The notes under the pieces: model-generated
Told to the model about the DNA's origin: nothing
Seen by the model: the letters and a program-made list of their open reading frames with translations, nothing else
Database searches by the model: none
Source of the DNA: Terriglobales bacterium
Lineage (GTDB): Bacteria > Acidobacteriota > Terriglobia > Terriglobales > Acidobacteriaceae
Assembly: GCA_025451215.1 (NCBI GenBank)
Contig: JANWKU010000181.1
Span: 1 to 64,000, forward strand
Length of the DNA stretch: 64,000 nt
Reading direction: 5' to 3'
In this document: positions 1 through 64,000 of the stretch, in pieces
Layout of the letters: the number at the start of each line of letters is the position of its first letter
Position numbering within the stretch: the first letter of the stretch is position 1
Position numbers and translations under genes: made by a program

Positions 1-2
1 AT

Positions 3-80
3 TCCTCTCGGAATCCTGATGGGGAAGCCCGCACGAAGGTGCCGATTCATCGCTTACCTTCTTCACTCCCGCTGCTGTAA
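3..80 (+). CDS. possible 3' end of an upstream gene (partial)
   Basis: One frame is open from the window edge to a TAA at 78-80 and reads as 25 residues ending in LPSSLPLL. It could be the tail of a gene that starts outside the window. Nothing in it is recognisable. The TAA is followed at once by the GTG of the next open frame, so coupling to the AMIN-domain gene is conceivable. Low confidence. Confidence 0.2.
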   Translation, partial: SSRNPDGEARTKVPIHRLPSSLPLL

Positions 81-113
81 GTGATATCGTTTTTACGTTA
101 CTTCCTCTCAGCA

Positions 114-1502
114 ATGAAGTTCTTCTCGCATTCGATTTATCGAAAAGCACACGTATTGCTGTGCGGCCTCGTGTTCTGCGCTTGCGCGCCTGCCGCCTCC
201 GCCGCGAATCACACTGCCAACGTGCAGTCCGTCCGCTTGGTTCCTGATGAACATGGCGCGACCGTTGAAATTCAGGCCGACCAGCCGATTACTCCGCAGA
301 TCACGCCACTGGACTTACCACACCGCCTGGTGATTGATTTGCCCTACGCCGTCACATCGCATCAGGGCAAGAGCGAAGCTTCACACGTCAAACAAATCAC
401 GGACATTCGTTTTGGCCAATACACCGTCAAGCCCCCTGTGGTGCGTATTGTGGTGGATCTCACCGAGGCGGGGACTTATCGAGTGGAATCCAACGGACAC
501 ATGCTGCTGGTGCATCTTTTGACCGACGACCATGCGCCGCCCGCCGTGCCTTCGTTAGCGCGGGAAGAACAGCCTGCGGCAGTGCCCGTTACTTCGGCGA
601 ACTCCGGCGGCGTCATGATGGATGCGGCACGCCCGGCGGCAGGTTCCGCGATCACAGCCGGTTCGGAGACAGCCATTCTGCATCTCTCTCGTGGCGGTGA
701 AGTGAAGGTCTGCGCAGGGACGACGATCTCGGTGACTTCGTCGAAGAGCGGAGAGGAATTAATGCTCGGCGTGAGCACCGGCGCAATCGAAGGCCATTAT
801 TCACTGGGAGCGGCAGCGGATTCCGTGGTAACGCCCGATTTTCGCCTGGTACTCGCCGGGCCGGGAGAATTCGACTACGCCATGAGCGTGAACGCGCACG
901 GCGATACCTGCATTCGCACCATGCCCGGCAACACGGCTCCGCTTACGGTTTCCGAACTCATCGGCGATGGTAACTACCGCGTGCGCCCCGACGAGCAGGT
1001 CGTGTTCCACTCCGGCCAACTTACCAACCGCGATAACGACGCTACGATGAACTGCGGCTGCTCGGAGCCGCGACGGGAAACACTGCGCGCCTCGGAAGCG
1101 CCGCAGCAAGTCACCGCCCCTGTCAATGATGCCGCGTTGCCCTCCGCTGTTCGTGTGGCACCACAGGGAACGAACTCATCAGGGTCAGCCGCAAATGCGG
1201 CAAATAATCCCGCCGGGGAGCCAACCACCTCCGCGGAAGCGGCGGCCCCGGCGCCAACTGGAGCAAATGACGTGCACGTTCAGGTGGAAGCGCCACTGGT
1301 TTTTCAGGGCCGCGCCACCCCCGCACCTCAAGCAGGAGCCGCGCCAGAACGCGAAGTGGCTTCATTGCCTGCGGCATCGCCTGCAACCCAGCCAGCCACG
1401 CCTCCTAATTTGCCAGCCACGGTAGCGTTACCTCCTGCCAAGAAAGAACACCGGGGATTTTTCGGCGGCATCGGACACTTTTTCAAGTCGCTCTTCGGCT
1501 AA
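114..1502 (+). CDS. secreted AMIN-domain protein with FecR-like region
   Basis: About 462 residues. The ATG at 114 gives a clean Sec signal peptide: a basic start, then a hydrophobic stretch ending in CAPAASA. The frame is also open from a GTG at 81, which directly follows a TAA; neither start has a good ribosome site. Residues about 35-115 resemble the AMIN domain (VRLVPDEHGATVEIQADQP and HRLVIDLPYAV), a beta-rich module that targets periplasmic and secretin proteins to the envelope. Residues about 165-290 (GGEVKVCAGTTISVTSS) look like a FecR-type beta domain. A long Ala/Pro/Thr-rich linker follows, and the protein ends in KKEHRGFFGGIGHFFKSLFG, a basic amphipathic tail. No catalytic motif is visible. 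I infer an envelope structural or binding protein; the real partner is unknown. Confidence 0.75.
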   Translation: MKFFSHSIYRKAHVLLCGLVFCACAPAASAANHTANVQSVRLVPDEHGATVEIQADQPITPQITPLDLPHRLVIDLPYAVTSHQGKSEASHVKQITDIRFGQYTVKPPVVRIVVDLTEAGTYRVESNGHMLLVHLLTDDHAPPAVPSLAREEQPAAVPVTSANSGGVMMDAARPAAGSAITAGSETAILHLSRGGEVKVCAGTTISVTSSKSGEELMLGVSTGAIEGHYSLGAAADSVVTPDFRLVLAGPGEFDYAMSVNAHGDTCIRTMPGNTAPLTVSELIGDGNYRVRPDEQVVFHSGQLTNRDNDATMNCGCSEPRRETLRASEAPQQVTAPVNDAALPSAVRVAPQGTNSSGSAANAANNPAGEPTTSAEAAAPAPTGANDVHVQVEAPLVFQGRATPAPQAGAAPEREVASLPAASPATQPATPPNLPATVALPPAKKEHRGFFGGIGHFFKSLFG

Positions 1503-1699
1503 ACCGCTAACCATCCGGCCATAAACTGAAATCCTTACTGCCCGGCCAGAATCCTTCAGATTTCAATTCTTCCGTGCCTTGCCGGAAATAGCAGATATCC
1601 ATTTTTGAATGGCCGGTGTCTAAATTTTGTATCGGCTTACTTTTTGCGCCGGAAGCTTGCGCCAGAACGAAATTGCAGCCTGAATTAAGGAGCGCGCCC

Positions 1700-2530
1700 A
1701 TGACCGCGACCGAGGAACCGCCAGTACCGCCCACTCTGTTCGCAGCAGGTGATCGCTCTTATCGGATGCGCCCCCGGAACTTTGCCGCCTCGTTCGGGAT
1801 GGAAGCGCTCGTCATCGCTACGCTCGTCGTCATCGCGATGCATCCACCGAAGGTCCACAAGCCCGGTTTGCCAGTAGTCTTTCAAAATCTGAGTTCCATT
1901 ACCTGGCCACTGGTGATGCAGAAGCCGGGCGGCCATGGCGCGGGCGGCACACACGAAAAACTGCAGGCCAGCCAAGGTGTTCTTCCGCCGATGAATATGA
2001 ATGAACAACTGACGCCACCAGAGGTTGTTCTCAGCAATTCCAACCCTGTGCTGCCCATGCCACCGAGCATTCTGGCCACTTCCACGGTAAAGATGCCGGA
2101 CCTTGGCGCTTTAGGCGATCCGCAGTCGGCCTCCGCTATACCCTCCAACGGAACCGGAGGACCGGGCGGAATCGGGAGTAATTGCTGTAACGGGGTGGGA
2201 AACCATAACGGCCCCGGCTTCGGCGACGATCAGGGCTATGCTTACAGTCCCGGGCGCAACGGAGTGACACAACCGCGCGTTCTGTACGATCCCGATCCAG
2301 ATTATTCGGAGGAAGCCCGGCGGGCCAAGTTCCAGGGCTCTGTGATCCTGGCTATGGTCGTCGGCGCGGATGGCAAAACACGAAACCTTCAAGTGCAACG
2401 CTCAGTGGGAATGGGGCTGGATGAAAAAGCTATGGCAGCCGTGAAGCAGTGGCGTTTTCAACCCGCGACTCTGGATGGACGACCCGTCGCGGTACGCATC
2501 AGTGTAGAGGTCAGCTTCCGCTTGTTTTGA
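1700..2530 (+). CDS. TonB-like energy transducer family protein
   Basis: 276 residues from the ATG at 1700, which has AAGGAG nine bases upstream; an in-frame GTG at 1616 has no such site. A single membrane segment (EALVIATLVVIAMH) sits near residues 33-50. A Gly/Asn-rich periplasmic stretch (about 150-185) contains GTGGPGGIGSNCCNG. The last 85 residues match the TonB C-terminal fold: DPDYSEEARRAKFQGSVILA, then DGKTRNLQVQRSVGMGLDEK and KQWRFQPATLDGRPV. Such proteins link the inner membrane to outer-membrane receptors. No ExbB/ExbD lies nearby, so it either uses a shared motor or has a structural role. Family is confident, substrate unknown. Confidence 0.85.
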   Translation: MTATEEPPVPPTLFAAGDRSYRMRPRNFAASFGMEALVIATLVVIAMHPPKVHKPGLPVVFQNLSSITWPLVMQKPGGHGAGGTHEKLQASQGVLPPMNMNEQLTPPEVVLSNSNPVLPMPPSILATSTVKMPDLGALGDPQSASAIPSNGTGGPGGIGSNCCNGVGNHNGPGFGDDQGYAYSPGRNGVTQPRVLYDPDPDYSEEARRAKFQGSVILAMVVGADGKTRNLQVQRSVGMGLDEKAMAAVKQWRFQPATLDGRPVAVRISVEVSFRLF

Positions 2531-2546
2531 ATCATCAGAAAGAAAA

Positions 2547-2570
2547 GACTCCCGGCCTTCGCCGGGAGTC
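2547..2570 (-). terminator. intrinsic terminator hairpin between convergent genes
   Basis: A perfect 10-bp stem (GACTCCCGGC / GCCGGGAGTC) with a four-base loop lies between the converging TonB-like and YtxH genes. On the minus strand it is followed by TTTTCTTTCT, so it fits best as the terminator of the YtxH gene. On the plus strand the downstream bases are not a U run. Confidence 0.8.
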
Positions 2571-2586
2571 TAATTCGGATTCCAAC

Positions 2587-2877
2587 TTACCGCCGAATGC
2601 CCTTTGTGAGAGGCGTAACACGCTCGCGCAGATCATCAGCGAGACCGCTGCCGCGTTCTATGACGTCCTCGGCAACATCTCGAACTTCATCTTTCCAGTC
2701 GTCAATCGTGGAACGCGCATCCTGGTATTTGCGCAGCAATTCTTTGCGCATCTTCTTACCCGCTTTGGGGGCAAATAAAAGTCCGACCAGGGCGCCCGCT
2801 CCCAATCCAATCAAAAGAAACGTAATTGCTGTTCCCGCGCCTCCGCCTTCAGAAGCTTCGTAATTTCCAGAACGCAT
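2587..2877 (-). CDS. YtxH-domain membrane-anchored protein
   Basis: 96 residues. One membrane helix (TAITFLLIGLGAGALVGLLF, residues about 17-36) is followed by FAPKAGKKMRKELLRK, the hallmark of the YtxH family, and then a charged helical tail (DWKDEVRDVAEDVIERGSGLADDLRERV) that probably forms a coiled coil. YtxH proteins are small, often stress-induced, and of unclear function; the helix suggests an inner-membrane anchor with a cytoplasmic tail. AAGGA lies about nine bases before the ATG. Converges on the TonB-like gene and ends at a strong hairpin terminator. Confidence 0.85.
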   Translation of the reverse strand: MRSGNYEASEGGGAGTAITFLLIGLGAGALVGLLFAPKAGKKMRKELLRKYQDARSTIDDWKDEVRDVAEDVIERGSGLADDLRERVTPLTKGIRR

Positions 2878-3122
2878 ATATTTGGTCCTTTCCCGTCGTA
2901 TTCCTCAACTTGGATTCCGTCCAGCTCATTCTAGCTGTCTGGCCTATACGGCTACAGCAAGCATTTTTGTCAGGGCCAAGAAGGGCAGCTCACACAATTC
3001 CCAAACTGGCCCAAGCCCGTGTAAAATAACCCTTTAGTTCCCGCATGCGCGGAAAATGTGGCCCGCCGCCCTTCCGCTAATTTGCCTGCAACCGTATTCG
3101 AAATAAAGGAGATTGACCCAGC

Positions 3123-3683
3123 ATGTCTATTCCCGCGACCCAGCTTCGCCCCGGCATGATCATCAAGCACAACAACGACCTGCATTCGGTATTCAGCGTC
3201 GAGCACCGGACGCCGGGCAATCTTCGCGCCTTCATCCAGGCAAAACTTCGCAACCTGCGCACCGGCGCTATGTTCGAGCACCGCTTCCGCTCCCCTGATC
3301 CCATTGAGAAGATCACTGTGGACGAAGTGGACATGGAGTATCTGTACACAGATGGCGACGGTTACTACTTTATGAACACCGAGAATTTCGAACAAACGCA
3401 TTTGACGCGCGAGATTCTTGGGGACGCTGTGGACTACCTGATTTCCAATTTGCAGATCAAGGTGGAATTTTTTGATGGCAAGGCCGTGGGCGTGGAACTT
3501 CCGCAGACGGTGATTCTCACCGTGCTCGAAACCGAGCCGGGGCTTAAGAGCGCAACCGCCTCCAGCGTCACCAAGCCCGCGAAGACGGAAACTGGATTGA
3601 TGGTGCAGGTGCCGCCATTCATCAACGAAGGCGAGAAAATTAAAGTGGACACCGCCGAAGGCGCGTACCTGTCGAGAGCCTGA
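3123..3683 (+). CDS. efp: elongation factor P
   Basis: 186 residues, the normal EF-P length, with all three beta domains: the N-terminal KOW-like domain (about 1-65), the central OB domain (MEYLYTDGDGYYFMNTENFE, 66-130) and the C-terminal OB domain ending VPPFINEGEKIKVDTAEGAY. EF-P binds between the ribosomal P and E sites and relieves stalling at polyproline. AAAGGAG lies at good distance before the ATG. Unusual feature: the domain I loop reads RTPGNLRAF, so the position that is Lys34 in E. coli (modified by EpmA/EpmB) or Arg32 in Pseudomonas is Asn33 here. Known lysyl or rhamnosyl modification cannot occur at an Asn. No modifying enzyme gene is seen in the window. Confidence 0.97.
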   Translation: MSIPATQLRPGMIIKHNNDLHSVFSVEHRTPGNLRAFIQAKLRNLRTGAMFEHRFRSPDPIEKITVDEVDMEYLYTDGDGYYFMNTENFEQTHLTREILGDAVDYLISNLQIKVEFFDGKAVGVELPQTVILTVLETEPGLKSATASSVTKPAKTETGLMVQVPPFINEGEKIKVDTAEGAYLSRA

Positions 3684-3690
3684 TTTACTT

Positions 3691-3870
3691 TGTCATCCTG
3701 AGCGAAAATAGGACGAGTCGCGTAGCGAATCGCCCTATGAAGTCGAAGGATCCCTAGCTTAAGAACGGTCGAGTTGTAACAAGCAATTGTTGAGCAATGC
3801 TAGTATGCAGGGATTCTTCGGCTGCGAATCAGGTTCGTGAATGAACCTGATTACTCCGCTCAGAATGACA
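3691..3870. repeat. MITE-like element with TGTCATYCTGAGCG inverted ends
   Basis: The gap between efp and the acylphosphatase gene is almost wholly a 180-bp element. It begins TGTCATCCTGAGCG (3691-3704) and ends in the inverted copy CGCTCAGAATGACA (3857-3870), 13 of 14 bases matching. Internally, GAAGGATCCCT and AGGGATTCTTC also pair loosely, and TCAGGTTCGTGAATGAACCTGA (3829-3850) forms a small hairpin. It has no coding capacity. The same core recurs at 46882, 57635, 60288 and inside dnaG. Confidence 0.75.
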
Positions 3871-3889
3871 AGAATAGGTGTACGCAATC

Positions 3890-4189
3890 ATGACGTCCAC
3901 TGAAAAACCTATCCAAGCGCGCCGCTTCGTAGTCCGCGGACGCGTGCAGGGCGTAGGCTTCCGCTGGTTCGTGGAGCGCGAAGCGCACACGCTGGGAATC
4001 GCCGGATGGGTGCGCAACAACAGTGATAGCACGGTAGAAATTCTGGCAATGGGAAGCCGTGAGCAGCTCAGCGGCTTGCGTTCACGTTTGCAGCAAGGTC
4101 CGCGCGCGGCCCGGGTGGATGACGTCGCTGAATCCGAAGCAACGCCGGTGGATGGCCTGACTACATTTCGCATTGAAGGAGCCTGGTGA
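3890..4189 (+). CDS. acyP: acylphosphatase
   Basis: 99 residues from the ATG at 3890 (a GTG at 3878 would add four). It has the full acylphosphatase signature: RGRVQGVGFRWFVEREA with the phosphate-binding loop and catalytic Arg, and GWVRNNSDSTVEI with the catalytic Asn. The enzyme hydrolyses carboxyl-phosphate bonds such as acetyl phosphate and 1,3-bisphosphoglycerate in the cytoplasm. Its TGA is immediately followed by the ATG of apt, so the two are almost certainly co-transcribed and translationally coupled. Confidence 0.95.
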   Translation: MTSTEKPIQARRFVVRGRVQGVGFRWFVEREAHTLGIAGWVRNNSDSTVEILAMGSREQLSGLRSRLQQGPRAARVDDVAESEATPVDGLTTFRIEGAW

Positions 4190-4741
4190 ATGGTTACGAG
4201 TCAGAAGGCGGCGGTAAATAGTGAGTCCCTGAAAGCGCTCATCCGCGAAGTTCCCGATTTCCCCAAAAAAGGCATCCTCTTTTACGACATCACCACGCTC
4301 CTCAAAGACAAGCGCGGCCTCGCCACGCTCATAGACGCGCTGGCGCAAAATTACATTGGCCAGAACATTGATTTGGTATTGGGAATGGAAGCCCGCGGTT
4401 TTATTTTCGCGCCCGCACTCGCCTACCGCCTGAACGCCGGATTCATTCCCGTGCGCAAGCCAGGAAAACTCCCTGCCGAAACAACGAAGTATGACTACGC
4501 TTTGGAATACGGAACGAACACCCTTGAAATCCACAAGGATGCGATCAAAAAAGGCCAACGAGTTTTAATCGTGGATGATCTGCTGGCGACCGGCGGAACC
4601 GCTGAAGCCACGGCGAAACTCGCCGCATCACTCGGTGCGGAAATTGTGGGACTTAGCTTTGTGGTGGAGTTGGAATTTCTGAACGGTCGGGACAAGCTGA
4701 AGTCTTACGACGTGTTTTCATTGCTGCGCTACGACAAGTAG
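4190..4741 (+). CDS. apt: adenine phosphoribosyltransferase
   Basis: 183 residues. Converts adenine and PRPP to AMP and pyrophosphate in purine salvage. Diagnostic segments: [18 protein letters not shown] near the N-terminus, the flexible-loop region [10 protein letters not shown], and the PRPP-binding motif [16 protein letters not shown] (about 127-142). Length and motif order are typical of the Apt family. Start follows the acylphosphatase stop with no gap (TGAATG); GAAGGAG lies just upstream inside that gene. Confidence 0.97.
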
Positions 4742-4761
4742 GCCGATTTAAGGCACAGCTA

Positions 4762-4995
4762 TTATTTCAGGAGTTGCGCAATTCCCATGGCGATTGCCGT
4801 CCAGCCAGCCGCACTGGCTCCCAGCAACGTGATGAGGCCCAAGGCCTTGTCGCGATTCAAACGCCGATGAGAGTGCGGTTTGGCAAGACCTTCCGCAGCA
4901 GATGGTGAAATCACCCCCAACCGCATAAAAAACTTCAAATCCGGCTCGCCGAAATCAGAGATAGTTAGGGGATTGATGACGTGGTCGTTCATCAT
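4762..4995 (-). CDS. small single-pass membrane protein, unknown function
   Basis: 77 residues. The first 50 are soluble (FGEPDLKFFMRLGVISPSAAEG, then a basic HSHRRLNRDK segment); residues about 52-75 form one hydrophobic helix (ALGLITLLGASAAGWTAIAMG). GAGGTAG precedes the tandem ATG ATG start. The positive-inside rule predicts a cytoplasmic N-terminus. I do not recognise the family. It converges on apt with about 20 bp between. Confidence 0.65.
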   Translation of the reverse strand: MMNDHVINPLTISDFGEPDLKFFMRLGVISPSAAEGLAKPHSHRRLNRDKALGLITLLGASAAGWTAIAMGIAQLLK

Positions 4996-5243
4996 TTTGC
5001 TACCTCAGTTATTTATACCCGCAAACTTCGTGCCAATCGCTTGCTTGGATGCAAACCCCTGATAAGCCGCAACATTCAGCTCCATGTCTGAATTTGAGAA
5101 ATCAAGGCACGTAAAAACTTCATGCAATTTTTATTCAGTGAAAATTCGCGCATACAGTTTTATGTGTATACGCCAAAAATTGCAAATCAAAATGCACTAC
5201 TGAGTTTTTCGCGTCTCGAAAGATCGAGCATGACGGGTTGAGA

Positions 5244-6554
5244 CTAGCCTCTAATAAGCTGAGAAATTTTCAGCGGGGACTGCGGCAAGTACTGCGCCAC
5301 CAGCATGGCTACAATGATCGCCGTGATGGCAAATGTAATGATCCATGCGCAGGCCTGATACCCACGCGAGTTTGCATATTTCCCCATCAACTCTGACTTG
5401 CTCACAAGCTGCAGCACGAATACAAGCACGACCGGTAAAAGCACTCCATTGAGCACCTGCGAAAATACTGCCACCCTGACCGGATTCAGTTGAGGGAAAA
5501 GAATAATCAGCGCGCCCCCCGCAACCAGCGCGGTATAGAGTCCATAGAAAACCCGGGCCTCACCGATTTTTTTATTCAAGCCCGACTCAAACCCCATCGC
5601 CTCGCAAACTGTATATGCCGTGGAAAGCGGCAGTATGGAAGCCGCGAACAGTGAGGCATTCAACAAGCCCACCGCGAACAGGATGAAGGCATAGTCACCG
5701 CCCAGCGGCTTCAATGATTGCGCCGCGTCGGCCGCGTCCGCGATCCTGAATTGACCATGGAGATTCAAAGTGGCCGAGCACGCTACGATAATGAAACCGG
5801 CGATGAAAACGGAAAATATGGATCCCACGATCGCGTCGGCTTGCATATACTTCAGTCCACTCTTGCCGCTACCTTTTTCCGCCACGGACGCCTGCAAATA
5901 AAATTGCTGCCACGGAGCAATGGTGGCGCCGATGATTCCCGCCGCGGCGTATAAATACTCCGAGCTCTTGAACTCCCGCCACGAAGGCACGCGCACCACC
6001 TGCCTCGCCACCTCTGCCCAATCCGGCTTGGCCAGGAAAGCGGTGATGATGTAAGCGATGTACAGGAACGAAAGAACCAGGAAAACCTTTTCCAGTTTTT
6101 TATAATCGCCGAATACCACCAGCGCCCACACCAGAGCAGCCGCGATAGGGACCGAAATGAATTTGCTCACCGAAAACAACTGCATACTCGTCGCGACCCC
6201 GGCGAATTCGGAGATCACGTCAAACAGGTTGCACATTACCAACCCGACCAGCACAAAAAATGTAATGCGCAGGCCGTAGTGTTCGCGAATCAGTTCGCTC
6301 AAGCCCTTCCCCGTGATCACACCCATGCGCGCGGCGATCTCCTGCGCAAAGGTCAGCGCAATGGCTACAGGGATGATGGTCCACAGGATTGAATATCCGA
6401 ATTGAGCGCCAGTGGAGGCGTAGGTGTAGATTCCGCCGGCGTCGTTATCGACGTTGGCGGTAATGAATCCCGGCCCAAGGATTGAGAGGATGAACAAAAA
6501 CCGGGTCAGCCAGTAGCGGAAGTTGCGGAACCGTCGCACGCCTGCCACCTGCAT
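5244..6554 (-). CDS. Nramp-family divalent metal transporter, atypical metal site
   Basis: 436 residues with 11 or so hydrophobic helices, the size and fold of Nramp transporters (proton-coupled Mn2+/Fe2+ uptake at the inner membrane). The helix 1 region GPGFITANVDNDAGG aligns with the canonical GPxxxxxxxxxDPGN, but the motif reads DAGG: Asp38 is kept and the metal-binding Asn becomes Gly41. In helix 6 the canonical MPHN reads APWQQ (213-217), so the sulfur ligand Met is Ala213. In known Nramps that Met selects transition metals over Mg2+/Ca2+, and the Nramp-related Mg2+ transporters (NRMT) lack it. I therefore infer altered selectivity, perhaps Mg2+ or broad. Monocistronic; no ribosome site is obvious before the ATG. 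Confidence 0.85.
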   Translation of the reverse strand: MQVAGVRRFRNFRYWLTRFLFILSILGPGFITANVDNDAGGIYTYASTGAQFGYSILWTIIPVAIALTFAQEIAARMGVITGKGLSELIREHYGLRITFFVLVGLVMCNLFDVISEFAGVATSMQLFSVSKFISVPIAAALVWALVVFGDYKKLEKVFLVLSFLYIAYIITAFLAKPDWAEVARQVVRVPSWREFKSSEYLYAAAGIIGATIAPWQQFYLQASVAEKGSGKSGLKYMQADAIVGSIFSVFIAGFIIVACSATLNLHGQFRIADAADAAQSLKPLGGDYAFILFAVGLLNASLFAASILPLSTAYTVCEAMGFESGLNKKIGEARVFYGLYTALVAGGALIILFPQLNPVRVAVFSQVLNGVLLPVVLVFVLQLVSKSELMGKYANSRGYQACAWIITFAITAIIVAMLVAQYLPQSPLKISQLIRG

Positions 6555-6854
6555 CCGAATTGGAAAAAGTTTGCATCGGTCTGAGATACCGCTTCATTTT
6601 CATTTCGCAGTTTCAGATTAACAGATTTGTTTTAAGGCAGGCCCACGAAGGTCGAGGATTCCCTGGTAACGGCCCCGTAGAAATACTTGAATGGGCACCC
6701 CTGTACTCCAGAAACCGTTGCCCCTGCAACCCGCAATTGGAAGACAGCATCCTTTTACGCTGCAAGACAACGTCTTAAGCGGAGACACAGGCGACACCAA
6801 CTCCGCTGCACACTTCAGTCTTCAAGTACTGTGAAATCGTTTCAGGAGGCGAGC
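6555..6854. other. 300-bp intergenic region upstream of two divergent genes
   Basis: Separates the Nramp-like gene (leftward) from the GlsB/YeaQ-type gene (rightward) and must carry both promoters. Apart from the AGGAGG at 6844-6849 serving the rightward gene I find no convincing hexamers, operator or riboswitch. Short open frames here overlap each other and lack ribosome sites. Confidence 0.4.
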
Positions 6855-7100
6855 ATGTTCTTTGTCTACATCATCATCGTAGGTTTAATTGCCGGCTGGG
6901 CCGCGGGAAAGCTCATGAAGGGTTCCGGGTACGGCGTGGCCATGGACATCGTGCTGGGTATTCTCGGCGCCATCATTGGCGGCTGGGTGTTGCGCTTGCT
7001 CGGCGTTTACACATCGGGAGGAATTATCTCCAGCATTCTCGTGGCGATCCTGGGCGCGGTCATTCTGGTATTGCTTGCCCGTTTGATCAAACGAGCGTGA
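6855..7100 (+). CDS. GlsB/YeaQ/YmgE-family small membrane protein
   Basis: 81 residues, three hydrophobic helices. FFVYIIIVGLIAGWAAGKLM followed by GYGVAMDIVLGILGAIIGGW is the standard pattern of the transglycosylase-associated (GlsB/YeaQ/YmgE) family, small inner-membrane proteins linked to stress responses in several bacteria. The ATG at 6855 is preceded by AGGAGG at ideal spacing; the frame is open further upstream but without support. Appears monocistronic. Confidence 0.9.
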   Translation: MFFVYIIIVGLIAGWAAGKLMKGSGYGVAMDIVLGILGAIIGGWVLRLLGVYTSGGIISSILVAILGAVILVLLARLIKRA

Positions 7101-7122
7101 AAAGATGATCCTTAAACGAGAA

Positions 7123-7172
7123 GGCGGAACCGATGAGCGCGATTTCGTGATCGCTCAAAATACAGTTCCGCC
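7123..7172. terminator. nested hairpin between convergent genes
   Basis: An outer perfect 8-bp stem (GGCGGAAC at 7123-7130, GTTCCGCC at 7165-7172) encloses an inner pairing (GAGCG 7135-7139 with CGCTC 7152-7156). It sits between the rightward GlsB-type gene and the leftward VOC gene. There is no strong U run on either side, so termination is plausible but not certain. Confidence 0.4.
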
Positions 7173-7196
7173 CTCGCGCCTACCAAAGCCGCTTGG

Positions 7197-7610
7197 TTAG
7201 CCGGCTTGCTCGCAGTTAATCATCCATGGAATGCCGAAGCGGTCTTCGAACATCGCGAAACCGGGCGACCAGAATGTTTTCCCGAAGGGCATGGAGATAT
7301 TCCCTTTTTCCGATAATGTTTCGAAGAGTTTCTTGCCTTCGGCCACATTCTTCACAGAGATGCATACCTGAAAGCCCTGCGGTTTGCTGAAACGGTCCGG
7401 AGGCGCGTCGGTACCCATTAGCACCTGATCACCGATCTTCATAGTCACGTGCATGACTTTGTTGCGCCACTCCGCCGGCATTTGCTGCGACCCGTCCGGC
7501 GCAGAGTCGAATCGGAAGAGTCCCTCAATCTTTCCTCCCAGGCATTTCTCATAGAACTTAAACGCTTCTTCGCATTGACCACTGAAATGAAGATGAGTAT
7601 TCAACTGCAT
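7197..7610 (-). CDS. VOC/PhnB-like glyoxalase-fold protein
   Basis: 137 residues. MQLNTHLHFSGQCEEAFKFY and the late motif FGIPWMINCEQ are typical of the PhnB-like branch of the vicinal oxygen chelate superfamily (beta-alpha-beta-beta-beta fold). Substrate unknown. AAGGAG lies before the ATG at 7610; the frame runs open upstream but overlaps the preceding DGPF gene. Last gene of the leftward run linked to the ECF42 sigma factor, 25 bp behind the DGPF gene at 7636, so probably co-transcribed with it. Confidence 0.88.
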   Translation of the reverse strand: MQLNTHLHFSGQCEEAFKFYEKCLGGKIEGLFRFDSAPDGSQQMPAEWRNKVMHVTMKIGDQVLMGTDAPPDRFSKPQGFQVCISVKNVAEGKKLFETLSEKGNISMPFGKTFWSPGFAMFEDRFGIPWMINCEQAG

Positions 7611-7635
7611 GGCATTTCTCCTTGAATTTTGAACG

Positions 7636-8052
7636 TTATATTTCTTTCCAATTTCTTTTCGTGCAATCTGGAGAGGCCCCATTCTCAGGGGCGCCAAACA
7701 TCGGCCGTATCTCCAACTCGCCTTCGTAGGATGGCCCGAGAATATCGGCATGGATCTGCATGAATTCTCGTCCCATGCGAACAGCCTCTTCTTTCGATTG
7801 CAGATTAAAGATCGCGTAGCCGCCGACCAGCTCTTTGGTTTCAGCGAAAGGACCGTCAATCACGGACGTCTTTCCTTTTGCCGCGCGAATGCGCGTTCCC
7901 TGTGAACTCGGCAGCAGTCCGCCGGCAGTCACCATTAAGCCTTCGTGGTTCGCCTTTTCGGCAAGTCTGGCGACTGCCGCCATCAGCTGCGGATTGGGAG
8001 GAGCGCCGGCTTCAGAATCGTTGGTTGCTTTGACTAACATCATGAATTGCAT
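7636..8052 (-). CDS. DGPF/YCII-related protein
   Basis: 138 residues. The N-terminal MQFMMLVKATNDSEAG and the central VIDGPFAETKELVGGYAIF identify the DGPF (YCII-related) family, small ferredoxin-like-fold proteins encoded next to ECF42 sigma factors. The biochemical role is unknown. Start chosen at the ATG at 8052, which has GAGGT upstream. A TGTCGA-N15-TCGA promoter-like site lies 46 bp before the start, so direct ECF42 control is likely. Confidence 0.9.
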   Translation of the reverse strand: MQFMMLVKATNDSEAGAPPNPQLMAAVARLAEKANHEGLMVTAGGLLPSSQGTRIRAAKGKTSVIDGPFAETKELVGGYAIFNLQSKEEAVRMGREFMQIHADILGPSYEGELEIRPMFGAPENGASPDCTKRNWKEI

Positions 8053-8097
8053 TTTTGTGACCTCGTAATTTCTGTTGAATTGTTCTGCAACTGTAAG

Positions 8098-8122
8098 TCG
8101 AGTGAGAGTCGGCAATTCGACA
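8098..8122 (-). promoter_or_regulatory. predicted ECF42 promoter (TGTCGA-N15-TCGA)
   Basis: Read on the minus strand: TGTCGA, 15 bases, TCGACTTAC, 46 bp upstream of the DGPF gene start at 8052. The same arrangement occurs upstream of two other genes of the cluster (8630-8655, 11230-11255). As I recall, TGTCGA at -35 with CGA at -10 is the published ECF42 pattern. Confidence 0.65.
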
Positions 8123-8123
8123 T

Positions 8124-8558
8124 CTACGCTGTTTTTTTTCTGCTGGCTTCGAGTTTTTTACCAAGTTCGTGGGCGCGATCCACTGCTGCACCGGGCTCGA
8201 ACTCTTCAAGCTCAAAAAACTGGCGTACTTCAACAACTGCTTCCTCGCCCGCTCCAAATGGATCGGGAATGCGTTTGGCCCAGTCCATTGCTTCTTCGCG
8301 GGACTTCACATTGATGATCCAGAAGCCAGCGACGAGCTCCTTGGTTTCCGCAAATGGGCCCTCCATTACCGTGCGCTTGCCCTGGGCGAATTTCACGCGA
8401 AATCCTTTCGAGCTGGGGTGCAGGCCGGCCAGATCCACCAGCACTCCGGCTTTCATCAGTTCCTCGTTGTACCTTCCCATGGAAGCGAGGAGTTCCTGGC
8501 TGGGCATCTTGCCCGCTTCTGAATCTTTGTTGGCTTTGACGATCATCAAGAATTTCAT
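8124..8558 (-). CDS. DGPF/YCII-related protein
   Basis: 144 residues. MKFLMIVKANKDSEAG and VMEGPFAETKELVAGFWII place it in the DGPF family, with Glu in place of the first Asp of the name-giving motif. It carries a longer C-terminal tail ending HELGKKLEASRKKTA, probably a helix. It is clearly paralogous to the neighbour at 7636. A predicted ECF42 promoter lies 72 bp upstream, and 72 bp with another such site separate it from the next gene, so it may be its own unit. Confidence 0.9.
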   Translation of the reverse strand: MKFLMIVKANKDSEAGKMPSQELLASMGRYNEELMKAGVLVDLAGLHPSSKGFRVKFAQGKRTVMEGPFAETKELVAGFWIINVKSREEAMDWAKRIPDPFGAGEEAVVEVRQFFELEEFEPGAAVDRAHELGKKLEASRKKTA

Positions 8559-8629
8559 TGCATTACTCCTAAGTTTTTATTTGGAGCCCGCTCGCGTCAT
8601 TCTGACTGAACTTGCTCTTCACTGGTAAG

Positions 8630-8655
8630 TCGAATGGCCATGCAGCCAATCGACA
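8630..8655 (-). promoter_or_regulatory. predicted ECF42 promoter (TGTCGA-N16-TCGA)
   Basis: On the minus strand TGTCGA, 16 bases, TCGACTTAC, 72 bp before the DGPF start at 8558. Spacing is identical to the site at 11230 and the extended -10 side (TCGACTTAC) is identical to the site at 8098. Confidence 0.7.
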
Positions 8656-8665
8656 GCGGAGAGAT

Positions 8666-9142
8666 CTATTTCTGGTTCGCAGCCTGTTCGATTTTTGCAA
8701 TGTCAATTTTCTTCATTTGCATCATTGCCTGCATGGCTCTCTGCCCCTTGCCGGGATCTTTGTCGCCGATCAATTCCAATAACCTGTCGGGGGTGATTTG
8801 CCAGGACATGCCGAACTTGTCCTTCAGCCATCCGCACTGGCTCTCCTGGCCGCCATCCGCCGTAAGCTTTTGCCAGTATTCGTCCACTTCTTCCTGGGTT
8901 TTGCAATGAACCACGAAGGAGACCGACTCGTTGAATTTGAAGTGTGGGCCGCCGTTCAGAGCAGTAAACTCCACGCCTTCAATGGAGAACGAAGCGACCA
9001 TCACCGAGCCTTTCGGCCTTGGCCCGGCATCGCCATAACGGCGTACTTCGCCCATTTTTGAATTTCTGAAAACCGATGTATAAAACCTGGCTGCCTCCTC
9101 GGCGTTGTTATCGAACCAGAGAAACGGGGTAATTTTTGGCAT
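8666..9142 (-). CDS. VOC/PhnB-like protein (3-demethylubiquinone methyltransferase-like fold)
   Basis: 158 residues. MPKITPFLWFDNNAEEAARF, then FSIEGVEFTALNGGPHFKFN and SFVVHCKTQEEVDEYW, match the PhnB-like VOC subfamily often annotated as 3-demethylubiquinone-9 3-methyltransferase; the fold is certain, that activity is not. A C-terminal Met-rich helix (AMQAMMQMKKIDIAKIEQA) is typical. ATG at 9142 has AGAGGAG eight bases away; a TTG two codons earlier is an alternative. Part of the ECF42-linked cluster, though no ECF42-type site precedes it. Confidence 0.9.
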   Translation of the reverse strand: MPKITPFLWFDNNAEEAARFYTSVFRNSKMGEVRRYGDAGPRPKGSVMVASFSIEGVEFTALNGGPHFKFNESVSFVVHCKTQEEVDEYWQKLTADGGQESQCGWLKDKFGMSWQITPDRLLELIGDKDPGKGQRAMQAMMQMKKIDIAKIEQAANQK

Positions 9143-9204
9143 AAACAATTCTCCTCTGTCAATTCATCGAGCGTTATTTGCGAAGCGAAGTGATTACCTG
9201 CCGG

Positions 9205-9756
9205 TCACAATGGTTTGTATTGGAGCAATATAGTCCCGCAGGAAAATACTCTGCTTGTCACGAGGGTTAGCGGTTTGACCTGCGGCAATCCTTTCGAGAT
9301 TGTCGAGCCATCTCCAAGAAGGACCGGATTCATCAGCAAGTCGTATTCATCAATAAGATCATGCTGGATCAGCGACGCGACAAAATCATGCCCGCCGTAA
9401 GCAAGAAGATTTTTACCTTGCTTTTTAAGCTGACTCACACTTTCTACAAGGTCTTTCTGTACCTTCGTATTTGTCCATTCTGACTTCTGCACCGTCTTGG
9501 AGAATACGATTTTGGGCATGTCAGTGATCGCCCTGCCAATTGCAAAGTCAGGATTTTCGGGGTTCTCGGCCACCGATTTCCAATGCGGGATGAAGTCCGT
9601 TGCGGTTTTACGTCCGAGTAGAATAAAGTCCACATTTTCGGTATTCGCAACCGAATATTGCCGTAGCTCATCATCCCAATTGAAATGCGTGGGACCTTTT
9701 TGAGTTCCAACCATACCGTCCGCGGATACGTGCATTTGTAATTTCAACTTTCCCAC
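9205..9756 (-). CDS. dihydrofolate reductase-like (RibD C-terminal domain) protein
   Basis: 183 residues from a GTG at 9756 with GAGGGG upstream, giving the family start GKLKLQMHVSADGMVG. The frame continues upstream to 9816 without support. FILLGRKTATDF, KIVFSKTVQKSEW and LLAYGGHDFVASLIQHDLID are standard in the RibD_C/DHFR-like NADPH-reductase family. Substrate unknown; such genes often accompany ECF-regulated small-enzyme clusters. Lies 84 bp behind the DUF899 gene and probably belongs to the operon starting at 11207. Confidence 0.85.
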   Translation of the reverse strand: MGKLKLQMHVSADGMVGTQKGPTHFNWDDELRQYSVANTENVDFILLGRKTATDFIPHWKSVAENPENPDFAIGRAITDMPKIVFSKTVQKSEWTNTKVQKDLVESVSQLKKQGKNLLAYGGHDFVASLIQHDLIDEYDLLMNPVLLGDGSTISKGLPQVKPLTLVTSRVFSCGTILLQYKPL

Positions 9757-9840
9757 TTTTTCTTTCCCCTCGATGACTGGCGCGGGCGGGGCAATTGAAG
9801 CCAGCCCCGCATCCAATCGGACTGTTTGTGAATCTGCGAT

Positions 9841-10653
9841 TTAGTGCTTGCAGCAGGGCTCGGATTTCTCTTCGGGCTTTACTTCGACATTGGATTCCGC
9901 CTGGTAACGTCCCGATGCCTGAACGAAACCGCCTGCTCCATAACGATCGTGATGGCGTACCCAGTCGCCCAGATTTCCGCGCCCTGTTTCGTTCCGCCCT
10001 TTGGGAGTGATGTCGAGAAATTGATATGTCCCGATCGCGCCTTCGCCACCACGAGCATAGTGGGAGTACGTATGGAAGATGTCTCCGTTTTCATCCTTGT
10101 AGAACACGCTGGTTCCGGCAATTTCTTCGCTGAGAACTTCCTGCATGCCGAAGTTGTAGTAAACCTTGCCCTTGGCCATGTCCTCTTTTGAAAACGACAC
10201 GTGATAGTCGTAGTTGAAGTCGCTGCCGAACGAAGAAACCCAATTGAACTTCCAGCCCATGCGCTTCTTAAAAGGCTCAATTTCGGAAAGCGGCGCGCGA
10301 GAAACGGCCACGTAGGAAACATCATGCTGAAGAAGATGTTGCAACGCGCTATCCACATGATCGGAGTAGAACGAGCATCCCACGCAACCCTCGTTCCAAC
10401 CGGGGCCAAACATGAAGTGATAAACGATCAACTGGCTGCGGCCATCAAAGAGATCGGCCAGCGTCTTCTTGCCCTCCGGAGTTTCAAATACATAGTTCTT
10501 ATCCACTTTTACCCATGGCAATTCGCGGCGCTTTCCGGCCAGCGCATCGCGAGATCGGGTAAGCGCTTTTTCCTCGGCCAACAGTTCTTTGCGTGCGGCC
10601 AGCCATTCGGCGCGAGATACCACTTTGGGGTTTTCAGTTGCGGTCGTCGTCAT
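9841..10653 (-). CDS. DUF899 thioredoxin-fold protein
   Basis: 270 residues from the ATG at 10653, which has GAGGAGAG upstream. PKVVSRAEWLAARKELLAEE and YHFMFGPGWNEGCVGCSFYS identify DUF899, a thioredoxin-like family; GCVGC is the CxxC equivalent. DEFDFNYDYHVSF-like and SVFYKDENGDIFHTYSHYAR segments are also family-typical. The tail ends SEPCCKH, a possible metal-binding end. Cytoplasmic, presumed redox role. Its first 20 bp overlap the small gene at 10634, so translation is probably coupled. Confidence 0.88.
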   Translation of the reverse strand: MTTTATENPKVVSRAEWLAARKELLAEEKALTRSRDALAGKRRELPWVKVDKNYVFETPEGKKTLADLFDGRSQLIVYHFMFGPGWNEGCVGCSFYSDHVDSALQHLLQHDVSYVAVSRAPLSEIEPFKKRMGWKFNWVSSFGSDFNYDYHVSFSKEDMAKGKVYYNFGMQEVLSEEIAGTSVFYKDENGDIFHTYSHYARGGEGAIGTYQFLDITPKGRNETGRGNLGDWVRHHDRYGAGGFVQASGRYQAESNVEVKPEEKSEPCCKH

Positions 10654-10825
10654 CGTAACTCTCCTCATGAATTGGGGTTGATTCTTGCTGTTCAAAAGAT
10701 TTCAAACTGTTCGCGTGCACATTTGTCCTGGTGAACTTTTGCACGACGAATGCGGTCAGGCCGCCCGTCGAAGTGATGCCCGCTACAGCTACCATCGCTA
10801 TATTCGAAATACATTCGGGGCACAT
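10634..10825 (-). CDS. 63-residue protein with N-terminal CxxC, ECF42-linked
   Basis: 63 residues. It opens MCPECISNIAMVAVAGITS, a CPEC motif followed by a hydrophobic Gly/Ala/Val segment that could be one membrane helix, then a basic-to-acidic tail ending EESYDDDDRN. AAGGAGG precedes the ATG at 10825. It lies 10 bp behind the DGPF gene and overlaps the DUF899 start by 20 bp, so it is an operon member. The CxxC beside a helix suggests metal binding or redox coupling to the thioredoxin-fold DUF899 product, which is inference. Function unknown. Confidence 0.75.
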   Translation of the reverse strand: MCPECISNIAMVAVAGITSTGGLTAFVVQKFTRTNVHANSLKSFEQQESTPIHEESYDDDDRN

Positions 10826-10835
10826 GAGCGCCTCC

Positions 10836-11207
10836 TTATGAACTCGCCTGCGCAACCGGCAGACCGCTGACTTCCACAACCGGCCGAATTTCCACCGTTC
10901 CAAATCGCCCAGCGGGGATTTCTGAAGCGATGCGAATCGCTTCGTCCAGATCTTTGGCATTGACCAGAAAATAGCCGCCAAGCTGCTCACGGGTCTCGGC
11001 AAATGGGCCGTCTGTAACTAGAGGCCTGCCGTCTTGCTGGCGAACGCTGGTAGCAGTGGAGGTAGGATGCAGTGGCGCAGAGGCCAGAAACTTTCCGCTC
11101 GCGTGCAACTTGTGGGCGTACTGTGCCGACTCAACATAACATTTCTGCTGCTCGGCTTCGCTTGGCCTGCCCTTTTCATCCAAATAAATCAACAACATAT
11201 ATTTCAT
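10836..11207 (-). CDS. DGPF/YCII-related protein
   Basis: 123 residues. MKYMLLIYLDEKGRPSEAEQ and LVTDGPFAETREQLGGYFLV are the classical DGPF family start and core. ATG at 11207 with AAGGAG at good distance. First gene of a leftward operon (DGPF, 63-aa protein, DUF899, DHFR-like) and divergent from the ECF42 sigma factor, with a TGTCGA-N16-TCGA site 22 bp upstream. This is the canonical ECF42 neighbour arrangement. Confidence 0.92.
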   Translation of the reverse strand: MKYMLLIYLDEKGRPSEAEQQKCYVESAQYAHKLHASGKFLASAPLHPTSTATSVRQQDGRPLVTDGPFAETREQLGGYFLVNAKDLDEAIRIASEIPAGRFGTVEIRPVVEVSGLPVAQASS

Positions 11208-11229
11208 ATCTTGCTCCTTCATCAGTAAA

Positions 11230-11255
11230 TCGAACGGCACAGGGGCAAATCGACA
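11230..11255 (-). promoter_or_regulatory. predicted ECF42 promoter (TGTCGA-N16-TCGA)
   Basis: In the 90-bp gap between the divergent DGPF and sigma genes. On the minus strand TGTCGA, 16 bases, TCGATTTAC, positioned to give a leader of about 15 bases before the DGPF ATG. Same layout as 8098 and 8630. No equivalent site faces the sigma gene itself. Confidence 0.7.
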
Positions 11256-11297
11256 GCCTCGCCCAAAAAATAATTGGAAAAATATTTACAATAAGCC

Positions 11298-12587
11298 GTG
11301 TCTTTGCCGGTCACGCCTGTTCCCCTTGATGCTGCTTCCGCTGTCGAAGAGGTCTATCGTTCTGACTGGGGCCGCATCGTCGCTACTTTAATCGGTCTGG
11401 TTGGCGACTTTGACCTGGCAGAAGAATCAGCGCAGGAAGCTTTTGCCGTTGCTGTGGACCAATGGCGCGAGTCCGGAATACCGGAATTTCCTCGTGCCTG
11501 GATCATCCAGACCGCCCGTCATAAAGCAATTGATCGCCTCCGCCGCCAGGCCAACTTCGCTCAGAAAATGGAAGAGCAAGGGGCGCCCATCGAACCGTCC
11601 GAGAACCCGAATTACGATGCTTTGGAAAATCCCGATGAGATCAACGACGACCGTCTCCGTTTGATCTTTACCTGCTGCCATCCCGCCCTCGCCTCCGACG
11701 CTCAAGTCGCGCTCACGCTGCGAACGCTGTGCGGCCTTGAAACCGATGAAATAGCTCGCGCATTCCTCGTTCCGGTGCCGACCATGGCGCAGAGGCTTGT
11801 GCGCGCAAAGCGTAAGATTCGCGACGCTGGCATTCCCTATAAAGTTCCCGCGACCGACGAACTCGCCGCGCGTCTGGATGCCGTACTCACCGTCATCTAT
11901 CTGGTTTTCAATGAAGGCTACGCGGCCACGCGTGGCGCACCGCTGGTCCGCACAGACCTATGTGCGGAAGCCATCCGTCTAGCGCGATTGGTGCGTTCCT
12001 TGACTGCTCCACGCACTCCTGCGGATGTTCTCGCCCTTCTTGCCCTCATGCTGCTGCATGATGCGCGACGCGATGCACGCCTCGACCGAGCTGGGGATAT
12101 CGTCGTGCTGGAAGAGCAAGACCGCAGCCTTTGGAACGGTTCACAGATCGCAGAAGCTTTGCCGCTCGTCGAAGAAGCTCTTCGCGCCGGAGCTCGGCCT
12201 TACGCCTTACAGGCCGCGATTGCCGCTACCCATTGCCAGGCCGCTCGCGCGGAAGACACGGACTGGAGCCAGATTCTTGGGCTTTACGATCTTCTCGAAC
12301 GTGTGCAGCCATCGCCGATTGTGTCGCTCAACCGTGCCGTAGCTTTGGCCATGATCAATGGCCCGCAGGCAGCGCTGGAAATTATTGACTCGCTCACTTC
12401 CTCCACGGCCAGCGACCTTGACAGTTATCACCTTCTACACGCCACCCGCGCCGATTTGCTGCGAAGAATGGGCTCACCCGAAGAAGCGGCAAAGAGCTAT
12501 GTGCGGGCTTTGGAGCTGGCCACCAATGAGAGCGAACGCCGATTCCTGCAAAAGCGACTAAAAGAAGTAGCGCGGCACTCCGATTAA
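11298..12587 (+). CDS. ECF42-type RNA polymerase sigma factor with C-terminal extension
   Basis: 429 residues, GTG start. Sigma region 2 is at about 25-95 ([20 protein letters not shown] and [20 protein letters not shown]), region 4 at about 115-175 ([20 protein letters not shown], then [14 protein letters not shown]). The remaining ~240 residues ([45 protein letters not shown], helical TPR-like end) are the extension of group ECF42 (SigJ-like, DUF6596). In ECF42 this extension replaces the anti-sigma factor and is needed for activity. No anti-sigma gene is present. Divergent from the DGPF operon it probably drives. Confidence 0.93.
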
Positions 12588-12604
12588 CTCTCTGTCCGCA
12601 ACAA

Positions 12605-13075
12605 TTAGTTACTCTTGGAAAATATTCGAACGCTGTAGGCGATCGGCAAGCCGATAAGGAACATATGCACCAGCAAGCCCTGGTCCAGGCCATGCATAGT
12701 GAAAGGCCCTTTGAAGTGGATCGCGGAAAGCGGCAACACAATCAGATTCATGACCAGGAAGATCGCAATGCCGTAAAACAAGCCGCATACAAAAGGATAT
12801 TCCTTCAGAAATTTCAGCTTTAAGCTGGCCCCGTAATACACCGCAGCCGCAGATAAGGCGATGAAAAAATGCAAGGCGATCCCGAGGACGTAATAACCCG
12901 CGCCGCCCTGGAAAGCGATGTTCCCAACCAGTCCGCGCGCAATTCCGCGCGGCATGCGCACGCCGTACATAACGTAAGCGCAAGTTAAATCCAGCAGTCC
13001 GGCGATAAAACCGCCGACAAGAATCGCCGGGAGCGGTCGCGGCTCATCAGATAGTTTGCCAAGAGTTGTGTTCAT
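12605..13075 (-). CDS. four-helix integral membrane protein, unknown function
   Basis: 156 residues from the ATG at 13075. Hydrophobic segments at about 18-38, 62-86, 92-115 and 125-150 predict four helices. RMPRGIARGLVGNIAFQGGA between the first two resembles small uncharacterised membrane proteins of Proteobacteria and Acidobacteria. No charged residues suggest a transport site. It converges on the ECF42 gene with a 17-bp gap and shows no ECF42-type upstream site, so I do not count it in that regulon. Confidence 0.75.
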   Translation of the reverse strand: MNTTLGKLSDEPRPLPAILVGGFIAGLLDLTCAYVMYGVRMPRGIARGLVGNIAFQGGAGYYVLGIALHFFIALSAAAVYYGASLKLKFLKEYPFVCGLFYGIAIFLVMNLIVLPLSAIHFKGPFTMHGLDQGLLVHMFLIGLPIAYSVRIFSKSN

Positions 13076-13223
13076 GGGGCTCCAACGAAGCGATCTCAAG
13101 AGAATATTTCTGCTTACATTGGACGTGGCGAGTTGGATTCAGGTAGCGCGCTATATTTTGCAACTACACGCGCGCCTCTAGGACGATTTTCTGGCAATGT
13201 GTGGTGCCGGGCTCGCTAGCGCA

Positions 13224-14828
13224 TTATTTTTTCTTTTCTTCTTTGTGATGCAGATCGAGCCCAAACGAAGGATGCTCTCGGGTCCCGGTGATTTTAATCG
13301 GCAACTCGGTTACATCTCCTTTGCGGAAGAACGGATCCACGGCTTTCAGCAGGAAAGATTTCACTCCCGTGGTCATCTGCGACAATTTTGCCTTCAGGCG
13401 CAGCGTCCCATAAAAGTCGAGCTTTTCGTCCGTGAGCGCGTAGGTGCCATTCAGTTGAACATTCGCGCCGGGAACTTCAAACATTAAATTGCGGAAGGTA
13501 ATCATGCCGCCGCCCATGGCGAATTGCCCGCGCAAATTAGAAATGCTGCTTCCCGCATCTTCATCGTCGGGCTTGCCCTGTCCTTTGCGGCTAAGGCTCT
13601 GCACTTTCTCTCGGACTGCTGGATCGGTAAAAATGGCATGCTCCACGCCAAACCTCCCCAACAGCTTCAGCTTTTGGGTAACGTCGCCCTCTCCGGCGGG
13701 CAAATCGAATTTCGTATGCAAGGTCACATTCCCCGTCAATGGAGGCTTACCGGCCTTCACCGCCAGCTGCATCAGGTCTTCAATCCTGCCGCTGTCCACG
13801 GTCACATCCAATTCGACGGCACGCCCCTTTTCGCCATCCCGTTTAAGCACGGCGCCGTCGGCGACAATCGTCGTACGGCCAACGGTAGCGCGCACCGGAT
13901 GCAGCATGGTGTTGCCATTGGTGCCGTCCACGGTAGCTTCGTACACAGTTTTCAAATCCACGGGATGTCCCGCCAGCGTGACCTGGAAATCAGGCGTGTC
14001 GGTTTCCCCCTTCACGCTGATCTGTTCCAGCACGCCACCGAACTTTCCTTCGGAACTGAGAATTCCTCCAATTCCTTTGAACACACCCAAATCCGCATCC
14101 TTGAATGTGTAGCCAGCGGCCAACGGCGTTTGGCCTGGATCGTCGGCGTTCCACGGCCCAAAATTGCCACTGGTGGCAATCTCCCCCGGCGGCTTGTAAT
14201 TTTTAAGGTGCGCAGTAAATGACGCCGCGCGGTTCAGACCGACCGCATGCATTACCAGTTCATGAATCAGAAATATGTGCTCGGGCTTTGACGAGTCTTT
14301 CGGCATGAGGTGCAATTCGGCGTCGTCGGCATCAAGTTCGTGCACCAGAATTTTAATTTCCTTGAGCTTGCGTTTACGCTCCGCGCCGCTTGCGGGATTT
14401 TGATTTTGGCCATTGTCTTCGTGCGGCGGAATGTGAATGACCAGCCCGGTAAAGTGAATGCGATTGATCTTCCAGGGCGAGCCTAAAAGGCCCCACACGC
14501 CTGCCTCCGCGGAAAATTCGCGCGCCGCGAGTAATGGCGGAATGTCCTTGCGGCCCTTGTGATACACCACAAGGCCAGATCCCGTCACCTTCAACGCCGG
14601 AGTCAGCGAAACGTGAAAGTCCTGCAACTCCACATTCCCATTGAATTTTTGCTGCAACAATTCAAGGGCGCGGGCGTGTACGTAGGGCTGGGCGTAGTGC
14701 ATGGCAACAGCAATCCCAATGCCTACAGCGACCAAAAACGCAAGAATGAGGGCTGGAAGAATCGTGCGCAGGAAATATCGCTTGCGGGATTTTTTTTCTA
14801 ACGGCTCGGACTCCGCAAGTTGAGGCAA
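13224..14828 (-). CDS. AsmA-like envelope protein
   Basis: 534 residues, TTG start with CAGGAGAG upstream. After a basic N-terminus (KKSRKRYFLR) comes one helix (LILAFLVAVGIGIAVAM, about 27-46) and a long beta-rich periplasmic body. LTPALKVTGSGLVVYHKGRK, FEVPGANVQLNGTYALTDEK and a closing GTREHPSFGLDL follow the AsmA/TamB-like pattern, where such proteins bridge the envelope and help lipid transport to the outer membrane. The tail is Lys/Glu rich. Family placement is by pattern only. Stand-alone gene. Confidence 0.75.
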   Translation of the reverse strand: MPQLAESEPLEKKSRKRYFLRTILPALILAFLVAVGIGIAVAMHYAQPYVHARALELLQQKFNGNVELQDFHVSLTPALKVTGSGLVVYHKGRKDIPPLLAAREFSAEAGVWGLLGSPWKINRIHFTGLVIHIPPHEDNGQNQNPASGAERKRKLKEIKILVHELDADDAELHLMPKDSSKPEHIFLIHELVMHAVGLNRAASFTAHLKNYKPPGEIATSGNFGPWNADDPGQTPLAAGYTFKDADLGVFKGIGGILSSEGKFGGVLEQISVKGETDTPDFQVTLAGHPVDLKTVYEATVDGTNGNTMLHPVRATVGRTTIVADGAVLKRDGEKGRAVELDVTVDSGRIEDLMQLAVKAGKPPLTGNVTLHTKFDLPAGEGDVTQKLKLLGRFGVEHAIFTDPAVREKVQSLSRKGQGKPDDEDAGSSISNLRGQFAMGGGMITFRNLMFEVPGANVQLNGTYALTDEKLDFYGTLRLKAKLSQMTTGVKSFLLKAVDPFFRKGDVTELPIKITGTREHPSFGLDLHHKEEKKK

Positions 14829-15016
14829 TCGGCTCTCCTGATCGTTGGGCGGCTGAGAGCTTTTGCGGCATCATCCTGAAAAAGAAAACATCTCTAAAAA
14901 GCACCGCCCCGATCTACTCTAGGATGAATTGCCGATACGCGGAGTTGGCCGCCGCATGATCGATAGGAACGAGCTCGTCAAGAACGACCGGAAACAGTGA
15001 GCCCTGACCTCGGCCT

Positions 15017-15988
15017 TCACCTTGGATGTAAGCCACGTTTGAGGTACTCACCAGGGTTGGCCCCCACAACTCGCTTGAAGGCCTTACTGAACGCAGCGTC
15101 GGACTCGTAACCGACCGACCGAGCGACATCTATGAGCTTTTTGTCACGCTGTTGTAAGAACTGCATCGCCTTCTGCATCCGCCACTCCGTTACATATTCC
15201 AGTGGTGTTTGTCCGAGTAGCTCTTTAAAACGTACTGCCAATGCGGAGCGAGACATGCCCGCCGCTTCAGCCAGGGATTCGACCGTCCAGGGTGTATTCA
15301 CTCTGTCGTGAATGGCGCTCAGAGCAGAGCCTATTTGAGGATCGAAAATCCCACGAAGCCATCCTTTGTTGCGCCGTCCCTCTCCCGACGCGATATGCGC
15401 CCGGAGTGCCTGGATAAAAAGAACCTCGGCTAGCCGAGTCGCAACTACTTCCGATCCCGGTGCCTGTTCTGCCATTTCTGACGCCAGCGCCTGCATTGTG
15501 TCGTGGAGAGCAAGCGTGTGTGCCTGATCTGCCTTAATCAGAATGAAACTTGGCAATAACTGAGTGATCGGCTTCAAGCTGGCGCGATCAAAACTCAAGG
15601 ACCCACAAACGATTGTCGTCGGTGCGCCACCACCTCCGTAATGAGCGACGTTGTTGTTGGCCCTGGCACCGATCTCGCGGAAGCTGCACCTCGGACGTGT
15701 TCGCGGGCTGTCGCGCAAAACAATCGAAGTCCCCCGGGCCAGCAAAAAGCAATCACCACCGGTGAGCGGAATCGGCTCCGGAATCCCTTCCACACTCAGC
15801 CAGCAGTTGCCGCGCGAAAGCATGGCGAAGTGCGCCAAATCCGTGGGTGAAATCTTTTTGTCGAAAGATGTGACTTTTTCCTCGGCCTGTTTCTCCTGTA
15901 TCAAGCCCCAAGGCGCTGTAGCTTCGAGCCTGTGCTGACCGAAAGCGGTGACGTGCATCGTTCTGAAGATGTCAGTTATCGTGTCCAA
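15017..15988 (-). CDS. AraC-family transcriptional regulator, cupin type
   Basis: 323 residues from a TTG at 15988 preceded by AGAGGAGG; upstream in-frame codons lack such a site. The N-terminal ~190 residues are the AraC-type cupin (PTDLAHFAMLSRGNCWLSVE, LTGGDCFLLARGTSIVLRDS). The C-terminal ~100 carry two helix-turn-helix units (TVESLAEAAGMSRSALAVRF and KLIDVARSVGYESDAAFSKA). Such regulators usually control an adjacent divergent enzyme gene, here the SDR at 16111, with 122 bp between. The cupin ligand is unknown. Confidence 0.92.
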   Translation of the reverse strand: MDTITDIFRTMHVTAFGQHRLEATAPWGLIQEKQAEEKVTSFDKKISPTDLAHFAMLSRGNCWLSVEGIPEPIPLTGGDCFLLARGTSIVLRDSPRTRPRCSFREIGARANNNVAHYGGGGAPTTIVCGSLSFDRASLKPITQLLPSFILIKADQAHTLALHDTMQALASEMAEQAPGSEVVATRLAEVLFIQALRAHIASGEGRRNKGWLRGIFDPQIGSALSAIHDRVNTPWTVESLAEAAGMSRSALAVRFKELLGQTPLEYVTEWRMQKAMQFLQQRDKKLIDVARSVGYESDAAFSKAFKRVVGANPGEYLKRGLHPR

Positions 15989-16110
15989 CTTAACCTCCTC
16001 TTTTGGACGAATGGACAAAAGTCTTGGACTCCTGAGCAGTTCTCGTCCACCTCCAAAGAAATCTACTCCTCTGTAGAAGATGCTACACATCTACCGAAGG
16101 GAGCAGTTAT

Positions 16111-16845
16111 ATGGGAAAACTTGAAGGTAAGGTTGCAGTCATTACGGGTGGATCGAGCGGCATGGCGCTGGCGAGCGCCAAGCGGTTCGTTGAAGAAGCC
16201 GCCTACGTTTTCATCACCGGCCGGCGGCAGGAGGCGCTCGATGAGGCCGTCAAGCTGATTGGCCGGGACGTGACTGGCGTGCGCGGCGACGCGGCCAATC
16301 TCGACGACCTCGATCGCCTGTTCGATACGGTCAAGCGGGAAAAGGGCAGGATCGACATCCTGTACGCGAGCGCTGGCACGGGCAAAGCCGTCCAACTGGG
16401 CGAGATTACCGAGAAGCAATTCGATGCGGAATTTGGCCTGAATACGCGCGGCACACTGTTTACGGTTCAGAAGGCGTTGCCGCTGTTCAACGATGGCGGA
16501 TCGATCTTCATGACTGGGTCAGTTGCTTCGGTGAAAGGTTTTCCTGGTTACGGCGTGTACGCGGCGAGCAAGGCGGCGTTGCGCTCATTCGCACGCACTT
16601 GGCTGAATGAACTGAAGGGCAGGAATATCCGGGTGAACGTGCTGAGCCCGGGGCCGATCGCTACACCGATGCAGGACCAGGTTCTCGACGAGGCGGGGAA
16701 GCAGATGTTCGAATCGCTGATCCCGCGAGGAAAGATGGGCCAACCTGAAGAAATCGCGGCGGCCGCGCTGTTTCTTGCTTCAGGCGACTCGAGCTTCGTG
16801 AATGGAGTGGATTTGTCCGTGGACGGCGGCTTCTCGGCCATCTGA
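16111..16845 (+). CDS. short-chain dehydrogenase/reductase
   Basis: 244 residues, classical SDR. Cofactor loop TGGSSGMA at 12-19 (the usual final Ile-Gly is Met-Ala), catalytic Asn111, Ser137, Tyr150 and Lys154 (YAASK), and the closing VNGVDLSVDGGF. The Arg pair after the second strand (TGRRQ) suggests NADPH. GAAGGGA precedes the ATG. Divergent from an AraC regulator, a common inducible oxidoreductase pairing. Followed by a perfect 15-bp hairpin. Substrate unknown. Confidence 0.93.
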   Translation: MGKLEGKVAVITGGSSGMALASAKRFVEEAAYVFITGRRQEALDEAVKLIGRDVTGVRGDAANLDDLDRLFDTVKREKGRIDILYASAGTGKAVQLGEITEKQFDAEFGLNTRGTLFTVQKALPLFNDGGSIFMTGSVASVKGFPGYGVYAASKAALRSFARTWLNELKGRNIRVNVLSPGPIATPMQDQVLDEAGKQMFESLIPRGKMGQPEEIAAAALFLASGDSSFVNGVDLSVDGGFSAI

Positions 16846-17240
16846 AGTCGGCGGATCTCGGTGAGTGCATGATCGCCAAGGCACTCACCGAGATCTGATA
16901 GGTAACCGAGAGTCGGCTTCTCGTCAGCGCTCGCGCCGTTCGCCAATCTGACGCTGCGCCGCAATCAATTGCAAATTATGAAGGAGTTGAGACTCATGAA
17001 AATCAGGGTCGCATCTTCTCCAATGGTCCGAAGAAAATTGGCTGCCATTTTTTTGTCATCGGGCCCCCGATGCTGGGAATTATTCATTTCATTTTTAATG
17101 TTTCTTTTTCCAGCTCGCATCCCCGTTGTAAAGATATGTAAAACAACGTCTTTTTCGAGTCCTTCAATGTCTTGGAGCATCAAAATTAGGTAATCTTAGG
17201 TGTGTCTGCTTCGCACGCAATTCAATCAAGATAACGTTCC
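16846..17240. other. 395-bp intergenic region
   Basis: Holds the 15-bp hairpin behind the SDR gene and otherwise AT-richer DNA leading to the RND permease. Two overlapping opposite frames of about 70 codons (16965-17193) have poor composition and I do not accept them. GGGCCCCCGATGC near 17062 gives a minor dyad only. The RND promoter must lie here, but no hexamer pair stands out. Confidence 0.4.
16854..16895. terminator. perfect 15-bp hairpin behind the SDR gene
   Basis: GATCTCGGTGAGTGC (16854-16868) and its exact complement (16881-16895) flank a 12-base loop, starting nine bases after the SDR stop. There is no U run downstream (TGATAGG), so it could be a factor-dependent terminator, an mRNA 3' stabiliser or an operator. 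Stem length well above chance. Confidence 0.5.
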
Positions 17241-20200
17241 ATGTGGATTGTTCGTCTCGCGCTTCGGCGTCCATACACCTTCGTGGTGCTCGCGCTGCTC
17301 CTTCTGATTCTGGGGCCGCTCGTCATTCTGAACACTCCCACCGACATCTTCCCCAACATTGATATTCCGGTGGTCAGCGTAATTTGGCGCTATACAGGCT
17401 TCAATGCGCAGCAGATGTCGGACCACATCGTTACGCTCACCGAACGCAGCCTTACTACTACCGTGGATGACATCGAGCACATCGAGTCGCAGTCTCTCGA
17501 TGGCACCGCGGTCGTCAAAATCTTTTTTCAGCCTGACGCCAACATCAACAAGGCAATCGCCCAAGTCACGGCGGTATCGCAGACTCAAGTACGGCAGTTG
17601 CCGGCGGGCACTACACCACCGCTGGTCATTACCTACAACGCTTCCACGGTTCCGATCCTTCAGCTTGCATTGTCAGGCAATGGGCTCTCTGAACAGGAAT
17701 TGAATGATTACGCGCTAAATTTTCTGCGCACGCGATTGGTCACGGTTCGCGGCGTCGCAATTCCTTATCCCTACGGCGGCAAGCAACGCCAGGTCCAGGT
17801 GGACTTGAACACCTCGGAACTCCAGGCCAAAGGACTTTCTCCCCTGGACGTGGTCAATGCCATTAGCGCGCAAAATCTCATTCTTCCCTCGGGAAGTTCG
17901 AAGATTGGTTCGCTCGATTACGACGTTGACATCAACGGCAGTCCGGACACAATTCAGGAATTAAACGATCTCCCGCTCAAGCGCGTGGGCGACACGACCT
18001 TGTATATCCACGACGTGGCGAACGTGCGTGATGGGTCTCCGCCGCAAACCAATATCGTGCGTGTGAACGGCCAGCGTGCCTCGCTTCTCACCATCCTGAA
18101 GGCGGGCAACGCCTCCACACTCGACGTAATTACCGGCGTGAAAACCATGTTGGCCCAGCTCGAACCTGGCCTGCCCGCGTCGCTAAAGGTTCATCCGCTC
18201 GCCGACCAATCGCTGTTTGTACGCGCCTCCATCAATGGCGTATTGCGGGAAGCCACCATCGCCGCGGTCCTCACCGCGCTCATGATTCTCATCTTTCTGG
18301 GAAGCTGGCGCAGCACGCTGATTATCGCGATCTCCATTCCACTTTCCATCCTCACTTCGATTGTGGTGTTGAGCGCGCTCGGTCAGACCATCAACATCAT
18401 GACCCTGGGAGGTCTCGCGCTCGCGGTCGGCATACTTGTAGACGATGCCACGGTGGAAATAGAAAACATCAACCGCAATCTCGCGCAGGGCAAGGAAGTG
18501 GAACATGCTATTTTGGATGGCGCCCAGCAAATCGCCATTCCCGCGTTTGTCTCCACGCTTTCCATCTGCATTGTGTTTGTGCCCATGTTCTTTCTGAGCG
18601 GCGTGGCGAAATTTCTTTTTGTGCCGCTGGCGGAGGCTGTCACCTTCGCCATGCTCGCCTCCTATCTGCTCTCACGCACGCTGGTTCCGACCATGGCCAA
18701 ATACCTGATTCGCGGACATGAGTCTGAATCCGGACACTTCGAAGCGCAAAGCCCAAACCCATTGGTACGCTGGCAGGCGCGCTTTGAAATTTCCTTCGAA
18801 CGCTTTCGCGACCGCTATCACCACTGGCTGGAGCGCGTTCTGCACCATCGCAAGCTCTTTCTAGTAGGCTTCACCGCCGCCTGCGCTGTTTCTTTCGTTC
18901 TTGTTCCCTGGATCGGCGAAGACTTTTTCCCTACGGTTGACACCGGCCAGTTCAAACTTCACGTCCGCGCCCGCACCGGCACCCGTATTGAAGAAACTGC
19001 ACGGCTCTGCGACCTGATTGAAAATTCCATTCGCGAACAAATTCCTGCCAGCGAAATGGAAAGCGTGATTGATAACATCGGCATTCCCTACAGCGGCATC
19101 AATCTTTCTTACAGCAGCTCCGCCCCCATCGGTCCCGGCGATGCCGACATTCTGGTAAACCTGAAGTCCGGTCATCGCCCCACCGATGATTATGTTCATA
19201 AGCTAAGGCTCAGTCTCACCAAAGAGTTTCCTGGTGTCGAGTTTTCGTTTTTGCCCGCTGATATCGTCAGCCAGATATTGAATTTCGGCCTGCCTTCTCC
19301 CATTGACGTGCAGGTTCGCGGCTACAACGTAGAGGCCAACCGCAAGTTCGCCAACGCGCTTTTGGAGCGCCTCAAGTTCATCCCTGGCGCGACTGACATG
19401 CACGTTCAGCAGCCCTTTAATCAGCCCATGCTGCATATCAATGTGGACCGTACTCGGGCGCAAATGGTCGGCTTCAGCCAGCGCGACATTGCCAGCGATG
19501 TATTGATTTCGCTTTCCGGCAGCTTTCAGACCACGCCGGAATTCTGGCTGAATCCAAAGAATGGCGTGAGCTACTCCATTGCCACGCAAACGCCGGAATA
19601 CCGCCTTGATTCGCTTCAGGATTTGGAGAATATTCCCCTCTCCGGCTCGACTCCCGCGCAGCGGCAGATTCTGGGCAGCTTTGCCACCTTCCAATTGGGC
19701 TCCGGCATGGAGGTTGTTTCGCACTACGACATCCAGCCGGTGATTGATATTTTTGGCTCCGTGCAAGGGACCGACCTGGGCGCAGTCGCCAAGCAGATTG
19801 ATAAAGTTGTGCTGGACAGTCAAAAAGATGTGCCGCACGGTTCACAATTGATTGTCCGCGGACAAATCCTGACCATGCAGAGGTCCTTCATTGGCTTATT
19901 TAGCGGGCTGGCCTTCGCCATTCTCTTGGTCTATTTGCTGATCGTAATTAACTTCCAATCCTGGCTGGATCCTTTCATCATCATTTCTGCGTTGCCCGCC
20001 GCGTTGGCCGGTATCGTGTGGATCCTCTTTATCACGCACACCACCATCAGCGTCCCGTCATTGACCGGTTCCATCATGTGCATGGGAGTGGCCACGGCCA
20101 ACAGTATTCTGGTTGTCAGCTTCGCGAAAGAGCAGATGACGGAAGGTAAAGACGCCGTCGCGGCCGCGCTGCAAGCCGGCTTCACCCGGTTCCGCCCCGT

Positions 20201-20423
20201 ACTCATGACGGCGCTAGCCATGATCATCGGCATGGTGCCCATGGCTATCGGATTAGGCGAGGGCGGCGAACAGAACGCACCTTTAGGCCGCGCGGTCATC
20301 GGAGGCTTGCTGTTTGCGACTGTCGCCACGCTGTTTTTCGTGCCTGTATTTTTTAGTCTGCTGCACGGACGCCGTCAGGCCAGGGAGCGTGAATCCGCGC
20401 GGCAGTTGCGTTCATCTTCTTAG
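17241..20423 (+). CDS. RND efflux permease, HAE1/AcrB type
   Basis: 1060 residues, the normal size. N-terminal helix (FVVLALLLLILGPLVI) leads into NTPTDIFPNIDIPVVSVIWR. Two large periplasmic loops and 12 helices follow; the proton-relay segment ALAVGILVDDATVEIENINR carries the Asp pair of helix 4. The last helices include SLTGSIMCMGVATANSILVV and AMIIGMVPMAIGLGEGGEQN. The protein pumps amphiphilic compounds from periplasm or membrane to the outside with adaptor and outer-membrane partners encoded just downstream. The subgroup resembles many acidobacterial HAE1-like pumps. No local regulator gene is adjacent. Confidence 0.97.
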   Translation: MWIVRLALRRPYTFVVLALLLLILGPLVILNTPTDIFPNIDIPVVSVIWRYTGFNAQQMSDHIVTLTERSLTTTVDDIEHIESQSLDGTAVVKIFFQPDANINKAIAQVTAVSQTQVRQLPAGTTPPLVITYNASTVPILQLALSGNGLSEQELNDYALNFLRTRLVTVRGVAIPYPYGGKQRQVQVDLNTSELQAKGLSPLDVVNAISAQNLILPSGSSKIGSLDYDVDINGSPDTIQELNDLPLKRVGDTTLYIHDVANVRDGSPPQTNIVRVNGQRASLLTILKAGNASTLDVITGVKTMLAQLEPGLPASLKVHPLADQSLFVRASINGVLREATIAAVLTALMILIFLGSWRSTLIIAISIPLSILTSIVVLSALGQTINIMTLGGLALAVGILVDDATVEIENINRNLAQGKEVEHAILDGAQQIAIPAFVSTLSICIVFVPMFFLSGVAKFLFVPLAEAVTFAMLASYLLSRTLVPTMAKYLIRGHESESGHFEAQSPNPLVRWQARFEISFERFRDRYHHWLERVLHHRKLFLVGFTAACAVSFVLVPWIGEDFFPTVDTGQFKLHVRARTGTRIEETARLCDLIENSIREQIPASEMESVIDNIGIPYSGINLSYSSSAPIGPGDADILVNLKSGHRPTDDYVHKLRLSLTKEFPGVEFSFLPADIVSQILNFGLPSPIDVQVRGYNVEANRKFANALLERLKFIPGATDMHVQQPFNQPMLHINVDRTRAQMVGFSQRDIASDVLISLSGSFQTTPEFWLNPKNGVSYSIATQTPEYRLDSLQDLENIPLSGSTPAQRQILGSFATFQLGSGMEVVSHYDIQPVIDIFGSVQGTDLGAVAKQIDKVVLDSQKDVPHGSQLIVRGQILTMQRSFIGLFSGLAFAILLVYLLIVINFQSWLDPFIIISALPAALAGIVWILFITHTTISVPSLTGSIMCMGVATANSILVVSFAKEQMTEGKDAVAAALQAGFTRFRPVLMTALAMIIGMVPMAIGLGEGGEQNAPLGRAVIGGLLFATVATLFFVPVFFSLLHGRRQARERESARQLRSSS

Positions 20424-20452
20424 GTTCATGGAGTTGCTATGAGGAAATCACT

Positions 20453-21667
20453 TTGCATCAATTAACCGCGACACCGGAGCCGGCGAGTACGAATACCGGG
20501 GCGCCGCAACCACGCGGGAAACACCATTGGCTCATCGCGCTCGTAGTCGTGGCGATTGTGCTGGCCGTCGTTTTTGGAGGCATACTCCCTCGCGTAAAAG
20601 CACGGGCCGAATTGCGTGAAGAAACCGACTCCATGGCTGTGCCCACGGTTTCTGTTGTGCAGCCTCAACACACAAGTCCGGCGCAGGAAGTAGTGTTGCC
20701 CGCGAATGTGCAGGCCTTCAATGACGCGCCCATCTATGCTCGCACCAATGGCTACTTGAAGAAATGGTATGTGGACATCGGCGGCCACGTGAAGGCCGGA
20801 CAATTGCTAGCGGAAATAGACACGCCCGAAGTAAACCAGCAGCTGCAACAGGCGCGTGCCGACCTGGCGACTGCGGAAGCCAATTTGCACCTTTCGCAAA
20901 TTACCGCGGACCGCTACATGGGTCTGTTGAAAAGCGATTCCGTCTCCAAGCAGGAAGCCGACAATGCCGCCGGCGATTACGCGGCGAAACAAGCTACGGT
21001 GGAGTCCGCGCAGTACAACGTAAAGCGCTTGCAAGACCTGCAATCGTTCGAGAAGATTTACGCTCCGTTCACCGGAGTCATCACCGCCCGCAATACCGAT
21101 GTTGGCGCGCTGATTGATTCCGGCTCGAGCGGTGGCACGCGCACCGAACTCTTTCACATCGTTTCGCCCGATAAGCTTCGCGTGTATGTGAACGTTCCGG
21201 AAATCTACTCCCGCGCCGCGAAACCGGGGCTGAAGGCGGAATTGGTGCTGAATGAATTTCCCGGTCATCCCTTTGAAGGCACGCTGGTACGCACCGCCAA
21301 TGCCATTGATCAAACCAGTCGCACGCTGCTGGCGGAAATTGACGTAAACAATTCCACGGGACAACTTCTGTCCGGCTCTTATGCCGAAGTCCATCTCAAA
21401 TTGCCCTCTTCCGGGTCCGCGTTCCTGATTCCCGTGAATACACTGCTTTTCCGTTCTGAAGGCTTGCGGGTCGCCTCGGTGAATAATGGTCAGGCCACGC
21501 TCATTCCCATCACCATTGGCCGTGACTATGGTGTTCAAGTCGAAGTTATCTCCGGACTCAAGGGCGACGAAAATATCATCGTGAACCCGCCCGACTCTTT
21601 AGTGACGGGCGAAAAAGTGCGGATCGCCCCGAAGGGCTCTTCTTCCAGTGCGGGGGCAGGTTTGTAA
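20453..21667 (+). CDS. RND efflux periplasmic adaptor (membrane fusion protein)
   Basis: 404 residues from a TTG at 20453 with GAGGA upstream; an ATG at 20439 is in another frame and stops early. One N-terminal membrane helix (LIALVVVAIVLAVVFGGIL) anchors it. The lipoyl-like half motifs (YLKKWYVDIGGHVKAGQLLA and IYAPFTGVITARNTDVGALI) flank a helical hairpin, then the beta-barrel and membrane-proximal domains. It connects the RND permease to the outer-membrane channel. 29 bp behind the permease and directly abutting the channel gene. Confidence 0.95.
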   Translation: MHQLTATPEPASTNTGAPQPRGKHHWLIALVVVAIVLAVVFGGILPRVKARAELREETDSMAVPTVSVVQPQHTSPAQEVVLPANVQAFNDAPIYARTNGYLKKWYVDIGGHVKAGQLLAEIDTPEVNQQLQQARADLATAEANLHLSQITADRYMGLLKSDSVSKQEADNAAGDYAAKQATVESAQYNVKRLQDLQSFEKIYAPFTGVITARNTDVGALIDSGSSGGTRTELFHIVSPDKLRVYVNVPEIYSRAAKPGLKAELVLNEFPGHPFEGTLVRTANAIDQTSRTLLAEIDVNNSTGQLLSGSYAEVHLKLPSSGSAFLIPVNTLLFRSEGLRVASVNNGQATLIPITIGRDYGVQVEVISGLKGDENIIVNPPDSLVTGEKVRIAPKGSSSSAGAGL

Positions 21668-23164
21668 ATGAGTTCTACCCAGGCGGAAAACTTTCGTAAA
21701 CCAGCTTTCCCGCGGATTTTCGCAGCGTTTGCGCTGGGTTCGTCCATCGCAATTTTGAGCGCATGTCTCTCCGGCCCGCGTTACTCCCGCGCCCCGGTTC
21801 CCACGCCGCCCGAGTACAAAGAGGTTCCAGCAGACTGGAAGACCGCGCAACCGAGCGATCAAATAGCCCGCGGGACGTGGTGGGAAATTTTCCGCGATTC
21901 GCAGCTTAACAACCTGGAAGAAAAAATCAACGTCTCAAACCAGAACCTGAAAGCCGCGCAGGCACAATTTCTCCAGGCGCGCGCCCAGGTCCGCTCCTCA
22001 CGCGCCGATTACTATCCGACGCTCACCGTGGATCCTTCAGCCACTCGCATTCGCCAATCAAAAAACCGTCCGCTTAAGAGCAGCACGACAGACTATACCG
22101 ACCTCATCCTTCCGTTGGACGTTTCCTACGAGCCGGACGTGTGGGGACGCGTGCGCCGCTCGGTTGAAGCCAGCCGCGAAAATGCGCAAGCCAGCGCGGC
22201 TGATCTGGAATCCGTCAGCTTGAGCCTGCACGCTGAACTCGCCCTCGATTATTTTGAGTTGCGTAGTCTCGACGCTGAAAGCCGTCTGCTCGATTCCACT
22301 GTGGAGGACTTCGCCAAAGCTTTGCAGTTGACGCAAAATCGCTACCAGGGCGGGATTGCCTCCGCCGTGGACGTAGCTCAGGCACAAACGCAGCTCGAAA
22401 CCACGCGCGCGCAAGCCATTGATCTGCACGTGCAACGCGCCCAAAACGAACACGCCATCGCCACGCTGATTGGCGAACCGGCCTCGACATTTTCTTTGGC
22501 GGTCTCTCCCACGCTCGATCCCCCGCCCGTTATTCCACCGGGAATTCCTTCGCAATTGCTGGAACGCCGGCCTGACATCGCCGCAGCCGAGCGGCGCATG
22601 GCCGCCGCCAACGCGGAAATCGGCGTCGCCCGGACGGCCTATTATCCTTTGTTCAATTTGACCGGCAGCGGCGGCTTTGAGGGAACAACGCTCGCGAACT
22701 GGTTCTCAGGGCCGAGCATATTAGCAAGCGTTGGCGCTTCCGCTGCCGTCACGGTATTCGACGGCGGCCGCCGCCGCGCTCTCAACGAGCAAGCCCAGGC
22801 CGTGTACGATCAAAATGTCGCCAACTATCGCCAGACGGTGCTGAACGCATTTCAAGAAGTAGAAGATAATCTTTTCGCGCTGCGTATCTTGCAGGACGAA
22901 GCGAAAACAGAAGACGCGGCCGTGGACGCCTCTCAACACTCGCTCCAGCTCTCCACGAACCGCTACAAAGGCGGTGTAAGCAATTATCTGGAAGTCATCA
23001 CCGCGCAGAATCTTGCCTTAGGCGACCAGCGTGCCGCCGTGGACATCCTGCGGCGTCGAGTGGCTGCGGCCGTTCTCTTGATCAAAGCGCTGGGCGGCGG
23101 CTGGAACGCGTCCCAATTGCCCACTAGTTTTTCCAGCGCCTCCACCGTTCCTCCTCAACCCTAA
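21668..23164 (+). CDS. outer-membrane efflux lipoprotein, NodT/TolC family
   Basis: 498 residues. Signal sequence with lipobox LSAC (about residue 35), then two outer-membrane efflux repeats. PLDVSYEPDVWGRVRRSVEA and LLERRPDIAAAERRMAAANA are NodT-family signatures, as are the repeat endings QNRYQGGIASAVDVAQAQTQ and TNRYKGGVSNYLEVITAQN. A lipid-anchored trimeric outer-membrane channel completing the RND pump. The ATG follows the adaptor TAA without a gap, so the three genes form one operon. It converges on the phosphoesterase gene. Confidence 0.96.
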   Translation: MSSTQAENFRKPAFPRIFAAFALGSSIAILSACLSGPRYSRAPVPTPPEYKEVPADWKTAQPSDQIARGTWWEIFRDSQLNNLEEKINVSNQNLKAAQAQFLQARAQVRSSRADYYPTLTVDPSATRIRQSKNRPLKSSTTDYTDLILPLDVSYEPDVWGRVRRSVEASRENAQASAADLESVSLSLHAELALDYFELRSLDAESRLLDSTVEDFAKALQLTQNRYQGGIASAVDVAQAQTQLETTRAQAIDLHVQRAQNEHAIATLIGEPASTFSLAVSPTLDPPPVIPPGIPSQLLERRPDIAAAERRMAAANAEIGVARTAYYPLFNLTGSGGFEGTTLANWFSGPSILASVGASAAVTVFDGGRRRALNEQAQAVYDQNVANYRQTVLNAFQEVEDNLFALRILQDEAKTEDAAVDASQHSLQLSTNRYKGGVSNYLEVITAQNLALGDQRAAVDILRRRVAAAVLLIKALGGGWNASQLPTSFSSASTVPPQP

Positions 23165-23217
23165 GTTTGCCGTTCGCGGCGAGGTGAGAGGGCGGCGGCA
23201 TTATGAAATTCTTCCGA

Positions 23218-24657
23218 TTAAGGCACCGCGGAAAAATCACAAAGTCCATCCGTCTTCTGCGCGGGCGGAGTTGGCGGAGTCATCCACGGTGGATTGGTGA
23301 AATCGAAAAATTCCGTCATGTCCATCTGGGCCGCATCACGGTTTGTAAGACTAGATAAGCCAAACCGCGTTTCAATCAATTTCAGGATTGCGGTAAAGTC
23401 CGCCGTGGTATGCGAAACATAGTGCTTCTTTGTAAATGGGGATACTACGATCAAGGGAATACGGAATCCCGTGTTTTCAAATCCGCAAGTGGGTCCAGTC
23501 ACTTTGGTGCACACGTCTCCCGCCATCAGATCTTGTGGAGGTATCCCGTCAGGATCTACCGCCACCGCAGGAGCCACGTGGTCGTACTCGCCGCCGCCTT
23601 CATCCCAAGTGAGGATGAAGATGGAATTCTTCCAGGAAGAACTCTGCATAAGCGCATTGATGTTCTTCGCGACCTGCGCGGCACCCGTCTGCACGTTGTA
23701 ATCCGGATGCTCGTCCGTTCCCGATTGGTAACCCGGCTCAATCAACGCCACGGAAGGCAAAGTCCCATTCGCCAAGTCCGTGAAGTATTGCGAGATTGGA
23801 GCAAGATTTTTCTGGTGCTGGCTCTCGAATGGTTGGAAATTTCCCAGAAAATCTGTGTTCGGATCGGTCATGTAAATCTTCCATGACACCCCAGCGGATT
23901 CCAGCAACCCAAATATAGTGTTATTGGAAAGAGATGTTTTCGGAGGATTCGCATGCCCCGCCGAGGTTGCGGCCAGAAGGTATAAACGGTTCAATTGCGT
24001 CCTGCTCAATACCGGCGAAAACCACGTATCCGAGGTGGCGAAATTCGACGCCATGAAGTAGTAGTAATTTAGATCGCTGCCGTCGTAGTAACCCATCACG
24101 CGGTTGCCCGCCTGGTCAAAAAATGGGACAGGCTCGCCCGCGGGAGGCGCCTGGGCGAACTTCGCTGCCGAGTGTACAAATCCGTCCATCGGCGCGTCGG
24201 TCCCGGGAGGATTTTCCATGTCCCGGTCCACATGACTCTCATTCCATCCCGGACTCTGGTTCTGCACGCTAACCGTACGCAAGTGGTAAGCGCTGACCGC
24301 GGGCGCGCCATTTTCCCCCGGATTGGAAGCGGTTGTAGGCAGCCCGTCAAATTGCTCGCTCGCATACCCATTCGCCGCCCAGTAGTCGGGAAGCTTGCCA
24401 AAATATTGATCGAATGACCGGTTCTCCTGCACCATCACAATGATGTGGCTCACCGCCTGGTTCAGGCTGATATTTGGCTGCGGAGGCGGTTGGGTAGGGT
24501 CTCCGCCGGTGCTTCCGCCGCTGCCGCTGCTGCCTAACGCGCCTCCCCCGCAAGCGGTCATCAGGGTCGCGCAAAGAACGGCAATGCCTAGGGCAAAAAG
24601 CCTGTGAAAGCTGGTGCAGGAAGCGCGCAATGGCGCGGAAATTCTTTCAGTCAACAT
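23218..24657 (-). CDS. secreted phosphoesterase (phospholipase C/acid phosphatase family) lipoprotein
   Basis: 479 residues from the ATG at 24657 with GAGGAAAA upstream. A lipobox (LMTAC, then Gly/Ser-rich linker) ends the signal peptide. The catalytic body starts IIVMVQENRSFDQYFGKLPD, the PF04185 signature with metal-binding Glu-Asn, and continues with ESHVDRDMENPPGTDAPMDG, FILTWDEGGGEYDHVAPAV and GFRIPLIVVSPF. The family cleaves phosphate esters (phospholipids, sometimes other substrates) outside the cytoplasm. Substrate here unknown. Monocistronic. Confidence 0.93.
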   Translation of the reverse strand: MLTERISAPLRASCTSFHRLFALGIAVLCATLMTACGGGALGSSGSGGSTGGDPTQPPPQPNISLNQAVSHIIVMVQENRSFDQYFGKLPDYWAANGYASEQFDGLPTTASNPGENGAPAVSAYHLRTVSVQNQSPGWNESHVDRDMENPPGTDAPMDGFVHSAAKFAQAPPAGEPVPFFDQAGNRVMGYYDGSDLNYYYFMASNFATSDTWFSPVLSRTQLNRLYLLAATSAGHANPPKTSLSNNTIFGLLESAGVSWKIYMTDPNTDFLGNFQPFESQHQKNLAPISQYFTDLANGTLPSVALIEPGYQSGTDEHPDYNVQTGAAQVAKNINALMQSSSWKNSIFILTWDEGGGEYDHVAPAVAVDPDGIPPQDLMAGDVCTKVTGPTCGFENTGFRIPLIVVSPFTKKHYVSHTTADFTAILKLIETRFGLSSLTNRDAAQMDMTEFFDFTNPPWMTPPTPPAQKTDGLCDFSAVP

Positions 24658-24832
24658 TTTTCCTCGAGCTCTGTACGTGTAATCCTTTACAGCGGCTTGT
24701 GGGATGTACCTAGAATCCAATAAGTTGTCCCGGACCAGAAATCAGATGGACCGACCGGAAATTTGTTCTGGAGGACAAACTCGACTCATTGACTGGTAGT
24801 AGAAATGACGACCCAATCCTGGTAACTCATGC

Positions 24833-25690
24833 TCACATCTTGTTGGCTACTATGACCCGCGGAATCCCCTGGAGATCGGGGATGGCCTTGATCTCTCCCC
24901 AATCCCGCAGCAATCCCTCCACTTGTTCCGCAATGGTTCCACTCACCTCCATCATGAGCCAACCGCCCGGCTTTAACGCGGCGTGCGCCTCGGGGATTAA
25001 TCTCTCAATCACCTCCGTCCCGCTTGGCCCGGCGAAGACGGCGGCTCGTGGCTCGTGCTTGCGGACTTCCAGTTGTACCGCCTCTTCTTCTGATTCACCG
25101 ACGTAGGGAGGATTGGAGACTATGAAATCGAAATAGTTGAAAGGCAGGCCGTAGAGTAAGTCCGTTTCCTGAAATTTGATTCGTGCTTGCTGCTCATGCC
25201 GCGTGGCGTTGGCGCGAGCGACCTCCAGCGCGATGGTGGAAATGTCGGTAGCATAAATTTCAGCTTCCTCTAGCTCTTTGGCCAGCGTGATGGCGATGCA
25301 CCCCGAACCCGTGCCTACGTCCGCAATCCGCGGACGTGGCGACGCCTTTGCCAGCGGAAGCAGAGCCGCGATAAGGTGCTCAGTTTCCGGACGCGGAATC
25401 AGCACAGCCGGAGTAACGATGAAATCCAGCCCCCAGAACTCCTGATGCCCAGTGATGTATTGCGAGGGAACGCCCGAAGCGCGCCGCCCTAGTGCTTTCC
25501 GATAGCGGGCTTCTTCATCCGGAGTCAGCTCGCGTTCGGGATGTGCGTACAAGTAAGCGCGGTCGCAGTTCAGCACGAACATCAGCAGGATTTCCGCGTT
25601 CAGGCGCGGCGAGCCCACGTGGGCATCGGTAAGTTGCTGCACGGCGGAAGTGAAGGCGTTGCGCAGAAGCACAAAGTTATTGAAGCACAA
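24833..25690 (-). CDS. prmC: peptide chain release factor glutamine methyltransferase
   Basis: 285 residues, TTG start at 25690 (a GTG six codons later is equally plausible; neither has a clear ribosome site). Helical N-terminal substrate domain, the linker QYITGHQEFWGLDFIVTPAV, then PRPETEHL, the SAM-binding IADVGTGSGCIAITLA, and the catalytic NPPY (IVSNPPYVGESEE). PrmC N5-methylates the Gln of the GGQ motif in RF1 and RF2. It lies nine bp behind pyrB, so it is probably the last gene of the pyr operon. Confidence 0.96.
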   Translation of the reverse strand: MCFNNFVLLRNAFTSAVQQLTDAHVGSPRLNAEILLMFVLNCDRAYLYAHPERELTPDEEARYRKALGRRASGVPSQYITGHQEFWGLDFIVTPAVLIPRPETEHLIAALLPLAKASPRPRIADVGTGSGCIAITLAKELEEAEIYATDISTIALEVARANATRHEQQARIKFQETDLLYGLPFNYFDFIVSNPPYVGESEEEAVQLEVRKHEPRAAVFAGPSGTEVIERLIPEAHAALKPGGWLMMEVSGTIAEQVEGLLRDWGEIKAIPDLQGIPRVIVANKM

Positions 25691-25699
25691 AATACATGC

Positions 25700-26611
25700 T
25701 TAACTCGCTTTGCCCAACGCTTTGGCCAGAATTGCCATGCGGACGGGGACCCCATTGTGGACTTCTTCCACAATCATGGATTGCGAGCAATCGGCGACTT
25801 CCCAGGTTAGCTCCAGGCCGCGAATGATGGGACCGGGATGCATCAACAGCGCATCTTTCTTTGCCAGGCGCAGCCGGGGCAGCGTCATCTGGTAACGCGA
25901 CATGTAATTTTCCAGGCTGATCTTCTCTCCCGCCAGGCGTTCTTTTTGCACCCGCAATACCATGACTACGTCCGCGCCGTGGACTGCGTCTTCGGCAGTT
26001 CGAGTAATTCGCAAGCCCGGAGCCAGTGTTGCGGCCACCTCGGGAAGAAATTCAGATGGCCCGCAAAGCGCGATTTTCGCCCCAAACTTGCTTAGCAGGT
26101 GGATCGCAGAGCGCGCCACCCGGCTATGGTAAATGTCTCCGATGATAGCGACCTGCAAATTTTTGAGCGTCTTCTTGTGGCGCAGGATCGTATAAGCATC
26201 AAGCAATGCCTGCGAGGGATGCTCGTGCATTCCGTCCCCGGCGTTAATGACAGGAATGTCGAGATGGGCGGCCATTAAGGCTGGCGCCCCTGCGTTCGGA
26301 TGCCGGACCACAATCAAATCAGCGCCAACGGCGCGCAATGTGTAAGCCGTGTCGAGAAGCGATTCTCCCTTTTCAATGCTCGAGCCGCTAGACAGAACAA
26401 GCGTTGTAGCCGCTCCAAGCGATTGCGCCGCTACTTCAAATGAGCTGCGCGTGCGCGTCGAAGCCTCGTAAAAAAGCAACAGCACGCGCTTGCCGCGCAA
26501 CAGCGGGCGCGCCTTTCGCGGATTCATTTTGCGGGCAAGGCCAAGCAATCCCGAAATCTCTTCCGCTTTCAGATGTTCGATTCCCAGCAGCGATCCGCGA
26601 GCAGCTTTCAT
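25700..26611 (-). CDS. pyrB: aspartate carbamoyltransferase catalytic subunit
   Basis: 303 residues. Carbamoyl-phosphate site STRTRSSFEVAAQSLGA, NAGDGMHEHPSQALLDAYTI, and the Asp-side segment MHPGPIIRG all match PyrB rather than ornithine carbamoyltransferase. Catalyses the first committed step of pyrimidine synthesis. No pyrI or pyrC follows within the window. A TATAAT hexamer on the minus strand (26623-26628) lies 11 bp before the ATG and might give an additional near-leaderless transcript. 44 bp behind pyrR. Confidence 0.97.
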   Translation of the reverse strand: MKAARGSLLGIEHLKAEEISGLLGLARKMNPRKARPLLRGKRVLLLFYEASTRTRSSFEVAAQSLGAATTLVLSSGSSIEKGESLLDTAYTLRAVGADLIVVRHPNAGAPALMAAHLDIPVINAGDGMHEHPSQALLDAYTILRHKKTLKNLQVAIIGDIYHSRVARSAIHLLSKFGAKIALCGPSEFLPEVAATLAPGLRITRTAEDAVHGADVVMVLRVQKERLAGEKISLENYMSRYQMTLPRLRLAKKDALLMHPGPIIRGLELTWEVADCSQSMIVEEVHNGVPVRMAILAKALGKAS

Positions 26612-26655
26612 GATCGTTTGAGATTATATCCGGGGTAGCATAAAACCGCCGCGGC

Positions 26656-27231
26656 CTACGCTGGTTTTTCCACCAGCAAAACCTTGTCCGTGTGGTCCAC
26701 TTCACCCAACTGCACCTTGATGAATTCCTGAGGCGTGGTCTGCACTTTCCTGCCCACAAAGGTCGCCTCAATCGGAAGTTCGCGATGTCCACGGTCCACA
26801 AAAATGCAAAGCTGCACGCGGATGGGTCGGCCCTGGCGGAACAGAGCGTCCATCGCCGCGCGGGCTGTGCGGCCGGTATACAAAACGTCGTCCACCAGAA
26901 TGACGGTCTTGCCGGTAATGGGAATCTCCAACTCCGACTTCTGTATGGCGGGCTTTGCATCCGTCGCGGGCAGGTCGTCACGAAACTGCGTGACGTCCAG
27001 CGTCCCCACCGGCACTTCCATTTTTTCAATACGCGCAATAATCTGCGCAAGCCGTTGCGCCAGCGGAACGCCACGCTGCCTGATTCCGACTAACGCAAGC
27101 CCGGCGACACCATCATTTTTTTCAATAATTTCATGCGCCAGGCGCACCAGCGTGCGTTCAATTTCCGAGGCCGACATCAACTGGGCCTTTTGCTTCAAAT
27201 TGGTTTGCCGGGAAAGCGTTCGCGGAGTCAT
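26656..27231 (-). CDS. pyrR: bifunctional pyr regulator/uracil phosphoribosyltransferase PyrR
   Basis: 191 residues. PRPP-binding motif VILVDDVLYTGRTARAAMDA and the PyrR-specific GIRQRGVPLAQRL, TQFRDDL and FVDRGHRELPIEATFVGRKV. In Bacillus PyrR binds pyr mRNA and promotes attenuation; it also makes UMP from uracil. Being upstream of pyrB fits a pyr operon, though I see no clear attenuator in the 44 bp between them. The first ~18 residues are a short extension (second Met at 19). The ATG directly follows the TAA of the zinc-ribbon gene. Confidence 0.95.
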   Translation of the reverse strand: MTPRTLSRQTNLKQKAQLMSASEIERTLVRLAHEIIEKNDGVAGLALVGIRQRGVPLAQRLAQIIARIEKMEVPVGTLDVTQFRDDLPATDAKPAIQKSELEIPITGKTVILVDDVLYTGRTARAAMDALFRQGRPIRVQLCIFVDRGHRELPIEATFVGRKVQTTPQEFIKVQLGEVDHTDKVLLVEKPA

Positions 27232-27927
27232 TTAATCGTGGTCTGATCTTTCGGTTTTTTCTGTCTGCTCTAACTTAGTTTCACTGTCGGAGGCCGCGTG
27301 GATCTCTGGACGCCACCGGTTCATCAGCATCGCCCCCAATATCCCGCCTACCATCGCAAGCACCAAAAATACCACGCCCGTGAAAATTGCCATGAACGTA
27401 ATCAACGCGTGGGGATGTTGCGAGGTAAAATCCTGCAAAGTCTTCCTTGCCACAGGGTCTGAATTGCGCTCAATGGCCGTCTGCATGGCCTGTTGCACTA
27501 CTTGATGAAGGTCAAGTTTAGAACGGAAAGCGGCGATAATGCCCACCGCCAGCGCGCCGCTTGTGACGCCCAACCGGGCGCCAACCCAACGTGTGATTCT
27601 TGCCGCCTTGTTCCGCTGGCGATAGAAAACAACCGAGAGCGCGCCAGCAAAAATCAATCCTAATGCCAGGCTGCCCACAAGACCAATCGTAATCAGTGAA
27701 GCCACCAGCACGGCCAAGATCGCGGAAGGAAGCGCGTTCGACCAATCAACCTTGGCAGCCCCGGCGAATTTCACCCCCGGCAACGTTACGCGCCGAAGAA
27801 TTCCTGAAGGCACCGGTTGCGGAACAGGGATGGTCGAAATGACTCGAATCTGCGGGGCGCGGCATTGGGGACAGAAGGGAATGAAATCTTCAATTACAAG
27901 GCCGCATTGATAACAGGGACGCTCCAC
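27232..27927 (-). CDS. zinc-ribbon membrane protein, unknown function
   Basis: About 231 residues from a GTG at 27927, chosen because it puts the zinc ribbon (CYQCG then FCPQC) at the very N-terminus; the frame is open to 27987. After the ribbon comes a proline-rich linker, two close helices (LPSAILAVLVASLITIGLVG, ALGLIFAGALSVVFYR), a soluble helical part (KLDLHQVVQQAMQTAIERN) and a last helix pair (ITFMAIFTGVVFLVLAMVGG). The tail is acidic. This zinc-ribbon plus DUF-like membrane layout recurs in Acidobacteriota. It overlaps nothing but abuts pyrR (TAAATG), so it is the first gene of the pyr unit. Confidence 0.7.
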   Translation of the reverse strand: MERPCYQCGLVIEDFIPFCPQCRAPQIRVISTIPVPQPVPSGILRRVTLPGVKFAGAAKVDWSNALPSAILAVLVASLITIGLVGSLALGLIFAGALSVVFYRQRNKAARITRWVGARLGVTSGALAVGIIAAFRSKLDLHQVVQQAMQTAIERNSDPVARKTLQDFTSQHPHALITFMAIFTGVVFLVLAMVGGILGAMLMNRWRPEIHAASDSETKLEQTEKTERSDHD

Positions 27928-27998
27928 TACTTTTAAAGTTACAGGACGGCAGACTATGAGGCAAGCTAGATGCGGCTTTTGGAGCAAGCCGAGGGGCG

Positions 27999-28580
27999 CT
28001 AAATTGTTGCTTCCTTGCCGTGCATCTGAATGTAAACCAAGGCAAATTTGCAGCCCTTGCCATTCGGTTGAATCGAGACCACGTGCTGATTATGCGGGGT
28101 TCCGGCTTTCAGTTCAAAATTGCTGCCTGAAGTTTGTTCGCAAGTAAGCGCTTCTGATTTCGAGTCGTCGCCAAACCCGGGATTCACTGCTACGGTGCCT
28201 GCCCTGCATTCCAACAGATTCCCGTATTTTTTTAGCTGGTCGTCGTAATAATTTTTCACTTTTTCGACGCTCTCATCTGTCTGGTATTCCACTGCCACTA
28301 CTTTCAGCCCAAAAAAACCCGTCTGGATGTTCACGTTCGCGCTCTTGTCATTGCCGTCAACTTTTTCCAATTGGCGCGCCCCGGGATAAACCGGGAGGCC
28401 GGTATCGTTCGCGGTCGCATCTTTGCTCACATGAAGACTGGCAACCGGAGTATCGATCTGCACATTCTTCTCATTGCCGTTCGCATCTTTCTTTACGTTT
28501 ACGCTGCATGCGAAAAGCAGTGGCAGGCACAGCCCAATCAAGGCGACTCTGGAGTTACAAAGGAAAGGCTGAATTCTCAT
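27999..28580 (-). CDS. lipoprotein of unknown function
   Basis: 193 residues. Signal peptide with lipobox LFAC at about residue 25. The body repeats a pattern seen in acidobacterial lipoproteins: DTPVASLHVSKDATANDTG, GLPVYPGARQLEKVDGND, then VVAVEYQTDESVEKVKNYYD, i.e. a strand-rich core with a helix that monitors a precursor-like Y-G-N motif. Two further Cys (CRAG, CEQT) could pair in the periplasm. The ATG overlaps the end of the GH3 gene by four bases (ATGA), so the two are translated together. Confidence 0.75.
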   Translation of the reverse strand: MRIQPFLCNSRVALIGLCLPLLFACSVNVKKDANGNEKNVQIDTPVASLHVSKDATANDTGLPVYPGARQLEKVDGNDKSANVNIQTGFFGLKVVAVEYQTDESVEKVKNYYDDQLKKYGNLLECRAGTVAVNPGFGDDSKSEALTCEQTSGSNFELKAGTPHNQHVVSIQPNGKGCKFALVYIQMHGKEATI

Positions 28581-30460
28581 TGGGAAGTCCCTCCTGCTAC
28601 GTTAAGAATTGTCTTTTCAATCCCCGCGCCACGTTCCGCGACGCCGGGAATATTCACCGGCAAATGCCCGTGAATAGGGATTTCTCCAAACAGCGCCTTC
28701 ACCGCGCTATCCTGCGAAACTGTCGTATTCGAAAAAGCGCAAATGTAATTCTGTATCTTCGGGAAACCCGTAATCAGATAGGGATTCCCCAGACTCACCA
28801 CCGCCGTACGTTCCGCCGCGCGGTCGAGTATTTGCTTCAACAATTTTCCGCTCGCTTCCGGCAACGCCATGGAATTTTGCAGTACGCCATTCAACATCTC
28901 TGCCTTCCCCGCCACCGGCGCAACATCCGCGGCAACAACGACCACTCCTGCTCTGTCCACTGCGGCAAGCACCTCAGGCGAAAGTACCGCCGCAACTCTT
29001 CCATCCACGTAAAAAACATTTGCCGCTGGAATATGGCTTCTCATCTGGCGCTCAAATTCGCGCCCTGCTGTGGTGCGCATATCATCACTGAAAATAATGA
29101 CGGCCGTGCCGCGCACTTCTCCCGCCGCGTTGTGATACGAAACATCTGCGGGCTGTGTTCCGTACTTTTTCAACGGAAGCATCCGGCCATTGTCGCGAAC
29201 CAGGGTGATGGAATCGTCGGCAATCTGGCGGCCTCGCGCCAGGTTCTCAGGCTTGCCTACAACCTCGGAAACGGAATCGATATCCACTAGCTTCGCTCTA
29301 TCCAGACCCACCGAGGCCTTTGCTTTCAATATCTTGAGTACAGATTCATCGACGCGGCTTTGCGGAATTTCCCCGCTCTTAACGGCTTGCAGCAGGGCCT
29401 GATAGCAAGCATCCAGATTCGCCGGAATCAGCAAAATGTCATTCCCAGCCTTAAAGGCGTCCACCGCTTCGCGCCCTGGATCCTGCGCATACAGCCTCGT
29501 AAGCCCAGCCATTTCCAGCGCGTCGGTGACCACCAGGCCCTGAAATCCAAGCTGATGTTTCAATTCACCCTCAATCACCTTCGACGAAGTTGTCGCCACG
29601 CGGTTTGGATCAGGCTCCAGCGCCGGAACTGTAAGGTGCGCGACCATCACAGCATCCACTCCCGCATGAATCGCGTCTCGGAAAGGTGGTAGTTCCACCG
29701 ATTGCAGCCGCGCCAAGTCGCCGGTCACTTGCGCCAGTCCTAAATGAGAATCAGTGGCCGTGTCGCCATGTCCGGGAAAATGTTTGGCTGTGGCCAGCAT
29801 TCCCCCTGCGTGCGATCCACGAATGTATGCCGTGGCAAACGCCCCGACTTGCGCAGGATCTCCTCCAAAGGAACGGACATTAATAATCGGATTCGCGGGA
29901 TTAGAATTCACATCCACATCCGGAAAAAAATTCCATTCAATGCCGATCGCACGCGCTTCCTGCGCCGTGATCCGTCCAAAATCTTGGGCGTACGTTGTAT
30001 TGCCGGTCGCGCCGAAAGCCATGGCCGCGGGAAATTCCGTAGCGCCATTGAAGCGCATGGAAAGCCCTCGCTCAAAATCCGCCGCCACAATCAGCGGCCA
30101 CTTGGATTCCTTCTGCAATCGGTTGATCAGCTCCGCCGCTTCATACGGCTCATTCTTGTAAAGAAATGGCCCCTCCGCGCGCACAGTCATCAGGAACGAG
30201 CCGACATGGTAATTGCGAATCGTCTCTTGCAGGCGGAGATACTCAGGGCTGTTGACGTTTAAAAACTCTGCCTCCACTCGCACCATGAAAAGCTGCCCGA
30301 TCTTCTCTTCTAGCGAAAGCTTGCGCAGAGTCTTCTCCGCCCATTTTTCGCCATTGCGGTCAATCTGCACGGGCTGAGGCTTTAGATATTTGTCTTTGGC
30401 AGAGGCAGTATTAAGAAGCAGAACGAAGATGATGATAAATACGCCGGTTTTTTGGAGCAT
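28577..30460 (-). CDS. glycoside hydrolase family 3, NagZ-like
   Basis: 627 residues with an N-terminal signal peptide (FIIIFVLLLNTASA). The barrel carries AKHFPGHGDTATDSHLGLAQ, the His-containing loop specific to beta-N-acetylhexosaminidases of the NagZ type, and the nucleophile segment VVTDALEMAGL. A C-terminal alpha/beta domain of about 200 residues (VVVVAADVAPVAGKAEMLNG, VVSLGNPYLITGFPKIQNY) is longer than single-domain NagZ and like BglX/YbbD enzymes. Exported, so probably acts on muropeptides or GlcNAc glycans in the periplasm. Overlaps the lipoprotein gene downstream. Confidence 0.93.
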   Translation of the reverse strand: MLQKTGVFIIIFVLLLNTASAKDKYLKPQPVQIDRNGEKWAEKTLRKLSLEEKIGQLFMVRVEAEFLNVNSPEYLRLQETIRNYHVGSFLMTVRAEGPFLYKNEPYEAAELINRLQKESKWPLIVAADFERGLSMRFNGATEFPAAMAFGATGNTTYAQDFGRITAQEARAIGIEWNFFPDVDVNSNPANPIINVRSFGGDPAQVGAFATAYIRGSHAGGMLATAKHFPGHGDTATDSHLGLAQVTGDLARLQSVELPPFRDAIHAGVDAVMVAHLTVPALEPDPNRVATTSSKVIEGELKHQLGFQGLVVTDALEMAGLTRLYAQDPGREAVDAFKAGNDILLIPANLDACYQALLQAVKSGEIPQSRVDESVLKILKAKASVGLDRAKLVDIDSVSEVVGKPENLARGRQIADDSITLVRDNGRMLPLKKYGTQPADVSYHNAAGEVRGTAVIIFSDDMRTTAGREFERQMRSHIPAANVFYVDGRVAAVLSPEVLAAVDRAGVVVVAADVAPVAGKAEMLNGVLQNSMALPEASGKLLKQILDRAAERTAVVSLGNPYLITGFPKIQNYICAFSNTTVSQDSAVKALFGEIPIHGHLPVNIPGVAERGAGIEKTILNVAGGTSQ

Positions 30461-30549
30461 GCTGAAACGATAGTAGAGCAGGCTGGAGGCAGATGGCGAA
30501 ACTTAAATGCACAGCGGCGTCAGATCGTTACCGCAATGCTCAACACCAG

Positions 30550-31482
30550 TCAAAATTTATTTTGCCTCACATGCTCCAAAGCTTGTTCCCGAACTCCTGG
30601 ATCATCTCCAAAGCCTGATAGCCAAAAAACATCCGGCTCGCGGCGGAACCACGTCATCTGCCGCTTGGCGTAGTTGCGGTGGCCTTGCTGCGCCGCGCTC
30701 AGCGCTGCATCAGCGCTCAACTCCCCTCGCAATAATTGCACCGCCTGCTTATAACCCAGCGATGCCAGCGGCCACGCGGCATCGCCGTATTTCTCCAGCA
30801 GTTGCCGCGTCTCCTCCACCAGCCCGGCGGCAAACATCTCTTCAGCCCTGCGATTGATTCGCGGGTACAAAGCTTCGCGCTCCGGATTCAAACCCAGCCG
30901 CAGCACCCGAAAACCTGTTAAAGGATCGCGCCCCTGCTTCCACAAATCTGTCATCTTGTTCCGCGAGGCCATGCACACTTCAATCGCCCGAATCAGCTTG
31001 GGCGTGTCATTGGCATGAATCTTGTCTGCTGCCGTTTTATCCAACCGGCGTAACAGCGAACTCAGATAGCCCGCGCCTTTCTGCTCCACTCGTTGCTTCA
31101 ATCGCTCGCGCAACGCTGCAGACCTCTGCGGTCCGGGAAAGAGTCCATCCAGCAATGCGCGCAGATAGAGCCCCGTTCCTCCCACCACAATCGGCAGATG
31201 ATTCCGCTCTTTGATTTGCCGCAGTGCCTCCCGCGCCAGCCGCGCATACTCACCCGCCGTCATGTGGCCAAGCGGCTCAACCACATCAAACAAATGGTGC
31301 AGCGCTTGAATGCGCTCGAACGCAGTCGGCTTCGCTGTGCCAATTTCAAATTCCTTATACATCGCGACAGAATCGCAATTCACGATTTCGCCGTCGAACT
31401 CCCGCGCAAGAGACAGGGAAAGCGCGGTCTTGCCGCTCCCGGTCGCGCCCAGAATCACCACCAGTAAAGGATCAGCCGCCAC
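30550..31482 (-). CDS. miaA: tRNA dimethylallyltransferase
   Basis: 310 residues, GTG start. P-loop GATGSGKTALSLSLAREF, DSVAMYKEFEIGTAKPT, HHLFDVVEPLGHMTAGEYA, VVGGTGLYLRALLDG and KRQMTWFRREP are all MiaA signatures. It adds the dimethylallyl group to A37 of tRNAs reading UNN codons. The start codon directly follows the TGA of a 45-residue upstream frame, so translation may be coupled to it. No hfq follows. Confidence 0.97.
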   Translation of the reverse strand: MAADPLLVVILGATGSGKTALSLSLAREFDGEIVNCDSVAMYKEFEIGTAKPTAFERIQALHHLFDVVEPLGHMTAGEYARLAREALRQIKERNHLPIVVGGTGLYLRALLDGLFPGPQRSAALRERLKQRVEQKGAGYLSSLLRRLDKTAADKIHANDTPKLIRAIEVCMASRNKMTDLWKQGRDPLTGFRVLRLGLNPEREALYPRINRRAEEMFAAGLVEETRQLLEKYGDAAWPLASLGYKQAVQLLRGELSADAALSAAQQGHRNYAKRQMTWFRREPDVFWLSGFGDDPGVREQALEHVRQNKF

Positions 31483-31620
31483 TCAGCGCAGTCTCCATGG
31501 AATATTGTGGGGAATATTGTGCCAGTAGCGTGCCAGGGCATAAACGAGGATGACGATCACAATCAGCAGAATGCCCTGCGTCTCCAATTTGTTGACCGGT
31601 TTTTTGCGTGGAGCGGGCAT
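31483..31620 (-). CDS. 45-residue membrane peptide upstream of miaA
   Basis: An ATG at 31620 opens a 45-codon frame ending in a TGA that abuts the miaA GTG (TGAGTG). The product has a basic start (MPAPRKKPVNK), a hydrophobic helix (GILLIVIVILVYALARYW, residues about 16-33) and a short tail HNIPHNIPWRLR. Charge layout and helix length are those of a genuine small inner-membrane protein. The ribosome site is weak. Too short for usual gene callers. Confidence 0.5.
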   Translation of the reverse strand: MPAPRKKPVNKLETQGILLIVIVILVYALARYWHNIPHNIPWRLR

Positions 31621-31692
31621 CGCCAGCATTGTAGCCCGCCCAATGCCCGGAAGGTATATCGGCGCGCATCGGTGCTAAACTACGTGCTCGTT

Positions 31693-32535
31693 ATGTCGCC
31701 GCAAGCCAGCCCCACCGGCAAAATTATCCGCTTTGGAGTTTTCGAAGCTGATCTCGCTACCGGTGAGCTTCGCAAGAGTGGCGTTCGCATGCGTCTCCAG
31801 GAGCAGCCGTTTCAGCTCCTCGCATTCCTGCTGGAACGTCCCGGCCAGTTGCTCACGCGCGAAGACCTTCGGAGCAAACTTTGGCCCGGCGACACCTTCG
31901 TTGATTTCGATCACAGCCTCAACACAGCGGTCAACAAGATCCGCGAGGCCCTCGGCGATTCAGCTTTCACTCCCGCATATGTGGAAACCGTCGCCCGTCG
32001 TGGCTACCGCTTCATCGCAACAATTGATTCACAAATCATAACCGCTGCGCCAGCGCTTCCTTCGTCTTCGGAAGACCCCGCACGAAAGCCCTCCGTCTTC
32101 CATCCCGAACTGAATATTCCTCTACCGAACCGCGCTGTTCCCCGCGCTTTGTTCGCGCTGGTTCAGGTGATGTATATAGTTTTTTATGTGGAAGCATTGT
32201 TCCATTGGCGTGGGGCCGATTCCGCTCTCACGCTTTACCTGCCTGCTTCCGCCGCATCTCCGGCACTCGCGGTTGTATTCGTCACCGCCGCAGTAGGCAT
32301 CGCTCTACGCTGTTATTTACTATCCGCCGTTGCCTTTGACTATCAACATTTGCGTATAAATTTCGAGCGCATGTTTATCGCGGCGCTCTTTCTCGATGAA
32401 CTCTGGGCACTCTCTCCATTTTTGGCAGCGGGCAAAATCGGTTTTGGACTCGCCTTCGCCGCGACTGCTGCCCTGTTGTATGTTCCATTTTCTGAACGAA
32501 CTCTGCTGCGCATGGCCTATCCAGCGAGGTCCTGA
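31693..32535 (+). CDS. winged-helix (CadC/OmpR-type) protein with C-terminal membrane domain
   Basis: 280 residues from the ATG at 31693 (a GTG at 31672 is possible). Residues about 12-110 form an OmpR/CadC-type winged helix: FGVFEADLATGELRKSGVRM, LLAFLLERPGQLLTREDLRS, VDFDHSLNTAVNKIREALGD, YVETVARRGYRFIA. This family in Acidobacteriota usually carries TPR repeats; here the C-terminal ~140 residues are instead four hydrophobic helices (RALFALVQVMYIVFYV, SPALAVVFVTAAVGIALR and two more). Probably a membrane-linked one-component regulator; signal and targets unknown. The M13 peptidase gene follows after 48 bp and may be co-transcribed. Confidence 0.85.
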   Translation: MSPQASPTGKIIRFGVFEADLATGELRKSGVRMRLQEQPFQLLAFLLERPGQLLTREDLRSKLWPGDTFVDFDHSLNTAVNKIREALGDSAFTPAYVETVARRGYRFIATIDSQIITAAPALPSSSEDPARKPSVFHPELNIPLPNRAVPRALFALVQVMYIVFYVEALFHWRGADSALTLYLPASAASPALAVVFVTAAVGIALRCYLLSAVAFDYQHLRINFERMFIAALFLDELWALSPFLAAGKIGFGLAFAATAALLYVPFSERTLLRMAYPARS

Positions 32536-32583
32536 CTGCTGGCATCGCATGGCAGCATTGCCAATTTTACGGAGGATCGAATC

Positions 32584-34623
32584 ATGAATCGCCTATCCCG
32601 TTGCGGCTTCTGGGTCTTTACCGCGCTTTTTTTGGTTGCGATTTCTGTGCTGAACACTTCAGCGCAGACTTCGTCCGCTCACGAACCGGTCCTCGACGTT
32701 CATTCCCTCGACCCGAGCATGGATCCCTGTACCGATTTTTACCAATACTCGTGCGGCGGGTGGATGAAAAGCAATCCCATCCCACCCGACCAATCCCGCT
32801 GGGACGTTTATTCAAAAATGGAGGACAACAACAAGACGCTGCTACGGGAAATCCTGGAGCAGGCTTCGCAAGCCAAAGCGCCCAATGGATCTGTTACGCA
32901 AAAGATTGGCGATTACTACGCAGCCTGCATGAACGAAAGCGCCGCTGACGCAGCTGGAGTCGCACCGCTGGAGCCTGCCCTGCAACTCATTCAGGATATG
33001 CGCTCCAAAGATGACATCGCTCCCGTCGTCGCGTCCATGGTTTACGACAGTGCGCTCTTCGATTACAGCTCCGATCAGGACTTTAAGGATTCCAGCCAGG
33101 AAATTGCCGAACTCGACCAATCGGGCCTAGGCCTTCCCGATCGCGATTTTTACTTCAACAGCGACGCCAAATCCGCTGAACTGCGCAACGAATATGTGGC
33201 CCACGTGCAAAAGATGTTCGAGTTGCTCGGCGACCAACCGGAGGCCGCTGCCGCTGAAGCACAGACCGTCATGCGTATTGAAACCGCCCTGGCCAAAGGC
33301 TCGCAGACGCGTGTGGAAAGGCGCGACCCCAATAACGTCTACCACAAAATGACGATCGGGCAATTGCAGGCTCTAAGCCCTAGCTTTGCGTGGAAGGCAT
33401 ACTTCGCGAAAACTGGAACGCCCGATGTGCAATCGCTGAACGTGGTCAGTCCCGAATTCTTCAAGGCCATGGATGCCGAACTGAAGGCCGAAGATTTGAC
33501 CAATTGGAAAACATACCTGCGCTGGCATCTGCTTAAAGCCAATGCTAACTATCTGTCCAATGCCTTTATTAACGAGTCATTCGATTTTTACGGACGTAAA
33601 CTGCAAGGCGCGGAGCAGCTCGAGCCGCGATGGAAGCGCTGTGTGGAGCAAGTGGACGACAACCTTGGAGAGGCCCTGGGACAGGCATACGTGGAACGCG
33701 CATTCAGCCCCGCAGCCAAACAGAGCGCTTTGCAAATGGTTCGTCAAATCGAAGACGCCATGCAGCAGGACATAGAATTTCTGCCCTGGATGAGCGACGT
33801 CACCAAAAAACAGGCACTCGTTAAGCTACACGCTGTCGCCAATAAAATCGGATATCCCGACAAGTGGCGCGACTACAGCACACTCTCCATCGAACGCAAT
33901 GATGGCCTGGGCAACGTGCTGCGCTCGCGCGCATTCGAGTTTCGCCGCCAGCTCCATAAAATCGGCAATCCTGTGGACCGCGGCGAATGGGCGATGACCC
34001 CGGCCACAGTCAACGCCTACTACAACCCGCAAATGAACGATGTTAATTTTCCCGCGGGGATCTTGCAGCCGCCCGTGTTTGATCCCCTCTCCGATGCCGC
34101 CCCCAACTATGGCGATACCGGCAGCACCATCGGCCATGAGTTGACCCACGGCTTCGACGATGAAGGGCGTCAATTCGATGCACAGGGCAATCTGCGCGAA
34201 TGGTGGACTCCCGCGGATGAAAAGCAATTCAACGAGCGCACCGCCTGCGTCGTAAATCAGTACTCGCAATACACCGCCGTGGATGACCTCAAGGTCAACG
34301 GCCAACTCACACTCGGCGAAAACGTGGCTGACATTGGCGGAGTGATTCTCGCGCACATGGCCTGGCAGAAGGATGTGAAAGGGAAGAACTTGCAGCCGAC
34401 GGAAGAACTCACTCCTGAGCAAAGGTTCTTTGTCGGTTATGCCCAGAGCTGGTGCGCCAACATGCGCGACGAGTCAAAGCGAATGCGCGTCACCATTGAT
34501 CCACACTCCCCCGAAAAATACCGGACCAACGGCGTAGTCTCTGACATGCCTGAATTTCAGCAAGCGTTCCACTGCAAGGCGGACGCGCCCATGGTTCGCA
34601 AAGATGCGTGCCGCGTCTGGTAG
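32584..34623 (+). CDS. M13-family metallopeptidase (neprilysin/PepO-like)
   Basis: 679 residues with a signal peptide cut near NTSAQ. The zinc site is GHELTHGFDDEGRQFD (HExxH) with the third ligand in ENVADIGG and the family-typical NAYYNPQMNDVNFPAGILQP before it. N-terminal MDPCTDFYQYSCGGWMKSNP and terminal CRVW are also standard M13 marks. An exported zinc endopeptidase acting on short peptides. GGAGG lies before the ATG. About 48 bp behind the wHTH gene. Confidence 0.96.
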   Translation: MNRLSRCGFWVFTALFLVAISVLNTSAQTSSAHEPVLDVHSLDPSMDPCTDFYQYSCGGWMKSNPIPPDQSRWDVYSKMEDNNKTLLREILEQASQAKAPNGSVTQKIGDYYAACMNESAADAAGVAPLEPALQLIQDMRSKDDIAPVVASMVYDSALFDYSSDQDFKDSSQEIAELDQSGLGLPDRDFYFNSDAKSAELRNEYVAHVQKMFELLGDQPEAAAAEAQTVMRIETALAKGSQTRVERRDPNNVYHKMTIGQLQALSPSFAWKAYFAKTGTPDVQSLNVVSPEFFKAMDAELKAEDLTNWKTYLRWHLLKANANYLSNAFINESFDFYGRKLQGAEQLEPRWKRCVEQVDDNLGEALGQAYVERAFSPAAKQSALQMVRQIEDAMQQDIEFLPWMSDVTKKQALVKLHAVANKIGYPDKWRDYSTLSIERNDGLGNVLRSRAFEFRRQLHKIGNPVDRGEWAMTPATVNAYYNPQMNDVNFPAGILQPPVFDPLSDAAPNYGDTGSTIGHELTHGFDDEGRQFDAQGNLREWWTPADEKQFNERTACVVNQYSQYTAVDDLKVNGQLTLGENVADIGGVILAHMAWQKDVKGKNLQPTEELTPEQRFFVGYAQSWCANMRDESKRMRVTIDPHSPEKYRTNGVVSDMPEFQQAFHCKADAPMVRKDACRVW

Positions 34624-34656
34624 GAGAATGAAGAACGTTCGGAAGAAGGCAACAAA

Positions 34657-35772
34657 CTATTGCGGCGTCTGCTGTGACATTTCGCCAGGCGCGGGGTTAT
34701 AGAAGAAGTAAATTCGCAGCCCCAGATATTGTCCCGGAAACTCACTCGGCAGCGGCGGAAATGGATTCGATCCGGTGATCCCCGCCCAGGCGGCGCGGTC
34801 CAGAGGAATGTCACCGGAGGTGCCGTCCAGCTTCAGGCCCGCCACAGTGCCGTTTTTCAAAATCACGAACTCAATCGCCACCTTGCCCTTTTTCGAAATC
34901 GGCGGTTCGGCCGATTCGGGAATCACCCGATACCAATTTTCTTTCACATCATGGAGCACGCGCGCCAGATACGGCCCAAAATCCACGCCCATCGTGTCCG
35001 TGAGTATGTCCATGTTCTCCACGGCCCGCGGCGCTGTGCGCCCCTGGTTTAATCCGTAGTCTCCGGCGGTTCCGCCATAAGTTCCCCGGTTCGCGAGCGC
35101 AGCTTTGGCCGCCTGTTCGATGGCCGTGCCTGCCGACATATTTGGAGTATTAAAGTTCGGCTGCCGTGGCGGCGTGGGCGGCGGCGTCAGCTTCGCCATC
35201 TGATTTTCATCAGGCTTCTGCTGCGGCGGAGGTGGCGGAGACTGCTGCGTCGGTTGCTGCTGCGCAGGGCTCTGGTTCGCTTGTTGTGGCGTCGGACGCG
35301 GCGCCGGTAGATTAGGTCTTCCCGCCCGTGAACTATCAATAAACTTTTTTAGCTCGCGTTCATCAATCTTCGGCGTCTTCGAAGCCGCCATCCGGTCCTT
35401 GTCAGAAATGACATTGCTGTTCACGTGCTTCGGCCTCTGCAAATCCGGCGGCAATTCCAGGTAGGTAAGCTGTTTCTGTTTTGCCAGGTCTGCCGGAGTC
35501 ACGCGTACCTCAGCCTGCATCGGCAAATATTTCGCCAGCCGGTTCGCATTGAGGATCACAAGAATTAGGACGATATGAACGATCAGCGAAATCCAAAATG
35601 CCTCCCGCTGCCGCGATCGTGAAAGGTCATCCTGAAGCTGGATCACCAGCTCAGGCGTAACATGCAGATCGCGGTAAGCCGACTCCCACCGGTCCACGTC
35701 ATACAAGCCGGTACCTTCCGCGGGCGAAGGCGGAGTGGTAGGAGGCCGCGGAGGGGTTTCGGTCATAGGCAT
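34657..35772 (-). CDS. TonB-like protein with proline-rich spacer
   Basis: 371 residues. An N-terminal soluble part (DRWESAYRDLHVTPELVIQL) precedes one helix (FWISLIVHIVLILVILNANR, about 60-80). A Pro/Gln-rich spacer (residues about 150-215) crosses the periplasm, and the C-terminal ~100 residues follow the TonB/TolA-like pattern: FGPYLARVLHDVKENWYRVI, KGKVAIEFVILKNGTVAGLK. This layout, with a long cytoplasmic N-terminus, differs from classical TonB and is common in Acidobacteriota. No ExbB/ExbD adjacent. Partner receptors unknown. Confidence 0.85.
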   Translation of the reverse strand: MPMTETPPRPPTTPPSPAEGTGLYDVDRWESAYRDLHVTPELVIQLQDDLSRSRQREAFWISLIVHIVLILVILNANRLAKYLPMQAEVRVTPADLAKQKQLTYLELPPDLQRPKHVNSNVISDKDRMAASKTPKIDERELKKFIDSSRAGRPNLPAPRPTPQQANQSPAQQQPTQQSPPPPPQQKPDENQMAKLTPPPTPPRQPNFNTPNMSAGTAIEQAAKAALANRGTYGGTAGDYGLNQGRTAPRAVENMDILTDTMGVDFGPYLARVLHDVKENWYRVIPESAEPPISKKGKVAIEFVILKNGTVAGLKLDGTSGDIPLDRAAWAGITGSNPFPPLPSEFPGQYLGLRIYFFYNPAPGEMSQQTPQ

Positions 35773-36039
35773 GGCATTTTCAGCTTAATGGGTTAGACAC
35801 AACTCACCCGCCATTAGTTGCTGGACTTGAACATCAGACTTGCAATTCACTCGAGGCCCGTGGGATACCGCCAACTTCTGCTCCTTCGCTGCCAAGTGCT
35901 TTTATTCTCGCATTTTCCCTGAATTTCGCGAAATTCTAAAGGTACCTGCACCTTGGGAATCGTAAGAAAAGCCTACATTGAATACTGCGGGGATACTGTC
36001 AAGAAGTGTAAAACAACAGGGATGAAAGCTGCCAAGCGA

Positions 36040-37050
36040 CTACTTTTGCAGCGTCTCAAGTTGCGCTTTTTTACCGTGCTCCGCCATCGCGAAAACAATG
36101 CTCAACGCCAGGTTGAGCGCCTCGCGACCGTCTTCCACTGAAACCAAAGGTTTTGAGCGCTTCCGCACGCACTCCAGAAATGATTTCAACTCCGCCTGTA
36201 ATGGCTCCTCGGCCTGCAACTCAGGCTTATTGATTTTGATTTGCGGATTCGCCGAAGGTTCGCCCGAACCACCCTCGCCGCCAACACTGAATACCAAAAC
36301 GTCCTGCCGACTGTAATCCAGTGATATGTACTGCCCCGGCTGGAAGAAGCGCAACTTCCGCACCAGTTCGGTTGAAACCCGGCTGGCGGTGAAGTTCGCC
36401 ACGCAGCCAGACTCAAACTCCAGCCGCACATTCGCGATGTCTACCTTGCGGGAAAGGATCGGCAATCCCACTGCCCGGATCTCCTTCACCTGCGAGCGCG
36501 CAAGCGAAAGCACAATATCCAGATCATGAATCATCAGGTCCAGCACCACGTCCACATCCAGAGATCGCGGGCTGAACATGCTCAGGCGATGCACTTCGAA
36601 AAACATGGGCTGCGTAACCAGCGGCACAGTCGCGCGAACCGCGGGATTGAACCGTTCCAAATGCCCCACCTGAACCACACGCTTAAGTTGCTGCGCAAGC
36701 CGCACGATTTCATCTGCCTCGGCCAACGAAGGCGCCAGCGGCTTTTCCACCAGAACGTCAATTCCTGATTCCATCAGAGAGCGCGATACTTCAAGGTGGC
36801 TCACAGTTGGCACAACCACCGAAGCCGCCTGCACCTCGTTATAAGTAGCAATCAATTGCTCGACTGAGCCGAAGGCGCGGCAGCCGAATTCTTTCGCCAG
36901 CAGGTCCGCTCGTGCCAGGTCGGTGTCAACAATCCCAGCCAGCCTTACCGCTTCGCCTTGCTTTGCCAGCTTGTCGTAAACGCGCGCGTGATTGCGCCCA
37001 AACGCCCCCGCGCCAATCACAGCAACCGTAATTAAATTCTTATCGCTCAG
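36040..37050 (-). CDS. Gfo/Idh/MocA-family NAD(P)-dependent oxidoreductase, probable CTG start
   Basis: About 336 residues. Rossmann loop VIGAGAFGRNHARVY, the EKPLAPSLAEADEIV lysine motif and GHLERFNPA, DLMIHDLDIVLSL. The obvious GTG at 37020 would cut off the first beta strand (LITVAV), so I place the start at a CTG at 37050 with AAGGA seven bases upstream, giving SDKNLITVAVIGAG; no ATG, GTG or TTG lies between. GHLERFNPA resembles UDP-GlcNAc 3-dehydrogenase-type members (as in GnnA), which is a suggestion only. Lies next to the GDP-mannose genes, so a nucleotide-sugar role is reasonable. Confidence 0.85.
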   Translation of the reverse strand: MSDKNLITVAVIGAGAFGRNHARVYDKLAKQGEAVRLAGIVDTDLARADLLAKEFGCRAFGSVEQLIATYNEVQAASVVVPTVSHLEVSRSLMESGIDVLVEKPLAPSLAEADEIVRLAQQLKRVVQVGHLERFNPAVRATVPLVTQPMFFEVHRLSMFSPRSLDVDVVLDLMIHDLDIVLSLARSQVKEIRAVGLPILSRKVDIANVRLEFESGCVANFTASRVSTELVRKLRFFQPGQYISLDYSRQDVLVFSVGGEGGSGEPSANPQIKINKPELQAEEPLQAELKSFLECVRKRSKPLVSVEDGREALNLALSIVFAMAEHGKKAQLETLQK

Positions 37051-37157
37051 GAATGGTCCTTGCTATTCAAGTCGAGGTAAAGATTACAACATCAGCACGA
37101 AATGGAAAAATTTGCGGAAAATTGTTCGGGAGTTGCCCTTTCGTCAGAGCCGATCGT

Positions 37158-38588
37158 CTAAGCATTCTCGACAAACGCCTTGGCGTTAGCAAGGATTTCA
37201 CTCACCAGCGCAGGTGACGCCGCCTCACTGTAAACACGCAGCAGCGGCTCGGTGCCCGAAGCGCGGAAAAGCACCCACGGCTCGGCGCCGTTTCCATCGG
37301 ATGGAATGTTCAGAAAGAATTTCACTCCATCCATGTTTTCCTTGCGCAGAACGGAACTCTTGCCGAGTTTGTTCGTCGTTTCCGCTTTGGCGCGCGTAAT
37401 CGCGCTTTGCTTTACTTCTTCGGGACTGTGCAGATCCAACCGCCCGTAATGGTGCGCTCCAAATTCTTTTTGCAGGTCCGCGACCAGTTGGCCGAGCGGT
37501 TTACCTTCTTCAGCCATTACGTTCGCGAGCAGCAATGAATTCAGCACGCCATCTCGCTCCGGCAGATAGCGTGAATAGCCGATTCCGCCGGACTCTTCGC
37601 CGCCAATCACGATTTCGCGCTCCATCATCAGATCGGCAATGTACTTAAATCCAATGCAGCATTCATTCAATTTGCGTCCATGCTTTGCCGCAATGCGGTC
37701 GAGCATTTTTGTCGTGTTAAAGGCCCGCACCACTTCGCCCGGCCACTTCTTGCGCTCCAGCAGCCAGCGCAGCAGCACCGAAAAAATCTTGTGCGAATCC
37801 ACAAAGCTGCCATCTTCCGCAACCGCTCCAATGCGGTCGGCGTCACCATCGGTGGCAAACCCCGCATGGCATTTTTCTTTTCTCACCGTCTCCTGCAGCA
37901 GCGCCACATGCGGCTCAATCGGCTCCGGATTAATCCCCGGAAACAGCGGATTCAGCTCCTGCCGGATGGCCACATGCTGAATGCCATTGTTGGAAAATAT
38001 CTGCGGCAAAATCCCGCGCCCCGATCCATGCATCGCATCCACCGCGAATTTGAACTTCGCCTTCGCAATCAGCTCCATGTCAGCAAACCGGCAAATCGCT
38101 TCCATGTACGGAGTCTTCAAGTCCACTTCGGTGATGTTCGCGCTCTTCCCATTCGGCATAGCAGCGGCATGTAACTCCCGCTCAATCACTTTCATGATGG
38201 CGGGCGTCGCCGAGCCGCCAAATTTTCCCTTGAACTTCACTCCATTCCAGTTCCAGGGATTATGGCTCGATGTCACCACAACTCCGCCGGCCGCGCCTTG
38301 TTGCTTCACCGCCAGCGAAATCGCCGGAGTAGGAACATAGTCGGCCGCAAGTTTCACGGCGATTCCCGCCGCCGCCAGTACTTCCGCGACAATGCGCGCA
38401 GCGTTCTTTGAAGCAAAGCGCGTGTCATAGCCGATGATCACGCCCCGCCGGGAATCTTCTTCCTTGAGTACATAGGACGAAATGGCCCCCGCTACCCGCC
38501 GCACATTCGCAAACGTGAAATCGTCGGCGATCACTCCGCGCCAGCCGTCGGTGCCGAACTTGATTGGGGTCGGGCTCTCGTTGGTCAT
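37158..38588 (-). CDS. phosphoglucomutase/phosphomannomutase family protein
   Basis: 476 residues. N-terminal FGTDGWRGVIADDFTFANVR, phosphoserine loop VVTSSHNPWNWNG with catalytic Ser108, metal loop FATDGDADRIGAV, sugar loop GGEESGGIGYSRY and phosphate loop FRASGTEPLLRVY. All four alpha-D-phosphohexomutase regions are present. Between manA and manC activities it would convert mannose-6-phosphate to mannose-1-phosphate; glucose-phosphate activity is possible. Same strand as manC and manA, 87 bp of hairpin repeat behind manC. Confidence 0.93.
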   Translation of the reverse strand: MTNESPTPIKFGTDGWRGVIADDFTFANVRRVAGAISSYVLKEEDSRRGVIIGYDTRFASKNAARIVAEVLAAAGIAVKLAADYVPTPAISLAVKQQGAAGGVVVTSSHNPWNWNGVKFKGKFGGSATPAIMKVIERELHAAAMPNGKSANITEVDLKTPYMEAICRFADMELIAKAKFKFAVDAMHGSGRGILPQIFSNNGIQHVAIRQELNPLFPGINPEPIEPHVALLQETVRKEKCHAGFATDGDADRIGAVAEDGSFVDSHKIFSVLLRWLLERKKWPGEVVRAFNTTKMLDRIAAKHGRKLNECCIGFKYIADLMMEREIVIGGEESGGIGYSRYLPERDGVLNSLLLANVMAEEGKPLGQLVADLQKEFGAHHYGRLDLHSPEEVKQSAITRAKAETTNKLGKSSVLRKENMDGVKFFLNIPSDGNGAEPWVLFRASGTEPLLRVYSEAASPALVSEILANAKAFVENA

Positions 38589-38597
38589 GAATTCCAG

Positions 38598-38670
38598 TCG
38601 TTGGTCGTTCGCTCTTGGTCGTTGGCTCTTAGCTGTTGGCCAAAGACCAACGACCAGAGGCCAACGACGA
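38598..38670. repeat. TTGGTCGTTGGC-type hairpin repeat between manC and the phosphohexomutase gene
   Basis: Direct and inverted copies of TGGTCGTTGG and CCAACGACCA fill the gap between the two genes, for example 38600-38629 (direct copies) and the inverted CCAACGACCA near 38647. Could fold into a long hairpin in the manC-to-mutase transcript. The CCAACGACCA unit also appears inside the dnaG insert near 62697. Confidence 0.65.
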
Positions 38671-38675
38671 TTTTT

Positions 38676-39788
38676 TCAAACCAGCTTCTTCAATTTCTTC
38701 TCATCCAGATACTTCACTACTTTGCCCACATCTTGCGCCTGTTCGCGCGTGGTGATCAGCAAGGCGTCGTCTGTCTCCACTACTACCAAATTATTCACGC
38801 CAACTGCCGCCACAAACTTGCCCGGCACATGCAGATAATTCCCGCTCGCGTTCAACGTGAAGATGCCCTGTGCCTCGATCAGGTTGCCGTCCGCGGGCTG
38901 CTGCTTTGCCTCGTGGTGCTCATGCAGCGCCGTCCACGAGCCCAGGTCGTTCCATCCAAAATCCGCGGGCAGGCAATAGATGCTTGATCCCTGCTCGCCT
39001 TTGGCCGAACGCGGCTCCAGAACCGCATAGTCAATGCTGATGTTTTCGCACTTCGGATAAAGCCGCTTAAAAGTGCTGGCGAATTTCTTCGTTCCGAAGG
39101 TCGCCGCAATCTGTTCCAAAATCAGCGCGGTCTTCGGCAAGTGTTCGCGCAGAGCATTCGCCAGCGTTCGCGCGCTCCACAAAAACATTCCGCTGTTCCA
39201 GAAGTAGTTGCCTTCGCTTACAAACCCGGCAGCGCGCACGGCGTCAGGCTTTTCGGTAAACCGCCGCACTCGCGAAGTTTCCGTATCGTAAGCCGCGCCG
39301 ACTTCGATGTAGCCGTATCCAGTTTCCGGCCGCGTCGGGCGAATTCCCAGCACAACAATATTTTCCGCAGCAGCCGCGATCTCCGCGCTCTTCTCAATTG
39401 TCCGGCGATAAGCCTTTTCATCGCTGATGACTTGGTCTGAAGGGAACATGCCAATGACCGCTTCGGGATTCAGCCTGAGCAAAATAAAAGCCGCCAGCCC
39501 AATCGCAGGAGCGGTGTTGCGTCCGACAGGTTCAGCAATAATTTGTTTTTTATTGACTTTGGAAACTTGCCGCCCAATTTCCTTTTGCGAGTCTTCGTTG
39601 GTAATGACCCAGAAGTTCTCTGCCGCGGACAACGGCAGCAGCCTCGCCACCGTCTGCTGGATCATCGTCTGCTTGCCGTCCAGCGCAAGCAGTTGCTTGG
39701 CTTTGCGCTTGCGGCTCAGTGGCCAAAAGCGCGTGCCGCGACCTCCAGCCAAAATCACGGGATAAAAATTTGCAGGTTTTTTATTCAC
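38676..39788 (-). CDS. manC: mannose-1-phosphate guanylyltransferase
   Basis: 370 residues. Nucleotidyltransferase loop LAGGRGTRFWPLSRKRKAKQ, then GRNTAPAIGLAAFIL, FPSDQVISDEKAY, GYGYIEVG, FTEKPD and WNSGMFLW, all typical of GDP-mannose pyrophosphorylase (single-domain, no fused isomerase). Makes GDP-mannose for glycan synthesis. Between manA (upstream) and the phosphohexomutase (downstream) on one strand, which gives the three-step route from fructose-6-phosphate to GDP-mannose. Confidence 0.96.
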   Translation of the reverse strand: MNKKPANFYPVILAGGRGTRFWPLSRKRKAKQLLALDGKQTMIQQTVARLLPLSAAENFWVITNEDSQKEIGRQVSKVNKKQIIAEPVGRNTAPAIGLAAFILLRLNPEAVIGMFPSDQVISDEKAYRRTIEKSAEIAAAAENIVVLGIRPTRPETGYGYIEVGAAYDTETSRVRRFTEKPDAVRAAGFVSEGNYFWNSGMFLWSARTLANALREHLPKTALILEQIAATFGTKKFASTFKRLYPKCENISIDYAVLEPRSAKGEQGSSIYCLPADFGWNDLGSWTALHEHHEAKQQPADGNLIEAQGIFTLNASGNYLHVPGKFVAAVGVNNLVVVETDDALLITTREQAQDVGKVVKYLDEKKLKKLV

Positions 39789-39807
39789 GCAGTTTTCACT
39801 TGAGAAT

Positions 39808-40809
39808 CTAAATTTGTATTTGCGGCTCTTGCAGCGCCGCTCCCGGCACCGCCGACTTCAAAAATTCTACCGACCCTAGCGGCCGCACGAGAAACTCTTC
39901 CGCGCTGGCCGGCACAACCACCGAATCTCCCCGTGCAAGCGTAACCGCCTCCACTCCATCGGCTTCCACAACGGCTGTCCCTTCAATCGCCACCAGAATC
40001 TGCACCGACGATTTCCCAGAATCATCGCGCGTCGAAAAATCGTGAGGCGCATTCATCTCAAACCGGTCCACCGCGAAGTACGGGGCCGCGATCAGCGCCG
40101 AATGCCGGTTCCCGCTACCGTTCAAATCCACCGACGCCAGCTTTATCACCTTGCCCGCCGCAGCCTTCTCTTTCACCGCAGCCAGGCCATCCTTCAAATG
40201 CAACTCCCGCGGACGCCCATAATCATAAAGCCGGTATGTAATGTCCGACTGTTGTTGCGTTTCCACAATAATGGAATTTGGCCCCAAGGTATGAACGGTT
40301 CCCCCGGCCACATAAATCATCTCGCCCTGGAACACATCCACCCAGTTCAAAAGCTCCTCCGCGCGGTTCTGGTGGATTGATTTCTCAAACTCCGCGCGCG
40401 TCACTCCAGCCTTCAATCCCAGCCCAATCTGCGCTCCCGGCTTGGCATACGCCACATACCAGCACTCGGTTTTTCCCCAGGGCTGGCCGATCTGCCGCGC
40501 CAGTTCATCATCCGGATGCACCTGCACGGAAAGTTTTTCGTGAGGAAACAGGAATTTCACCAGCAGCGGAAACCGCCGCTCATCGCGTGCCGCGTCTCCC
40601 ACCAGTTCGCGGCCATATTGCGAACTCAACTCAGCCAAAGATTTCCCCGCCAGCGCCCCATTCGCCACTTTGCAATGGTCCCCAGTCAGCCACGACTCCC
40701 CAATTTTCTCGCTAAAAGTTTGCCTTGGATAAATCGGCGAAAGGTCCGTCGTGCCCCACGGACGCGGATCGAACAGCGGAGACATCAATAAAGGGTAGAG
40801 TGTTCCCAT
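39808..40809 (-). CDS. manA: mannose-6-phosphate isomerase, class I
   Basis: 333 residues from the ATG at 40809; the frame continues upstream to 40869 but the added Cys-rich residues are unlikely. Zinc ligands in VQVHPDDELA, KTECWYV and GTVHTLG. FEKIGESWLTGDHCKVANG-like N-terminus and short length match the bacterial short PMI type. Interconverts fructose-6-phosphate and mannose-6-phosphate. 19 bp upstream of manC, so co-transcribed. Confidence 0.93.
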   Translation of the reverse strand: MGTLYPLLMSPLFDPRPWGTTDLSPIYPRQTFSEKIGESWLTGDHCKVANGALAGKSLAELSSQYGRELVGDAARDERRFPLLVKFLFPHEKLSVQVHPDDELARQIGQPWGKTECWYVAYAKPGAQIGLGLKAGVTRAEFEKSIHQNRAEELLNWVDVFQGEMIYVAGGTVHTLGPNSIIVETQQQSDITYRLYDYGRPRELHLKDGLAAVKEKAAAGKVIKLASVDLNGSGNRHSALIAAPYFAVDRFEMNAPHDFSTRDDSGKSSVQILVAIEGTAVVEADGVEAVTLARGDSVVVPASAEEFLVRPLGSVEFLKSAVPGAALQEPQIQI

Positions 40810-40947
40810 GTAGTCAGAAAGGCACACGGAATCCAGACAAGAACAGCAGTACAACCTGGCCCCGAGCACCCCGTCCCGCCCTTAGACGCAATCAGCCGTC
40901 AACAGGCTGCCCGGTTCCATCAATCTTTACCGCTTTACAGCACGCTC

Positions 40948-42150
40948 TTATAGGGATGACACGAACTTTCGGATGCCCTCAAGCCCCCGGTCCAGCTCTG
41001 CCTGCGAGGTCGCGTAGGAAATCCGCACATGCTCATTCGTCCCAAATCCTTCACCCGCGACGGTCGCCACATGGGCCTCCCGCAGCAACCCGCTGGCAAA
41101 GTCGCTAGCGGTTTTCACGCTGCCCTTGCCGAGGAACGCCGAAATGTTCGGATAAACATAGAACGCCCCTTCCGGCATGTTGCATTGCACGCCGGGAATG
41201 GCCCGCAGCCCCTTCACGATATGGTCGCGCAACTTGATGTACTCCGCCCGCATCTCCTGCACGCACTCCTGCGGACCTTGCAACGCCGCGACCGCCGCCT
41301 TCTGCACAATGGAAGTCGGGTTTGACGTGGACTGCCCCTGCAGCTTCGCCATCGCGCTCACCAGCTTCGCCGGAGCCAGCCCATATCCCAGCCGCCATCC
41401 CGTCATCGCATAGGTTTTGGAGAGCGATCCGCAGACAAAAATCCGCTCGTGATATTCACGCAGCGAACCCACGGAAAAGTTCTTCCCCGTGTAATTCAGA
41501 TACACGTAGCATTCGTCTGAGAGCACCCAGATGCCGCGCTCCGCCGCGAAGCGCACCACTTCCGTCTGGTCTTCCGGAGACATGACCGCTCCCGAAGGGT
41601 TCGACGGCGAGTTCAGAATAATCAGCTTCGTTCGAGGCGTCACCAGCCGCGCCACCATATCAGCGGTCACACGGAAGTTTTGCGATTCGTCGCTTTGCAG
41701 CAGCACGCAATTCCCGCCCGCATAGCGCACTATGTCTTTGAACGAAACCCAATAAGGCACCGGCAGGATGACTTCATCGCCGTGGTCCACCAGCACCTGG
41801 ATGGCATTAAACAGCACGTGCTTACCACCCACTGAAGCGATGGCCTCTTCACGCTTGTAGCCGGAACCAAAATCCGCACCGTGCCGCTGCACAATCGCAT
41901 CGCGCAACTCATTCGTGCCACCCACAGCGGTGTAACGGGTGAAATTTCCCTGGATGGCCGCAATCGCCGCATCCTTAATATGCTGCGGAGTCGTAAAGTG
42001 CGGCTCTCCCGCCGTCAGGTCCACCACTTTGATTCCCTGTTGCCGCAGTTTGTCGGCTTCCGCCGCCGCCGCCATCGTGGCGGAGGGCTCAATGCGCCCA
42101 ATCCGCTCGGCAAATTTCAACGCTGCTGGTGCTTCCGTTACTGGAGTCAT
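40948..42150 (-). CDS. class I/II aminotransferase, aspartate aminotransferase-like
   Basis: 400 residues from the ATG at 42150 with AAGAGGAAA upstream. IKVVDLTAGEPHFTTPQHIK, SPSNPSGAVMSPEDQ, LSDECYVYLNYTG, the PLP lysine in SLSKTYAMTGWRLGYG and the C-terminal VRISYATSQAELDRGLEGIR identify the AspC/AAT type-Ib subgroup common in bacteria. Transaminates aspartate and 2-oxoglutarate; other substrates cannot be excluded. The frame is open through a 15-bp-period repeat before the ATG, which I exclude. Confidence 0.93.
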   Translation of the reverse strand: MTPVTEAPAALKFAERIGRIEPSATMAAAAEADKLRQQGIKVVDLTAGEPHFTTPQHIKDAAIAAIQGNFTRYTAVGGTNELRDAIVQRHGADFGSGYKREEAIASVGGKHVLFNAIQVLVDHGDEVILPVPYWVSFKDIVRYAGGNCVLLQSDESQNFRVTADMVARLVTPRTKLIILNSPSNPSGAVMSPEDQTEVVRFAAERGIWVLSDECYVYLNYTGKNFSVGSLREYHERIFVCGSLSKTYAMTGWRLGYGLAPAKLVSAMAKLQGQSTSNPTSIVQKAAVAALQGPQECVQEMRAEYIKLRDHIVKGLRAIPGVQCNMPEGAFYVYPNISAFLGKGSVKTASDFASGLLREAHVATVAGEGFGTNEHVRISYATSQAELDRGLEGIRKFVSSL

Positions 42151-42174
42151 TTTCCTCTTCCTGCCTTCTAAAAT

Positions 42175-42250
42175 CTTTCTTTCGTCAATCTGATTTTCAT
42201 CAATCTTGCTTGCGTCGCTTTGCTTTCGTTGATCCTGTTTTTGCCGATCC
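42175..42250. repeat. degenerate ~15-bp tandem repeat at the coaD 3' end
   Basis: On the plus strand, units such as TTTCGTCAATCTGA, TTTTCATCAATCTTGC, TTGCGTCGCTTTGC and TTTCGTTGATCCTG follow one another with a 14-16 bp period. They span the last ~15 codons of coaD and the gap to the aminotransferase gene, and they encode the Lys/Arg/Ser-rich tail of CoaD. Confidence 0.55.
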
Positions 42251-42769
42251 CGCTCTCGCCGGCTCGGCACGTTGTAATTTGAACGCCGGATCAAATTTTT
42301 CCCTGAGCCGCTGTTCCACCATCTCCGGAACCAGCCCCTGAATATTCCCGCCCAGCCGCGCCACTTCCCGCACCAGCCGCGAACTCAGGTACGAGTACTT
42401 CTCCGCCGGCATCATGAAAACCGTTTCCAGCTCCGGATGCAGCTTGCGATTCATCAGCGCCATCTGCAATTCGTACTCATAATCGCTGATCGCCCGGATC
42501 CCGCGCAAAATCCCCGTTGCTCCTACTTTAATCGCGTAATCCACCGTCAGCCCATCGAAAGTATCGATGCGCACGTTCTTAAATTTCGTAGTCAACTCTT
42601 CCAGCATGTAGCGCCGCACAGGGACGCTAAATAGCGGATTCTTTTCGGGATTCCGCAGGATCGCGACCACCAGTTCATCGAAAATCTTGCTGCCGCGCTC
42701 AATCAGATCCAAATGCCCGTTGGTCAGCGGATCAAACGACCCCGGATAAATAGCGGTAATTTTCTTCAA
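42200..42769 (-). CDS. coaD: phosphopantetheine adenylyltransferase
   Basis: 189 residues from a TTG at 42769 (another TTG lies one codon earlier), with GAAGGG upstream, giving the family start KKITAIYPGSFDPLTNGHLD. SSRLVREVARLGGNIQGLVP, the TGILRGIRAISDYEYELQMA and LMNRKLHPELETVFMMPAEK segments are diagnostic. It joins 4'-phosphopantetheine and ATP to dephospho-CoA. Normal length is near 160; the extra ~28 C-terminal residues (EPARAGSAKTGSTKAKRRKQ) come from a tandem repeat and are probably disordered. Confidence 0.95.
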   Translation of the reverse strand: MKKITAIYPGSFDPLTNGHLDLIERGSKIFDELVVAILRNPEKNPLFSVPVRRYMLEELTTKFKNVRIDTFDGLTVDYAIKVGATGILRGIRAISDYEYELQMALMNRKLHPELETVFMMPAEKYSYLSSRLVREVARLGGNIQGLVPEMVEQRLREKFDPAFKLQRAEPARAGSAKTGSTKAKRRKQD

Positions 42770-43135
42770 CAAACCCTTCTTTCGTCCAGAAAAACCATCC
42801 CGCAGCCGCCGAATTCGCTGGATCATGCTCGGCGTAAACCGCTGGAACCGCGCCACTTCCTGCCCGCGCCGAACGCTGATGGCAGAAAGCGCTACCGAAT
42901 GAAGCCAACCGTAAGAAGATTGTATTCGGCCAGCAAGAAGGATGGCAATGGCGGCCCAACAGTGATATCGCAGCCCCGGCTCGTTAGTCCAGGTCTCAGA
43001 TTCCCGCGCCGGGCAAAGTCCGCCTCACACAAAATAAGGCCACGATGCATACGCACCGTGGCCCTTTTTCGATGAGCAATGTAGGCGCGGGCGTCCCCGC
43101 CCGTGCAATTCCGGCCAGCGCCCAAGTCCTTACTT
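42770..43135. other. 366-bp intergenic region with terminator
   Basis: Between coaD and the DEAD-box helicase gene, both leftward. Near the helicase stop it holds a strong bidirectional hairpin (43038-43063) and, just beside it, GCGGGCGTCCCCGCCCGT (43089-43106), a small hairpin repeat. The remainder should carry the coaD promoter; I see no clear hexamers. The coaD frame is open through part of it without a better start. Confidence 0.45.
43038..43063 (-). terminator. bidirectional intrinsic terminator after the DEAD-box helicase gene
   Basis: GGCCACG (43038-43044) pairs with CGTGGCC (43057-43063), extended inside by TGC/GCA across one mismatch. On the minus strand it is followed by TTATTTTG, right behind the helicase gene; on the plus strand by CTTTTTC. 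Good intrinsic terminator in both directions. Confidence 0.75.
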
Positions 43136-44335
43136 CTAAGTAAATATCTCCCCCGGGAGCGCCGTTAACGTGCGCGACGCCAGTTCGCTCGCACGATTCC
43201 GCGGCGGAGGGACAAAGCTATTTTGTCCAACCTGCTTGCGTTCAATGCGCAGCTTAAGCGCGCGCTCAATCTGGCGAAGTTCGGTCACTTCGATGCCGGC
43301 CACAATCGTAGTCGCCAGCCCGCGCGTGCCCATACGTCCGGTACGTCCGACGCGATGGATGAAATCCTCGGCCATGTTAGGAAGATCGTAGTTGATGACG
43401 TGCGCGACTTCGTTCACGTGAATGCCGCGCGATGCCAGATCAGTAGCAACCAGCACCTGAAATTCACCGCCGTCGAAACCGGCCAGCGCGCTATTGCGTT
43501 GCGATTGCGTGCGGTCGCCGTGAATCATGGCGACGGTAAAGCCATCCCGCGCCAGACTCTTGGCAATGCGCTCGGTCCCGCGCTTGGTGCGGGCGAAGAC
43601 GAGAGTTTGTCCCTTCTCGGAGTAGAGCAGGTGGCGAAGCACATCCGCTTTCTCTGCGGCGGCGACTTCAAAAGCCTGCAATTCGACGGTTTCCGCGGGC
43701 TTCAAAGTTGATCCCAGCGCGACCCGCACCGGGTTCCGCATGTATTCATTCACCAGTCCCGCGACCGAAGCTTCGAGCGTCGCCGAAAAGCAAAGCGTCT
43801 GGCGCTGCCGGGGCAGCACGGCGACAATGCGGCGAATTGCGGGAAGGAATCCCATATCGAGCATGCGGTCAGCTTCATCGAGCACCAGCATGGTGATGTG
43901 GCTTAAGTCCACCAATCGGCGCGAGAGAAAATCCTGCAAGCGGCCGGGCGTTGCGACGATCATCGTGGTGCCGGAGCGAAGCGACTGGATCTGCCGTTTT
44001 TCGGGCATTCCGCCAATAACCAGTGCCGCTGGCAGCGTTGACTTGCCGCGCACAGCTTCATATTGCTCATGCACCTGCATGGCTAATTCGCGCGTGGGAA
44101 CCAGAATAAGTGTTTCCACATTGCGGGTGGATTTCGTCCGCAGTTGCCCCTCAATAATGGGGATAAGGAAGGCCAGGGTTTTGCCTGTTCCGGTTTGCGC
44201 GGTGGCCATAATATCTTTTCCGGCAATGGCTTGAGGAATGGTTTCCGCCTGAATGGGCGTTGGGGTTACAAAGTTGGCATTGGCCAGCCTCTGCTGAAGT
44301 TCAGCAGAGAATGGCATTTCTGAAAAGCTTTTCAT
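43136..44335 (-). CDS. DEAD-box ATP-dependent RNA helicase
   Basis: 399 residues from the ATG at 44335. All helicase motifs are visible: Q motif region PTPIQAETIPQAIAGKDIMA, motif I AQTGTGKT, PTRELA, motif II VLDEADRML, motif III SAT, and ATDLASRGIHV plus HRVGRTGR. Compact, without a long C-terminal basic tail, so RhlE/RhlB-like rather than DeaD. Unwinds RNA in the cytoplasm, for example in ribosome assembly or cold response. The frame is open 192 bp further upstream without support. Confidence 0.95.
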   Translation of the reverse strand: MKSFSEMPFSAELQQRLANANFVTPTPIQAETIPQAIAGKDIMATAQTGTGKTLAFLIPIIEGQLRTKSTRNVETLILVPTRELAMQVHEQYEAVRGKSTLPAALVIGGMPEKRQIQSLRSGTTMIVATPGRLQDFLSRRLVDLSHITMLVLDEADRMLDMGFLPAIRRIVAVLPRQRQTLCFSATLEASVAGLVNEYMRNPVRVALGSTLKPAETVELQAFEVAAAEKADVLRHLLYSEKGQTLVFARTKRGTERIAKSLARDGFTVAMIHGDRTQSQRNSALAGFDGGEFQVLVATDLASRGIHVNEVAHVINYDLPNMAEDFIHRVGRTGRMGTRGLATTIVAGIEVTELRQIERALKLRIERKQVGQNSFVPPPRNRASELASRTLTALPGEIFT

Positions 44336-44705
44336 TCGAATTGTATCTTTCTGGAGGGCCGTCTCTCGCGAGACGCACATAGTATGCGATTCGCGACTGT
44401 AGATAAAGGAAGCCGCTCGGTCTTGAATTATTTGGCGCTGAAATCGAACGGAGAGAAGGAAGGCGGAAAAAGCGTTGGACCAGAGACTTCGATCGAACCA
44501 CCCGCACCACAAGCAAACCGTGGCCAAAAGTACTGGTACAAGAATAGCACAGTATTGAGTGCAAAACCGTCACTCGTTGCGTGCGGTAGGAACTTAAGTA
44601 ACCTGACGATTCGTACCCGACAGAGGACAGTCGCCCTTGACTGTCCGGTAGAGTGAAGCTCGACATCACCACCACCCTTCCCAAGCGCTATACAATGAGC
44701 GCTTT

Positions 44706-45191
44706 ATGACAGATTGGGCAAGACATACCGGACTGAGCCGGGCGGCTCTTATCAACTCCGTGCGGACGGCCATAGCCACTGTCGCCTCGCTGCTTTTGGC
44801 CCGTAGCCTGAAGCTTCCGGAATTTTACTGGGCGCCGATTTCGACCATTGTGATCATGCTCTCGACCATTAATCCGTTGACGGTAGCATGGCAGCGTTTT
44901 GCCGGCACGGCATTGGGCGCAGACCTGGGCGCGCTGATCGCGACATTCATCGGCTCCAACTGGATAATCTACGGAGTCGGAATCGTTGTCTGCGGAATTT
45001 TGTGCGCTCTTTTGCGGCTGGGCAGCGCGTATCGCTTCGCCGCAATCACGCTGAGCATTGTGCTGCTCATCGCGCACGAAAGGGCTCCGTGGATTGTCGC
45101 CGTTCACCGTTTCGTGGAAGTGTCGCTGGGCATAGCGGTGGCGCTGGTGGTCACCATCATTTGGCGTGCGCCAGAAAGTGCGCGAACCTAG
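44706..45191 (+). CDS. FUSC-like integral membrane protein
   Basis: 161 residues with about five hydrophobic helices. ALINSVRTAIATVASLLLAR, LPEFYWAPISTIVIMLSTIN and the conserved WQRFAGTALGADLGALIA follow the pattern of FUSC/aromatic-acid-exporter membrane halves (YccS/AaeB-like), but it lacks the soluble domain. Short stand-alone FUSC-like proteins exist; the transported compound is unknown. Its TAG is directly followed by the ATG of the zinc-finger-like gene. Confidence 0.8.
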   Translation: MTDWARHTGLSRAALINSVRTAIATVASLLLARSLKLPEFYWAPISTIVIMLSTINPLTVAWQRFAGTALGADLGALIATFIGSNWIIYGVGIVVCGILCALLRLGSAYRFAAITLSIVLLIAHERAPWIVAVHRFVEVSLGIAVALVVTIIWRAPESART

Positions 45192-45392
45192 ATGGCGGCG
45201 CGCGAGGAGAATAATGCGCGTCCGGAAGTAGACCGGATAGGCTTGTGCGGCACGTGTCATCACATGCGACGTATTCAATCGGACCGCGGCGCGACATTCT
45301 ACCGTTGCGCGAGGGCGGCGACCGACCCTAACTTCAAAAAATATCCGCCGCTACCGGTACTTCAATGCGCAGGTTATGAGCGAGCCGCTTAA
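45192..45392 (+). CDS. 66-residue four-cysteine protein, probable zinc ribbon
   Basis: 66 residues. GLCGTCHHMRRIQSDRG, then FYRCARA, then the closing PVLQCAGYE give a CxxC...C...C arrangement that can bind zinc. This compact family (with YP(P/R)LPVL before the last Cys) is, from memory, widespread in bacteria and uncharacterised. It starts immediately after the FUSC-like stop, so the two are co-translated. Confidence 0.8.
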   Translation: MAAREENNARPEVDRIGLCGTCHHMRRIQSDRGATFYRCARAATDPNFKKYPPLPVLQCAGYERAA

Positions 45393-45403
45393 CCCGAGAC
45401 GGA

Positions 45404-46789
45404 CTATTTCAGCTTGAGCGATTTCAACATCTGCTCAAACACCGGACGCAACTCTTCAAAATCATTTTCCGGCGCGGCAAAAACCAAATAAATCAGCACA
45501 CCATCATGGCGCTCCACCGCCACCAGCCAATCGCGCTCCCGCATCGCTTTTCCATTCTCACCCGCTTCCGGGGAATGGCCGATCAGGTCAACAGACTTTC
45601 CCGCGACGCCATTGACGCGAATGTCTTCGGGCTGTCCGACCTCTCGCATATCCGGATTGGAGTGGCGTAGCGAATCCACCAAGCCAGCGATCGCGCCTCC
45701 AAAGCCCACACCAGCTTTATCGGACCGGTAATTGCCCATCGTTACTCCATATACGACCACGTCGTTCACGCTCCCACTTTTCGGTGCAATTATGACGATG
45801 GAAGAATTCGCCTGGCTGGCCACCCGCCAATTTTCCGGATAAGCAATTCGATAATCGCCATGGTCAAATTGGAGCATGCTCGCATCAGCGGAAACTCCGC
45901 CCGCTTGCGGCGCAGGAGCAACCGAATGGTCCTTCTGCCATGCCGCAATCTGTTCAGCGTTCATCGGCGTCAGGCCGTCCGCACGCTTTTTCACCGAAGC
46001 CCACTCCGCACTGTTTACACGATATTTCTTTGCCGGCAGCGTCGCGACTTCCTGGGAGACCGCGCCAGCGCGATTTCCCGGATCAGGATGGTCGCTAAGA
46101 AACTGCGCAACCGCGCCTTGCTTCCCGCTTTGTTCCTGCAATTTGGTGAAGAACACCGCCATCTGGTGAGGATCGAAGCCCGCGTCATACATAATGTCGG
46201 TGCCGAGGAGGTCCGCTTCTGATTCGGACTGGCGGGAGTTCTTAAGAAAATATGATCCGATGCCGAATGAAATACCCAACTGCGCCGCGCGCGAAAGTGT
46301 GGTGTTTCCCATCACTCCGCCGATCAAAGCAAGCGGGAGCTGCGCCGCCATCTGCTTGCTTGCGGCGCGTGTTCCGTGACGCTGCACCACATGGGAAATT
46401 TCATGCGCCAGGACCCCGGCGAGTTGAGCTTCATTGTCCGCGGCTTGGATGGTGCCAAGGTTCACAAAAATTGCGCCGCCGGGCAGCGCGAAAGCGTTGA
46501 TTTCTTTTTGGTTGATCACATGGAAGCTATAAGGCCATTTTTCGCCGGGAGCATGCGCCGCCAATCGTTCTCCCAGGCGCTGGACGTACCGCACAATCGG
46601 ATCACTCTCCGGCAGCAGCGGAAGTTGTAGCTCGACTTGCGCAGCCGCCTGTTGCCCCGCCTGAATCTCTTCTTGCGGTGAGAACAGGTCGAAACCATGT
46701 GTGGGTTCAACACGAGCGGGCGCAAACGGAGCAACCAACAGCCAGCCTATAAAGGCTACTGTTGCGATTTGTATTCGCCAGATTCCCAC
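45404..46789 (-). CDS. M48-family periplasmic metalloprotease (BepA/LoiP-like)
   Basis: 461 residues from a GTG at 46789 with AGGA upstream, giving a clean signal peptide (IWRIQIATVAFIGWLLVAPF); a TTG at 46873 would add 28 residues. Zinc site AHEISHVVQRHG with the downstream Glu in SESEADLLGTDIM. The peptidase domain spans about 40-260; the C-terminal ~190 residues (FDHGDYRIAYPENWRVASQA) form an extra domain of unknown function, in place of the TPR of BepA. Role: quality control of outer-membrane proteins, by family. Confidence 0.9.
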   Translation of the reverse strand: MGIWRIQIATVAFIGWLLVAPFAPARVEPTHGFDLFSPQEEIQAGQQAAAQVELQLPLLPESDPIVRYVQRLGERLAAHAPGEKWPYSFHVINQKEINAFALPGGAIFVNLGTIQAADNEAQLAGVLAHEISHVVQRHGTRAASKQMAAQLPLALIGGVMGNTTLSRAAQLGISFGIGSYFLKNSRQSESEADLLGTDIMYDAGFDPHQMAVFFTKLQEQSGKQGAVAQFLSDHPDPGNRAGAVSQEVATLPAKKYRVNSAEWASVKKRADGLTPMNAEQIAAWQKDHSVAPAPQAGGVSADASMLQFDHGDYRIAYPENWRVASQANSSIVIIAPKSGSVNDVVVYGVTMGNYRSDKAGVGFGGAIAGLVDSLRHSNPDMREVGQPEDIRVNGVAGKSVDLIGHSPEAGENGKAMRERDWLVAVERHDGVLIYLVFAAPENDFEELRPVFEQMLKSLKLK

Positions 46790-46881
46790 CCAACCAATCC
46801 TAAGTATGCATAACGTCCGATGCAAATCTAACGACTTCAAAAAGTTCGCCTTCAGTTTGGTAATTGAGATCAATCAAAAGC

Positions 46882-47099
46882 ATGTCATCCCGACGTTGAG
46901 CGCAGCGAAGACGGAGGGACCTTACGACGACATAACGTGATTCTGCAGCTAACGGGACCACCACAAACCTACATTTCACTCGTTTAATTTTTGGCTGTGA
47001 GGATCTGAGGGGATCGAGCTAATCCGGGTCTGCTGCATCAATGGGCTGGACTTTCGCATGATCCCTCCGTCTTCGCTTCGCTCAACGTCGGGATGACAT
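46882..47099. repeat. MITE-like element with 39-bp terminal inverted repeats
   Basis: The left arm starts ATGTCATCCCGACGTTGAGC at 46882; the right arm ends with its inverse at 47099. 37 of 39 bases match. About 140 bp of non-coding DNA lies between. The ends carry the TGTCATCC core also found at 3691, 57635, 60288 and in dnaG. Confidence 0.8.
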
Positions 47100-47150
47100 T
47101 TCTTTTGCGATCTGTTCTGCGTAAGGCGAAGCAAAGCAGCAAAAATAAAA

Positions 47151-47174
47151 AGCGCCGGGAGGACGCCCGGCGCT
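47151..47174 (-). terminator. intrinsic terminator of the Clp-like ATPase gene
   Basis: 9-bp perfect stem (AGCGCCGGG / CCCGGCGCT) with a six-base loop, followed on the minus strand by TTTTATTTTTG. Lies 28 bp behind the gene stop at 47202. Confidence 0.88.
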
Positions 47175-47201
47175 CATTTACCTACGGAGAAAAATCGAAA
47201 A

Positions 47202-48365
47202 CTATTTGTTGTCTGTCGGCGTCGCCCCGAATTCCCGGCGTGCGGGAATTGGACGCGATGCCCGTGCCGAAAGCGGCCCCATCGCAACCGCCGCTGCTCC
47301 ATACCGCTCGAGCAGTGATGGCACCATGGCCCCTTCAGCTTCCTTCACAAACGTCATAGCGCCTTCAGCGTTCATATCAATGCGAATGAAGTCGCCCAGC
47401 TTTACCTGTCCCGTAGCCACGAGATTTGCCAGCGGAAACACAATGTTGCGCTCAATGGCCCGCTTCAAATGTCGTGCGCCGTACTTCGGATCAGTCCCTT
47501 CATGCAGCAAAAAGCTTTTCACCTTCGGCGTGCAATTGAATACGAACTGATTTGCCGGTGACGCTGTCAGCACCCGCTGCTGCACCATTCCCAGCTCAAT
47601 CTCCAGAATCTGTTGCAGGTGTTCGGAACGAAGCGTCCGGAACACCACAACTTTATCAATCCGGTTCATGAACTCCGGGGTAAACTTGCGCCGCGCCGCG
47701 TCTACCGCCGTCCGATTGATCTTGTCATCGAGCGATGAATCCACCTGCGTGGCCTTCGGCGCAAAGCCAAAGCCGCCATCCATCAAATTCGTCATCTCTC
47801 CGGCGCCAAGGTTCGACGTCATGATGATGATGCACTGCGAGAGGTCCACACGCCGGTTGTCGCCAAGCGTAAGCGTAGCTTTGTCCAGAATGCCCAGCAG
47901 CAATTGCCAGAGCGAGTCGGAAGCCTTTTCAATTTCGTCAAACAGCAGTATGGAAAGCTTCAGCTTTTCCGTGTGCCACTGGTTCAACGCTTCCTGCGTA
48001 AGCAGCGGATGAGTTTCGCGATGCCCCAAATATCCCGGAGGCGAACCGATCAGCTTCGCGATCTCATGCGAGTGCTGAAATTCCGCGCAGTCAATCTTGA
48101 TGCAGGCGCGCGCGTCGCCAAAAAGTGCCTCGGCCATGCCTTCGACGACTCGCGTTTTGCCTGATCCTGTCGGCCCCAGGAACAGAAGGTTCCCCACAGG
48201 TCGTCCCGGAGGGTTAAGCCCGGCCAGAAACATCTGGTAAATTTCCGCCACTTTCTCGAGGGCCTGGTCCTGGCCCACAATCCGGCGACGAAGGGCGTTG
48301 TCAAACTCTTTAGCGTCGGTTCCCCGACGGTTCGGATCGAGAACGGTATTGAGGACGGTTTTCAT
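47202..48365 (-). CDS. single-module Clp/Hsp100-like AAA+ ATPase
   Basis: 387 residues from the ATG at 48365 with AAGGAAAGA upstream; the frame is open 300 bp further without a ribosome site. It corresponds to the second AAA module of ClpA/ClpB: RRRIVGQDQALEKVAEIYQM, Walker A GPTGSGKT, pore-type loop GSPPGYLGHRE, Walker B ILLFDEIEKA, NRID arginine-finger region, and the D2-small domain YGARHLKRAIERNIVFPLAN. There is no N domain, first AAA module, zinc-binding domain or clear ClpP-binding loop. An extra ~35-residue basic tail ends it. Likely a stand-alone unfoldase; partner unknown. Confidence 0.9.
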   Translation of the reverse strand: MKTVLNTVLDPNRRGTDAKEFDNALRRRIVGQDQALEKVAEIYQMFLAGLNPPGRPVGNLLFLGPTGSGKTRVVEGMAEALFGDARACIKIDCAEFQHSHEIAKLIGSPPGYLGHRETHPLLTQEALNQWHTEKLKLSILLFDEIEKASDSLWQLLLGILDKATLTLGDNRRVDLSQCIIIMTSNLGAGEMTNLMDGGFGFAPKATQVDSSLDDKINRTAVDAARRKFTPEFMNRIDKVVVFRTLRSEHLQQILEIELGMVQQRVLTASPANQFVFNCTPKVKSFLLHEGTDPKYGARHLKRAIERNIVFPLANLVATGQVKLGDFIRIDMNAEGAMTFVKEAEGAMVPSLLERYGAAAVAMGPLSARASRPIPARREFGATPTDNK

Positions 48366-48773
48366 AGGGTCTTTCCTTGCCCTTACTTCCTTTTCCTGGG
48401 CCTCACCACTTCCTGGAAAACGGGTCACATCCAATAGTCCGAAATGACGTTTTTTGCCACTTCGGGCTTCTTTAGACGCTGTCCATAAGTGCAAGTAACT
48501 CGCCAACCGGGGAGAAGAACCCATCACTCTCTTTCTATTGGGGTTAGATGCGAAGCCAGCCTCTTGAGAGTCACTTACTTCTCCAAGAAAAATCCTGTAA
48601 AGAGAAATACTTTGCACATGCGGACGAGTTTCCCAAAGCCACAATTCGATGGCTGCGGTAGACATTTACCTGTGCGAAACAGGGTCTTTTCTGATTGTCG
48701 CTGACCTGACGTAACTGGCCGCAATCCTTACGTCCGGATAGCATCGCTCCACAAGCTCCAAAGGAGAAAGAAC
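48366..48773. other. 408-bp region between divergent genes
   Basis: Upstream of both the Clp-like ATPase (leftward) and the DUF4015 hydrolase (rightward). It must contain both promoters. Apart from the AAGGAG at 48761-48768 for the hydrolase I see no operator, riboswitch or accepted small gene. Confidence 0.4.
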
Positions 48774-50234
48774 TTGCGTCGTTTCTGCTGGATTTGTCTC
48801 ATCATGCTGGTGGGTCTCTGCTCCGCAGTTGCTTTTCTGCGGTTTTCCGTTTCCGTCGTATCTGCCGCCTCGCACTCGGTAACGCAGGCAAAGCTGCTTA
48901 AGACCTCGGCGAAGGCGACTTTGTCCGTCCCGGCCGTGTCCGTACCCACGATCAGCGTTCCAGCCGGCGATACGCTCTATTCAGCCAAGCGCGGAGAAGC
49001 CGTCGTCACCGTGGCCCGCCGATATCTCGGCCAGACTTCGTACCTGACGTCTTCGGAACTCTCTGACGCCATCCGCAAAGCCAACGGCGATTACGCCGGA
49101 ACCTTTTTTAAAGCCAACCAACAGGTTTTGATCCCAGGAATCTTACCTGCGCCGATCGTAGAAAAGATGATTCCCGTGCAGCGCGACTTTGAAGCTCGCG
49201 CCATTTACCTGACCGCCATCATGGCCGCCAGCGACCACGGAGTCCGCATCGTGAAGCAGTGGCGCGCAGTGGGCGGCAATGCCGTGGTTTTCGACATTAA
49301 GGACAGTGACGGCAGCGTGAACATTCCCTTCGACTATCCGCTGCTCGGCCAGCATCACGTCGTCATTCATGATCTGCCCAAATACATTCGCTTCCTGCAC
49401 TCCGAGAACATGCACGCCATTGCGCGCGTGGCCATCTTCCGCGATCAGCACCTCGTAGAAACACATCCCGAACTCGCGGTGAAATCTCGCAAAACCGGTC
49501 AACCATGGCGCGAAAACGGCAAACTCGTATGGACGGATTCTTCCAATCCCAAAGTCCAGGACTATGACATTGCCCTGGCGAAGGCGGCCGCCGAAGCTGG
49601 TGCCGACGAAATTCAGTTTGACTACGTCCGATTTCCCGCCGAAGGCGACCAGAAAGACGCCAGCTTCAACTTTGAAACCGCGCACCCCGGCTGGCACCGT
49701 TCTGACGTAATTACCGACTTCCTGAAACGCGCCTATGCGCAAATCCATCCCAGCGGCGCGCTGCTTTCACTCGATGTATTCGGCGTGATGGCATGGCAGC
49801 GCCCCGCCGATCTGAACCACACCGGCCAGGACATCGTGGGAATGGCCAAGTATAGCGACGTGATCTCGCCCATGATCTATCCATCGCACTTCTTCAAAAT
49901 GGACGGCTACGACCACCCCGGAGACGCGCCGGAACACTTCATCGGCGAGTCCATGGCGCGCTTCGAAAAGATCACCGCCGGGAGCGGCGTAGTAATTCGC
50001 CCGTGGCTGCAAGCCTTCCGCTGGCGCACCAAGACCTACTCGCCCGACTACATCAAGGTGCAAGTGCTGACCGCAAAGGAAAAGGGCGGCATCGGCTTCC
50101 TCTTCTGGAATGCGGCGAATGATTACAGCAAGCCCTACATTGCTATGCCGGAGATGAAAGCCTCCGCTGGAAAGTATTTCCGCGGCGATGAACTGCCGAA
50201 GACAATGCAGGCAAGCCTCGCACACGCAAACTAA
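48774..50234 (+). CDS. secreted putative glycoside hydrolase (DUF4015 family)
   Basis: 486 residues, TTG start with AAGGAG upstream. An N-terminal hydrophobic signal/anchor (FCWICLIMLVGLCSAVAFL) leads to a LysM-like or Gly/Ala segment (DTLYSAKRGEAVVTVARRYL, about 75-125). The body is a (beta/alpha)8 DUF4015 barrel: GGNAVVFDIKDSDGSVNIPF, ADEIQFDYVRFPAEGD with the catalytic-type acidic residues, LLSLDVFGVMAW, YSDVISPMIYPSHF. DUF4015 is related to glycosidases of unknown specificity. With a LysM-like module it may act on peptidoglycan or exopolysaccharide; that is inference. Confidence 0.85.
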   Translation: MRRFCWICLIMLVGLCSAVAFLRFSVSVVSAASHSVTQAKLLKTSAKATLSVPAVSVPTISVPAGDTLYSAKRGEAVVTVARRYLGQTSYLTSSELSDAIRKANGDYAGTFFKANQQVLIPGILPAPIVEKMIPVQRDFEARAIYLTAIMAASDHGVRIVKQWRAVGGNAVVFDIKDSDGSVNIPFDYPLLGQHHVVIHDLPKYIRFLHSENMHAIARVAIFRDQHLVETHPELAVKSRKTGQPWRENGKLVWTDSSNPKVQDYDIALAKAAAEAGADEIQFDYVRFPAEGDQKDASFNFETAHPGWHRSDVITDFLKRAYAQIHPSGALLSLDVFGVMAWQRPADLNHTGQDIVGMAKYSDVISPMIYPSHFFKMDGYDHPGDAPEHFIGESMARFEKITAGSGVVIRPWLQAFRWRTKTYSPDYIKVQVLTAKEKGGIGFLFWNAANDYSKPYIAMPEMKASAGKYFRGDELPKTMQASLAHAN

Positions 50235-50280
50235 TTCATTCGCCAAAGATCGCGGGATACTAACTAGATCCATTTCCGCC

Positions 50281-50464
50281 AACACCATCCCAACCGAGGG
50301 TGCCCCACCCTTTTCGCGCATTTTGCGAAAGGGTGGGAGGCAAACCGCTGGCAGCTTCAGACCAAAACAATAAATTATGCCCGCGGCACCATCAGGAGAT
50401 GACCACTCGACGTTGTCCAACTACCCACCCTTCGCAAAAGAAGCGAAAGGGCGGGCCACCCGCG
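50281..50464. repeat. CCACCCTTTCGC hairpin repeat, copy 1
   Basis: Core CCAACCGAGGGTGCCCCACC followed by a hairpin: CCCACCCTTTTCGC and GCGAAAGGGTGGG around ATTTT. Further on, GGCAAACCGCTGGCAGCTT and the boundary CGACGTTGTCCAA match copy 3. A second weaker hairpin (CCCTTCGC / GCGAAAGGG) lies near 50442. No coding capacity. Other copies at 51752 and 53426. Confidence 0.75.
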
Positions 50465-50530
50465 AACTGCCGAAGACGATGCAGGCAAGCGTAGCGGCAA
50501 ATCATTAAAAAAATGCCCAAATCGGCATTG

Positions 50531-51031
50531 TTATCTCATACTACCCAATTGCTCTTCTACAGAGTTGTAGGAATGTCCTCCGATGGAATAGCGAATAAGC
50601 AAGACAGTTTTCACTCCGCACGATATCCAAACCCTTTGAGCAGTTAGATCAGGCGAAGGCTTTGTATCGGCGGTTACGATGCAAGAGGAAAATCCTTGAG
50701 TATTTAAGTAGCTAATAACTCCAAACAATGCTTCTCCCACATCGTTTTCGGAAGTTGTCCATTCTCTTTCGGCATAGCCGAGAACGCCATTTGTGAACTG
50801 GAGAGTTGGGCCCATGTGTCCTTTTGAAAGTGACCCTAGCATCCACTCATCATCTTTGATTTTCGTAATCTCATCCCCAAACAATTTTGCCGCTACTTGT
50901 GCTTGGGTCATCCCCAGATGCAATTCCGTCCCGCCCACTTCAATGATCGCTTTGGGATTTCCATGAGTAGTCGTTTGGGCTACCAACAGCGATGAAACTA
51001 AAACAAGGTAAATCAGAGCGGAAAAGCTCAT
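50531..51031 (-). CDS. secreted protein of unknown function
   Basis: 166 residues from the ATG at 51031, preceded by GGAGGTAA. Signal peptide (FSALIYLVLVSSLLVAQ). The mature part has GGTELHLGMTQAQVAAKLFG, which recalls the GMTxxQV motif of BamE/SmpA-like folds, and two Cys (SSCIV, ISCGV) that could form a disulfide. The DNA is AT-richer than the backbone. Lies between repeat copies 1 and 2 with the gene at 51214. No clear homologue known to me. Confidence 0.65.
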   Translation of the reverse strand: MSFSALIYLVLVSSLLVAQTTTHGNPKAIIEVGGTELHLGMTQAQVAAKLFGDEITKIKDDEWMLGSLSKGHMGPTLQFTNGVLGYAEREWTTSENDVGEALFGVISYLNTQGFSSCIVTADTKPSPDLTAQRVWISCGVKTVLLIRYSIGGHSYNSVEEQLGSMR

Positions 51032-51213
51032 TTTAATTACCTCCAGAAGCAGCGCGATTTTAACAAAACAAGACTTCCCGATACAGAAACATACGGCGAT
51101 TTCGCGGGATGAGTCAGGCAAGAAATTGAAAATTTTATCGGATATTTTTTATCAGAGAAATAGAGCGAAACCGTATATAGATCATCTTTAGTTATGGGTA
51201 TAATTGCCGACCA

Positions 51214-51744
51214 ATGAGCGACCATCACATCCAGCTTCTAATGCTGTTGGTTCAAATCGCCGGACTGATATTTCTAATCTGGTATGCAATCGAAACTTGG
51301 AGGCTCAGGAAAGCGGCCCAACGGCAAGCGCAAGCCGCCCTAGACCAAGTCGAGGGTACATCCAAACCGTGCATCATGATTCTAGGCGAGTTACGAGACG
51401 GTGCGGATGCGATTCTGGAAATGAATGGTGCGGTCGGCAATATCATCGCCCGCCCCGACCAAGGCAGCTTCATCATCCAGAATATAGGCAATGGTGCCGC
51501 TCTGAATGTGCGCTACCGATTCTCGCGCCCTGACGATAATCCTGCCCAACCCAGAAACGTACGCTTCATCCCAAACGTTATGCCGACCGGTCGGGTCACG
51601 CTCGTGGAGAGAATCGGCAATTATCGCGAATTGCATGAAGCGATCTTTGAATACGGAAGCATCAATGGCCGAAAGTACCGCTCAACCGTGCAGATTAATA
51701 ATCGCGTACTGACAGGATTCCATTTTATCGAAGTAAAAAACTAA
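51214..51744 (+). CDS. membrane-anchored beta-sandwich-like protein, unknown function
   Basis: 176 residues. One N-terminal helix (LLMLLVQIAGLIFLIWYAIE) followed by a coiled-coil-like stretch (TWRLRKAAQRQAQAALDQ) and a beta-rich domain with SFIIQNIGNGAALNVRYRFS, the pattern of many uncharacterised single-pass proteins with an Ig-like extracytoplasmic or cytoplasmic domain. It ends in HFIEVKN. Sits in the AT-richer cassette flanked by repeat copies 1 and 2. No ribosome site is obvious. Confidence 0.7.
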   Translation: MSDHHIQLLMLLVQIAGLIFLIWYAIETWRLRKAAQRQAQAALDQVEGTSKPCIMILGELRDGADAILEMNGAVGNIIARPDQGSFIIQNIGNGAALNVRYRFSRPDDNPAQPRNVRFIPNVMPTGRVTLVERIGNYRELHEAIFEYGSINGRKYRSTVQINNRVLTGFHFIEVKN

Positions 51745-51751
51745 ACTTTCC

Positions 51752-51880
51752 CCGCGGGCGGGTGGCCCAGCCTTCCTTTCGTTCCTCGCCAACACTATCC
51801 AACCAAGGTTGCCCCACTTTTTTCGCGCATTTTGCGAAAGGGTGAGAAGCAAACCTGCCGACAGCTCGCCGGGACTGAAA
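51752..51880. repeat. CCACCCTTTCGC hairpin repeat, copy 2
   Basis: GGGCGGGTGGCCCAGCCTTC, then CAACCAAGGTTGCCCCAC and the hairpin CGCGCATTTTGCGAAAGGGT, closely matching copies 1 and 3. Shorter at its right end, lacking the ATTATGCCC and TTGTCCAA part. Confidence 0.7.
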
Positions 51881-52010
51881 GCCGATTCAACCCACCTTTC
51901 GGCTTCACAAGGGTACTCTCCATGTAATATCCCTAAATCTTCGGTACGCACGATCAGGCGCAACCCGCCATCTTCCTCTATGATCCCTTCCAGATGAGGA
52001 ACCGGGCGCA

Positions 52011-52985
52011 ATGAATAAAGCGGATAGCAAGGACAAGGCAAGCCACCTCTCCGCGATAGTAGCGAACTCCCTGGATACTCCGGCGAAAACGCAGGACCTC
52101 GCCCGCCAGGCATATCAAAGCCGCACGCAGTTCCACAGGCTGTTTCGGACCATGGTCGCAGAAACTCCGGCGGCCATGCGGCGAAGACTGTTGCTGGAAA
52201 GATCTGCCTATCAGCTGGGACATACCGGAATGTCGGTCACGGACATCGCTCTGGACGCCAACTACAATTCCTTGGAGGCGTTCACTCGCGCTTTCCGGAA
52301 AGCTTTCCGGACGTCTCCCAGCATCTACCGGCGCATGCGTGGTCCGCACTACCACCTGCGCGCGGACAACAACATTCACTTTCTCGCCCCCGGTCCCTCA
52401 ACAATTGGTTCCCCAACAAAAGGAGGAAGCGACATGGATTTATTCGATCGTTTTGCAGGCAACGATTCCTGGCACACGCGCCGGTTGCTGGAATATGCAG
52501 GTACCTTAACCGACGAGCAATTGGACCGGACGCTGCCCACCGTCGTCGAGCTGTTGCCCTGGCGGGAGTCGAACAAGACTCTAAGGCAACTACTCGAAAA
52601 CATAATCTTCACCAAGGAAGTCTGGACCGCCGCGCTCTCCGGGGCCGATATGGATATGAACGGCCCTCCTAAATCGCAGCGCTCTCCGCAAGCAATGTTG
52701 CAAAGGCTCGAAAAAACCGATATCGAGCTGCATCGCATTTTCACCGACGTTAGAAATCATTCCTCGTGGGACGACACTTTCGTTGACGCTCTATGCGAAC
52801 CGGCTGAAGCCTTCACCTTCGGCGGCGTCTTCGCCCATATCATGACCTTCAACGCGCATCGCCGACTGATGGCCCTGGACGCTCTTCGCCAACTCGGCGT
52901 CCAAACCGAAGGGTTCGGCGATCCCATGGAGTATGAAGAAAGCGTCGCGCCCTGGAACCAACAGGTAGCCGTCAAAACGCCATGA
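52011..52985 (+). CDS. AraC-type HTH fused to DinB-like domain, with internal start
   Basis: 324 residues. Residues about 10-110 are an AraC DNA-binding domain (FHRLFRTMVAETPAAMRRRL, MSVTDIALDANYNSLEAFTR) without a sensor domain. Residues 142-324 form a DinB-like four-helix bundle (MDLFDRFAGNDSWHTRRLLE, FGGVFAHIMTFNAHRRL). Inside the frame, AAAGGAGG stands seven bases before the ATG of Met142 (52434), a stronger ribosome site than at the first ATG, so a free DinB-like protein of 183 residues is probably made as well. DinB-like proteins are often metal-dependent thiol transferases. Overlaps the DUF1801 gene by ATGA. Confidence 0.88.
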   Translation: MNKADSKDKASHLSAIVANSLDTPAKTQDLARQAYQSRTQFHRLFRTMVAETPAAMRRRLLLERSAYQLGHTGMSVTDIALDANYNSLEAFTRAFRKAFRTSPSIYRRMRGPHYHLRADNNIHFLAPGPSTIGSPTKGGSDMDLFDRFAGNDSWHTRRLLEYAGTLTDEQLDRTLPTVVELLPWRESNKTLRQLLENIIFTKEVWTAALSGADMDMNGPPKSQRSPQAMLQRLEKTDIELHRIFTDVRNHSSWDDTFVDALCEPAEAFTFGGVFAHIMTFNAHRRLMALDALRQLGVQTEGFGDPMEYEESVAPWNQQVAVKTP

Positions 52986-53368
52986 CCGCGAGAACGGAAT
53001 TGTTTCGATTGAACGGCGCAGTCGAGCACGATCCAGCCATTGATGCGTGGATGAATGAGCATGCGGGCGAGTTGGGGTCCATCGCGCACCACTGGTTTGA
53101 GGTGATGCGAAAGTGCGGGGACGAGATCCGAGAACTTTTGCACGATGGCTGCCCGACTGCATGCCTCGGAGATGCAGCCTTCGCATACGTCAACGTAGGA
53201 TTCTTTCAAGGCGCATCGCTGCCGGATCCTGCCCGCTTGTTGCAAGGCACCGGCAAGTTCATGCGCCACGTAAAGTTGAAAGCGGAAACGGCCACAAACG
53301 CCGCAGAACTACGGCGACTCATCGTTGCGGCATACGAAGATATAACGGCGCGAGTCGAAAACGGCTAG
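52982..53368 (+). CDS. DUF1801-domain protein
   Basis: 128 residues. AIDAWMNEHAGELGSIAHHW, IRELLHDGCPTACLGDAAFA, VNVGFFQGASLPDPARLLQG and the MRHVKLKAE ending are typical of DUF1801 (YdhG-like, iron-chaperone-related fold). Cytoplasmic; function not established. Starts four bases before the end of the HTH-DinB gene (ATGA), so the two are co-translated. The pair lies between repeat copies 2 and 3. Confidence 0.85.
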   Translation: MTARTELFRLNGAVEHDPAIDAWMNEHAGELGSIAHHWFEVMRKCGDEIRELLHDGCPTACLGDAAFAYVNVGFFQGASLPDPARLLQGTGKFMRHVKLKAETATNAAELRRLIVAAYEDITARVENG

Positions 53369-53425
53369 CTCAGAATGCGGTTCTTCCCAACTCCCGACGC
53401 ACAGATATAGGGAGTGTCTCAGTAT

Positions 53426-53612
53426 GACCACCCGGCGCGTCGCCCAGCCTTTCTTTCGCCCCCCAAACACTATCTCAACCGAGGGTGCCCCACCCTTTTC
53501 GCGCATTGTGCGAAAGGGTGGGAAGCAAACTGCTAGCAGCTTTTCCGCCTTGGCATAGATTATGCCCAACCGCAGCATCTCTCATGGGATGACCGATTCG
53601 ACATTGTCCAAA
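53426..53612. repeat. CCACCCTTTCGC hairpin repeat, copy 3
   Basis: TCTCAACCGAGGGTGCCCCA, hairpin CCCACCCTTTTCGC / GCGAAAGGGTGGG, GGAAGCAAACTGCTAGCAGC, ATTATGCCC, and the terminal CGACATTGTCCAA seen in copy 1. Its end coincides with the beginning of the broken TolB/TPR gene. Confidence 0.75.
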
Positions 53613-53613
53613 A

Positions 53614-55071
53614 GTGGGAAGCCGCGTTCGCCATCGGCTTCGTTATCCTCGCCGGGATAATGCTTGCCTCAATCTTGGCGGCTTGCGCGACCGCCTTTTC
53701 TCCAGCAGCCAGATTGGTCCCATCCACTCCATCGCCGTGCTTCCTCTTGCAAATCTCTCAGGCGATCCTTCGCAGGAATATTTCTCCGACGGTATAACGG
53801 ACGAACTGACTACCGCGCTCGCACAGAACCATTCCCTGCGCGTCGTCTCGCGTACGTCGGCAATGCAATTCAAGGGCGTGAGCAAACCGCTGCGCGAAAT
53901 CGCGCAATCCCTCGGCGTGGATGGAATTCTGGAAGGTTCGGTGATGCGCACGAACGGACAGGTGCATGTAAACCTGCAACTGATCTATGCGCCGACCGAC
54001 ACCCATATATGGGCGGAAAGTTATGATCGCAGCCTTAAAGACGCCATTTCTCTGCCTGAAGAAGTTTCCCAAACTATTGCGGCGCAGGCCAAAGCTCCGC
54101 CCCCTGCGGTCAAAGCTCAAAAGTATGTGAACCCAGAATCCCATGATGCATATCTCCAGGGCCGCTTTTTCTGGTATATGGGGGACTTCAACCGAAGTGA
54201 ACAGAATTTCGAGAGCGCGGTCCAATTACAACCGGATTACGCCGCCGCATGGTCCGGCCTTGCCGACGTATACGGAACCAGGGCTGTGGACTGGCAGATA
54301 CCGCCCGCAGCTGCTTTCGCGAAATCTAAGGAATATGCCCGCAAAGCACTGGCCCTGGACGATTCGTCGCCTGAGGCCCACAACACCATGGCCGCAATTT
54401 ATTTGTTCCATTACTGGGACTGGCCAAAAGCTGAAGGCGAATCCCGCAAGGCCGTCGGATTGAATCCGAACTTTGCCGAGGCACACCTGATCCTTTCCAA
54501 AATACTTTTTGTGCAGAACCATGACGCGGAAGCATTGCAGGAACAGAAAATATCAAGCCAGATCGATCCGCTATCCAACCCTTCCTCGTTAGGGCTTGCC
54601 TACATCTACGATCGCCAGCTTGACGCAGGCATTGAAGATCTCAAACAGAAGGCCCAATTCCGGCGGGATTTCTGGGTTGAATTTAATTTATCGAACGCTT
54701 ACGCCATCAAGGGTGAGGACCGCAAAGCAGCCGTGGCCCTGGAACAGGCTTACCTGAATCAGAACGACACGAAATCCGCCACAGCCGTCCGCCAGATCTT
54801 CAATAAAAATGGAATGCGCGGAGTTCGGGAGCGGTCGCTAAATCAACAACTGGCGCTTGCTAAAAAACAGTATGTCTCGCCCTGGGTGCTCGCCTGGCAA
54901 TATGGGCAGTTGCAAGACAAAGAGCACGCTCTCGCAAAACTTGAGGACGCTTATAAGGAACATTCGGCATTTTTGATATTTGTCCAGAAAACGCCGACCT
55001 TCGATTTCCTCCATTCGGACGAACGCTATCGGACGCTCGTGAAAAAGATTGGCCTGTCGCCGGCTTGGTAA
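53614..55071 (+). pseudogene. 5'-truncated, frameshifted TolB-like/TPR protein gene
   Basis: The open frame (485 codons from GTG) contains an intact FlgO/TolB-like domain (HSIAVLPLANLSGDPSQEYF, SDGITDELTTALA, about 38-150) and seven or so TPR-like units (FESAVQLQPDYAAAWSGLAD and others). In full-length relatives these follow a CadC-type winged helix and a membrane helix. Here no winged helix exists: the sequence runs directly into repeat copy 3. The membrane helix (AFAIGFVILAGIMLAS) is readable, but one frame back, at about 53630-53670, so a one-base shift separates it from LNLGGLRDRLF. A residual cytoplasmic product starting at the GTG is possible. Confidence 0.65.
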
Positions 55072-55426
55072 CCTCCACCTTCGATCTCCCAATACAAAAT
55101 TTGGGAAGCTCGATGGAAGAAACCGATTCTGATTATTCAGATTAAAGATAGTGCCGTATGCTACCGGAAAATTTTTCCTTCAACACTTCTTTTTCGACTG
55201 GAAAGCAAGGCACTTATCTCTGCTTCGCCCTGCCCGGTAGATTTGACAACATTTAACAATTTTGTTGCATACCTTTATTGCGCAAAGAACGTCTATCCGG
55301 CAACCTTGAAATAGGTAATAAAGGGTCGAATCCCAAGGAACGATCTGACCTTTATTTACGTATCTCAAGCAGCGGGCAGAGTCATTAAGTTACGCAGCGG
55401 ACGTCGGGGAACGCTGGAGAGAATTT
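55072..55426. other. 355-bp intergenic region with promoter-like sequence
   Basis: AT-richer. TTGACA at 55243-55248 followed 17 bases later by TGCATA could be the promoter of the gene at 55427; the -10 match is poor. AGGTCAGATC / GGTCGAATCCC near 55320-55350 gives no tRNA fold. A 62-codon leftward frame (55180-55368) has no ribosome site and is not accepted. Confidence 0.35.
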
Positions 55427-55951
55427 ATGGATGGCAGTGCGGAATTTCGCAGTTCGAACGGTGGCGTCTCAACCAATCATACCGATGCATCCGTGCAGGA
55501 AGTGGTGCGCACCGCGCAAGATGAATTGCACAGCCTAATACGCCAGCGCGCTGAGATCATGAAGCGCATCGGCACCGTGAAGCAAACCATCGTGGGCCTT
55601 GCCAACTTGTTCGGAGACAACGTCCTTTCAGAAGACCTCCAGAAGATGCTCGACCGCAAAGGGCAGCGCCAGGTTGGATTCACCAAAGCCTGCCGCATTG
55701 TGCTGATGGAAGCGAACCGCCCCTTGGCCGCCCGCGAGGTCTGTGAACATATCCAGGAACGCATTGCCCCGGTCATTGAGCGCCACAAAGATCCGCTCGC
55801 TTCGGTGACAACCGTGCTGAACCGCCTGGTCGAATACGGAGAAGCTCGCGCCGTGCTGGGCGTGAATGGCCGCCGCGCGTGGGAGTGGATTTCAGATCCA
55901 CCCTCACCGCATCCGACAAATCGCGCCGCAGCCGTAAGGGATTTTTCTTAA
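55427..55951 (+). CDS. coiled-coil plus winged-helix-like protein, unknown function
   Basis: 174 residues. Residues about 20-65 (SVQEVVRTAQDELHSLIRQR AEIMKRIG region) form a coiled coil; residues about 80-160 look like a winged helix: TKACRIVLMEANRPLAAREV, then ASVTTVLNRLVEYGEARAVL as recognition-type helix. I infer DNA binding, possibly as a dimer, as in other acidobacterial proteins of this type. The ATG follows GAGAG. Monocistronic, separated by a repeat from the next gene. Confidence 0.7.
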   Translation: MDGSAEFRSSNGGVSTNHTDASVQEVVRTAQDELHSLIRQRAEIMKRIGTVKQTIVGLANLFGDNVLSEDLQKMLDRKGQRQVGFTKACRIVLMEANRPLAAREVCEHIQERIAPVIERHKDPLASVTTVLNRLVEYGEARAVLGVNGRRAWEWISDPPSPHPTNRAAAVRDFS

Positions 55952-56005
55952 TCAATAAAGATGCAAGCCCGCACAGGGCTCAAATGGCGCAAGTCGCCCT
56001 GCCTC

Positions 56006-56113
56006 GTTGCCATTAGCATTTGGCCCCTGGCATTTTGCAGCCCGATCCAAAAACTGAGCGCTAATTGCCAAATGCCAAGTGCTAAATGTTACCGGCAACT
56101 GGCAACTGCCCCT
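56006..56113. repeat. TGCCAAATGC/TGGCAACTGG-type repeat
   Basis: Short interrupted words GCCATTAGCATTTGGC, TTGCCAAATGCCAAGTGC, CTAAATG and GGCAACTGGCAACTG, partly as inverted copies, so it can fold. It lies directly at the end of the glycosyltransferase gene (stop at 56113). Non-coding. Confidence 0.55.
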
Positions 56114-56832
56114 CACGCCTCCCAATACTTGTGGTCGCGCAGAAAGAAATTCTGGTTCCCAAAGTTAAACGCCGTTGCCAGAAAGAGCCGCGCCACGCGG
56201 AAATGTCCCATTCTCTGAAAACGCCGGTTCGTCGTGTAAACGCCTCCGCGCACAATGCCGAATTTACTTCGCGCTACCTGCTTGCTCAGCATGTAGTCCT
56301 CGGCGAAGTGTACCTGCTCATGAAATCCACCCAGTTCCATAAACCGCTTCCGGTCAAAGAGCATGAACATTCCGGTGCTGAAGGGACGATGCAGCCGCGA
56401 AAGATATTGAAACATGTCGTTACTGGCGTAAAGCATCTTGTCCGTTAAGCTCCCGCCGCGGCAAAGAATATTGGTAGTCACGCAATGCAAATTTTTCTTC
56501 TTCACAAGTTCCAGCGCGCGGCGTACCAGCGACTCTGAAGCCAATTCAATATCCGCATCCAGAAACAAAATGTAGCGTGAGTCCGCCAGCGCCGCGCCCG
56601 CATTGCGTCCCTCCGACGGTCTTCCGCCCGCGATCACCCTCACATTCAGCAATTCCTCAAATTCTTCGACTATGTTCTGGGTTCCATCCGTCGAGCCCGC
56701 ATCAGCGACCAGCACCTTCGTATTCGAAATCTGCGGATAGTCCTGCATCACCAGCGAGACCAATAAGCGCGGAATCAATTCCGCTTCGTTCTTCGCTGGA
56801 ATCACGATCGTCAATTCGTTCGCGGTATTCAT
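56113..56832 (-). CDS. family 2 glycosyltransferase
   Basis: 239 residues. LTIVIPAKNEAELIPRLLVS, VLVADAGSTDGTQNIVEEFE (nucleotide site), RNAGAALADSRYILFLDADI with the DAD-type metal motif (FLDADIE) and FAEDYMLSKQVAR (ED). A short GT2 without C-terminal helices, so cytoplasmic or peripheral. Sugar unknown. GAAGGAG precedes the ATG. It starts 131 bp inside the end of the metallophosphoesterase gene on the same strand, an unusually long overlap. Confidence 0.93.
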   Translation of the reverse strand: MNTANELTIVIPAKNEAELIPRLLVSLVMQDYPQISNTKVLVADAGSTDGTQNIVEEFEELLNVRVIAGGRPSEGRNAGAALADSRYILFLDADIELASESLVRRALELVKKKNLHCVTTNILCRGGSLTDKMLYASNDMFQYLSRLHRPFSTGMFMLFDRKRFMELGGFHEQVHFAEDYMLSKQVARSKFGIVRGGVYTTNRRFQRMGHFRVARLFLATAFNFGNQNFFLRDHKYWEA

Positions 56833-57511
56833 GGATTTTTACTCCTTCTTCGTTGATCACAATGTAAGTCGGCTGCTCATCCACCCAGGCCCCGGTGTTG
56901 TAGTAAGTAATTCCGTTTTGTTCGCGGCGCATCGCCGCATGCGTGTGTCCGCAAAAAATTCGCGCTGCTCCGCGCGAGCGCGCATGGACGAACGCTCCTG
57001 ACTCCACCTTTTCTGACATGCGCAGCCACCGCGTATTCATCCGGTCAATCAGCCGCGCGATCGGCTTGCCCTTGAAGTCGAACTTCTGCAGTTGCAGGTA
57101 GAACAGCGTCATCAAGTAATTCATGCGCAAATTGCTCACTACAAAACGATCAAACTGATGTCCGTGGATCGCAATATGCCGCATGCCCTGATACCCCCAG
57201 GAATATTCCTGATAGACCTTCACGCCAACTAAATGCGACATGATGTCCGTCAAGCCATGGTCGTGATTGCCTTCCACCCACACCACTTCCACACTGCGCT
57301 TGGGATTGGAAAGTTTGCGAATGTAGCCAAGGAAGCGCCAGTGTTCTTTGGTCAGGCGGCCAAAGTTGAGGTCAGCGAAAATATCGCCCAGCAGCACCAG
57401 GCGGCGAAAACGGTTCTCGCGCAAAACGCGAGTGGCTTCCCGTGCCCGGCTGCACTCGGAACCGAGATGCACGTCGGAAAGAATCAGCGTGTCATGGATC
57501 TTTGGATCCAT
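56702..57511 (-). CDS. metallophosphoesterase, LpxH-like (UDP-diacylglucosamine diphosphatase type)
   Basis: 269 residues from the ATG at 57511. Metal motifs LSDVHLGSECS (DxH), LGDIFADLNF (GD), VEGNHDHGL (GNHD), IHGHQFD and FCGHTHAAMRR (GHTH). This calcineurin-like arrangement resembles LpxH-related phosphatases of Gram-negatives. The domain ends near residue 230 (EEGVKIHEYRER); the last ~40 residues (IDDRDSSEERSGIDSALIG...) are read from DNA that also encodes the glycosyltransferase start in another frame. Joint function in glycolipid synthesis is plausible. Confidence 0.88.
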   Translation of the reverse strand: MDPKIHDTLILSDVHLGSECSRAREATRVLRENRFRRLVLLGDIFADLNFGRLTKEHWRFLGYIRKLSNPKRSVEVVWVEGNHDHGLTDIMSHLVGVKVYQEYSWGYQGMRHIAIHGHQFDRFVVSNLRMNYLMTLFYLQLQKFDFKGKPIARLIDRMNTRWLRMSEKVESGAFVHARSRGAARIFCGHTHAAMRREQNGITYYNTGAWVDEQPTYIVINEEGVKIHEYRERIDDRDSSEERSGIDSALIGLAGDAGLSADFEYEGAGR

Positions 57512-57634
57512 GGCTAAGTTGTAGCGCAGCAATATTACGGGACAATGAAAATTGCACTAAAATCGGTGCGGGTGAGGTTAAGTCGGTAACTCTATTCGGG
57601 TTACAGCTCAGAAATCTTACAACTCTGAAAATCA

Positions 57635-57665
57635 TGTCATCCCGAGCCGCATTTGCGAGGGACCT
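57635..57665. repeat. solitary TGTCATCCCGAG core
   Basis: TGTCATCCCGAGCCGCATTT with GAGGGACCT 8 bases on; a single half-element of the family at 3691 and 46882, between the metallophosphoesterase and YggX genes. No inverted partner seen nearby. Confidence 0.45.
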
Positions 57666-57754
57666 ACGACAGATCGAACTGCATATGCTGTCATTGGGAG
57701 CCACGTCCGCGGTTAACCTATTGACCCCAAGGCACTAAGAACCCATACCCCCGA

Positions 57755-58030
57755 TTACGCCGAAGGCGGAACATATTCCTTCGGGGGCGCCGCGCCCTGA
57801 CCGAAGAAGTACTGCTCCATCTGTTTCACGATCACTTCCTGATCTTCTCGCCGCGCCGGATTCAGCCGATATTCATTCAGCAACATCTTGCAGAACTCGC
57901 CCCATGCGGTCCACGCCTGCTGCGAAACGTTGTCGTAGATCTTCTTCCCCAACTCCGTATCAAAGGGCGGTTCGCTCAAACCGGGTAGCTCCTGATGCAA
58001 CTTCACGCAAAAAACTTTGTGCTCAGCCAT
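57755..58030 (-). CDS. yggX: Fe(2+)-trafficking protein YggX
   Basis: 91 residues, the usual size. KVFCVKLHQELPGLSEPPFD with the conserved Cys (residue 8), LGKKIYDNVSQQAWTAWGEF, MLLNEYRLNP and the closing YFFGQ are YggX signatures. It protects iron-sulfur proteins from oxidants in the cytoplasm and may handle ferrous iron. Monocistronic; the upstream gene ends at a terminator. Confidence 0.93.
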   Translation of the reverse strand: MAEHKVFCVKLHQELPGLSEPPFDTELGKKIYDNVSQQAWTAWGEFCKMLLNEYRLNPARREDQEVIVKQMEQYFFGQGAAPPKEYVPPSA

Positions 58031-58115
58031 TAGTTTCCTCGCAAAATATTATCTTATATTTTGCGCGCACTGTCGCGCCGCGACTCCGGGGCAAGCTCGA
58101 GTTTCCAAAATAAGA

Positions 58116-58137
58116 AGGCCCACATTTTTGTGGGCCT
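58116..58137 (-). terminator. intrinsic terminator after the low-complexity secreted protein gene
   Basis: 8-bp perfect stem AGGCCCAC / GTGGGCCT with a six-base loop (58124-58129), followed on the minus strand by TCTTATTTTGG. It lies 23 bp behind the stop at 58161. Confidence 0.8.
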
Positions 58138-58160
58138 CGGTTGTATCGGCAATTGCGTTT

Positions 58161-59462
58161 TTATGGATGCGTCGTTCCAGGAGTAGAAGGCGTAGAACTC
58201 GGAGGAATCGTTCCCGGATTGGTTGATTGCGGCGCCGTGCCCGGATTACCCGGCATCGTGTTGCCGGGTGTTGCTGTTCCCGGGACAGTGCTTCCTGGCG
58301 TTGAATCTGGCGTTCCCGGAGTAGTCGTATTCGGCGTGCCGGGACTTGTGCTATTCGGAGTGCTGGGATTTGGCATTTCAGAGGGCACCGCACCCGGCGT
58401 TGGGTTTGGCGACGTCGCGCCCGGCGCTGGGTTCGCTCCACCCGGTTGAGGTGTGGCTTCGCCCGGCGTCGGAGTCGCTGTTCCCGCCGGAGGAGTGGCG
58501 GTTCCCGGTGTAGGCGTAGCTGCGCCCGGAGTTCCCATCGGGGAATTCTGTGGCGCGTTCTGCTCAGGCGTCGTGCGCTGCGGCGGCGTGTTCTGCGGTG
58601 ACGTCGCACCTGTTGCTGTTCCAGTACCAGTGCCCGCACCCTGGCTCGCTCCAGACGCCGTTCCCGCGCCCGCTCCGCTTCCCGATCCAGCCGCTTGCGC
58701 AGGCAGAATCAGTGCCGCTAGCGTCACGTTGCCTTCATTCATCAGTTTTCCAGAAGGCCCATTCGTCGCCGCGTGCGCTCCACAATAATCAGCTACTTTG
58801 TTAGCACTGGAAACCTGGAAATAATGCAGCCCGGGAGACGTGGCGTTTCCCGCCGCTGCGGATGATCCCGGAGTCATTGCTGCTCCGTTGCTGCCCGGCG
58901 TTTGCACAGAGGGGCTGGCTCCCGGAGTCGCCGATCCCGCGGAACTCGCGCTGGCCGCGCTTACCGGTTCTCCGCTCACCTGTACCTGCTGGCCTACGTG
59001 CGTTCTCAGTGCATCGAAGTTCCCCGTCAGCGTGTAGGTCTTGCCGCTGGTGTCGGTCAAATAATATGTAGCGCTCGCGGGCGTGCCACCCAGGCAGCCT
59101 GTCAATGTGTTTTGTCCATTCGCCGCACCATTTTCGGCGCCCATTGCCGAACTGTTCGGTGTATTGGTCGTCTGGCCGGGCGTGGCGGGTTCTGCTTGCG
59201 TGGTTGACTGACCAGTCGTCGCGCTCTGGCCGGAGTTGGTTTGACCCGAATTCATTGTGCCGGAATTCGTCTGGCCCGGATTTGTCTGGTCGTGCGTATC
59301 TTGACCAGGGGTAGCTTGGCTTGGGTTTGCCTGACCTGGGCTAGCCTGGCTTGAATTAGAAGATGGCGTACTCTGCGTGCTATCACCGGGCGCTGTGGTC
59401 TGGGCGCAGACCCAAATCGCGCTCAACAGCAAAATCCCTAACGCGCCTGTTCGAACTTTCAT
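58161..59462 (-). CDS. secreted Pro/Thr/Gly-rich protein with DUF5818-like core
   Basis: 433 residues from the ATG at 59462 with GGAGG upstream. Signal peptide (LGILLLSAIWVCAQ). Residues about 20-105 are Ser/Thr/Gln/Gly-rich with NPGQTNSG-like units. Residues about 115-165 form a compact domain (LTGCLGG, TYYLTDTSGKTYTLTGNFDA, VGQQVQVSGEP) like DUF5818/OB-type modules; a second part follows to about 255. The last ~175 residues are degenerate PG(T/E)ATP repeats (GTATPPAGTATPTPGEATPQ). Composition suggests an exported, extended surface or matrix protein; no known function. Confidence 0.8.
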   Translation of the reverse strand: MKVRTGALGILLLSAIWVCAQTTAPGDSTQSTPSSNSSQASPGQANPSQATPGQDTHDQTNPGQTNSGTMNSGQTNSGQSATTGQSTTQAEPATPGQTTNTPNSSAMGAENGAANGQNTLTGCLGGTPASATYYLTDTSGKTYTLTGNFDALRTHVGQQVQVSGEPVSAASASSAGSATPGASPSVQTPGSNGAAMTPGSSAAAGNATSPGLHYFQVSSANKVADYCGAHAATNGPSGKLMNEGNVTLAALILPAQAAGSGSGAGAGTASGASQGAGTGTGTATGATSPQNTPPQRTTPEQNAPQNSPMGTPGAATPTPGTATPPAGTATPTPGEATPQPGGANPAPGATSPNPTPGAVPSEMPNPSTPNSTSPGTPNTTTPGTPDSTPGSTVPGTATPGNTMPGNPGTAPQSTNPGTIPPSSTPSTPGTTHP

Positions 59463-59962
59463 GGGGAAGCCTCCAAAACGATATCGCAATCAAAATTAAG
59501 TCTAGGAGTCGGCAGGGGCCGAAGGAATCCGGTAGAGCCTTTAGCTTCGTAAGAAGCTTCACGTACGGCGATTATTCCTAGGTATGAGCAGAAAATTCCC
59601 ACCTATATTTTTGCTCGTGGAGAGACGGGCGTCTCGCCCGTCCAGCCGAGCAAGCTCGGCGAGACTGGCTCATCCTAACGTCGTATTGAAATCGCCACCT
59701 CCCGGGAAGGGCGCGGCTTCAGTCGTGCAGACGCCGTTCATAAAATGCCGCGGCTTTAGCCGCTGCGGGCACCCTGCCGAGCAAAGCTAGGCCCGACTTA
59801 GATCAGCTACACAGCCCCTGATCAAAAATTCGCTCCCTCTGTGAACCCAGTGCCCTCTGTGATAAAAGGTTTTATTCCCAATTCCTCAGCAATTCTCCCC
59901 ACCCCTGAACGAGAACCAAGAATCAGTTACCATGGAGACATTAATTCACTGAGGAGGCATTC
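59463..59962. other. 500-bp intergenic region with hairpin repeats
   Basis: Between the divergent low-complexity protein gene and the 73-residue gene at 59963. It holds three small perfect hairpins between 59624 and 59763, then DNA reading GAGGAGGC before the next gene. Several short plus-strand frames overlap the repeats and are not accepted as genes. Confidence 0.45.
59624..59763. repeat. cluster of three short hairpin repeats
   Basis: GACGGGCG-TCT-CGCCCGTC (59624-59642), GCCGAGC-AA-GCTCGGC (59645-59660) and GCGGCT-TT-AGCCGC (59750-59763), all perfect. The first type resembles GCGGGCGTCCCCGCCCGT near 43089. Probably dispersed non-coding repeats rather than terminators, as no U runs follow. 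Confidence 0.6.
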
Positions 59963-60184
59963 ATGGAAGAATCACCAAACACCAGCGCAGGTTCCCGCCG
60001 CAATGAAGACATCGCCCTCGACCTAATGAAGTTCGTCGCCATGACCACCGGCTACGGCCGCACCAGCGTCCAAGGAGGCGTAGGCTTCCAGGGCACAGGA
60101 GCCGCCGCCAAACCCGAAGACTTCGCCGCCCATCTGCTCGAACTTTACGGCAAGTGCCTCGGAGTGGTGCAGGGAAAGAAGTGA
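59963..60184 (+). CDS. 73-residue protein of unknown function
   Basis: 73 residues. SRRNEDIALDLMKFVAMTTG and PEDFAAHLLELYGKCLGVVQ suggest two amphipathic helices around a Gly-rich loop (GYGRTSVQGGVGFQGTGAAA). GAGGAGGC before the ATG is a strong ribosome site. Codon use matches neighbouring core genes. It resembles small helical proteins seen repeatedly in Acidobacteriota (from memory), role unknown. Confidence 0.75.
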   Translation: MEESPNTSAGSRRNEDIALDLMKFVAMTTGYGRTSVQGGVGFQGTGAAAKPEDFAAHLLELYGKCLGVVQGKK

Positions 60185-60287
60185 ATGACTCTCTGGTTTC
60201 GTCCCGAATTTCGGCGACCCAACATAATGCCTGAGGTTTCGGCAGGTCAGACTCTCGCTGTTTTCAGCACCGAATGTTACCCCGCAT

Positions 60288-60313
60288 TGTCATCCTGAGC
60301 GAAGCGAAGGACC
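60288..60313. repeat. solitary TGTCATCCTGAGCGAAGCGA repeat
   Basis: Intact single copy of the TGTCATCCTGAGCG core ending in AAGGACC, in the gap between the 73-residue gene and the AT-rich island. Marks the left edge of that island. Confidence 0.6.
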
Positions 60314-60351
60314 TATGTGTATGTAGATTTTTCTGGCGGGCAACACTCAAA

Positions 60352-60522
60352 CTAAGTTTCTAAAAACTTATTGAACACTTCTAACGGGCCGACTATCAAA
60401 ACTTGAAAACCGAACGATGTTTTCAGGTCTTGTAATAATTCTGCTGTTTCGCGAGAGACGATACTTTCGAGAGACCAAATGTGCAAATCGTTTTTCTGCC
60501 CATATACTCCGTATTTTTCCAT
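60352..60522 (-). CDS. 56-residue protein of unknown function
   Basis: 56 residues, below usual cut-offs. It starts MEKYGVYGQKNDLHIWSLES and continues with SRETAELLQDLKTSFGFQVL, IVGPLEVFNKFLET: an alpha/beta pattern with no membrane helix. GAGGG stands about nine bases before the ATG at 60522. It lies 24 bp behind the 110-residue gene on the same strand and so probably shares its promoter at the palindrome. AT-rich codon use as in the rest of the island. No family recognised. Confidence 0.6.
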   Translation of the reverse strand: MEKYGVYGQKNDLHIWSLESIVSRETAELLQDLKTSFGFQVLIVGPLEVFNKFLET

Positions 60523-60545
60523 GAAGCTTTACCCTCGTATTTCAG

Positions 60546-60878
60546 TCAGCTATGAATGAGTTGCTCTTCTGCATATTCTCCCCTGTAATGATTCCGCGCA
60601 CGGGCCAATGCCGAATCAAAATTAATTGGTTCCTGATAGGCGTTATTTTTCTTCTGCACATCGCACCAATGCATCAAGTCAGCTAAAAGATCCCCGAGTA
60701 CCGTTTCAGGATCAACAGTCACATCTTCAGCAAGACCAACGACTCTCGCGAAACTGACAATTGCGAGCGAAGCCCAGAGTGCGCGGTCTGCGTTGCAAGG
60801 TTCAGCATTTGCTCTCTCCAACCTTCGATTCAGCGTTCTTATCTGATCCTTTATTTGCCTGACTGAGAGTTGGGCCAT
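60546..60878 (-). CDS. 110-residue helical protein, unknown function
   Basis: 110 residues. An N-terminal heptad-like helix (SVRQIKDQIRTLNRRLERAN) is followed by ALWASLAIVSFARVVGLAED and TVLGDLLADLMHWCDVQKKN, all-helical. No nuclease, kinase or methylase motif. The ATG at 60878 lies 18 bp from the 60896-60914 palindrome, on the side opposite the XRE gene, so its promoter is probably under that regulator. Candidate partner or immunity-like component of the island, by position only. Confidence 0.7.
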   Translation of the reverse strand: MAQLSVRQIKDQIRTLNRRLERANAEPCNADRALWASLAIVSFARVVGLAEDVTVDPETVLGDLLADLMHWCDVQKKNNAYQEPINFDSALARARNHYRGEYAEEQLIHS

Positions 60879-60895
60879 AAATTAACGCCAATGTG

Positions 60896-60914
60896 ATGTT
60901 CTAGTTTAGAACAT
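60896..60914. promoter_or_regulatory. palindromic operator ATGTTCTA-GTT-TAGAACAT
   Basis: A perfect inverted repeat with 8-bp arms and 3-bp centre in the 67-bp gap between the divergent XRE gene and the 110-residue gene. Size, symmetry and place are those expected of a dimeric XRE/Cro-type repressor or C-protein operator controlling both promoters. Confidence 0.75.
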
Positions 60915-60945
60915 TTTGACCCCAAACAAAAGTTAATCTCTGGGG

Positions 60946-61194
60946 GTGGCTAAGAAGCGTCCGCTAAAAAACATCATTGGTGAGCGCGTCGCATCGGCCC
61001 GCAAGAATTGCGATCCGGCATTAACTCAAGATGCCCTTTCAGGAAAACTTGCGGGTAGAGGAACTCAGTTAGATCGCGCCGCCATAGCGAAAATCGAAAA
61101 TAACCACCGTCATGTATTCGATTATGAACTTAAAGCATTAGCAGATGTTTTGGAGGTCGATGTTGATTGGCTTCTCGGGATAGAGGATAAATGA
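60946..61194 (+). CDS. XRE-family HTH regulator
   Basis: 82 residues, GTG start. A single helix-turn-helix domain: IGERVASARKNCDPALTQDA, LDRAAIAKIENNHRHVFDYE, LKALADVLEVDVDWLLG. Small single-domain XRE proteins with this size act as phage-type repressors or controllers of restriction systems. A perfect palindrome lies 31 bp upstream. Its last codons overlap the first codon of the HNH frame (ATGA), so the two are translated together. Confidence 0.9.
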   Translation: MAKKRPLKNIIGERVASARKNCDPALTQDALSGKLAGRGTQLDRAAIAKIENNHRHVFDYELKALADVLEVDVDWLLGIEDK

Positions 61195-61839
61195 GAGATC
61201 CCTCATCTCAATTACGATCTGCAACAAGACGGGCGAAATCTGATGTCGCAAACAAGCTAGTTAGTATGTTTCTTCATGAATTGAGTCGGAAAAATTAGCC
61301 AAGATTGGCCGATCAAGGTTGATGATGAACAATATGGAGAGCTGGTTCGCGAACGCTTCGACAACAAATGTCCCTATTGCTTGTGTAATCTGAATGAAAC
61401 GATCTGCATTATTGAGCATCTGGATGGCATGAACCGGTGTCGGGCGGGTTTGCATTTGCCTGGTAATGTATTAGTCGCTTGCAAGCGTTGCAACAACGAA
61501 AAGCGACGTGACGATTCTTTAAAAACTCTTTTGCTGGCTAATTCCGGTTGGGAGTCATTTCTATCTCACGATGGTATGCGCTGCATGCCTTCGTGTCAGA
61601 CCTGTGCATATTGGCGCGACATTTGGACGAATGAAACTGAACGTCAGGTTAAGCTCAGAGGAAATTTGGATCGAATTCGTTTATTTCGGGCACAGTTTCC
61701 GCAGCTAGAATCCACACTAACTTCAGTCAAAGAAAGCTTACCAGCCTTACTAGCCAAACTTTACTCAGATTGCCAAGCTTTTGCCGAAACAGAAATAAAC
61801 TCATTGTTGGAAAAATTCGAACAGCTAGCACAGGTATAA
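61191..61839 (+). pseudogene. HNH endonuclease gene interrupted by a one-base frameshift
   Basis: An ATG overlapping the XRE stop (ATGA) opens 35 codons (MRDPSSQLRSATRRAKSDVA...) and stops at TAG 61296-61298. The HNH frame is one base on and has its own upstream stop at 61282-61284, with no usual start before the zinc site. Removing one A from AAAAA (61290-61294) joins both into 215 residues reading LSRKISQDWPIKVDDEQYG. The nuclease part has CPYC, IIEHLDGMNRCR, LVACKRCNNEK and CQTC: zinc Cys pairs with the HNH His and Asn. So it is a recent inactivation, a sequencing error, or programmed +1 shifting. Confidence 0.65.
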
Positions 61840-61968
61840 CCTGTACCACTTTCCACCCCCATCCACATCTCTTTCTCCTTTCCCACAGCTTCTCCACAAC
61901 AATCCCACTCCGGTATATTCCATTCATACCTTTTTCCACGGATAATTCCTGCGGAATAGGCGTACCTC

Positions 61969-63999
61969 ATGGCGAACCCGGGCGATTTTGCATACACGGT
62001 CAAGCAGCAGGCGGACATCGTTCGCATCATCGGCGATTACGTCAAGCTGAAGAAGGCCGGTGCGCAGAACTACTCCGGACTCTGCCCCTTCCACGGCGAA
62101 AAAACGGCGTCGTTCTCCGTCCACGCCACGCGCCAGTTCTACCACTGCTTCGGATGCGGCCTCTCCGGCGACGTCTTCAGCTTCGTCCAGAAAATCGAAA
62201 ACATAACCTTCCCGGAAGCCGTCCGACTGGTAGCGCAAAAGCTGGGCATCGCCATCCCGCAGGCGACCTACAATACGCCCGCCGAAGCCAAAGAAGCCAA
62301 GCTGCGCGGCGTCTTGCTCGATGTCCACGAACGCGCCTGCGCTTTTTTCCAGGAACTTCTCCGCCGTCCCGAAGGCGCCACCGCCCGCGATTACCTAGCA
62401 GGCCGCGGACTCACCGAAGAAATCATCAAAACTTTCCGCATCGGATACGCCCCCGACTCCGGCTTCCTTCTCCGCGACCGCCTGAAAAACGAGTTCAGCG
62501 AAGAAGTCCTCCGCGAGAGCGGCCTGTTTTCCTGGAAAGAAGGCACGCAGCAATCGGGACCAAGCACTCAGCAATCAGCATTCAGCAATCAGCAACTTTC
62601 CGCGGCAAGTAGCTCCCCCACGCTGTCATCCCGAGCGGAGGAGGAACGCTCGAAGAGCGTCCCTCCGCAGTCGAGGGACCTTGTGTCTCAGAAACCAACG
62701 ACCAGCGACCAAAGACCCGCGCCAGCCGCGATGTACTCCAAATTCCGCAACCGCGTCATGTTCCCCATCGCCAACGAAAACGGCAAAATCATCGCCTTCA
62801 CCGGACGCACCCTCTCCACCGACGAAAAGGCCGGCCCAAAATATCTGAACTCGCCGGAAACCGCCATCTACTCAAAGTCGCGCGTGCTCTTCAATCTCGA
62901 CCACGCCAAGGAAGCCATCCGCAAACTCGATTACGCCATCCTCGTCGAAGGCCAAATGGATTGCATCTCCGTGTACTCCGCCGGATTCCAAAACGTCATC
63001 GCCAGCTCCGGCACCGCCTTTACCGAGCTACAGGCCAAATTCCTGGGTCGCTTCAGCAAAAATATCGTCGTGAATTTCGATCCCGACACCGCCGGCGCGA
63101 AAGCCACCGAACGCACGCTCGGCCTTCTCGTGGAAGAAGAGTTCAACATCAAAGTGCTGACCCTCGAAGCCGGATTTGACCCCGACCTCTTCCTCCGCCG
63201 CCAGGGCAAGGACGCCTACGCCGCCGCTCTGAAAAATTCCCAGCGCTACTTCAATTACCTAATCGAGCGAGCCCGCGCGCAGTTTCCCGCGCGCAATGCC
63301 GAGAGCAAAGTGAAGGCCGTGAATTTTCTGCTGCCGCACGTGCAGCGCATTCCCAACCGCATTGTCCGCGACGAAATCTCGCAGGAGATCGCGCAAAAGC
63401 TCTCCATTGATTCCGCCGTCCTTCGCCAGGAACTCAAGCAGGCCGTCACCAACCGCTCCGCATCAAGCTTGAAAGCTCCAACCGAAGCGCAGGTCACCGA
63501 CGCCGAAAAAATCCTCATCCGCGCCCTCGCCTCAGCGAACGAGATGAGCAACAATGACGAGCACATCTCCGCCCGCGACGGCGCCGAAGAACCATTCGAT
63601 CCCGCCCGCCAGGCCCGCTTCGCCATGCAAGGCGACAACCTGCACACCGGAATGCCGGCCGAGTCTTTGTTAAGCGCTCTGCTCACCGCACCGGAAGACG
63701 CCAATCCCATGGACCTGCCTCTCTCCGCCTCCGACCGCAATCTGCTGGCGCAAACGCTCATGCACGACGAAGAAGAACTCACGCCCGAGCGCATCGAAGG
63801 CGCAATCCGCGGCGTGCGACGCATCCACCTGCGCCGCCGCATCGAGCAAATTCAACGCGAACTCGCCAACCGCGGACTGACCGCCGCCTCCATGCAAGCC
63901 CTGTTGCAGGAAAAGGTCCGCCTAAAGCGCGCCCTCATGGACCCCGCCCTCTCCGCAACCAACCCAATGGAAAACAACTCCGGCCCCTCGGCAGCCTGA
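61969..63999 (+). CDS. dnaG: DNA primase
   Basis: 676 residues, complete. CHC2 zinc domain (CPFHGEKTASFSVHATRQFYHCFGCG, residues ~43-65), RNA-polymerase core with RNRVMFPIANENGKIIAFTG, TOPRIM domain (AILVEGQMDCISVYSAGFQN; NFDPDTAGAKA with the acidic metal residues) and the C-terminal helicase-binding helical domain (ELTPERIEGAIRGVRRIHLR). It makes primers for the replisome. Residues ~193-250 are an extra, Ser/Gln-rich segment absent from normal DnaG and built of repeat DNA. Codons are GC-rich, unlike the island just upstream. ATG at 61969. Confidence 0.96.
   Translation: MANPGDFAYTVKQQADIVRIIGDYVKLKKAGAQNYSGLCPFHGEKTASFSVHATRQFYHCFGCGLSGDVFSFVQKIENITFPEAVRLVAQKLGIAIPQATYNTPAEAKEAKLRGVLLDVHERACAFFQELLRRPEGATARDYLAGRGLTEEIIKTFRIGYAPDSGFLLRDRLKNEFSEEVLRESGLFSWKEGTQQSGPSTQQSAFSNQQLSAASSSPTLSSRAEEERSKSVPPQSRDLVSQKPTTSDQRPAPAAMYSKFRNRVMFPIANENGKIIAFTGRTLSTDEKAGPKYLNSPETAIYSKSRVLFNLDHAKEAIRKLDYAILVEGQMDCISVYSAGFQNVIASSGTAFTELQAKFLGRFSKNIVVNFDPDTAGAKATERTLGLLVEEEFNIKVLTLEAGFDPDLFLRRQGKDAYAAALKNSQRYFNYLIERARAQFPARNAESKVKAVNFLLPHVQRIPNRIVRDEISQEIAQKLSIDSAVLRQELKQAVTNRSASSLKAPTEAQVTDAEKILIRALASANEMSNNDEHISARDGAEEPFDPARQARFAMQGDNLHTGMPAESLLSALLTAPEDANPMDLPLSASDRNLLAQTLMHDEEELTPERIEGAIRGVRRIHLRRRIEQIQRELANRGLTAASMQALLQEKVRLKRALMDPALSATNPMENNSGPSAA
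62549..62715. repeat. repeat-derived in-frame insert within dnaG
   Basis: Three kinds of repeat lie end to end: AGCAATCAGCATTCAGCAAT-type units (62549-62600), a TGTCATCCCGAGCGGAG...GAGGGACCT element with inner hairpin GGAACGCTCG/CGAAGAGCGT (62624-62682), and CCAACGACCAGCGACCA (62697-62713). Together about 170 bp, no stop in the dnaG frame, encoding ~58 residues between the primase zinc domain and the RNRVMFPI core segment. Confidence 0.75.
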
Positions 64000-64000
64000 A

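Follow-up and report, generated by a model that had tools for sequence, protein, structure and literature searches.

A REPIN-like hairpin repeat family in a Terriglobales genome and the accessory genes that its copies appear to partition

The DNA analysed here, a stretch of 64,000 nucleotides from a Terriglobales bacterium (contig JANWKU010000181.1 of assembly GCA_025451215.1; hereafter the window), carries behind a DUF4015 gene several copies of one hairpin repeat with accessory genes lying between them. The arrangement raises the question of whether the repeats are the joints at which gene blocks have been gained, lost or swapped, as the first-pass annotation had suggested, or mobile DNA whose copies happen to stand between genes. 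Our analysis strongly favours the second answer: with a probability of roughly 85%, the repeats are non-autonomous mini mobile elements of the REP/REPIN type, TIRtron-like and separately inserted, and the genes between them have not been moved by them. The interval is composed as follows.

48774..50234, + strand: DUF4015 gene, the conserved left neighbour (PF13200, 3e-79)
50250..50463, + strand: unit 1, a REPIN-like doublet that follows the DUF4015 gene; its left end is decayed, with an approximate border, and its right outer end is kept
50295..50343, + strand: hairpin A of unit 1 (69.6 bits; DNA fold z -3.34)
50417..50464, - strand: hairpin B of unit 1, inverted (40.1 bits)
50452..50463, - strand: right outer inverted end of unit 1 (motif with no more than 1 mismatch)
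50464..50506, + strand: second copy of the DUF4015 gene tail (first copy: 50190-50236), beginning directly at unit 1's outer end
50531..51121, - strand: accessory gene without a family
51214..51744, + strand: accessory gene without a clear family
51757..51874, + strand: unit 2, which retains its left part, the right part being lost or decayed; its right border is approximate and comes from the homology alignment
51758..51769, + strand: left outer end of unit 2 (motif with no more than 1 mismatch)
51804..51852, + strand: hairpin A of unit 2, weak fold (53.2 bits; DNA fold z -1.31)
52011..52985, + strand: accessory AraC-HTH/DinB fusion gene
52982..53368, + strand: DUF1801 gene, overlapping the AraC-HTH/DinB gene (PF08818)
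53433..53611, + strand: unit 3, with a degenerate left end, hairpin A and some of the right side, hairpin B having been lost
53480..53528, + strand: hairpin A of unit 3 (64.8 bits; DNA fold z -3.60)

Three same-strand copies of the repeat are present, with 82-nt cores at 50276-50357, 51785-51866 and 53461-53542. The annotation had placed them at 50281, 51752 and 53426 and had described them as sharing two strings, of which the 19-mer has been found three times in the 64 kb at up to 3 mismatches (0.02 expected), and the 13-mer seven times at up to 2 mismatches (2.68 expected), a count that 2 of 100 shuffles also reach and that is not clearly above chance. The three direct copies are real; copy 2, however, departs from both strings (at 3 positions of the 19-mer and 1 of the 13-mer) and folds weakly. 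A fourth, inverted hairpin on the minus strand (E 4.3e-6 in the window), which had escaped the earlier count, lies beside copy 1 and makes it an inverted doublet. Copy 2 resembles copy 1 at 70% identity when aligned ungapped over 82 nt and at 86% when aligned with gaps over 81, and the alignment continues past the core at 78% over 151 columns for copies 1 and 3 and at 83% over 111 for copies 2 and 3; the longest exact matches among the copies are 32 nt (copies 1 and 3), 25 nt and 12 nt. Since homology extends beyond the core, the copies are to be seen as pieces of a longer unit from which different parts have been lost, with the right side kept in copy 1, the left in copy 2, and, in copy 3, some of the right side along with a left end that is degenerate. 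Divergence together with unequal truncation is what would be expected of separate, old insertions. A scan of 49801-54300 against Rfam and a search of a plasmid collection with part of unit 1 have both returned zero matches. A further dispersed repeat of about 80 nt is located in the window at 57617-57699, with six more matches (80-90%) on other contigs of the same genome.

The hairpins form a dispersed family in which stem pairing is upheld by covariation. A nucleotide search with the 82-nt core has given matches in 24 of 61 genomes, all of them within the taxonomic family of the window (24 of its 37 genomes, the window's own included; 0 of the 24 genomes outside it). Using a covariance model built from 47 of 55 candidates (8 of odd length or near-duplicates having been left out by hand), at least 27 copies have been counted in the window's genome (E ≤0.01; 150 of 1630 candidates scored) and, at E ≤0.001, at least 59 and 44 in two relatives, G028 and G007, these counts being lower bounds as 150 candidates per genome were scored. 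Among 65 aligned matches, 64 of them distinct, 94.2% of the stem cells are paired, and sliding the strands lowers the pairing to 42-57%. Changes on both sides have occurred in 8 of 13 pairs, with 45 compensatory cells against 8.6 expected and 0 of 500 shuffles as high, in an alignment that was fitted to the model and thus favours the structure. The family accordingly has the short, dispersed, multicopy palindrome of REP/REPIN sequences, and their inverted doublets are found in unit 1, on contigs C68 and C66 of the same genome and in the units of G007.

The borders of the mobile unit are fixed by a pair of sequences in G007, in which two 233-nt stretches lie 2534 bases apart and are 99.6% identical between unrelated flanks. 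Both start with GGCGGGTGGCCC and end with GGGCCACCCGCC, these outer ends enclosing two inverted hairpins, and no flanking duplication is visible at either. The full unit accordingly measures about 215-235 nt and consists of the outer end GGCGGGTGGCCC, hairpin A (consensus GGGTGCCCCAyCCTT...AAGGgTGGG), a spacer, the inverted hairpin B and the inverted outer end. An outer end has been found 25-80 nt upstream on the same strand at 15 of 230 loosely defined hairpin sites in the loci scanned, compared with 0.18 expected. At L161, 7021-7560, of G007, a 233-nt unit seems to be seated in the remnant of a transposase gene, as its left flank resembles, by eye, a stretch of RAYT protein. In the window, the 3' end of the DUF4015 gene occurs twice, at both sides of unit 1, and the two copies have diverged beyond the first 32 nt. 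We have not adopted this as a target-site duplication, because the junctions of the G007 units, unlike those of unit 1, are free of duplications.

A candidate for the enzyme that would move such a unit is provided by genes of the PF01797 type, which have been found in 49 of the 61 genomes. All four proteins scanned lie above the 80-bit cut-off of NF047646 (REP-associated tyrosine transposase, RAYT), at 100.5-110.5 bits. On contig C122 of the window's genome, such a gene (34108-34440) is situated between a hairpin at 33977-34024 (+) and one at 34606-34653 (-), and the nearest hairpins are likewise inverted around the RAYT gene in G001 (C230), in G006 (C156) and twice on one contig of G007 (C29); in G028 (C12) and G023 (C51) they stand on both sides, with the nearest ones on the same strand and not inverted. 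The contigs of G001, G006 and G023 were among those picked because a transposase or hairpins had already been seen there. By a hand tally over listed genes (2 of 5 in G000, 6 of 8 in G007 and 7 of 12 in G028), 4 of these 15 PF01797 genes are flanked to the left and to the right by a hairpin no more than 500 bp away, the expectation being 0.0004. As in REP/REPIN systems, the same kind of repeat flanks the RAYT gene, the flanking copies on C122 being of a stem subtype other than that of the window copies, for whose own subtype no RAYT has been found. In G007, one RAYT gene is accompanied on one flank by an outer end plus a hairpin and on the opposite flank by a hairpin, a search allowing 1 mismatch having revealed no second outer end. 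This arrangement suggests that a RAYT element lacking its gene is what the 233-nt form represents. In G023, a hairpin lies within a stretch that matches Y1_Tnp (L129, 1964-2012), so that this RAYT gene has probably been disrupted by its own repeat.

The copies are mostly located outside coding sequence and are biased towards gene 3' ends. Of 24 copies in the window's genome, 19 lie outside crude ORFs of at least 120 aa; one of the ORFs that contain the remaining five is probably a RAYT gene with an over-long start. For 16 of these 19, by hand tally, the 3' end of a gene faces the 5' side of the hairpin, the tally covering 19 of the 27 copies in the genome (five more fall within ORFs and three beyond the loci retrieved), some of which are paired and hence not independent. 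The model matches of the three direct copies in the window begin 61, 60 and 112 bases behind the stop codons of the DUF4015, 51214 and DUF1801 genes. Consequently, since the copies settle behind genes, a partitioned appearance is to be expected wherever such elements occur along a run of genes.

The genes themselves are accessory, as the annotation had stated. The two genes between copies 1 and 2 have a GC content of 0.446-0.462 compared with about 0.55-0.58 around them, which bears out their description as AT-richer; the gene at 51214 is matched in 0 of 248 other genomes and that at 50531 in 3 of 248, its nearest match (61%) being in G206, where the locus has two poor hairpin matches (19.6 and 16.8 bits). 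Between copies 2 and 3 lies, as reported, the HTH-DinB/DUF1801 pair (52011..52985 and 52982..53368). The HTH-DinB gene has matches in 9 of 297 other genomes and additionally in G025; they are 83-87% identical, at scattered places and across genera, whereas the aligned DUF4015 segments in relatives are only about 46-73% identical, which suggests a horizontal spread of the HTH-DinB gene. A DUF1801 gene has been found near it in 3 of 10 other loci examined (G025, G221 and G143), and in G025 a 204-aa ORF is placed between the two genes. No strong hairpin is located near the HTH-DinB gene in 10 other genomes or near a lone DUF1801 gene at 2 loci; the weaker matches at these 12 loci reach 33.9 bits about 5 kb away and 27.3 bits about 280 bp away. 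The spread of the pair thus does not need the repeats.

At the site itself, the AAA gene and DUF4015 upstream are kept in most relatives (mostly Acidobacteria metagenome genomes among those named through DUF4015, with some Candidatus Sulfotelmatobacter), and the downstream content varies widely. The commonest downstream neighbour is a branched-chain aminotransferase (NCBIfam, one member scanned), which by hand count lies within about 600 bp of DUF4015 in 14 of 70 loci and at 1.2-4.7 kb in 8 more, with differing inserts, so that the spacer is variable without needing the repeats. Indeed, it is also variable in loci with no detected hairpin, such as L017 and L051 (both the site of G001), and the variable stretch is a property of the DUF4015 spacer in the group. 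The accessory genes of the window have not been found beside DUF4015 in 80 loci or in another DUF4015 set, many of the loci ending short downstream; the gene order kept in all relatives, by which the annotation would have given up its proposal, is therefore not what is observed. In G001, the sole other member of the genus in the set of relatives, the stretch downstream of DUF4015 is unmatched in the window's own genome, a comparison made with no positive control. One truncated locus, L096, carries downstream of DUF4015 a match to the TPR gene of the window at 49% identity, and the genes after 55072 are, in the relatives, either far from DUF4015 or placed on different contigs. Among the genomes compared, none has shown an unoccupied site for one of the window copies.

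How, then, have three copies come to lie within 3.3 kb? The proposal that homologous recombination between copies gains, loses and swaps the blocks of genes between them would fit the direct orientation of the copies, the 32-nt exact stretch common to copies 1 and 3 and the rarity of the intervening genes in the order. However, no relative shows a loss or swap at the DUF4015 site, none carrying the genes there, the HTH-DinB gene occurs elsewhere with no strong flanking hairpins, and the copies have diverged to exact matches of 12-32 nt, each having kept another part of the unit. The swapping of cassettes through recombination between repeats thus finds no support, and we regard this account as highly improbable. 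The copies lie closer together than would be expected from a handful of random insertions, which, along with the closest resemblance being that of copies 1 and 3 and the gene tail being doubled around unit 1, could be accounted for by duplication of one copy in place with its neighbouring DNA, followed by divergence. This is nevertheless unlikely, as the genes between the copies are unrelated, homology ends at the element borders and does not run into the genes, and copy 2 has in GGTTGCCCC a sequence that is common to copies on other contigs, not to copies 1 and 3. We are similarly doubtful that the hairpins owe their retention to a function at the 3' ends of genes, in mRNA end protection or the ending of transcription, beyond being mobile DNA: the compensatory changes that uphold the stem and the facing of gene 3' ends by the 5' sides of 16 of 19 copies point that way, but mobile hairpins that avoid genes and promoters would give the same features, relatives do not share copies at the same places, the stem of copy 2 has decayed, and terminator-like sites are not in excess (4 against 4.6 expected in 50000-53800).

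The dispersal of the hairpins, their position around RAYT genes and the complete unit in G007 instead point to REPIN-like, non-autonomous and partly decayed mobile elements. One may postulate that RAYT, a single-strand HUH/Y1 enzyme, recognises the hairpins and disperses the unit, and that new copies would settle downstream of genes, in the spacers, mostly oriented so that hairpin A turns its 5' side to the stop codon. The three window copies would then have landed separately in the variable stretch behind the DUF4015 gene and decayed thereafter. The genes between them may look like cassettes and yet not have been moved by the copies, and the partitioning is most simply taken as incidental. 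A more specific version is that the nested composite of outer inverted ends and inner hairpin doublet moves as one piece of 215-235 nt and derives by deletion, as a non-autonomous form, from an acidobacterial RAYT transposon, its copies lying in sense behind genes. We advance it tentatively, at somewhat below even odds; if true, the unit would represent a lineage of its own, standing between REPINs and IS200-like elements. What has been gained is the anatomy, and a searchable model, of a repeat family of soil Acidobacteria that has apparently only been touched on in the literature, together with the warning that gene blocks between REP-type repeats are not to be read as recombination cassettes without data from strains.

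Among known systems, the REPINs with their RAYTs (Bertels and Rainey, 2011; PMC3116915), as presented there, share with the present family the inverted hairpin doublets, the dispersed and mostly extragenic location and a nearby RAYT gene with the same hairpins. They differ in that an extra outer inverted end lies here outside the doublet, as in the 233-nt unit of G007, and that the GTAG tag is absent: in place of the 5' GTAG or GTGG that stands by the stem in the GTAG-tagged REP superfamily, GGgTGC precedes it. For class 3 TnpA-Y1 elements, about 600 structures are described in Solibacter usitatus (PMC6006769), and an acidobacterial HUH transposase with multicopy DNA structures is a common trait; the tyrosine motif of that class is given as YV[VI][AENY]EQ, compared with YIHNNP, YIHRNP, YMHQNP and YMHRNP in the RAYTs analysed here. 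The TIRtrons and TIRYT of Acidobacteria (Di Nocera et al., 2013; PMC3733652), one Koribacter TIR set of which is described as a repeated family, combine an acidobacterial tyrosine transposase with long flanking inverted repeats in place of GTAG REPs, an arrangement that the repeats around the RAYT genes here resemble. The GGGGWSAS shared by some TIRs does not fit the present repeats, in which the reverse complement of the conserved GTGCCCC reads GGGGCAC, the comparison being one with the text description of the TIRs. The repeats are of the REP/REPIN kind with RAYT and, going by that description, nearest to the acidobacterial TIRtrons.
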